Positions 1 to 35,170 of a stretch of DNA of 35,170 nucleotides are shown here, in pieces. Numbering within the stretch: the first letter of the stretch is position 1; each line of letters starts with the position of its first letter. Position numbers and translations under genes: made by a program. Origin of the DNA: Saprospiraceae bacterium (GTDB taxonomy: Bacteria > Bacteroidota > Bacteroidia > Chitinophagales > Saprospiraceae); assembly GCA_020627985.1 (NCBI GenBank), contig JAHDFV010000008.1, forward strand, positions 1-35,170, read 5' to 3'. The notes below the pieces were generated by a model. That model had not been told where the DNA came from. It did not search any database and saw only the letters and a program-made list of their open reading frames with translations.

Positions 1-34
1 TCGCACTTATTTCATCAGGTTTTACATCAACCAT
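1..34 (-). CDS. atpA: ATP synthase F1 subunit alpha, N-terminus only (truncated by window edge)
   Basis: Minus-strand ATG at 34 reads MVDVKPDEISA, like Bacteroidota AtpA N-termini, directly downstream of atpH in the usual gene order. Confidence 0.72.
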   Translation of the reverse strand, partial: MVDVKPDEISA

Positions 35-130
35 TTTCCGAGTATTTAATAATTTATAAAAAGCCCTTTTTCTGATCTGATATCGTCCATAACGAATTGG
101 AACTTATTGACGATACAAACAAGATGGGTA

Positions 131-691
131 TTAAAATTCTTTTACATATTGATTGCCCTCAAACTCTTTCTTTAAAAGAGCTAATTTATGAGCAACACTT
201 GTATCAAATCGTTTATTATCGAATTCAATAACGAATCCTCCTAATAATTTTTCATCGACCTCTACTTCAAGATCAATATGATCATCAGTAGCATCAGATG
301 CTTCAATTTGTTTTTTGATCGAAGCGATTGCATCATCCGCCAAAGGCGTAGCTGTAATTAATTTTACAGATGAAATATGCTTCAATACTTTATATTGCAA
401 TCGAAATTCTTTTGCAATCGCAGGCAATTGAGATTCTCTTCCTTTTCTTAAAATAATATCAAAAAAAGTAGAGGTCAATTTATCCATTTTATCTCCTAGG
501 ATAGCATCAAAAATGGCTTTCTTCTTATCTGATTTGATGACAGGGCTTTTTAGCATTAAGCTAAAATCTCTGTTAGATGCTACTTTTTCAAATAGTTCTA
601 AATCAGATAATATTTTATCTAACTTACCTTGTTCAGATGAAAGCTCAATCAAAGATTTTGCATATCTGGAAGCTATTCGTTGTACACTCAT
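131..691 (-). CDS. atpH: ATP synthase F1 subunit delta
   Basis: 186 aa, MSVQRIASRYAKSLIELSSEQGKLDKI...; C-terminal LEVEVDEKLLGGFVIEFDNKRFDTSVAHKLALLKKEF is typical of the OSCP/delta family; gene order. Confidence 0.93.
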   Translation of the reverse strand: MSVQRIASRYAKSLIELSSEQGKLDKILSDLELFEKVASNRDFSLMLKSPVIKSDKKKAIFDAILGDKMDKLTSTFFDIILRKGRESQLPAIAKEFRLQYKVLKHISSVKLITATPLADDAIASIKKQIEASDATDDHIDLEVEVDEKLLGGFVIEFDNKRFDTSVAHKLALLKKEFEGNQYVKEF

Positions 692-758
692 ACGATTAGA
701 TATTGAGATTTTATTCGTTTAGTCATTACTAGAATGATTAAACTTGGTAAAATCTAAA

Positions 759-1268
759 TTAAGATAATTTGATATCGTCCACTAATCCTTTTACAAAGGA
801 AACTTGCGCTGGATCACCTTTCAATTCTTTTTTAAGAATTTTTTCAGCGATATCTAATGCCATTTGACCTGCATCATTTTTGATGGTTACCATTGCCTCC
901 ATCTTTCTGTTTTCAATTTCTTCTAAAGCAGAATCTACTTTAATCCGAAATTCGCTATCTGCTTTCTCTTTCTGCTCTTTTCTATAAGATTCAGCAGCTT
1001 CTTTAGCTTGCAATAAGATTTGAGAACGCTCTTCTTTGGCCTGGTCTAGTAACACTTGGTGCTCAGACTTAAGGTTCGCCATTTCTTGACGAGCCATTTT
1101 AGCTTCATCCAATGCTTTTTGGATATCTGTTTCTCTCTCTTTTAATGCTCCAGCTATTGGCTTGAAAGCAAATTTTGACATCAAAAACCAAAATAATGAG
1201 AAGATTAAAATGGTCCATAACATTAACCCTGGTTCAGGGATAAACGGGTAAAATTTTGCTATAATCAT
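759..1268 (-). CDS. atpF: ATP synthase F0 subunit b
   Basis: 169 aa; N-terminal TM followed by a long charged coiled-coil (KPIAGALKERETDIQKALDEAKMARQEM); between atpH and atpE. Confidence 0.93.
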   Translation of the reverse strand: MIIAKFYPFIPEPGLMLWTILIFSLFWFLMSKFAFKPIAGALKERETDIQKALDEAKMARQEMANLKSEHQVLLDQAKEERSQILLQAKEAAESYRKEQKEKADSEFRIKVDSALEEIENRKMEAMVTIKNDAGQMALDIAEKILKKELKGDPAQVSFVKGLVDDIKLS

Positions 1269-1372
1269 GATGTATAATATTATATCGAATTATAATTTTT
1301 TTCTTAAAAAGGATGACACCTTAACCAACCGTTAAGCTATCATCCTTATTTCTCTGACGAGCGTCTTCTTTC

Positions 1373-1651
<279 letters not shown>

Positions 1652-3043
1652 TTAATGATGTGCTTCTTCTACTGCTGCTCCAATATAAGCCGCAGAAAGA
1701 ATACAGAATACAAATCCTTGAATGAAGGCGACTAATAACTCAATTGCCATCATAAACATGGTTAATGGTATTGCCATTGCAGTTCCTAAGATTGATCCTC
1801 CAGTACTACCAGCTTGTGTCATGGTAGGCGCTCCTCCGAAAATAAAGATCAAACTCACGAAAATGACCAATACAATGTGACCTGCGGTGATATTGGCGAA
1901 TAAACGCAACATCAGTGTTACAGGCTTAATAAACATACCCATGATCTCTACTGGAGTTAAAATAACTTTAACCCAAGCAGGTACACCAGGCATCCAAACG
2001 ATGTGCTCCCAGTAATGTTTATTACCATTAATTGTTGTTAGTATAAAAGTGAACACCGCTAATACCGCTGTTACACTTAAACTTCCTGTTACGTTACCCG
2101 ATCCAGGAAAGAAAGGTATTTGCCCAATTAAATTTAATCCTACTATAAAGAAGAATACAGATAAAAGATAAGGAAGGAATTTATCTGCTTTGTGTCCAAA
2201 GAACGGAACAGCAACTTCATCTCTAATAAATAGAACAACGGGTTCTAATAAAGATTGGATTCCTTTAGGTGCCATTCCTTTTCTAGTAACATAAGCTTTT
2301 GCTGCTGTACGGAATAAAAGGAATAAGATTAAAAATCCTAAAAGCATTGTGAATACATTCTTCGTAATTGAGAAATCATAGAAAGAAGTAATACCCCCTC
2401 CTAAAATTCCACCATCTAGAGTAGATTTTTCATGTAGTTCTAAACATTTACCATTATAACTCACGGTATACAGTGGTAATTCTTTACCATCTTTCATGAT
2501 GTCTTCATGGCCATAACAACCTACTTCTACTTTTCCCATTGGGAAAGAAGAATCAACTATTCTCATTACAGTTCCATGAACCATAACATATCGATCTATT
2601 GCATATTTACCGTTTCCATGACCTGCATTACCAAATGAACTTGATAACATTGCTTTGAAGCCATCATCAGATTTCAAGAAACAAGGTAGGGGAACATAAA
2701 AATCACCAAAAACATGAAATTGATTAAAATCCATGATGTGGTGAAACGCTATTTTACCTGCATCGAATTTATCATCATGCTTTCCACAATCACAGTGGTG
2801 ATGACCATGACCGTGATCATCATGATGTGCAGCATTTTGTTTATGGTCATGCCCAGAGTGATCATGTCCACTATGGTTATGTCCTGAATGATCATGTCCA
2901 GAATGGTCGTGACCTTGGTGAGTACTATGGTCATGCCCTTTGTGATCATGTCCATGTCCTGAATGGTCTTGTGCCGTTAGGTAACCTAGCGTCAAGAACA
3001 TTATACTTATCAAACAAATTATCGTTTTCCTCATCAAATCCAT
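1652..3043 (-). CDS. atpB: ATP synthase F0 subunit a with N-terminal signal peptide and His-rich extension
   Basis: C-terminal half has subunit-a motifs (LMLRLFANITAGHIVLVIF, ELLVAFIQGFVFCILSAAYIGAA); N-terminus is a signal-like segment followed by (GHDHS)n. Confidence 0.92.
   Translation of the reverse strand: MDLMRKTIICLISIMFLTLGYLTAQDHSGHGHDHKGHDHSTHQGHDHSGHDHSGHNHSGHDHSGHDHKQNAAHHDDHGHGHHHCDCGKHDDKFDAGKIAFHHIMDFNQFHVFGDFYVPLPCFLKSDDGFKAMLSSSFGNAGHGNGKYAIDRYVMVHGTVMRIVDSSFPMGKVEVGCYGHEDIMKDGKELPLYTVSYNGKCLELHEKSTLDGGILGGGITSFYDFSITKNVFTMLLGFLILFLLFRTAAKAYVTRKGMAPKGIQSLLEPVVLFIRDEVAVPFFGHKADKFLPYLLSVFFFIVGLNLIGQIPFFPGSGNVTGSLSVTAVLAVFTFILTTINGNKHYWEHIVWMPGVPAWVKVILTPVEIMGMFIKPVTLMLRLFANITAGHIVLVIFVSLIFIFGGAPTMTQAGSTGGSILGTAMAIPLTMFMMAIELLVAFIQGFVFCILSAAYIGAAVEEAHH
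2777..2968 (-). repeat. GHDHS-type His-rich repeat-coding segment in atpB
   Basis: DHSGHGHDHKGHDHSTHQGHDHSGHDHSGHNHSGHDHSGHDHK...HHDDHGHGHHHCDCGKH: 25 His in 64 residues, with an imperfect DNA repeat (tggtcatgtcc variants). Confidence 0.9.
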
Positions 3044-3075
3044 TAATTTTCGAGATTTCCCGCTTAATTTTGCTG

Positions 3076-3083
3076 CAAAGGTA
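3076..3083 (-). promoter_or_regulatory. Putative Bacteroidota -7 box (TACCTTTG) for the atp operon
   Basis: Minus-strand TACCTTTG matches TAnnTTTG, about 33 nt upstream of the atpB start; no clear -33 TTTG. Confidence 0.5.
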
Positions 3084-3304
3084 GTTTATTTCAGTCTTAT
3101 ATGGAACGGAATCGAAGAAAATTTTTCGGAAAAACGAAGAAAATATGGAAGAGTTTTAGTATCTGAATATCAACATTATATATATGTGTTGCTATTACTT
3201 TTATTTACAATAAATTCTTTCATATTAGAATGATTTACCATCTTTTCATTTCTTAATACTTGTCATTTCAGAATAATATTTGGCGACCTAAATAATGTTA
3301 AAAT

Positions 3305-3562
3305 ATGAGCTTACCCAGCTATACTCAAAATCAATTGGCTTTGCGCAATGGACAAGATATGAAAGAGATTTGGGTGGCCTATAAAGGAGTCATTTATGAT
3401 GTAACCGAAAGTAAGCTTTGGCGCAATGGTAAACATTACGAACATTGGGCTGGACAAGACCTCAGTCAAGAATTAGAACAAGATGCGCCTCATATGGATG
3501 AAGTCTTTTTAAAATTTGAAGCGGTAGGTACTTTAGTATTTAAAAAGCGCCCTCCTCAATAG
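3305..3562 (+). CDS. Cytochrome b5-like heme/steroid-binding domain protein
   Basis: 85 aa; WVAYKGVIYDVTESKLWRNGKHYEHWAGQDLSQELEQDAPHMDEVFLKFEAVGTL resembles short bacterial cyt-b5-like domains. Confidence 0.8.
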   Translation: MSLPSYTQNQLALRNGQDMKEIWVAYKGVIYDVTESKLWRNGKHYEHWAGQDLSQELEQDAPHMDEVFLKFEAVGTLVFKKRPPQ

Positions 3563-3582
3563 ACATTTGTATGAAGCGTTAC

Positions 3583-4998
3583 TTATAATTTTATCGTTAA
3601 GCCTGCATTCAAGGCGTATTGAAGGCTTGATGTATTCATTTCATAAACATTAGAATGACCATACTGATTCCAATGTATACTTGGACTTAACACGATTCCT
3701 ATTTTTGAAGTCAGCCTGTACTTTACAAAGGGAGATGTTCTATAAGACATGAATAAAGTATTATAAGGTCTTGTCTCCTTTGCTTTTCCTATTTCTACAA
3801 TTTCATTAGAAGAGTTGATTGTTTTACCTTTTTGTTGATACATATAATTTAATCCTATTCCTGCACTTATCCCCAATTCCATCTTTTTCATTTCTTTGTA
3901 CCAACCTATTTCTAATGGTACATTTATACTTCTATATTTATTATGCCATTTAATTGTTCGATGCGCTTTTGCAGGTATCGTTTCTAAACCAACTGAACTC
4001 ATTCGTTCCATTGTTGAATCTGATACATGAAGAATATTAAATTCAACTTGATTTTCATTAAATTCTATTCCTGATTTTACAAACCAATTTTTTCCTTTTT
4101 TTAAGGTAGCTTGGATTCCTGTAGAATAACTCATTTCATTTTGATGTGTTTCTTTTAGTTTTTCACTAAAGGATGAATTACTATTATATTTTTGATCTAT
4201 AATATTAATTCCACCCATTACGCCTAACTCCCATTGTTTTGTTACGTTCTTTTTGGCTGTCTTTTTTTTCTGATTTACAACATGAATTAATTCAATTTTT
4301 TCTTTTACATCATCAATTACAAATACAGATTCTAACATTGGCAATTCAAATAATATTTTTTTCTTTTCAACTTCAATTTCTTTATCCTCAAATATTACTA
4401 ATGAATGATCCATAATTAATATCTTATCTTCTTTTAATTCTTGTTTCGGAGTTATTATATTTTTAATCGATGTATTTAAATTAGAATGAATTGTTGATCT
4501 GATTTTATCATTTAAAACAAGCTCACTATTTATTTTTTCTTCTTGAATAATTTCAATTGAAGTAAAATTTTTATTATTTATTTTTTTAGCTTCATCATTT
4601 TGAGTCCATTTATTTTTTTGATTAATTCCTTCATTTCTTTCTACTAATGTTTCAAGCAATTCATTTTCTTGAGTTATAGTTTTATTATTTTGATTAATAA
4701 TAAATCCTTCTCCCTTATTTTCTATATTATTCGTATTTGAATTAATTTTCTTTTCTGTTGCAACAAATGCTTCTTGTTCTATTTCATTATCAATATGATT
4801 CAATACGAAAAAAGCTGACATTCCTAATATTCCTAAAAAGAAGAAAATAAAGAAAAAACGCTTTTTCCTTTTCTTTTTGCCCCCTTCTTGATTTAATGTA
4901 TTTTCTATCCCAGACCAAATAGCATTTTCGTCTATTCCTTCTAGAGATTGCGCTCCATTAAATCGTTCTTTAATATTTTGTAAAATTTCTTTCATCAT
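3583..4998 (-). CDS. Putative trans-envelope protein: cytosolic N-term, single TM, long low-complexity linker, C-terminal outer-membrane beta-barrel-like domain
   Basis: TM at about residues 48-66 (FFFIFFFLGILGMSAFFVLN) after a KKKRKKR stop-transfer-like cluster; C-terminal ~215 aa looks like PorT/OMP_b-brl repeats (WELGVMGGINII..., YSTGIQATLKKGKNWFVKSGIEF...); 17 nt downstream of the sigma factor gene. Confidence 0.7.
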   Translation of the reverse strand: MMKEILQNIKERFNGAQSLEGIDENAIWSGIENTLNQEGGKKKRKKRFFFIFFFLGILGMSAFFVLNHIDNEIEQEAFVATEKKINSNTNNIENKGEGFIINQNNKTITQENELLETLVERNEGINQKNKWTQNDEAKKINNKNFTSIEIIQEEKINSELVLNDKIRSTIHSNLNTSIKNIITPKQELKEDKILIMDHSLVIFEDKEIEVEKKKILFELPMLESVFVIDDVKEKIELIHVVNQKKKTAKKNVTKQWELGVMGGINIIDQKYNSNSSFSEKLKETHQNEMSYSTGIQATLKKGKNWFVKSGIEFNENQVEFNILHVSDSTMERMSSVGLETIPAKAHRTIKWHNKYRSINVPLEIGWYKEMKKMELGISAGIGLNYMYQQKGKTINSSNEIVEIGKAKETRPYNTLFMSYRTSPFVKYRLTSKIGIVLSPSIHWNQYGHSNVYEMNTSSLQYALNAGLTIKL

Positions 4999-5015
4999 TT
5001 ATTTCTTTTTAATAT

Positions 5016-5579
5016 TCATTCACCCCTTGCTGGAATATTAAAATTACTAAACTGTTCGGCACTAATTCTTTTACTGATCCAAGCTTTTGCTCTAGACATT
5101 CTTTTTCTAGAAAGTGATTCATCTATTTCTAATAATTCTGCAATTTCTTTATGTGAAAAACCATCGATGAGAAATAAATTAAATACTTGAAAATAATTTT
5201 CAGGCATTTTCTTTAAAAATTGCATCATTTCTTCGTTTGAATATTTTGAAAAAACAATCGGATCAACTTTCATTTTAAAACTAGGTAATGCAATATCAAA
5301 AGCTAAAAATTTATTTTTTTTATTATTTTGTTTCAAGCAGCAGTTAATCGTTATTTTTATCGCCCAATTAATAAACTTTCCTTTTACTGGATCAAATTGA
5401 TCTAATTTAGAAAATAAATTAATGAAGGTTTCTTGTAACACGTCATTCCCATAGGTTAAATCATTTAAATATCTTTTACAAACTGCATTTAAATAAGGTA
5501 ATAATTGATGATACAATTGTTTTTGTGCAAGCCGATCCTTGGCTTTACATAAAACAATTATTTCATTATTTACCTTCAT
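5016..5579 (-). CDS. ECF-type RNA polymerase sigma factor
   Basis: 187 aa; region 2-like (GNDVLQETFINLFSKLDQFDPVKGKFINWAIKITINCCL) and region 4-like HTH (FNLFLIDGFSHKEIAELLEIDESLSRKRMSRAKAWI). Confidence 0.92.
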   Translation of the reverse strand: MKVNNEIIVLCKAKDRLAQKQLYHQLLPYLNAVCKRYLNDLTYGNDVLQETFINLFSKLDQFDPVKGKFINWAIKITINCCLKQNNKKNKFLAFDIALPSFKMKVDPIVFSKYSNEEMMQFLKKMPENYFQVFNLFLIDGFSHKEIAELLEIDESLSRKRMSRAKAWISKRISAEQFSNFNIPARGE

Positions 5580-5617
5580 AAAAAAAATGAATTTTTATAG
5601 ACATTCTTAAAAAACTT

Positions 5618-5649
5618 TGATGAAACAGTTGCGAACAACTGCTTCACCA
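5618..5649 (-). terminator. Hairpin between the Cys-rich lipoprotein gene and the sigma factor gene (terminator/attenuator candidate)
   Basis: TGATGAAACAGTTG-CGAA-CAACTGCTTCACCA, 12 of 14 pairs; on the minus strand it is followed by AAAG then TTTTTT. Confidence 0.55.
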
Positions 5650-5687
5650 AAAGCCCTTCAACTAAAATTTAAAACTATACCTATTAA

Positions 5688-7385
5688 TTATTCACACTGA
5701 CAATTCGGAGTTACATAGCCTTGTCCTCCATTAGCTGTTATACAAGGATCTCCAATATAACCTAAACCTGGACATTCTTCATTTTCAAAAATTTCACATT
5801 CACAATCTGGATTCACTAAACCAAACTGTCCTGTAGCATTAAAACAAGGATCTCCAATATATGCTTCTAAACTTGGACAATCATAAACACCTTGTCCAGG
5901 TGAAGATTCACATTCGCAATCTTCATTTGCTATTCCTAATTGACCATCAGACGTAATACAAGGCTCTCCATAATTGGCTTCAATATTAGGACAATCAAAT
6001 CCTCCATTATTCGGTTCTACTTCACATTCACAATTTGGATTCACAAAACCAAACTCTCCTGCATTATTAAAGCATGGATCACCGATGAAAGCCTCTAAAC
6101 TTGGGCAATCAAATGGAACACCTCCTTTATCTTGAATACAATCGCAATCAGGAGTTACAAATCCAATCACACCATTTTCTGTCAAACAAGGTTCTCCTAC
6201 CATTAATCCTAATTCAGGACAATCTTCAAATTGAGGATCATCTAATGCTTCACAAGCACAATCTTCATTGACATAACCAAATTCGCCATTATCGGTGAAA
6301 CAAGGCTGACCAAAGTATGCCTCTAAATCAATACAATCATAAACACCGCCCTGATCTGGCGTATGCGCACATTCACAATCTTCATCTATACAACCAACTT
6401 CTCCAGAATCTGTAATACAAGGTTCGCCATAATTCAATTCTAAATTCGGGCAGTCCCAATCCATATCAGGATGCTCCATTATGATACATTCACAAGCAGG
6501 ATTTACAAATCCAAATTCGCCATCAGCTGTAAAACAAGGATCTCCAATAAATGCTTCTAGATTTTCACAATCAAATTCAATTCCAGGATTTGAAATGTAA
6601 TCACATTCACAATTTTGACTAATACTTCCAATCATTCCATTTTCATTAATACATGGTTCGCCATAATTTACTTCTAAGTCATGGCAGTCATATAAACCAC
6701 TTTGATCAATAACTTCACATTCACAATCTTCATTTACAAATCCAAATTCATAGTTATTATTAAAACAAGGTTCTCCAAAATAAGTACCTAGAGCGGGACA
6801 ATCGTATTCGCCTCCTTGGTCTGGTGTGTGAGCACATTCGCAATCTTCTGTGATACAACCTACATCCCCATTTTCAGTGATGCATGGATATCCAATGTTT
6901 ACTTCTAATCCTACACAATCCCATGTTCCAGTTGGATTTGTATTTTCTAATATTTCACATTCACAAGCAGGATTCACAAATCCAAATTCCCCATTATCAT
7001 TAAAACAAGGTTCTCCAACATATGCTCCAAGATCTGGACAATCTACTCCTTCAGGTGCATTATTTACATGTTCACAATCACAATTTTCTGTAACCGTTCC
7101 TACAATCCTATTACCTATTAAACAAGGATCTCCAAAATTTGAAGCTATATCTGGACAATCAAATTCTCCTACTACATTAATGATTTCACATTCGCAATTG
7201 GGATTCACTAAGCCAAGTTCCCCTGTTGCTGTTGTACAAGGCTCACCAAAAAATGCTTCGATAGCGGGACAATCATAATCTTCTGTCAAAACAGTATCAT
7301 CAACGTTTTCATCATCACAAGAAGCCAATATTAAAGTACAACACATTACTGTCATACAAATCCATAACCAATTTAAATTTTTCAT
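5688..7385 (-). CDS. Predicted lipoprotein made of about 14 Cys-rich repeats
   Basis: ORF is 5688-7418 but the better start is the ATG at 7385 (MKNLNWLWICMTVMCCTLILASC, lipobox). Body is repeated [YFW]DCPxLEAxxGEPCFxxxGEFGFVNPxCECE units. Confidence 0.85.
   Translation of the reverse strand: MKNLNWLWICMTVMCCTLILASCDDENVDDTVLTEDYDCPAIEAFFGEPCTTATGELGLVNPNCECEIINVVGEFDCPDIASNFGDPCLIGNRIVGTVTENCDCEHVNNAPEGVDCPDLGAYVGEPCFNDNGEFGFVNPACECEILENTNPTGTWDCVGLEVNIGYPCITENGDVGCITEDCECAHTPDQGGEYDCPALGTYFGEPCFNNNYEFGFVNEDCECEVIDQSGLYDCHDLEVNYGEPCINENGMIGSISQNCECDYISNPGIEFDCENLEAFIGDPCFTADGEFGFVNPACECIIMEHPDMDWDCPNLELNYGEPCITDSGEVGCIDEDCECAHTPDQGGVYDCIDLEAYFGQPCFTDNGEFGYVNEDCACEALDDPQFEDCPELGLMVGEPCLTENGVIGFVTPDCDCIQDKGGVPFDCPSLEAFIGDPCFNNAGEFGFVNPNCECEVEPNNGGFDCPNIEANYGEPCITSDGQLGIANEDCECESSPGQGVYDCPSLEAYIGDPCFNATGQFGLVNPDCECEIFENEECPGLGYIGDPCITANGGQGYVTPNCQCE
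5691..7277 (-). repeat. 14-unit tandem repeat of about 36-40 codons, alternating A/B unit types with a 4-unit higher-order period
   Basis: Units parsed by eye from the translation; the AHTPDQGG linker occurs after units 4 and 8, and units 3-5 align with units 7-9. Confidence 0.85.
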
Positions 7386-7680
7386 TATTTTATATTTTTC
7401 TGATCTAACAATTTTCAAGGTGCACGCCTTTTACATACATATATATCTGAAAACGCAAACGAATGTGACACTAACAAGCCACTTTTTTAAAATCTTGAGG
7501 TAAACAAAATGACTTCTTTAAGTAAATAAAAAATAAAACAACTATCCTTCAAATAAGATTTTAATGAATCAATTGTCATTTATCATTCTTTTCAAAAAGA
7601 TCGCATTCTTATTCCTTCTTCTCAAATTAATATTAAATAGTTTTCGTAGATGAAGCAGATTCAATTATCTTCACATTTAT

Positions 7681-8337
7681 ATGATATCTGGAATAGACAT
7701 TTGCAAATCTTATGGAAACCTTGAAGTACTAAAAGGAGTTAATATTGAAATTAACAAGGGAGAAATTGTATCCATTGTTGGTAAATCGGGCGCAGGTAAA
7801 AGTACCTTATTACATATTTTAGGAACATTAGATGAATTTGATTCTGGTGACCTTATTATCAATGGTATTAAGGTTGGTGAATTATCTCAAAAGGAAATTG
7901 CTCAATTTCGAAATCAACATATTGGTTTTGTTTTTCAATTTCATCATTTAATGCCAGAATTTACAGCACTAGAAAATGTATGCTTACCTGGTTTTATTGG
8001 TAAAAAAGACACCAAAAAAACCAGAGAACGAGGTACCGAACTCTTAAAATATCTCGGTTTATCTAAAAGAATGAGTCATAAGCCAACTCAATTATCTGGT
8101 GGAGAACAACAAAGAGTCGCTATGGCTCGTGCTTTAATAAATAATCCAGCTGTTGTTTTTGCTGATGAACCAACAGGAAATCTTGATACGTCTACTTCAG
8201 AAGAGTTACATAAATTGATACATGAATTAAGGAAAGATTTTGATCAGACTTTTGTTATTGTTACTCATAATAACGAAATGGCGCAACTATCCGACAAAAT
8301 TTTGACCATGAAAGATGGTTTAATCATTCAAGTTTAA
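7681..8337 (+). CDS. lolD: ABC transporter ATP-binding protein, LolD-like
   Basis: Walker [10 protein letters not shown], signature [15 protein letters not shown], Walker [13 protein letters not shown]; LolD/MacB-type length and motifs. Confidence 0.85.
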
Positions 8338-8373
8338 ATGCAGTTTTAATTTTGATCCATTCAGAATTTAAAA

Positions 8374-8405
8374 AATCCCAAGGCGAATTCGCTTTGGGAT
8401 TTTTT
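8374..8405. terminator. Bidirectional intrinsic terminator between convergent lolD and M28 peptidase genes
   Basis: AATCCCAAGGCGAATTCGCTTTGGGATT flanked by an A-run and a T-run. Confidence 0.85.
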
Positions 8406-8408
8406 TAT

Positions 8409-10025
8409 TTAATTGTCCTTTTGTTTAACATCCACTTCAATAGTTTTTTCTTGATTGGCTAATTGCCAAACGGTATGAAAAATAAGTTTACCTATTTTTT
8501 CCATCTTATCAAATTGTATTTTTTCAACAGTATCAGATGTTCTATGATAATCATCGTGCACACCACTAAAATAAAATATTGCAGGAATGCCCTTTTCGGC
8601 AAAATTATAATGATCTGAACGATAATAATATCGATTAGGATCATCTTCTTCGTTAAAGGTATAATCCAATTCTAATTGCGTATATTTTTTATTTGCATTT
8701 TCATTGATGTCATGCAATTCTGTACTTAAACGATCTGCTCCGATGACATAAATATAATTTGGATTGTCTTTGTGTTTTTCATCTACTCTACCGACCATAT
8801 CCACATTGACATCCACAATAGTATTTTCTAAAGGATAAACAGGATGTTTTACATAATATTCTGAACCCAATAATCCTTTTTCTTCTCCAGAAACCCAGAT
8901 AAATAAAATACTTCTTTTGGGACCTAATTGTTCTTCTTTTGCTTTTTTGAAGGCTTCCGCTAAATTTAAAACCATAGAAGAACCAGAACCATTATCGTCT
9001 GCTCCATTATAAATATCATCACCTCTTTTTCCTAAATGGTCATAATGTGCCGATACTACTACGATTTCATTTTTCAATTTAGGATCGGTTCCTTCCAAGA
9101 ATCCTAAAACATTTTCACCAATAATTACATTTAATTCTTTATCCATTTTAAACTTCACACCTGCTGGTAATAAAATGGATTTAGGCTTTCCTGTTTTGCG
9201 GATTTTATTTCGAGCTTTTATGAATTTTTTATAATATTTTTTTCCAATAATATCTTTAGCAACTTTAGTAGAAACATAGACAGAATTAGAAAAATTCTCA
9301 TCCATACCCATTGCATCTTCCCCAATATCTATGCTCCCTTTTATTAAGCGATCTCTGTATCTCGATACTTTTTTCTTGACATCTTGTTCAATAAAAATAA
9401 TGGCTTTTACTCCTTTTCTTTTGGCAGTTTCTAATTTCTTTTTCCAATCTAATGTCCAAGGAGAATAAGAACGCTCCCCTGTAATATGTGAAACAGAATC
9501 TTTCCCCATGGGTTCCCCTTGATAAATCATAATGACTTTATCTTTTACATTGACACCTTTATAGTCACTATATTTTGGGTCATCTATTCCATAACCTAGA
9601 AATAATACTTCATTGGAATTAATTTCTGGTTGATGAACATTTGAAGAAGGAAAAGCATAAAAATCCCACATATAGCGGTATTTGTTATTATTGACATCCA
9701 TGGTTAGTTCATTCCATCGACTATATGCAAAAGCTATGTTTTGGTAATATGAATTTTCAATCGGAGGTTCAAAACCTAATGAGGCTAATTCTTTAGCGAG
9801 ATATGCTGCTGCTTTTTGTTGACCAGGTGTTCCTGTTTCTCTACCTTCCATTTCATCTGAAGCTAAAATCTTCAAATGTTTTTCCATGGTAGATGCTTTG
9901 ATTAATTTAGAAAATTCTTTGGCTATATCTACATCTTGCACTTTAGGAACATCAATCACTTTTTGCCCGATTAGTGGTAACACAAAAATTCCTATTAATA
10001 AAAATATGGTGTTTATTCTTTTCAT
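8409..10025 (-). CDS. M28 family metallopeptidase (secreted aminopeptidase-like)
   Basis: Signal peptide; VVSAHYDHLGKRGDDIYNGADDNGSGSSMVLNLAEAF and WVSGEEKGLLGSEYYV motifs. ATG at 10025 preferred over the TTG used by the ORF call. Confidence 0.9.
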   Translation of the reverse strand: MKRINTIFLLIGIFVLPLIGQKVIDVPKVQDVDIAKEFSKLIKASTMEKHLKILASDEMEGRETGTPGQQKAAAYLAKELASLGFEPPIENSYYQNIAFAYSRWNELTMDVNNNKYRYMWDFYAFPSSNVHQPEINSNEVLFLGYGIDDPKYSDYKGVNVKDKVIMIYQGEPMGKDSVSHITGERSYSPWTLDWKKKLETAKRKGVKAIIFIEQDVKKKVSRYRDRLIKGSIDIGEDAMGMDENFSNSVYVSTKVAKDIIGKKYYKKFIKARNKIRKTGKPKSILLPAGVKFKMDKELNVIIGENVLGFLEGTDPKLKNEIVVVSAHYDHLGKRGDDIYNGADDNGSGSSMVLNLAEAFKKAKEEQLGPKRSILFIWVSGEEKGLLGSEYYVKHPVYPLENTIVDVNVDMVGRVDEKHKDNPNYIYVIGADRLSTELHDINENANKKYTQLELDYTFNEEDDPNRYYYRSDHYNFAEKGIPAIFYFSGVHDDYHRTSDTVEKIQFDKMEKIGKLIFHTVWQLANQEKTIEVDVKQKDN

Positions 10026-10027
10026 AC

Positions 10028-10477
10028 TTAGCAAGACATTTTAATTTTATTCACTCTACGCTGGTGTCTTCCTCCCTCAAAGTTAGTTTCGATAAAGGTT
10101 TTAACCATTTCCACAGCTTCATCTTCTTTTGTATAACGTACAGGAACACAAATGATATTCGCATTATTATGTAATCTTGCCATTTCAGCAATTTCTTTAT
10201 TCCAGCATAATGCCGCTCTAATCCCTTCATGTTTATTCGCAGTCATACTAACTCCATTACCACTTCCACACAATAGAATACCTAAATCAGCAATACCTTG
10301 TTCTACAAATGTTGCGGTTGGATGTGCAAAATCAGGATAATCAACTGATTCCGCTGAATGTGTTCCAAAATCTAAGACTTCTATTCCTTTTTGATTTAGC
10401 ATTTTTTTTATGGCATTCTTATATGGAAAACCAGCATGATCACAGCCTATTGAAATTATCATTTGATTCTTTTTCAT
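10028..10477 (-). CDS. rpiB: Ribose-5-phosphate isomerase B
   Basis: 149 aa; ISIGCDHAGFPYKNAIKKML, LLCGSGNGVSMTANKHEGIRAALCW. Confidence 0.93.
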   Translation of the reverse strand: MKKNQMIISIGCDHAGFPYKNAIKKMLNQKGIEVLDFGTHSAESVDYPDFAHPTATFVEQGIADLGILLCGSGNGVSMTANKHEGIRAALCWNKEIAEMARLHNNANIICVPVRYTKEDEAVEMVKTFIETNFEGGRHQRRVNKIKMSC

Positions 10478-10529
10478 CTTTAAACAAGAAATGCCAGGAT
10501 ATTATTAAAATATCCTGACATCTTTTTTA

Positions 10530-13500
10530 TTAATCTCCAGAAGTATTCGGTTCTGGTTGTGTTCTTGGTGGTGGTGTTGGTTGTTGCTGTCGAATTACAC
10601 CAAAAGGAGCGAAGCGATTTTGGATCTTAGAAATGAGATCTCTATCTTTTCCTCTAGCTGCGACAGATAATAATTGGTTCACACCCGATCGAGTTGCTGA
10701 ATAATCAGATTGGAAAGAACTTCCTTGTTTAAAAGTATCTTCATCTAATGATTCTAAGAATTTCAATTTCTCTTCAAAATTATTCATCAAGATTTCAATA
10801 TGAGGCATGGCTTTATCTAAAGCTCCAGCAGCTACATAAGTATCTAATAGACTTACCGTAGAATAATCATAAGCAAAATTAAAATTGGGGAAGCCTTCAA
10901 AATACTTATCGATTAATGCAATGGCTTTCTCTTTTTTCCCTTCTGTAACCAATTGTTGTGCTCCTCTTAATATAGAGTAATGCATACTTTGAACACTAGG
11001 TCCATATTTATCATCCACAAACATATCGAATTTATCAAAGTTCCCCCAACGCCATTTATTCATTACGTTGTCATACAATTTATCTGCATGAACAGATCCC
11101 ATTCCTAATGCACCTAATTGGCTATACCGATCTACGGGTTTTGTATTTGTTGGAACTAATCTTAAGGCTAAACCTTCTAATTGTAAATAATTATCTAATC
11201 CCATTAAGTTTTCTTTCCGAACGGTTACCGCAAAGTAAATTGGACGTTTATTGAAATTAGAAGCTAGAATATCTAATAAAGCAGCATCACCTTTCAATAA
11301 TCTTGTCTTCTTGATTTTGAAATTCATTTGATTCACGATCTCAGCATTACTACCTACAGGCAATACTTTATTTCTAATGACACTTTCTTTATCAACAGGA
11401 ATGTAAACATCTTGAGTGGGTAAGAAACTTTCCATCATTGCTCCACCCTGTCTTCCTAAAGGATTATCATCTCCCATAAATTTAACTACATTGGCTAGAC
11501 TCGTTGTACCCAATTGTTTATTAAAGAAGAACTGTGGTCTTTTCTTTCCTCGAATCGATTCACTGGTTAATATGAAATCTAATTTTTCAGAATCATTGAC
11601 TTTTCTTCTGAGTTGGTCAATGTACCAATCAACTTGGATTAAACTTAAATTCACTACACGTACATCTGTACGAATGCCTTCGACTTCTTGGGCATACCAT
11701 AGTGGATAGGTATCATTATCTCCATAAGTAAAAATGATGGCATTTTCTTCTACAGAATTCAAGAAATTGGATGCATAATCTCTTGCACCATAATGCTTCG
11801 CTCTACTGTTATCATCATAGTTTTCAAAACCCATAATTAATGGAGCTAACATCACGATACTTACTCCTAAAATACTTGCTAATTTCGGATCTAACTTAAA
11901 TGACTTTGTAAATAAAGCTCTTAAGCCTAAAACCCCCAAACCGATAAAAATACAAAAGGTAAAGAAGGAACCTACTAATACATAATCTCTTTCTCTTGGC
12001 TCACTTGGTGGTTGATTGGAATAAATAATAATAGCTATACCTGTCATGAAGAATAAGGCTAATAAAGCTAGAGCTTCATCAGGTCTTCTTCGGAAAAGGA
12101 ACACAAGTCCTACAATTCCAAAAATAAAAGGTAACATATAATAAGTATTCCGAGCTTGATCTTCTTTCATTTCTGTGGTCAATTCACTCATATTATGCGT
12201 TCGCATATTATCAATGAACGGAATACCAGTAATCCAATGCCCTTTCCCTTTATCCCAATGGCTATAACCTTGTTGGCTATTTTGTTTGCCAGAGAAATTC
12301 CACATAAAATATCTAAAGTACATCCAACCGATCTGATAACGGAAGAAGAAATGGAGATTATCTCCCATTGTTGGTTGACGATCTAAAACTCGATCTCCAT
12401 ATTTATCAATTAATGGACGACCATCGGCTCCTTTTTTATATTTAATCCCAAACCATTCCATATATAAACCTTCTCGATCTGTATGACTGATTCTAGGGAA
12501 AAGAATATGCTTATCTTTTTCGTATTCTAAAGTAGGATGATCATCCGTAATTTCATATCGGCCCGTCTTTTCCACATAATCATAACGATCTTCACTTGAT
12601 GAAGCTATAGGTCTAGCATCAAAATGTGGTCCATAAAGTAAAGGTCTTTCTCCATATTGTTCTCGATTCAAATATGGTAATAATCGCATAGCATTGCTTG
12701 GATTATTCATATTAATCGGTGTGTTTACGTTTGCACGGATTACAATAACACCAATCGTTGAAAAAGCAGAAAGTATCAAAGCAAAAGCAACTGTAGCATA
12801 TTGTAATTCTGGTAATTTTAATTCTTTAGAATACTTTAAGCCTGCAAAAATGATTCCCCCTAAAAGCAATGATAATGGAATGAGTCCTGAATGAATAGGC
12901 ATTCCTAAACCATTCACCATTAATCTTTCCATCCATGTCCAAACGGTAGGGATTCCTACGATAACAAAGTATTGTATAAAGATCATCAAACAAACTCCCG
13001 CTAGTCCAGCTGCAGCCATTCCTTTAATTGATCTTTCTTTATTTTTCTTGAAATAATAAAGTAAAGCCATTGCAGGTAAAGTCAATAAACTTAAAAGGTG
13101 AACTCCAATAGAAAGCCCTGCCATAAATAATGAAAATACTATCCAACGATCACTTTCCATTTCATCAGGTAAGCTATACCATTTTGACATTCCCCAAACT
13201 ACCACTGAAGTAAAGAATGTAGACATGGCATATACTTCGCCCTCTACAGCGGAAAACCAAATTGAAGAACAAAAAGCAGTACTTAAACCTGCTACTAAAC
13301 CAACACCCATTAAAGCGATGTTTTGGTCTCCTGTAGTCTCCCCTTCTCGTCCTACTAAAGCTATTTTACCAAAAATTATAGCGACCCAACAAATAAAAGC
13401 TGCTGTTAAAGCCGTAAAAAAACCAGACATTACATTAATGGAATAAGAAATATTTTCTGGGTTATCTGAAAGTACATCAGCAACCAAAGTAAACATCCTT

Positions 13501-13679
13501 CCAATAATTAAAAAGATAGGTGCTCCTGGTGGGTGAACAACTTCAAATTTATAAGCTCCTGTTATAAACTCTCCACAATCCCAGAGACTACCAGTCGGTT
13601 CTGCTGTTAAAGCATAAACGATCATTGCGATAGCAAATACAATCCAGCCAGTTATTTTACTTGATGATTTATAATCCAT
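10530..13679 (-). CDS. DUF2723 multi-pass membrane protein (TMEM260-like / predicted protein O-mannosyltransferase-like)
   Basis: 1049 aa; LTAEPTGSLWDCGEFITGAYKFEVVHPPGAPIFLIIGRMF N-terminal signature and multiple TMs. Confidence 0.88.
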   Translation of the reverse strand: MDYKSSSKITGWIVFAIAMIVYALTAEPTGSLWDCGEFITGAYKFEVVHPPGAPIFLIIGRMFTLVADVLSDNPENISYSINVMSGFFTALTAAFICWVAIIFGKIALVGREGETTGDQNIALMGVGLVAGLSTAFCSSIWFSAVEGEVYAMSTFFTSVVVWGMSKWYSLPDEMESDRWIVFSLFMAGLSIGVHLLSLLTLPAMALLYYFKKNKERSIKGMAAAGLAGVCLMIFIQYFVIVGIPTVWTWMERLMVNGLGMPIHSGLIPLSLLLGGIIFAGLKYSKELKLPELQYATVAFALILSAFSTIGVIVIRANVNTPINMNNPSNAMRLLPYLNREQYGERPLLYGPHFDARPIASSSEDRYDYVEKTGRYEITDDHPTLEYEKDKHILFPRISHTDREGLYMEWFGIKYKKGADGRPLIDKYGDRVLDRQPTMGDNLHFFFRYQIGWMYFRYFMWNFSGKQNSQQGYSHWDKGKGHWITGIPFIDNMRTHNMSELTTEMKEDQARNTYYMLPFIFGIVGLVFLFRRRPDEALALLALFFMTGIAIIIYSNQPPSEPRERDYVLVGSFFTFCIFIGLGVLGLRALFTKSFKLDPKLASILGVSIVMLAPLIMGFENYDDNSRAKHYGARDYASNFLNSVEENAIIFTYGDNDTYPLWYAQEVEGIRTDVRVVNLSLIQVDWYIDQLRRKVNDSEKLDFILTSESIRGKKRPQFFFNKQLGTTSLANVVKFMGDDNPLGRQGGAMMESFLPTQDVYIPVDKESVIRNKVLPVGSNAEIVNQMNFKIKKTRLLKGDAALLDILASNFNKRPIYFAVTVRKENLMGLDNYLQLEGLALRLVPTNTKPVDRYSQLGALGMGSVHADKLYDNVMNKWRWGNFDKFDMFVDDKYGPSVQSMHYSILRGAQQLVTEGKKEKAIALIDKYFEGFPNFNFAYDYSTVSLLDTYVAAGALDKAMPHIEILMNNFEEKLKFLESLDEDTFKQGSSFQSDYSATRSGVNQLLSVAARGKDRDLISKIQNRFAPFGVIRQQQPTPPPRTQPEPNTSGD

Positions 13680-13854
13680 TGATTTTTATTTAAACGTATT
13701 CAGATTTACACCTTATTTGGGGTATCTAAATATGATGATAATGGCACCTGTGGAAATGCCGCGACAAAAATAACAAAATGTTTTTAGCAAAGACAGTATA
13801 TTTGGATTTCAAGTTGCCTTTATACCGTACATAAGCCTAAATAATTGCCTATTA

Positions 13855-13888
13855 TTTGCTTAAACCTGCAAGACTATCTTTATTTTTG
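13855..13888 (+). promoter_or_regulatory. Putative Bacteroidota promoter (TTTG-N22-TATTTTTG)
   Basis: -33-like TTTG at 13855-13858 and -7-like TATTTTTG at 13881-13888, about 50 nt upstream of the 13938 start. Confidence 0.4.
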
Positions 13889-13937
13889 TTAAAAATTAGC
13901 ATATAAAGGCATAAAACAAGTCGATAAATTAACATCC

Positions 13938-14774
13938 ATGGAGTTAAAATATAATGATTTTACATATCAAGATTTAAGAGAAAAAGCAATTCAGCATCAA
14001 GAGGAATACAAAAAGGCTTTGCCTTTTCCGTATATCGTTTTTGATAATTTTTTTAAACCTTCTATTTTAAAAGAAATTTTAAAGGAGTTTCCTCAATTAT
14101 CTGAAAAGACAGATATCCATTATAAGAATCCAAATGAATCGAAATTTGCTTCAAATAAAGAATTAAGGTTTGGGGAACATACTAGAGATTTTCTTCATTA
14201 TTTAAATTCTCAACCATTTTTAGAATTCTTACAAGATTTAACGGGCATTAAAGAAACTTTAGTTCCTGATCCTTATTTTGAAGGAGGAGGGCTTCACCAA
14301 ATCAAAAGAGGAGGTTATTTAAAATTGCATGTTGATTTTCATAAACATCGAAAAATGAATTTGGACCGTCGATTAAATGTTCTGGTTTATTTAAATGAAA
14401 ATTGGGAAGAAGAATATGGTGGTTTCTTTGAATTGTGGGAAACAGATATGAGTAAATGTGCAGAGAAAATTGCTCCTTTATTTAATCGCTTAGTTATCTT
14501 CTCTACAACAGGTTCTTCTTGGCATGGACATCCTGATGCATTGACTTGCCCTGAAGACAGAAGTAGAAAATCTATGGCGCTTTATTATTATACCAATGGA
14601 AGACCGAAAGAAGAAGTTGCTAATGTAAATAGTGATCGGATTACTACAACTTTTGCGAATCGTAAAGATCAGGATAGTACCAAAATGACGGCTTATAATT
14701 CTATGGTGAATTTAGCAAATGATTTACTTCCTCCTTTATTTGTTCGTACAATTAAAAAATATAGAAATAAATAA
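13938..14774 (+). CDS. 2-oxoglutarate/Fe(II)-dependent oxygenase (prolyl 4-hydroxylase-like)
   Basis: LKLHVDFHKHRKMNLDRRLNVLVYLNENWEEEYGGFFELW ... RLVIFSTTGSSWHGHP: HxD...H pattern. Confidence 0.88.
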   Translation: MELKYNDFTYQDLREKAIQHQEEYKKALPFPYIVFDNFFKPSILKEILKEFPQLSEKTDIHYKNPNESKFASNKELRFGEHTRDFLHYLNSQPFLEFLQDLTGIKETLVPDPYFEGGGLHQIKRGGYLKLHVDFHKHRKMNLDRRLNVLVYLNENWEEEYGGFFELWETDMSKCAEKIAPLFNRLVIFSTTGSSWHGHPDALTCPEDRSRKSMALYYYTNGRPKEEVANVNSDRITTTFANRKDQDSTKMTAYNSMVNLANDLLPPLFVRTIKKYRNK

Positions 14775-14782
14775 TAGACTTT

Positions 14783-14831
14783 ATCCATAAAAAAAGCAGC
14801 ATTTAAAATTAAATGCTGCTTTTTTTATGGA
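14783..14831. terminator. Bidirectional intrinsic terminator
   Basis: ATCCATAAAAAAAGCAGCATTTAAAATTAAATGCTGCTTTTTTTATGGAT between convergent genes. Confidence 0.88.
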
Positions 14832-14843
14832 TATAATATGAGA

Positions 14844-15662
14844 TTAATATTGTTCTTTATCGCTTGGAAAATCGACAGTTTTCACGTCATCTATATACTG
14901 TTTAACAGCTCCTTTAATTTCAGAAAATAAATCTAAATATCGTCTCAAAAATCTAGGATTAAAATCTTTCGTAATTCCTAATAAATCATGTGTTACTAAA
15001 ACCTGACCATCTACTTGATTCCCTGCACCTATTCCAATTACTGGAATCTTAACTGTTTCTGCAACTTTCTTTGCTAATTTTGCTGGTATTTTCTCCAAGA
15101 CCAAAGCATAACAGCCTAATTCTTCTAAATGTAAAGCATCTTCGATTAATTTCTTTGCTTCTTCTTCTTCCTTTGCTCTTACAGTATACGTGCCAAATTT
15201 ATAAATAGATTGAGGTGTTAAACCTAAATGTCCCATTACTGGTATTCCAGCAGATAAAATTCTTTTAATAGAATCACCTATTTCTGATCCACCTTCCATT
15301 TTCACAGTATGTGCACCAGATTCTTTCATGATACGAATTGCAGAACTAAGCGCTTTCCTAGAGTTTCCTTGGTAAGAACCGAAAGGCAAATCTACAACGA
15401 CCAAACAACGAGTTATTCCTCTAATGACAGAAGAAGCATGATATATCATTTGATCTAATGTAATCGGTAATGTTGTTTCATGTCCTGCCATGACATTGGA
15501 TGCAGAATCACCGACTAATAAAACGTCAATTCCAGCCTCATCTAAAATCTTAGCTGTCGAAAAATCATATGCTGTTAACATAGATATTTTTTCCCCATTA
15601 TCTTTCATCGATTGAAGGATATGAGTGGTAATTCTTTTTACTTCTTTTTTTGCAACTGACAT
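14844..15662 (-). CDS. panB: 3-methyl-2-oxobutanoate hydroxymethyltransferase
   Basis: [72 protein letters not shown]. Confidence 0.96.
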
Positions 15663-15685
15663 GCTTAATTTTTGCTTTTGAATTG

Positions 15686-15693
15686 CAAATATA
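15686..15693 (-). promoter_or_regulatory. Putative -7 box (TATATTTG) for panB
   Basis: Minus-strand TATATTTG about 24 nt upstream of the panB ATG; no clear -33 box. Confidence 0.3.
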
Positions 15694-15725
15694 CATTCTT
15701 GAAGAATAAAATGTATGATTCCTAT

Positions 15726-16706
15726 TTATTCTTCAAACTTATTCATAAAAATTCTAACGGATGATATCCATTTTGTTGGCTCATCTTGAATGTGTCCATT
15801 ATGTCCTACATTTTCTAAAATGACGAGTTCTTTTTCTCCTGAGATTGCTTCAAAAACATTCTGAGTTTCTGAAGGTCTGACCAATGGATCTTGTGCTCCC
15901 CAAAAATACAGTGTTGGAACATCTACTGATTTTGCATATTCCATTGGACTATGCTTAAATGCATTAAAGCCATTTTGCACTCCTCCCCAAAAGACTAATA
16001 GATGTCCTAAACCCAAAAATGGAGCTCCTAGATTTTCAAATCTACTTTTAGTTGCTGTCAACATACTTTCAAATGGGCATTGAATGATAATTCCTTTGGG
16101 TTTTATTCCTTCGTGCGCTATACTTCTTAAGATTGTTGCCGCTCCCATTGATTCTCCAAACAAGAAAACATTATCATTGGGCGTATTTTCTACTAAAAAA
16201 TCAAAAGCCATTTTAGCATCTTTTGCTTCTTTTACTCCAATTGTGCAATAATTTCCTTCAGAATCTCCGCTACCTGAAGTATCCATTAATAAGACATTAT
16301 AATCTAAATCTAAAAAAGCATAAGCATAGGGCAAAATAGAAGCTTTGCATGCACCATAACCATGAAACAATGCAATAGATCCTTTTGCATTTTCTTTGGT
16401 CATCCACCAGGAATGCAATTTCCCATTTTCATTTTCTTGAACAACTTCTTTATACTTTACTTTGGGTAAAATTTTATTTTGAGGTCGAGGTACGTTTGCA
16501 CCTAAAAATAGTGCTTTTATTTTTTGACTTGTCGTTATATTTGTGGAGGATAATCTTTTCCCTCCTTCCGAAAAATGAGTAAACTTATAGGCATGCATAT
16601 AGGTTATCCCATTTACTAAAAAGAAAAAAAGGAAAAAGAAAAAGGCGATTCTTTTCCACCATTTAGACTTTCGGTTTCTAGTTGTTGTATTATTTTTAAG
16701 GCTCAC
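15726..16706 (-). CDS. Alpha/beta hydrolase (membrane-anchored)
   Basis: N-terminal TM; LFHGYGACKASILPYAYAFLDLDYNVLLMDTSGSGDSEG, FLFGESMGAAT (GxSxG), terminal VGHNGH. Confidence 0.88.
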   Translation of the reverse strand: MSLKNNTTTRNRKSKWWKRIAFFFFLFFFLVNGITYMHAYKFTHFSEGGKRLSSTNITTSQKIKALFLGANVPRPQNKILPKVKYKEVVQENENGKLHSWWMTKENAKGSIALFHGYGACKASILPYAYAFLDLDYNVLLMDTSGSGDSEGNYCTIGVKEAKDAKMAFDFLVENTPNDNVFLFGESMGAATILRSIAHEGIKPKGIIIQCPFESMLTATKSRFENLGAPFLGLGHLLVFWGGVQNGFNAFKHSPMEYAKSVDVPTLYFWGAQDPLVRPSETQNVFEAISGEKELVILENVGHNGHIQDEPTKWISSVRIFMNKFEE

Positions 16707-16863
16707 GTTATTTAATTTTAATACAATTTAGGTATTCTGTAATTATAATTTACCTTTAGAGAAATAAGATTAATAAATCATTCAATATCGATAAGAATAT
16801 CTTCTTCATCGATAATTTTTAATTTCAAAAAAATATTTAACAACCTTTATCAAACTCAAGTGT

Positions 16864-17649
16864 ATGAAAAAATTTATAACATTAATCAGCTTTTTATTTC
16901 TATGTCAAATGAGCTATGCTCAGATATGGGTTGATGTAGGAGCAAGAGTCGGATTTGGGATGACGATTCTTTATAATTCAAATATTTTTAATGATGTACC
17001 ATATAACCATCAATTTGGTGGAGGTCCAGGATTTGGTGGTCGATTGGGTGTAAATTTTGGTTCTCATCATGGTTTTACGATTGATGCCATGTCTCACTCT
17101 ATGAAACAAAAGTTTGAATATAAATTAGATATAACAGGAGATGAATTCCATGAAAACTTAGTTGAATGGAAAAATTTAGACTTGTACTTATTGTATCGAG
17201 GAAGTAGTCATAAAGTATTTATAGAAGTCGGCCCCATGTTGTCATTTGTTAAAAAACTAAAACAAAACGATGATAATTTAGATGAAACTTTGTTACTAAC
17301 AGCTACAGGTGCTTCATCCGTTTCTGAATTTTATAGAGAACAATATGTTTCAGCTGTTTTGGGTTTTGGAGGATTTTTAGTAGGTTCTGAATCTGTATCT
17401 TTAAATATTGGATTTAGACTGCATTATGCGCTTCAAGATTTCATAACTGATTTGGGACAAAACCCAGAACCCACTGGCTTGGTTTACAGTAGTTTTCCTG
17501 CTCCTATTCGAGATAATTCTTATGATTCTTACAAAGCAACTCGACCATTATTTGGGGAAGTTTCTTTAGAATTAAGTTTTGGATTGGGTAGTGTAGCTAA
17601 AACTAGTTGTAGTAACAGAATGCATTGGTTTTGGTCAGGCAATCGTTAA
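16864..17649 (+). CDS. Outer-membrane beta-barrel-like protein, uncharacterised
   Basis: Signal peptide MKKFITLISFLFLCQMSYAQ; Gly/aromatic-rich alternating strands. Confidence 0.6.
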   Translation: MKKFITLISFLFLCQMSYAQIWVDVGARVGFGMTILYNSNIFNDVPYNHQFGGGPGFGGRLGVNFGSHHGFTIDAMSHSMKQKFEYKLDITGDEFHENLVEWKNLDLYLLYRGSSHKVFIEVGPMLSFVKKLKQNDDNLDETLLLTATGASSVSEFYREQYVSAVLGFGGFLVGSESVSLNIGFRLHYALQDFITDLGQNPEPTGLVYSSFPAPIRDNSYDSYKATRPLFGEVSLELSFGLGSVAKTSCSNRMHWFWSGNR

Positions 17650-17664
17650 TAAAAAAATATAAAT

Positions 17665-17947
17665 ATGGAATGGTTAGAACGTTTACATATCATACATAGT
17701 TTAACTGGATTATTCCATACAATTTTTGCCATCTTGGAGAAGAATCAATGAAAAATGGATGATCACTCATTTTTATTTTATGAATTGGTCTGTAGTCGGT
17801 TTGTATTGTGATTTTTGGGCAGAAGTCGGCGTTCGATTTTTAGAAATGAGATATTTTTGGTGGCTTGTTATGTTGGCTACAATGTTGACTTCTTTTATAG
17901 GATCTATCATTATTAATCGAAAAGCAAAAGAATTAAATTTTAGATAA
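17665..17947 (+). pseudogene. Disrupted small membrane protein gene, possibly a DUF2306-like remnant
   Basis: ATG at 17665 gives MEWLERLHIIHSLTGLFHTIFAILEKNQ*; a different frame continues ...SWRRINEKWMITHFYFMNWSVVGLYCDFWAEVGVRFLEMRYFWWLVMLATMLTSFIGSIIINRKAKELNFR*. Confidence 0.5.
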
Positions 17948-17978
17948 AAAAAGGCTTGGAATTTTCCAAGCCTTTTTT
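17946..17978. terminator. Bidirectional intrinsic terminator
   Basis: AAAAAAGGCTTGGAATTTTCCAAGCCTTTTTTC between convergent genes. Confidence 0.88.
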
Positions 17979-17998
17979 CTTATTTTAAACCCTTTGAG

Positions 17999-18718
17999 TT
18001 ACAACTCATTTTCAACATAATTGATAAAATCATCTATATTCCAAGCAGCTTCTAAAGGGTATTTACCAATTGACGTTCTAACCAATCGAACTAAATGACC
18101 ACCACTATCTAAGGCTTTACCCATATCAAAAGCAAGAGAACGAATATAGGTTCCTTTACTACAATCTACTTCAAAATCTAATAAGGGCAATTTAGAAGTT
18201 TCTACATTAAATTTATGAATAGAAACTGGTCTAGGTTTTACTTCTACAACTATTCCTTTTCTGGCTTTTTTATACAAGGGTTGACCATCAACTTTTATTG
18301 CAGAATACATGGGTGGATATTGAGATAAATCGCCAATAAATTGATGTCTTTTTTCTTCTATTAATGTAGGTGTTATATGATCTATAGGAAAGGTTTGATC
18401 TACTTCAGTTTCTGCATCATAAGATGGCGTGGTTTCTCCTAACTTAATGGTTCCTTCATATGATTTATCCATTCCTTGAAATTCAGATATTTTCTTTGTG
18501 AATTTACCTGTACAAATAATCAATAAACCTGTAGCCATAGGATCTAATGTTCCAGCATGACCTACTTTTATTCTTTTTACTCCTAATTTATGACTGATTT
18601 TATATCTGATCTTATTGACTACATCAAAAGATGTCCAGCCTTTCGGCTTGTCAATTAATAATGCTGTGCCTGCCAAAAAATCATATTGAGGCTTAGATGA
18701 TGGATGTTCTATTTTCAA
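17999..18718 (-). CDS. truB: tRNA pseudouridine(55) synthase
   Basis: LLIDKPKGWTSFDVVNKIR, KVGHAGTLDPMATGLLIICTGKFTK, CSKGTYIRSLAFDMG. Confidence 0.96.
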   Translation of the reverse strand: MKIEHPSSKPQYDFLAGTALLIDKPKGWTSFDVVNKIRYKISHKLGVKRIKVGHAGTLDPMATGLLIICTGKFTKKISEFQGMDKSYEGTIKLGETTPSYDAETEVDQTFPIDHITPTLIEEKRHQFIGDLSQYPPMYSAIKVDGQPLYKKARKGIVVEVKPRPVSIHKFNVETSKLPLLDFEVDCSKGTYIRSLAFDMGKALDSGGHLVRLVRTSIGKYPLEAAWNIDDFINYVENEL

Positions 18719-18746
18719 TGGAATATATTTTTAGGTTATAATCCTA

Positions 18747-19532
18747 TTAGGCGAAAAAAAGTTTCCAACCTATCGCTAAGAATCCAGCAATAAAACAATA
18801 AATAGCGAAGTAACTCAGCTTACTACTTTTCACTAAGGCAATCATCCAAAGGCAAGCAAGCATCCCAGTAAGGAAAGCCGCAATAAAACCAGCAATCATT
18901 TCATTCGTAAAAGTAAATCCTTGATCCATTAGATCTTTAGCCATTTTACCCAAGATTAAAGGCACGACCATTAAGAAAGAAAAACGGGCTGCTCTACCTC
19001 TATCGATACCTAATAATACTGATGTAGAAATAGTAGCTCCAGATCTTGAGATTCCTGGCAGAATGGCGATCATTTGAGCAATTCCAATAATTATGGCATG
19101 TCCGTATCCTACTTTCTTATCCGTATCTTTTGCTTTATCTGCGAAAAAAAGTAATACACCTGTTACTAATAACATGGCTCCTACTAATAAAATATTCGCA
19201 TCAAATAAGGCTTTAATGGCATCATCAAATACAAGTCCTACAAATGCTGCAGGAATCATTGAAATAATAATTTTTAATGAAAATTGAAATTCTTCATTGT
19301 TCTTAAATTTGAACAATCCTTTGAAGATATCAATGATATCTTTTCTGAAAATCACAATAGTACTTAAGGCTGTTGCTGCATGTAATACTACTGATAACTG
19401 TTCTTCTTTATCTCCAACATCATAGCCTAAAATAGCTTGAGCTAATTCTATATGACCACTACTACTTACAGGTAAAAACTCGGTAAGTCCTTGTATAATG
19501 CCTATAATAATGGCATCAAAAAATTCATTCAT
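18747..19532 (-). CDS. uppP: Undecaprenyl-diphosphate phosphatase
   Basis: IIIGIIQGLTEFLPVSSSGHIELAQAILGY; LPGISRSGATISTSVLLGIDRGRAARFSFLMVVP. Confidence 0.96.
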   Translation of the reverse strand: MNEFFDAIIIGIIQGLTEFLPVSSSGHIELAQAILGYDVGDKEEQLSVVLHAATALSTIVIFRKDIIDIFKGLFKFKNNEEFQFSLKIIISMIPAAFVGLVFDDAIKALFDANILLVGAMLLVTGVLLFFADKAKDTDKKVGYGHAIIIGIAQMIAILPGISRSGATISTSVLLGIDRGRAARFSFLMVVPLILGKMAKDLMDQGFTFTNEMIAGFIAAFLTGMLACLWMIALVKSSKLSYFAIYCFIAGFLAIGWKLFFA

Positions 19533-19538
19533 AATGGA

Positions 19539-19898
19539 TTAGGCTACATTTTTTTTCTTGAAAATAGCATATAATTCTACTGCTAATCCAGCTAAAATTA
19601 ACATGGGTGCCAATACTGTTGTTCTAACAGAATATACTTCATCTGCATTCCATTCATTTGGATCTTGAGCACCACCAACCATCATAATTAAGCCTAAAAC
19701 AACTAATGCTGCTCCTATACCCAATAAGATGAAATTTTCTCTCCCAAATAAAAGTTCTTCAGAACGTTGTACTGTTGCCTTCTTAGATTTTAATTTTGAA
19801 ACGGTTGGTTTCAATTTTTTCTCAGAAGATGTATTTACAACAACTTTCTTTGAAGTATCTCTTTTTTGGTAATCTTTATTTTTCTTTTTTTTCGCCAT
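19539..19898 (-). CDS. DUF3098 family membrane protein
   Basis: FGRENFILLGIGAALVVLGLIMMVGGAQDPNEWNADEVYSVRTTVLAPMLILAGL; position between ftsX and uppP. Confidence 0.85.
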   Translation of the reverse strand: MAKKKKNKDYQKRDTSKKVVVNTSSEKKLKPTVSKLKSKKATVQRSEELLFGRENFILLGIGAALVVLGLIMMVGGAQDPNEWNADEVYSVRTTVLAPMLILAGLAVELYAIFKKKNVA

Positions 19899-19990
19899 TA
19901 TTCAATCGTATTTATTTCCTAATCATAAAACATTTAAGATAATGTCTTAAGAATGGTACTCAAAGTTATGAATATTATTGAAGTTGTTTA

Positions 19991-20869
19991 TTAATACAAA
20001 TCATTAATATCTGATTTCAAATAATTCCTTACTGTAAGCCAAGTACTTCCTGCTGTTATAATTATACCAAAAGCAAGCATAAGCGCGAAGATAATCCCCC
20101 AAACGGACAGTGTAAATAAATGCTCTAGCCCAGGTACTTGTCCCATTAACCACCATCGGATGAATAATAACCCAACACCTGCTACTATAGCACTACAAAC
20201 TCCGCCTAACATTCCCATTCTTATATAAGGACGACTAATAAATGAAGGAGTTGCCCCTACCAAATGCATATTTTTAATAATAAATCGATCAGAATATAAT
20301 GCTTGACGTATGGCATAGATGATTAAAAACACGGCAACTAAAACCAAAATTAAACTGATTGCTAATCCTACCCAACCCATTTTATTCCAATGCCCTGAAA
20401 TACTACCTGCTAATCCTTCTTCATAATTTACATCACTTACAATTTCATATTGTTCTAAATTATTAGCAATTCGTTCTAAACCTGAAGGATTCATGTAATC
20501 TGCATTCACATGAAATGTGATGATATCATATAATGGATTACCTAAATTATATTGACTCAAATCTACTTCAGTACCAAAATCTTCTTGCATTAATTTTGCG
20601 GCGGCTTCTTTGGAAGTAAAGGAAACCGATTTCGATTTTACATAATCTAAATTTGAAATTTTACTTTGTAATTCTTTTACTTCATTCTCTTCAGAACCAT
20701 TTTTAATTTCAACCACAATCATTACTTTCTCTTTGAACAATCGAACCAATTGCTGAGATTGAATAATCATAGAACCAAAACCACCTGCTAAAAATAGAAC
20801 GAGTGTTACACTAATTAAAGCATAAAAATAATTGGGTCTTACTTTAATATTACTTGCAGAAGCTGACAT
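19991..20869 (-). CDS. ftsX: Cell division protein FtsX
   Basis: ELQSKISNLDYVKSKSVSFTSKEAAAKLMQEDFG; four-TM FtsX layout; ATG at 20869 preferred over the TTG at 20878. Confidence 0.9.
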   Translation of the reverse strand: MSASASNIKVRPNYFYALISVTLVLFLAGGFGSMIIQSQQLVRLFKEKVMIVVEIKNGSEENEVKELQSKISNLDYVKSKSVSFTSKEAAAKLMQEDFGTEVDLSQYNLGNPLYDIITFHVNADYMNPSGLERIANNLEQYEIVSDVNYEEGLAGSISGHWNKMGWVGLAISLILVLVAVFLIIYAIRQALYSDRFIIKNMHLVGATPSFISRPYIRMGMLGGVCSAIVAGVGLLFIRWWLMGQVPGLEHLFTLSVWGIIFALMLAFGIIITAGSTWLTVRNYLKSDINDLY

Positions 20870-20875
20870 AGGGCA

Positions 20876-20883
20876 CAAAAATA
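20876..20883 (-). promoter_or_regulatory. Putative -7 box (TATTTTTG) directly upstream of ftsX
   Basis: Minus-strand TATTTTTG ends 7 nt before the ATG at 20869. Confidence 0.35.
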
Positions 20884-21094
20884 AACAATTTATTAATAGA
20901 CATGATTTACAATTAAAAATGTATGGATAAAATTTATCATTTGAATTTTACTTTTTTTAAAAACATCCTATTTATCTATAATATGTAATTAAATATCAAA
21001 GCTTTAACTCTTAAATTCCATACATTTTAGCAACTTTTAGGCAATTTTTACATCATAATTTTCGTACCTTGAAGTAGAAATATTTATTTACACT

Positions 21095-21667
21095 GTGAGA
21101 GTTTTTCAAGTCATCTTTTTTTTAATGGTTATTCCCTCTTTTCTTATTGCTCAGATAAGACTGGAAAACGCTTCTTTTGAAGGAGAGCCACAAGATGCCA
21201 CAGTACCTATAGGTTGGATTCCTTGTGAGATTGGAACCACTCCTGATATTTTACCTGGCCCTTGGGGTGTTTATCAAGAAGCATCTGATGGAGAAACATT
21301 CATGGGATTGATTTCAAGAGCAGATGGCACTTTTGAAAGTGTAGGACAACGATTGAGTCAGTCTCTCGAAAAAGGAGAATGTTATAGTCTAAACATGGAT
21401 TTAGCTAAATCTAATACATATACTGGTTATAATAATTCTTTAAAAATTCGAATTTGGGGCTCTTTTAATCGTTGCCAAAAAGCAGAACTCTTATATGAAA
21501 GTCCGTTAGTTGGTCATACAGATTGGGAGAATTATTCTTTTTCTTTTATGCCCAAGTTTAATTATCACTACATCATTATAGAGGCCTATGCTCCCAAAAA
21601 CAAATCGGCTAAAGGCAATATCCTTATCGATAATCTTAGTCTGATTGTACCTTGCAAGCGCGTTTAA
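21095..21667 (+). CDS. Secreted protein with carbohydrate-binding-like jelly-roll features, unknown function
   Basis: GTG start; signal peptide; LENASFEGEPQDATVPIGWIPCE...GNILIDNLSLIVPC resembles galactose-binding-like modules. Confidence 0.55.
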   Translation: MRVFQVIFFLMVIPSFLIAQIRLENASFEGEPQDATVPIGWIPCEIGTTPDILPGPWGVYQEASDGETFMGLISRADGTFESVGQRLSQSLEKGECYSLNMDLAKSNTYTGYNNSLKIRIWGSFNRCQKAELLYESPLVGHTDWENYSFSFMPKFNYHYIIIEAYAPKNKSAKGNILIDNLSLIVPCKRV

Positions 21668-21768
21668 GTTTTCCTTCATGCAGCTATTTTGATTTTATTT
21701 TGGTTATTATGGTAACCGTCTAATTTTCTTGCCTTCCCTTATTTATTCATCAAGAAAATTAATAGTTC

Positions 21769-23724
21769 ATGAAAAAGCAACTCATTACATCTTTATTCAT
21801 TTTATTTCTTATTCATTTCTTATCTGCTCAAGTAACAATTACTGGTACTGTTTTTCTAGATGGTGAAGGCGAAGCCATTGGTGCAAATGTTGTCGTTGAA
21901 GGAGACGAATCTATCGGTACTGTTACTGAATATGATGGCACTTTCAGCCTTCTTGTTCCTCATGATTCTGTAGCTCTAAAAATTTCATATACTGGATTTA
22001 CAACACAAATCATTAGCAGCAATCAACAAAAATCTATTACCGTAATTTTATCTCCAGATTCAGAGGTTTTCTCAGAAGTTGTTGTTGGATATAATTCAGT
22101 TAGAATAAGAGGAGCTAATAGTATTAAAAAAAGGAAAAGAAAAAAGAAAAATACTGTTTCTTCTGCAATTTATGGCAATTCGGCTGGCGTTCAAATAAGC
22201 TCAGCTAATGGAAAACCAGGATCAGGAGCTCGAATTAAAATACGAGGAGTGAGTAGTATAAATACTACTCAACAAGAACCAGAAGGTACTGAAGAATATA
22301 GCGAGATCATTCCCAATAAATATATTTCTCCTAAAAAAGAAGCCCTTTCTACATTTTCGATTGATGTAGATAATGCGGCTTATTCAAATATCAGAAGACA
22401 TATACAACAAATGGAAATATTGCCTTCTAAAGATGCTGTAAGAACAGAAGAAATGATTAATTATTTTAATTATGATTATCCTATACCTACGAAAGAACAT
22501 CCATTTAGTATTTCTACAGAATTAGGAAATGCGCCTTGGAATCCCAAACATCAATTATTAAAAATTGGTCTTCAAGGGTATGAATTACAATTTGAACAAG
22601 CTCCTATTAATAATTTAGTTTTTCTTATTGATGTATCAGGATCGATGGAGAGTTATAATAAATTATCATTGGTCAAAGAATCATTATCCTTGATCATAAG
22701 TAATATGAGAGATGAGGATCAAATCAGTATAGTAGTTTATGCAGGAGCTGCAGGTTTAGTTTTACCACCAACAAAAGGAACTCATAAAGAAGTAATTAAA
22801 AAAGCGATCAAAAAATTAAGTGCTGGAAGGTCTACTGCTGGAGGTCAAGGAATTAAATTAGCTTATAAACAAGCCAAAGAAAACTTTATTCCTAATGGAA
22901 ATAATAGAGTAATATTATGTACAGATGGTGATTTTAATGTTGGAACATCAAGTGTAGATGGGCTTGAAAAATTAATAGAAAAAAGAAGAGATGATGATAT
23001 TTTCATTACTGTTTTAGGTTTCGGGATGGGTAATTATAAAGATAATCGTTTAGAAACATTAGCCAATAAAGGAAATGGTAATTATGGATATATTGATAAT
23101 ATTCGGGAAGCCAAAAAAATGTTAGTTGATGAGGTAGCGAGTACCCTGTTTACCATTGCTAAGGATGTAAAAATTCAAATACAATTCAATCCTGATTTAG
23201 TAGAATCTTATCGATTAATTGGTTACGAAAACAGATTATTAGATAAAGAAGATTTTGAAGATGATCAAAAAGATGCAGGAGAATTAGGTGCAGGGCATTC
23301 CGTTACTGCCTTATATGAAATCATTCCAAAAGGAGTAAAAGATAAGGACATTGAAAAAGTAAAAAAGAAAGATATTAATACTCCCGATAAAGTTTTATTG
23401 GATCCTAATGATATCGCATCTATTCGTCTTCGGTACAAATTACCAAAAGGGAAAGAAAGTCAATTAATTGAAGAACGCGTAAATACTACAAAACAAACTC
23501 TCAGTGAGTTTTCTGAAGACTTTAAATTTATTAGTGCAATTACTGCTTGGAGTTTATTGTTAAGAGATTCTGAATTTAAGGGTAATGCTAGCATTAAAAT
23601 GGTTCTTGATTTAGCGAAAAACGGAAAAGGATCTGATCCATATGGCTATAAACAAGAATTTATTGACTTAGTTAAAGCCAGTAAAAAAATAGATTTCGGT
23701 GGCACTTTGAGTGCTGAAAAATAG
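21769..23724 (+). CDS. VWA-domain protein (YfbK-like) with N-terminal carboxypeptidase-regulatory-like domain and SusC-plug-like segment
   Basis: VTITGTVFLDGEGEAIGANVVVEGDESIGTVTEYDGTFSL; SAGVQISSANGKPGSGARIKIRGVSSIN; VFLIDVSGSMESYNKLSLVKESL (MIDAS). Confidence 0.85.
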   Translation: MKKQLITSLFILFLIHFLSAQVTITGTVFLDGEGEAIGANVVVEGDESIGTVTEYDGTFSLLVPHDSVALKISYTGFTTQIISSNQQKSITVILSPDSEVFSEVVVGYNSVRIRGANSIKKRKRKKKNTVSSAIYGNSAGVQISSANGKPGSGARIKIRGVSSINTTQQEPEGTEEYSEIIPNKYISPKKEALSTFSIDVDNAAYSNIRRHIQQMEILPSKDAVRTEEMINYFNYDYPIPTKEHPFSISTELGNAPWNPKHQLLKIGLQGYELQFEQAPINNLVFLIDVSGSMESYNKLSLVKESLSLIISNMRDEDQISIVVYAGAAGLVLPPTKGTHKEVIKKAIKKLSAGRSTAGGQGIKLAYKQAKENFIPNGNNRVILCTDGDFNVGTSSVDGLEKLIEKRRDDDIFITVLGFGMGNYKDNRLETLANKGNGNYGYIDNIREAKKMLVDEVASTLFTIAKDVKIQIQFNPDLVESYRLIGYENRLLDKEDFEDDQKDAGELGAGHSVTALYEIIPKGVKDKDIEKVKKKDINTPDKVLLDPNDIASIRLRYKLPKGKESQLIEERVNTTKQTLSEFSEDFKFISAITAWSLLLRDSEFKGNASIKMVLDLAKNGKGSDPYGYKQEFIDLVKASKKIDFGGTLSAEK

Positions 23725-23742
23725 TTTTATCCTCTTTCATTT

Positions 23743-23774
23743 AAAGTAAGGTCAGAAATTCTGATCTTACTTTT
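23743..23774 (+). terminator. Intrinsic terminator-like hairpin after the VWA gene
   Basis: AAAGTAAGGTCAGAAATTCTGATCTTACTTTT, 19 nt after the stop. Confidence 0.7.
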
Positions 23775-23870
23775 AAATCCTAGTGCAGCGTTTATGCTTT
23801 TCATTTGATTTAATAAATAGCACCCTTTGTATTATCTCAAAAAACGAAGAATTTCATCATAAATTTATTT

Positions 23871-23906
23871 AGTAAGGTCGAAACTGGGAAGTTGAGACCT
23901 TATTTT
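23871..23906. terminator. Second hairpin between the VWA and endonuclease genes
   Basis: AGTAAGGTC-GAAACTGGGAAGTTGA-GACCTTATT with inner AACT/AGTT pairing; probably terminates the minus-strand gene. Confidence 0.5.
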
Positions 23907-23926
23907 ATTAATTGATAAATAGACAT

Positions 23927-25088
23927 CTATTTTTCTTTTTTGACTTTTTTCTTCTTTTTATCTTTTTGAACTATGTCTACACAAACAGGTAAATGATCGC
24001 TATATCCTGCATAATATTTCCCTCTATAATAAGTTCTTGAAGGACGGTATTGTTTTGTTTTTTGGTGATAAAACAACATCCATTTTCGATTAAAAACAAT
24101 GGCATTTTCTGCTTCCGTTTTCTTTTTATCTAGCAAAGAACCTGAAACTACAATATGATCTAACATATTCCATTTTCCATTATAATTATAAGAAGCATAT
24201 CCTTCTTCTTTTAATGGTGCCATTAAATCATATAAGGCTTCATTTTCTACTTTTTCAGGAATTGTTGTTGCGCCTAAAGTTTCAGTTACACTTTTATTAT
24301 GGGGTTCATCATTAAAATCACCAACAAGAATTACATGATGATCATCATATTTTTTGAAAATTTTATCTACTTCATTTCTTACTTGTTGCGCAACATACGT
24401 TCTCTTTGGTTCTGAAGCTTCTTCTCCTCCCCTCCTACTTGGCCAATGATTTACAAACACATGAAAGATTATTCTTATTCCGTAAGGTTGCGTGAAGAAA
24501 ATCTCTTGTTGTATAATCTTCTACTACTTCTTTAGGAAAGTTTATCCGTGTAAATTTATGATCCATTAAAGTATATTCTTTGGAATCATACAATAAAGCC
24601 ACATCAATTCCTCTGAAATCAGGAGAATCTTGATGAAGAATTCCATAATTAGCAGATAAAATTTGTTCATTACCAACCAAATCCTTTAATACCACTGGAT
24701 TTTCTACCTCACACAAGCCTAAAATACCAGGTTGCCCCATATAATGAATTACTTTAGCAAGGTTATTTATCTTTTTATCATATCGAGCTTTATCCCATTT
24801 ATTTCTGCCAGTTGGTGTAAATTCTTCATCATTTTTGATGGGTTCATCTTCTAAATCAAATAGATTTTCAACATTATAAAATGCAACTCTATTTACAGAT
24901 GGGTCTTCAGGATCAGCCTCACTGGGTTTAATTCCAATCTCAGTATTCTCAGTAGGCGTATCGGTATCGACTACTGCCGTAATCTTTCCATTTTTTTCTA
25001 AATTTGTAGCTGGATTTGTTGCTTTATTTTCACAACTCATAAAGGCCATACATATATAAAACCAGATCCCTAACATCATCTTCTGCAT
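23927..25088 (-). pseudogene. Endonuclease/exonuclease/phosphatase family lipoprotein, frameshifted
   Basis: Two ORFs (24435-25088 and 23927-24460) form one protein: VAFYNVENLFDLEDEP...TRDFLHATLRNKN / IFHVFVNHWPSRRGGEEASEPKR...LVGDFNDEPHNKSV...YSDHLPVCVDI. Confidence 0.8.
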
Positions 25089-25382
25089 TTCTATAATTAA
25101 ATTTGGTTGTTTACTTTATTGGATAATAAATAAGGTATTTTATTCCCAATACCGTATAATTGGCTTTGTTTCTAATCCGCAACAAAATTTACTGCGGCTA
25201 CAATACTAACGCTATTCATCAATAATTATGCTATAAAATTTATTTTTAATAAATCTGTAACTTTCTGAAAGAAGTACATTATATAGTCGAGAAGTGATTC
25301 TAAAATCATTGAAACACTTCTTAATCACAAATAATAAGGCTGCATTTTATCATCATATGGTTTAACCGTAAATAGAAAAATT

Positions 25383-26904
25383 ATGTCTTTACCAAAGCAA
25401 CCTCGTCAATTAATGATCACTTTAATGTACCTCGTTTTATTAGCGATGCTCGCATTAAATGTATCTGCAGAAATTATGAATGCCTTTCTGACCCTAGATC
25501 AAGGCATTGGAAATAGTAATGGAATTGTAGATAATTCAAATCATCAAATTATGAAAGGAATTTCCGAACAAGCTGATGCTTATCAAAAATATAAAAAGTA
25601 AAGGAGCTGAAGAAAGCAGAGATGTGTCTAGTGAAATGAACGAATACATTACTGCTCTTAGGGAAGAACTCTTCACTTTGGCGGGAGGACCAGATCCAGA
25701 AAATCCTGCTAGACCTGTCCGATATAAGGATAAGGATATCACCTCAAAATTACTTTTAGATGAAGGAAAAGGGGAAGCATTAAGAGAAAAAGTTATTGAA
25801 ACCCGAGAAAAATTATTAGCTCTGATTGACGATCCTGTTTTAAAAGAAAAACTAGAACAAAGTCTTCCTTTAGAAATACCTGAAATACCAAAAGATAGTG
25901 ATAAGAATTCTTGGTCTGAAGCTATGTTTGATCAAATGCCCGTTGTAGCTGTGATGCCTATGTTTAATAAATTAATCAATGATGTAAAAACATCTGAAAC
26001 AGCTGTTTTAAATTACTTTTTCGATAAAGCAAAAGGAAGTGACTACGTTCCAGATGCTTTTGAAGTCGTCGTTTCTACGGATAAAGGATATGTTATTAAT
26101 GGTGAAAAAATAAAAGGCGAAGTCTTTTTGGGTTCTTATAGTAGTTCCAACAACAATAGAATGACCGTAACCATTGATGGAAGAACTTATCCTGTTGTCA
26201 ATGGTAAAGCAGCATTCGACTTTACAGCTAATTCATTAGGCAAGAAAGAACATACTGCAGTTGTAACGATGGTTAATCCTTTAACGGGAGTTCGATCTAC
26301 TTATGATACAACATTCAAGTATGAAGTAGGAGAACGAAATGTTACTGTAGCAGCAGAAAAAATGAATGTATTATATATAGGCGTTGAAAACCCTATAGCA
26401 GTTTCTGCAGCAGGAACGAATACGAATCTATTGAATGTAAAAGCTGAAGGTACTACATTAACGAAAGTTAATTCTACGAAATTTATTGCCAAACCTACTA
26501 AGGTTGGAAAAGCAAAAATTATAGTTTCTGGTGGAGGTCTACCTTCAACTTCTTTTGAATATCGAGTGAAGAAAATTCCAGATCCAATTGTACAGTTAGG
26601 TAGAAAAAGAGGAGGAAGTATTTCAAAAGCAGAATTTAAAGCACATAAAGGTCCAATTCCCATTTTAGAAAATTTTGACTTCAAAGCAGAATGTTCAATA
26701 CAAGGATATGAATTAGTTCGTGTACCTGCTAATGGTGACGCAAGACCCAGCATGAATGGAAAAGGGAGATACAATTCTCAAACACAAGCTTTAGTTGATA
26801 AAGCCAATTTTGGAGACACCTATTTCTTTAACAAGATGAAAGTGAGATGTCCTGGAGATGTTGCAGCTCGAGAAATCAATGGAATGATATTTAACATAAA
26901 GTAA
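25383..26904 (+). pseudogene. gldM: Gliding motility / T9SS protein GldM, split by a +1 frameshift
   Basis: ORF 25383-25601 (PRQLMITLMYLVLLAMLALNVSAEIMNAFLTLDQGI) is the GldM N-terminus; ORF 25576-26904 continues (SSEMNEYITALREELFTLAGGPD...) to a GldM-like C-terminus. Confidence 0.85.
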
Positions 26905-26927
26905 GAGCCTTTTTATACTAATCCGAC

Positions 26928-27012
26928 TAAGGGCGACTCAAAAGGATTGTCTTTGACTTCTAGGAAATTTTAGGCCAAAAGATCCTGGTTTCAAGACGAA
27001 AAGTCGCCCTTA
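26928..27012. other. Nested inverted-repeat / structured element between gldM and gldN
   Basis: Perfect 11-bp outer stem TAAGGGCGACT/AGTCGCCCTTA enclosing GTCTT(t)GA/TCAAGAC, CTAGGA/TCCTGG and TTTT/AAAA. Confidence 0.7.
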
Positions 27013-27039
27013 TATTTTCTAAATCAAATCGATAAAAAT

Positions 27040-27876
27040 ATGAGACAACTGTTGTTGATAGCCATAGCTATGTTTATACTAAAGCCTTTGGCTTTTAATC
27101 AAGATCAAATTACCGAATCTTTTCAACCACCTTTAGATGGTATTGTAGAAAAGAAATTAATGAAAGAAAGAAGAGTGTTGCCTTATGCTCCAATAAGAGA
27201 AGCAGATATTTTTTGGCAAAAAAGAGTTTGGCGGGTCATTGATACTCGAGAAAAAATGAATTTACATTTCAGATATCCTAAAAGAATGCTTTTTGATATT
27301 CTAGTGGATCATATTGAAAATGGAAAAATGACTGCTTTCTATGTCAATGATGCAGACGATTTCTCTGAACCGTTGACCGAAAAAGATTTAGATGGGATAA
27401 TCTTTTCTAGAGATACGATTGAAGTAGTTGATCCAATTACTTATAAAATGATCCAAACGCCGATCGAAAATAAAATCAATCCAGAAGATATAACAAGATT
27501 TAGAGTCAAAGAAGATTGGTTTTTTGATGAAAATTCATCCAGTTTAAAAGTAAGAATTATCGGTATTGCTCCTTTAAAAGAGTATTACGATGATTTTGGA
27601 AACTTCCTATACGAAATGCCTTTATTCTGGGTTCATTTTCCGACATCAAGAGAAGTTTTAGCCAGAGAAATGGCTTACAATCCTGGTAACGATAACCCTT
27701 CTATGACTTGGAATGATATTTTTGAAATCAGGCAATTTTCAAGCTATATCTACAAAGAATCTAATATCCACAATAGACGATTACAAGGATACTTATCAGG
27801 TGTAGATCTACTAATAGAAAGCAAAAGAATTAATGAAGAAATTTTCAATTTCGAACACGATCTCTGGGAATTTTAA
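27040..27876 (+). CDS. gldN: Gliding motility / T9SS protein GldN (PorN-like)
   Basis: IREADIFWQKRVWRVIDTREKMNLHFRYPKRMLFDILVDHIENGKMTAFYVNDADDFSEPLT; directly after gldM. Confidence 0.92.
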   Translation: MRQLLLIAIAMFILKPLAFNQDQITESFQPPLDGIVEKKLMKERRVLPYAPIREADIFWQKRVWRVIDTREKMNLHFRYPKRMLFDILVDHIENGKMTAFYVNDADDFSEPLTEKDLDGIIFSRDTIEVVDPITYKMIQTPIENKINPEDITRFRVKEDWFFDENSSSLKVRIIGIAPLKEYYDDFGNFLYEMPLFWVHFPTSREVLAREMAYNPGNDNPSMTWNDIFEIRQFSSYIYKESNIHNRRLQGYLSGVDLLIESKRINEEIFNFEHDLWEF

Positions 27877-27905
27877 AAGAAGCAGTGTATTATATTTGTG
27901 ATTGT

Positions 27906-27937
27906 AGCATCTTTCCTAAAGAGGGAAGATGCTTTTT
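27906..27937 (+). terminator. Intrinsic terminator after gldN
   Basis: AGCATCTTTCCTAAAGAGGGAAGATGCTTTTTT. Confidence 0.75.
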
Positions 27938-27993
27938 TCTTTTACCTAAGGTTTTTCTTTCCCTTTATTCTTAGTCTAAATTTAAGAATGTTT

Positions 27994-28023
27994 TTTGATT
28001 ATGGTTTTAAATGATTAAATTTG
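27994..28023 (+). promoter_or_regulatory. Putative Bacteroidota promoter (TTTG-N18-TAAATTTG)
   Basis: TTTG at 27994-27997 and TAAATTTG at 28016-28023, 25 nt before the ATG at 28048. Confidence 0.55.
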
Positions 28024-28047
28024 AGGTAGATATAAAATTCAATTGTC

Positions 28048-29511
28048 ATGACGACTTTTCCTACACATCTTCTTCAAAGTAAAGAATTTCAGAAATTCTT
28101 AAGACATTACCCTGAATATGAGACGACCACTAAATTAGATGAATTACGGAAAACGGAATATGCTCGTTTAGATAAAATGCACCATGTTTACTTAGATTAT
28201 ACAGGTGGTAATTTATATGGCATTTCGCAATTGGATCGTCATCACAAATTATTGAAAGAAAATGTATTTGGAAATCCTCATTCAACCAATCCAACATCTC
28301 TTGCAGCCACTCGCTTAGAGAAGGAAGCTAGAAAATATATTTTGGAATTTTTTAATGCTCAAGATGATTATATTTTAGTGTTAACTGCCAATGCTTCTGC
28401 GGGATTAAAAATTGTTGGAGAATGTTATCCTTTTGATGAAGATGGTCATTTTCTTCTCACTTTTGACAATCATAATTCAGTAAATGGTATCCGTGAATTT
28501 GCTAAGAAAAGAGGTGCATCATTTTGTTATTCTCCCTTGGATATCGAGGATTTAAAAGTCAGCGAAAAGAAGTTAAAGAAACAATTAAAAAAGTATAGCG
28601 ATAAAAAGAATAAATTATTTGCCTTTCCTGCGCAATCCAATGTATCAGGTGTAAAACATTCTTTAGATTGGATAAATAAAGCACAGGATAAAGGTTGGGA
28701 TGTCTTATTGGATGCTGCTGCTTTTGTTCCGAGTTCACCATTGGACTTAAAAAAGTATCAGCCTAATTTCGTAGCTCTTTCTTTTTATAAAATATTTGGA
28801 TATCCAACAGGTATCGGTGCTTTACTTGTAAGAAAAGATACCTTCCACAAATTACAAAAGCCTTGGTTTGCTGGAGGGACTGTTACGTTCGCAGCAGTTA
28901 ATGAAAGTTTCCATTCATTAAAAAATTCTCATGAACGTTTTGAAGATGGAACAATTAATTATCTAGATATTCCTGCCGTTAAAATAGGATTAGAATATAT
29001 TAATGACATTGGAATGGATGTCATTAATACCCGTGTACATTGTTTAACAGGATGGCTTCTACATAAATTGCAAAAAATAAAACACAGCAATGGTCAATGT
29101 GTTGTCAATATTTTTGGTCCTAAAATCAATCAAGATCGAGGAGGAACTATTATTATGAATTTTGCAGATTCAGATGGTAGAACTATTCCTTGGGATTTTA
29201 TTGAGTATAAAGCCAATCAACAAAAAATTTCTTTAAGAACGGGTTGCTTTTGCAATCCTGGTGTAGACGAAGTCAACAGTTGTGTTACCAATGATGACAC
29301 TGCACAATATTCTGAACATTTTGGTACGGGTAGCTTTAAAGAAATTGTTGCATTTATGGGTAAACTTAGAGGTGCCATTCGAATCTCAGTTGGACTCGCT
29401 TCTAATTTTGATGATGTCAATACTTTTATTCATTTTGTAAAAGGATTTAAAGATAAATCATCAAAAGATATCGACTTTGGCGCCCACTTTGAAGTGATGC
29501 GCCATGGATAA
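28048..29511 (+). CDS. Aminotransferase class V-fold PLP-dependent enzyme (cysteine desulfurase/selenocysteine lyase-like)
   Basis: YLDYTGGNLYG, NPHSTNPTS, VLLDAAAFVPSSPLDLKKYQPNFVALSFYKIFGYPTGIGALLVRKD, SLRTGCFCNPG. Confidence 0.88.
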   Translation: MTTFPTHLLQSKEFQKFLRHYPEYETTTKLDELRKTEYARLDKMHHVYLDYTGGNLYGISQLDRHHKLLKENVFGNPHSTNPTSLAATRLEKEARKYILEFFNAQDDYILVLTANASAGLKIVGECYPFDEDGHFLLTFDNHNSVNGIREFAKKRGASFCYSPLDIEDLKVSEKKLKKQLKKYSDKKNKLFAFPAQSNVSGVKHSLDWINKAQDKGWDVLLDAAAFVPSSPLDLKKYQPNFVALSFYKIFGYPTGIGALLVRKDTFHKLQKPWFAGGTVTFAAVNESFHSLKNSHERFEDGTINYLDIPAVKIGLEYINDIGMDVINTRVHCLTGWLLHKLQKIKHSNGQCVVNIFGPKINQDRGGTIIMNFADSDGRTIPWDFIEYKANQQKISLRTGCFCNPGVDEVNSCVTNDDTAQYSEHFGTGSFKEIVAFMGKLRGAIRISVGLASNFDDVNTFIHFVKGFKDKSSKDIDFGAHFEVMRHG

Positions 29512-29650
29512 AAAATAAAACATGTTTTAATTCGTATTATTTTTTTTGCTAAAAACTTATCCCGTTTTTTAAGACATTACTACGAATAATTGATTACAGA
29601 TAAATTATTCTTTTGAAAATAATTTCCGTTCTTTTCCTCAACCATTGCTA

Positions 29651-29668
29651 TCCCGATAGCTATCGGGA
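29651..29668. repeat. Palindromic repeat TCCCGATAGCTATCGGGA (copy 1)
   Basis: Perfect 18-nt palindrome. Confidence 0.9.
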
Positions 29669-29695
29669 ATGAATCTTAAAAAGAGCTTTATCTTG

Positions 29696-29713
29696 TCCCG
29701 ATAGTTATCGGGA
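29696..29713. repeat. Palindromic repeat TCCCGATAGTTATCGGGA (copy 2)
   Basis: Same element with one substitution, 45 nt from copy 1 start-to-start. Confidence 0.88.
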
Positions 29714-29778
29714 AGCACTTACAAATCATTTTAACATTAGTTTTTAAATCACTTCAATTATATAATTTCAAATTAATT

Positions 29779-31083
29779 ATGCAAAAATTATTTACTACTC
29801 TTCTTATTCTTTTCTTTTTTTCATGTGGAACAAAAGAAGTAAAAGAAAAAACGATTATTTCATCTGATGTCCCTAATTTCTGGAATGCTTATGATCAAAT
29901 TATTCAAACTAAAGATAGTTTACAACAAATTCATTTAATTGATTCTTTATTTATTCGAAAAGGCACACCTGGATTAAATGCTATTATGAAAGCTCGTAGA
30001 TATACAGCTGCTTCATATGTAGATGCCATAAATAAATACCCTAAGTTTTGGAATTCTGTTCGAGCCAATACATTAAAAGCCGAAAACTATTCTGGTGAAA
30101 TTGAAAAAGGAATCGAATTATTTCAAAAATTATATCCTGATCATAAACCCGCTAAAATGTATTTTACAATTGGTGCTCTAAAAACAGGAGGTACAACATT
30201 AAAAGATAAAGTGCTGATTGGTAGTGAAATTGCAATGGCGGATGAACATACATTTACAGAAGAAATTGCAATAGATTTTTCTCATTTACCTCCTTACTTT
30301 AAAACCAATCCTATTCAACATCTTACCTTTTTGAATGTACACGAATTTATTCATACACAACAAGACACCACAATAGGGAATTCTGTTTTATCTCAAACTT
30401 TAATTGAAGGTGTTGCGGAATTTATTACGGAAAAAGCTTTAAATATAGATTCGCCAAATCCTCAAATTGCTTTTGGTAAAAAGAATAATGATCGATTAAA
30501 AAATGTGTTCATTAAAGAAATGTTTTCTTGGTATCAAGGAAAATGGTTTTGGGCGAATTCCAATAATGAATTTGGAATGGGTGATTTGGGTTATTATATG
30601 GGTTATGCCATTTGTGACAAATATTATAATAATGCTGAAGATAAAGATAAAGCAATTAAAGATATGATTGAATTAGATTATACTAATGAAAAAGAATTAT
30701 GGAAATTCGTTGATCAATCTAAATATTTTGACACAACTATAGCCGAACAAAAGAAAATAAATCAAAAAAATAGTCCAACAATTGTATCTATTAAAGAATT
30801 TGAAAATAATGCTAAAAATGTAGATCCTAATATTAAAACAATGTCAATTGTTTTTTCAGAAAAAATGAATGACAAATTAAAAAATTTAAGGCTAGGTCCT
30901 CTAGGTGAAAGTAATTTATTAGAAGTCACTGGTTTTAATGGTTGGTCAAAAGATGGAACAACTATTTTTTATGAAATAAAATTAAAACCAAATTTACAAC
31001 AGCAAATATTAATCACAGATATTTTTCAATCTGCAAAAGGATATTTTTTAGAACCTACTTTGATAGATATTACGACTCGATAA
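29779..31083 (+). CDS. Lipoprotein with gluzincin-like HExxH motif (DUF2268/GldB-like)
   Basis: Lipobox FFFSCG; LTFLNVHEFIHTQQDTTIG (HEFIH) followed by EGVAEFITEKAL; C-terminal Ig-like domain (MSIVFSEKMNDKL). Confidence 0.7.
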   Translation: MQKLFTTLLILFFFSCGTKEVKEKTIISSDVPNFWNAYDQIIQTKDSLQQIHLIDSLFIRKGTPGLNAIMKARRYTAASYVDAINKYPKFWNSVRANTLKAENYSGEIEKGIELFQKLYPDHKPAKMYFTIGALKTGGTTLKDKVLIGSEIAMADEHTFTEEIAIDFSHLPPYFKTNPIQHLTFLNVHEFIHTQQDTTIGNSVLSQTLIEGVAEFITEKALNIDSPNPQIAFGKKNNDRLKNVFIKEMFSWYQGKWFWANSNNEFGMGDLGYYMGYAICDKYYNNAEDKDKAIKDMIELDYTNEKELWKFVDQSKYFDTTIAEQKKINQKNSPTIVSIKEFENNAKNVDPNIKTMSIVFSEKMNDKLKNLRLGPLGESNLLEVTGFNGWSKDGTTIFYEIKLKPNLQQQILITDIFQSAKGYFLEPTLIDITTR

Positions 31084-31110
31084 TTAATATTTCATCAATG
31101 TGATTTTACA

Positions 31111-31152
31111 AAAAAAAGAGCCATCGTAAATATTTACGATGGCTCTTTTTTA
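31111..31152. terminator. Bidirectional intrinsic terminator
   Basis: AAAAAAAGAGCCATCGTAAATATTTACGATGGCTCTTTTTT between convergent genes. Confidence 0.9.
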
Positions 31153-31174
31153 AATCATTAATGTTTTATTCTAA

Positions 31175-33007
31175 TTAATGACGAACAATTCTTTTATACG
31201 CTTCTCCTTCTGAAGATAAGATTTTAAAGAAATATACTCCTACAGGAAGATCTATTAATTCTATCGTTTCATTTTGTAATTGTGATCTATGGTTTTCGAA
31301 AACTAATTTACCCATCGAATCAAACAATTGTAAATGAACATCATTTAAAATCATTTCTGCATCAATATGAATCTTATTATCAAATGGATTGGGATAAACG
31401 GATAAAGATGCATTAAAAACAGGATCAATTCCTACTGATTCACTTACTGTAAAACATCCTATACATTCGAAAGAACAACCATATTCTTCAAGACCATCCC
31501 CTACAATTAAATCGTAATCTCCAATTGCTGCATCTGCAGGAATATCAAAACTGGTGTACAATTCATTATTTATAACCTCCACATTTGTTGGATAAATAAT
31601 ATTCTCTCCTAAAATTAAATAAACATTTGTTGTTGTAAGAACGCATTCATCATAAGTACCATCTGTCAAACCAAAAGATAAGTTTAATGGTGCGCCTTGT
31701 GCTCCATCTGTTTCATTGGGTAAAACCAATTCTGGCGGAGCAGTTACTCGATAACATCCTATGCAATTAAAGTTACATTCCTCTTCCAAACCATCACCTA
31801 CAATCACATCATAATTACCAAGAGTTGCATCTTCTGGTATTTCAAATGAAACAATTAATTCATCATTAATAATTTCAATCTCAGAAGCGTATATAATTTC
31901 GTTTCCTAATTGAATAAAGACATTATCTAATGTATACTCACAACCTGCAAATGATCCTGATGTAGACAAAAACGAAATTTGAGGATCTTCTCCTTGTCCT
32001 CCTTCAGTCGTTGATAATTCTAAGTCTGTTGCTAACACTTCAAAACAACCATCGCAAGTCGTTTCGCAACCATCGCCTGTTCCAACAATGACATCATAAT
32101 CACCTAAATCAATATCTTCAGGTATGTTTAAGAAAACACATAAAGTATCTTCATCTAATACGACAACATTTGTAGGTGAAATAATTGTTGATGTTCCTTG
32201 AGAGAAGAATACAGTTCCTGCATCTATACTACATGGGCTTGCTTGTGTCCAATACGTATCTTCTCCAGAAATCGTTACTTTCAATTCTTCTCCTTGATTC
32301 GCAGAAGTTATATCTAATCCAGTAATGTTTGAAGGATCAAGCACTTGAAAACAGCCATTGCATGTGGTCTCACAACCTTGATCTGTTCCTATCGTTACAT
32401 CATAATATCCTACATCAATATTATTAGGAATATCCATAAAAACACATAAAGTATCAGTATCCAATAGTACAACATTGGTTGGAGTAATTATGGTAGATGA
32501 ACCTTGAGAGAATATTACATTGTCTGCATTTATACTGCAAGGACTCGCCTGTCCCCAAATGGTATTTTCTCCAGAAATCGTCACTTTCAATTCTTCTCCT
32601 TGATCTGCAGAGTTGCTGGTAATATCAGTAATACTTGCAACTGGATTTAGCACTTCAAAACATTCTTCACAGGAAACTTCACAACCAACAGACCAAATAA
32701 CTAAATCATAATTACCTAATGGTTTAGTCGGAGGGATAAATAAATCAACAATTAATAACTCATCATTGATTACATCAACATCTTGTAAAAAGATGGTTTC
32801 ACTTCCTTGCACGAAAGCAATGTTACTTGTATTGAATCCATCACTACAAGAAGTTCCTGATTGAAATTGAGTGCCTACTCCTGAAATTGACACTTCCAAC
32901 AATTCACCTACATTTCCAGAATCTGGATTTAGTGAAATTGTTTGCGCTTGAATGATACTAAGTAAAAACAAGCTTAAAAATAAAGTAAGAATAAAATTTA
33001 GTTTCAT
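31175..33007 (-). CDS. Repeat-containing secreted protein with T9SS type A C-terminal sorting-like domain
   Basis: Signal peptide; five ~90-100 aa Cys-containing repeats; C-terminus LSVYPNPFDNKIHIDAEMILNDVHLQLFDSMGKLVFENHRS...LPVGVYFFKILSSEGEAYKRIVRH. Confidence 0.88.
   Translation of the reverse strand: MKLNFILTLFLSLFLLSIIQAQTISLNPDSGNVGELLEVSISGVGTQFQSGTSCSDGFNTSNIAFVQGSETIFLQDVDVINDELLIVDLFIPPTKPLGNYDLVIWSVGCEVSCEECFEVLNPVASITDITSNSADQGEELKVTISGENTIWGQASPCSINADNVIFSQGSSTIITPTNVVLLDTDTLCVFMDIPNNIDVGYYDVTIGTDQGCETTCNGCFQVLDPSNITGLDITSANQGEELKVTISGEDTYWTQASPCSIDAGTVFFSQGTSTIISPTNVVVLDEDTLCVFLNIPEDIDLGDYDVIVGTGDGCETTCDGCFEVLATDLELSTTEGGQGEDPQISFLSTSGSFAGCEYTLDNVFIQLGNEIIYASEIEIINDELIVSFEIPEDATLGNYDVIVGDGLEEECNFNCIGCYRVTAPPELVLPNETDGAQGAPLNLSFGLTDGTYDECVLTTTNVYLILGENIIYPTNVEVINNELYTSFDIPADAAIGDYDLIVGDGLEEYGCSFECIGCFTVSESVGIDPVFNASLSVYPNPFDNKIHIDAEMILNDVHLQLFDSMGKLVFENHRSQLQNETIELIDLPVGVYFFKILSSEGEAYKRIVRH
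32030..32640 (-). repeat. Two near-identical adjacent repeat units (about 309 bp period) within the T9SS cargo gene
   Basis: NQGEELKVTISGEDTYWTQASPCSIDAGTVFFSQGTSTIISPTNVVVLDEDTLCVFLNIPEDIDLGDYDVIVGTGDGCETTCDGCFEVL versus the preceding unit. Confidence 0.8.
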
Positions 33008-34866
33008 TTTTTATTAATTTTTTGGTTTATAATTTTTCTATATTTCATTTTTAATTCGTGATTTTGAATACCATTTATCCAATCTAAGGCTTCTTGGTAT
33101 TGACCATCATTATAATAGGAAATACCAATATTTACTCTTGGATCATCAAACAAGGGACTAATCCGAATCGACTCTTTATAAAAAGCTTTTGCTTTTTCTT
33201 TCTCCCCTTTTGTTTCATAACAAGTACCCAAATCATTTTGAATATGCTGATTAAAAGGGGCATATTTTTCTGCGATTAAAAAATCTTCTAAAGCATCATC
33301 TTGTTTACCCAAAATAAAATTAGCAGTACCTCTATACCAATGAATTGGAATAGTAGTTGGATCAATGGTATACCATTTTGAATATGCCATATCTGAAGCA
33401 ACAATTAACTCTTTCCATTTTTTTTGTTGTTTTAAGATTATGACTTTTTTCATATTTGCTTCTCCAATCATTCGTTTTGAACTTACAAATAAATTGAATG
33501 AAGTACTCAATATGATCAACAATAAGAGAAGTTTTGTCAAGAACTTTTTGTTCTCCTTCTTCTTTGATTGCTCCGAATAAAGGAAGCCCATAAAAGTAAA
33601 AATCAAGATCAAAATTTCAATTCGCTCTTTAGGAAATGAAAAACAGGATATGACCATAAAGCCTAATATAAACGAAAGACGTAAATGATTTACCAAAAGG
33701 TTGGGTCTTTCAATATCTTTTTTCCATTTAGGCAAAATACCTTGTATTATTTTTAGAAAAAATCCGAAATAAAAAACCAAACCAATCAAACCCGTTTCCG
33801 CCCAAACCCATAACCAATCATTATGAGGTCTTTGAAAAGTCGTATTATCTAGTTCTACAGCATAAAGACCCTGAACGCTGCAATTTGGATACATTATTTG
33901 CCAATTTCCTGCTCCTACACCCCAAAAAGGCGATTCTCGAATAACACAAGCTGTCTTTTCCCAAAGCATGATTCGTTCAAAACCTGTTTCAGATTGCCAA
34001 ATCTTATCTATTTTAGAAAGCTCCAAAACATAAATCAATTGATTCGTAAACCAGAGATATAGCAAAGCAAAAAAGGTTAGGATAACTATCCCTACTATTC
34101 CTCTATTAAGCCATGTAGATACTTGAAGATTTAATTTCTTTTTTAAAAGATAAAAAAGAAAAAAAGCAGCCGTAACTAATACCCCAAAATAAACGGATCT
34201 TGTTCTAAGAAAGAGAATTAACAGTATTATTAAAATTATAAGAGGTATTAATAATTTTCTCCATTTTTTATCCAATTTATAATAAGAAAGGCTTAAAAAA
34301 CCCATCAGTAAAAATAAAACGGTAGAGAATAAATTTTTATGCCCACTGATCCCCCTTACTTCATAATACGCATTTTCTATATGGGTATCTAAATAAAATA
34401 TTTGCCAACTCGCATAAAGTAAGGCAACTACACTAATTGCTACTATCGTTTTTAATAAACGAGAAACAAACTTTTTGTCATTCAACTGAAACCACCGACA
34501 CAAATAAAAGGCTGCGAAACCAATAATTCCTTTTTGACTTTCAAAAATGGCTTCTGAGAAATTTGTTGCCCAAGCCAATGAAAGCGTACTCCATATAAAA
34601 TATGAAAGTATGAGTCCTATTGGCCAATCAAATTGAGGCCATAAGATTTTTTGATCTTTCCTTATACTTTTAATTAAAAGAAAAATGGATGTAAAAAGAA
34701 AAACAAAAGAGGCACAAGCAAAACGAGGCAAAAGGGTATAATCAAGTAAATTTCGATGAAAACATAAAAGAGAAAAGCAGAAAATACCAATTATATACAA
34801 AAGTCCTAACTGACTTTGCCAATTGGAACCTGATGAAATTTGTATTTGAGATTTTTGTTTTATCAC
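33004..34866 (-). CDS. O-antigen ligase (Wzy_C-like) multi-pass membrane protein with C-terminal TPR repeats
   Basis: Multiple TMs; FWGVGAGNWQIMYPNC...RPHNDWLWVWAETGLIGLVFYFGFFLKII; C-terminal YAPFNQHIQNDLGTCYETKGEKEKAKAFYKESIRISPLFDDPRVNIGISYYNDGQYQEAL. Confidence 0.85.
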   Translation of the reverse strand: MIKQKSQIQISSGSNWQSQLGLLYIIGIFCFSLLCFHRNLLDYTLLPRFACASFVFLFTSIFLLIKSIRKDQKILWPQFDWPIGLILSYFIWSTLSLAWATNFSEAIFESQKGIIGFAAFYLCRWFQLNDKKFVSRLLKTIVAISVVALLYASWQIFYLDTHIENAYYEVRGISGHKNLFSTVLFLLMGFLSLSYYKLDKKWRKLLIPLIILIILLILFLRTRSVYFGVLVTAAFFLFYLLKKKLNLQVSTWLNRGIVGIVILTFFALLYLWFTNQLIYVLELSKIDKIWQSETGFERIMLWEKTACVIRESPFWGVGAGNWQIMYPNCSVQGLYAVELDNTTFQRPHNDWLWVWAETGLIGLVFYFGFFLKIIQGILPKWKKDIERPNLLVNHLRLSFILGFMVISCFSFPKERIEILILIFTFMGFLYSEQSKKKENKKFLTKLLLLLIILSTSFNLFVSSKRMIGEANMKKVIILKQQKKWKELIVASDMAYSKWYTIDPTTIPIHWYRGTANFILGKQDDALEDFLIAEKYAPFNQHIQNDLGTCYETKGEKEKAKAFYKESIRISPLFDDPRVNIGISYYNDGQYQEALDWINGIQNHELKMKYRKIINQKINKK

Positions 34867-34924
34867 TTAAGGGGTTATTGTGAATTACATTAAATCTAAG
34901 ATAATTTATTTTCCTTTTATAAAT

Positions 34925-35149
34925 TCATTTCTTATAAATTAACATCACTCCTTCCGTTGCTGAATATCCACTTACATTGTAAGAAGAAATAGGAGTACTT
35001 TTAAATAACAAAAAGCCTTTTTGTTCCATTTCTTCAATAGAAGCTTGAATGTCTCTTGCGAGTTGATCTCCATTCACCGATTTTTTAAACTTCATTCCTT
35101 TTCCAACAGGAGATACATTGATAAATATCGTTTTATAATTAGATTCCAT
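34925..35149 (-). CDS. Small hypothetical protein
   Basis: 74 aa ORF with ATG start, MESNYKTIFINVSPVGKGMKFKKSVNGDQLARDIQASIEEMEQKGFLLFKSTPISS; same strand as the upstream-lying genes. Confidence 0.5.
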   Translation of the reverse strand: MESNYKTIFINVSPVGKGMKFKKSVNGDQLARDIQASIEEMEQKGFLLFKSTPISSYNVSGYSATEGVMLIYKK

Positions 35150-35170
35150 TTAAATTTTAGTATTAATTGA

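Follow-up and report, generated by a model that had tools for sequence, protein, structure and literature searches.

A probable Dma-type ECF sigma/anti-sigma gene pair from a Saprospiraceae bacterium with a Cys-rich lipoprotein neighbour and a candidate promoter

Genes and features at the locus

The window analyzed here is a 35,170-nucleotide stretch of contig JAHDFV010000008.1 from a Saprospiraceae bacterium (GCA_020627985.1). It contains a gene for a 187-aa protein (5016..5579, reverse strand) followed, 17 nt downstream on the same strand, by a gene for a 471-aa protein (3583..4998). Positions, strand, and spacing, which had been reported in an initial annotation made from the sequence alone, proved exact on re-checking. 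Domain matches identify the product of the 187-aa ORF as an ECF sigma factor, as had also been proposed there: it matches the Pfam models Sigma70_r2 (7.6e-12) and Sigma70_r4_2 (6.6e-13) and the NCBIfam model TIGR02937 (5.8e-20). Its similarity to the sigma factor of a Bacteroides Dma1-like locus marks it as Das-like. The 471-aa protein, hereafter the partner, has no Pfam match above cut-off; its predicted layout and its homology to Bacteroides proteins make it a candidate envelope-spanning anti-sigma factor of the Dma type.

The first gene of the module (5688..7385, reverse strand) encodes a predicted lipoprotein with 62 cysteines and 14 Cys-rich repeats of about 30 residues each, in which the lipobox LASC is followed by DDEN. 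A strong RNA hairpin with a T-run (5615..5652, reverse strand; z = -5.0) lies between the lipoprotein and sigma genes, and a putative ECF promoter, TGTCAC-N17-GATATA, lies upstream of the lipoprotein gene as a conserved dyad (7442..7470, reverse strand).

Two further genes close to the pair were recorded. A small protein with a cytochrome b5-like heme/steroid-binding domain is encoded convergently with the partner gene (3305-3562, forward strand). The product of the gene for ATP synthase subunit a (1652-3043, reverse strand) has an unusual N-terminal extension, very rich in His and Asp, that follows a signal-like segment; this extension is also present in the related locus L085.

Predicted architecture of the partner protein

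We built an AlphaFold model of the partner on a 28-row family alignment. The cytosolic N-terminal segment (residues 1-47; 4858..4998, reverse strand) is predicted to form two helices (residues 2-14 and 24-39), contains the conserved motif W28-x-x-I31, and ends in the basic cluster KKKRKKR (residues 41-47) just before the membrane. A single transmembrane helix at residues 48-70 (4789..4857, reverse strand), placed by AlphaFold and the locus survey, leads into a periplasmic tether of about residues 71-253 (4240..4788, reverse strand), predicted to be disordered with pLDDT below 50 over residues 71-247. The remainder of the chain (residues 254-471; 3586..4239, reverse strand) is modeled as an 8-strand outer-membrane barrel of the OmpA type, with pLDDT mostly above 90 for the strands over residues 254-470. 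Foldseek matched the barrel to OmpA with an E-value of 8e-8, and its nearest solved folds include OmpA, Ail, OprG, OmpW, and OmpX. The partner is thus predicted with high confidence to be anchored in the inner membrane, to span the periplasm, and to end in an outer-membrane barrel. This layout agrees with the basic cluster, single transmembrane helix, and barrel domain that had been read from the sequence, and the modeled C-terminal domain is a barrel rather than a periplasmic globular fold. The low-complexity stretch that had been described between helix and barrel is indeed about 180 residues long and predicted to be disordered, but its richness in Asn, Lys, Glu, and Ile is not conserved, the tethers of its relatives having other compositions.

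The family alignment identifies the barrel as the best-conserved region of the partner, whereas the tether varies in composition and shows no sequence conservation among homologues. Its length, determined for 139 homologues, ranges from 101 to 280 aa with a median of 173 and never falls below 101. At about 0.35 nm per residue even the shortest tether would extend over about 35 nm, enough to cross the periplasm, and we regard this minimum length as a simple physical signature of a chain that has to do so.

Possible contact between the N-terminal segment and the sigma factor

In the model of the partner alone, residues 1-50 reach pLDDT values of only 51-73. The N-terminal helices reach 77-95 (pTM 0.78) in a fusion model that joins sigma factor and N-terminus artificially and represents a sibling pair, L004, instead of the window pair. 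The two L004 genes lie in frame, so that reading through the stops gives one chain, which we ended before the transmembrane helix. The sigma part of this fusion best matches sigma factors solved in their anti-sigma-bound form, namely SigW:RsiW, RpoE:NepR, and CnrH:CnrY. The model points to a contact between N-terminus and sigma factor and is suggestive only.

Coevolution was analyzed over 144 pairs by Gaussian-DCA. For the top 0.5% of couplings between sigma factor and N-terminus, values were higher than in every one of the 60 matched barrel subsets; for the maximum coupling this was not the case, and plain mutual information did not separate the N-terminus from the barrel. The coevolution signal is therefore weak and mostly phylogenetic background. 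From the fusion model and from experiments on the Bacteroides relatives, which supply the experimental evidence for inhibition, we infer that the first ~40 residues of the partner hold the sigma factor inactive.

Conservation of the architecture and of the gene pairing

A first survey gave matches in 27 of 61 genomes, and 30 of its 31 loci carried an ECF sigma ORF, nearly always directly upstream of the ORF with this architecture. With profile searches, 61 of 297 genomes in the phylum and 243 of 395 in the class gave matches, which shows that the Dma-type architecture is very common in the class. An ECF sigma gene was present at 160 of the 173 loci examined, and several of the remaining 13 are cut by contig or fetch edges. 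The pairing, which the initial annotation had put forward from this one locus, is thus conserved and far beyond chance.

From the 173 loci we extracted 155 distinct sigma-partner pairs, in which a 4-nt overlap is the most frequent gene arrangement. The transmembrane helix of the partners starts at a median position of residue 48, the motif [WF]xx[ILVMF] precedes it in 145 of the 155, and a barrel is detectable in 150. Four short variants of 218-263 aa (L061, L068, L039, and L218) retain the N-terminal segment and the transmembrane helix beside an ECF sigma gene; at least three of them lack a detectable barrel, which suggests that the C-terminal sensor can be swapped.

The window's own genome contains 31 region-4 sigma matches and ten profile matches, the latter corresponding to several paralogous loci. 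At one paralogous sigma-Dma locus of this genome (L033, contig G000:C235), the anti-sigma ORF is apparently split, and undetermined bases lie nearby.

The lipoprotein neighbour and its putative promoter

The Cys-rich lipoprotein gene is located directly upstream of the pair in all five closest relatives, and the encoded proteins are 42-60% identical to that of the window. The wider neighbourhoods of these relatives mostly differ. Across the window and loci L084-L088 the lipoproteins comprise 277-666 aa and 7-16 repeats, the repeat number varying by species. Their mature N-termini are acidic (C-DDEN, C-DEDN, or C-TDEL) and resemble known surface-export signals (PMC5080379). These lipoproteins matched no Pfam family above cut-off, and a PDB sequence search found no relative. 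Lipoprotein neighbours are general for sigma-Dma loci: such a gene adjoins 20 of 26 loci, a count that includes one doubtful case (L104) and misses the Bacteroides NigD, which the filter did not catch, against 6 of 128 control ORFs, a rough rate since these were called mechanically.

TGTCAC occurs upstream of the lipoprotein gene in all six genomes compared, and GATATA follows exactly 17 nt further on in five of them, whereas the flanking and spacer sequences share only 33-37% identity. None of 400 shuffles gave a dyad common to more than three of the six upstream regions. Searching ten genomes for the exact dyad yielded six occurrences, five of them at this module, compared with two for a control pattern, where it has to be considered that the pattern was derived from the same loci in which it was then counted. 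The sole match outside the module (G000:C342) falls within a glycosyltransferase ORF, some 230 nt upstream of a gene for a secreted protein, and was treated as a chance occurrence. Hairpins similar to that of the window separate the lipoprotein and sigma genes in L085, L086, and L088, which suggests a partial terminator or attenuator. Together, the neighbouring lipoprotein and the putative promoter provide a concrete guess at what one Dma clade controls.

Relationship to the Dma family

The envelope-spanning sigma/anti-sigma design of the Dma family was described in 2024 (PNAS; cited in PMC13088901). Pardue et al. report this design in B. thetaiotaomicron; the phenotype seen on deleting dma2 there depends on the sigma factor Das2 (PMC13088901). 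Our comparison genome was that of Bacteroides sp. GM023, not B. thetaiotaomicron, which we searched with the family profile A1; its loci are called Dma1-like and Dma2-like from their neighbours (NigD and DUF4943/DUF4858, respectively), not from locus tags. The best match to A1 (E 9.7e-5) falls on a sigma/anti-sigma pair with a NigD-type lipoprotein gene next to it, in keeping with Dma1/NigD1, and behind a second pair lie genes for DUF4943 and DUF4858 proteins, the arrangement reported for Dma2. Compared by hhalign, the barrel profile matches the Dma1-like locus with a probability of 96% (E 4e-9) and the Dma2-like locus with an E-value of 1.3e-4. The window sigma factor is 31% identical to that of the Dma1-like locus (E 2e-25), and the window partner shares with the Dma1-like protein the two-helix W-x-x-I segment. 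The barrels of the Bacteroides relatives match PF13568/PF13505. A PDB sequence search found no solved structure of a Dma-family protein.

The pair therefore belongs to the already known Dma design; its lipoprotein partner, which is specific to the clade, and the candidate promoter are new parts as far as the literature surveyed shows. That it works as a whole like a Das/Dma-type sigma/anti-sigma system, with a spanning-tether mechanism and a lipoprotein output, we consider very probable. Known Dma members are linked to vesiculation and to the regulation of glycan loci, and the only promoter site conserved in its context here lies at the module's own lipoprotein gene; neither demonstrates the envelope-integrity signalling that had initially been proposed. 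The accompanying idea that one chain combines sigma binding, membrane helix, tether, and barrel is supported by structure prediction, pairing, and Dma homology, but the design is not new (PMC13088901).

Proposed mechanism and alternative explanations

We propose that the sigma factor would be restrained by the N-terminal ~40 residues of a protein that passes the inner membrane with one helix and reaches its outer-membrane barrel through a disordered tether of ~180 residues. A tether that lacks both order and sequence conservation is unlikely to transmit a conformational push, and cleavage or lost barrel engagement is favoured. Release would thus most probably occur by proteolysis of the tether or transmembrane region, or through failed insertion or engagement of the barrel. 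Conservation of the dyad suggests that the freed sigma factor would then drive transcription of the adjacent lipoprotein gene from TGTCAC-N17-GATATA, with weaker read-through past the hairpin into the sigma and anti-sigma genes. The outcome would be autoregulation together with a surface-lipoprotein output.

The same mechanism could have a different trigger if the barrel had the adjacent surface lipoprotein as its ligand or partner and thereby sensed it in a feedback loop, the lipoprotein then being more than an output. The frequency of lipoprotein genes at sigma-Dma loci, the joint movement of the Cys-rich lipoprotein and the pair through otherwise different neighbourhoods, and the export-like acidic N-termini all fit such a role. 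On the other hand, the lipoproteins are not the same across Dma clades and their position is equally explained by regulation, so that we regard a ligand role as possible but doubtful. Slightly more tentative still is a generalization in which Dma loci would be three-gene modules of surface lipoprotein, sigma factor, and spanning anti-sigma factor, the barrel monitoring its cognate lipoprotein and the sigma factor driving the promoter of the latter. If true, the cell surface would report back to the gene on the quality or abundance of one particular lipoprotein.

The sign of regulation cannot be read from gene order alone. Some FecR-like proteins are required for sigma activity, and on this precedent the partner might be a co-activator or scaffold instead of a plain inhibitor. 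Pfam detects no FecR domain in the partner, however, and in the homologous Dma2/Das2 pair the dependence of the Dma2-loss phenotype on Das2 means that Das2 is restrained by Dma2 (PMC13088901); a co-activator is accordingly improbable. Least probable of all is a periplasmic or misassigned C-terminal domain signalling from the inner membrane only, for which the sub-threshold Pfam barrel models on the window partner and the 5 of 155 partners without a detectable barrel could be cited, but which conflicts with the confidently modeled strands, the OmpA, OmpW, and OmpX folds among the best matches, the Pfam barrel families of the Bacteroides relatives, and the minimum tether length.

Comparison with known systems

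The proposed envelope-spanning anti-sigma mechanism resembles FecR/TonB-receptor signalling in leading from the outer membrane to a sigma factor. In those systems, a TonB-dependent receptor supplies the barrel as a protein of its own and a FecR domain is part of the anti-sigma factor; neither is found here: the partner has no FecR match, and the neighbouring ORFs in the first 12 kb of the window include no TonB-dependent receptor. We therefore ruled out a relay of this type. With CnrY:CnrH, NepR:RpoE, and RsiW:SigW the pair shares a short cytosolic helical anti-sigma segment that is predicted to become ordered on a compact ECF sigma factor, whereas none of these anti-sigma chains includes an outer-membrane barrel. 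RsiW differs further by its Cys/His zinc motif; residues 1-47 of the partner contain neither Cys nor His, which rules out a zinc-binding anti-sigma factor of the RsrA/RsiW type (HxxxCxxC).

The closest likeness is to the Bacteroides Dma systems, which have the same succession of N-terminal sigma-binding segment (putative in the present pair), single transmembrane helix, disordered tether, and C-terminal barrel, an adjacent ECF sigma gene, a lipoprotein gene next door, the same gene order, and detectable homology. The sequences are very distant, and the neighbour is NigD or DUF4943 in Bacteroides but a Cys-rich repeat lipoprotein here. The Saprospiraceae pair thus carries a design known so far chiefly from work on gut Bacteroides into a distant lineage.
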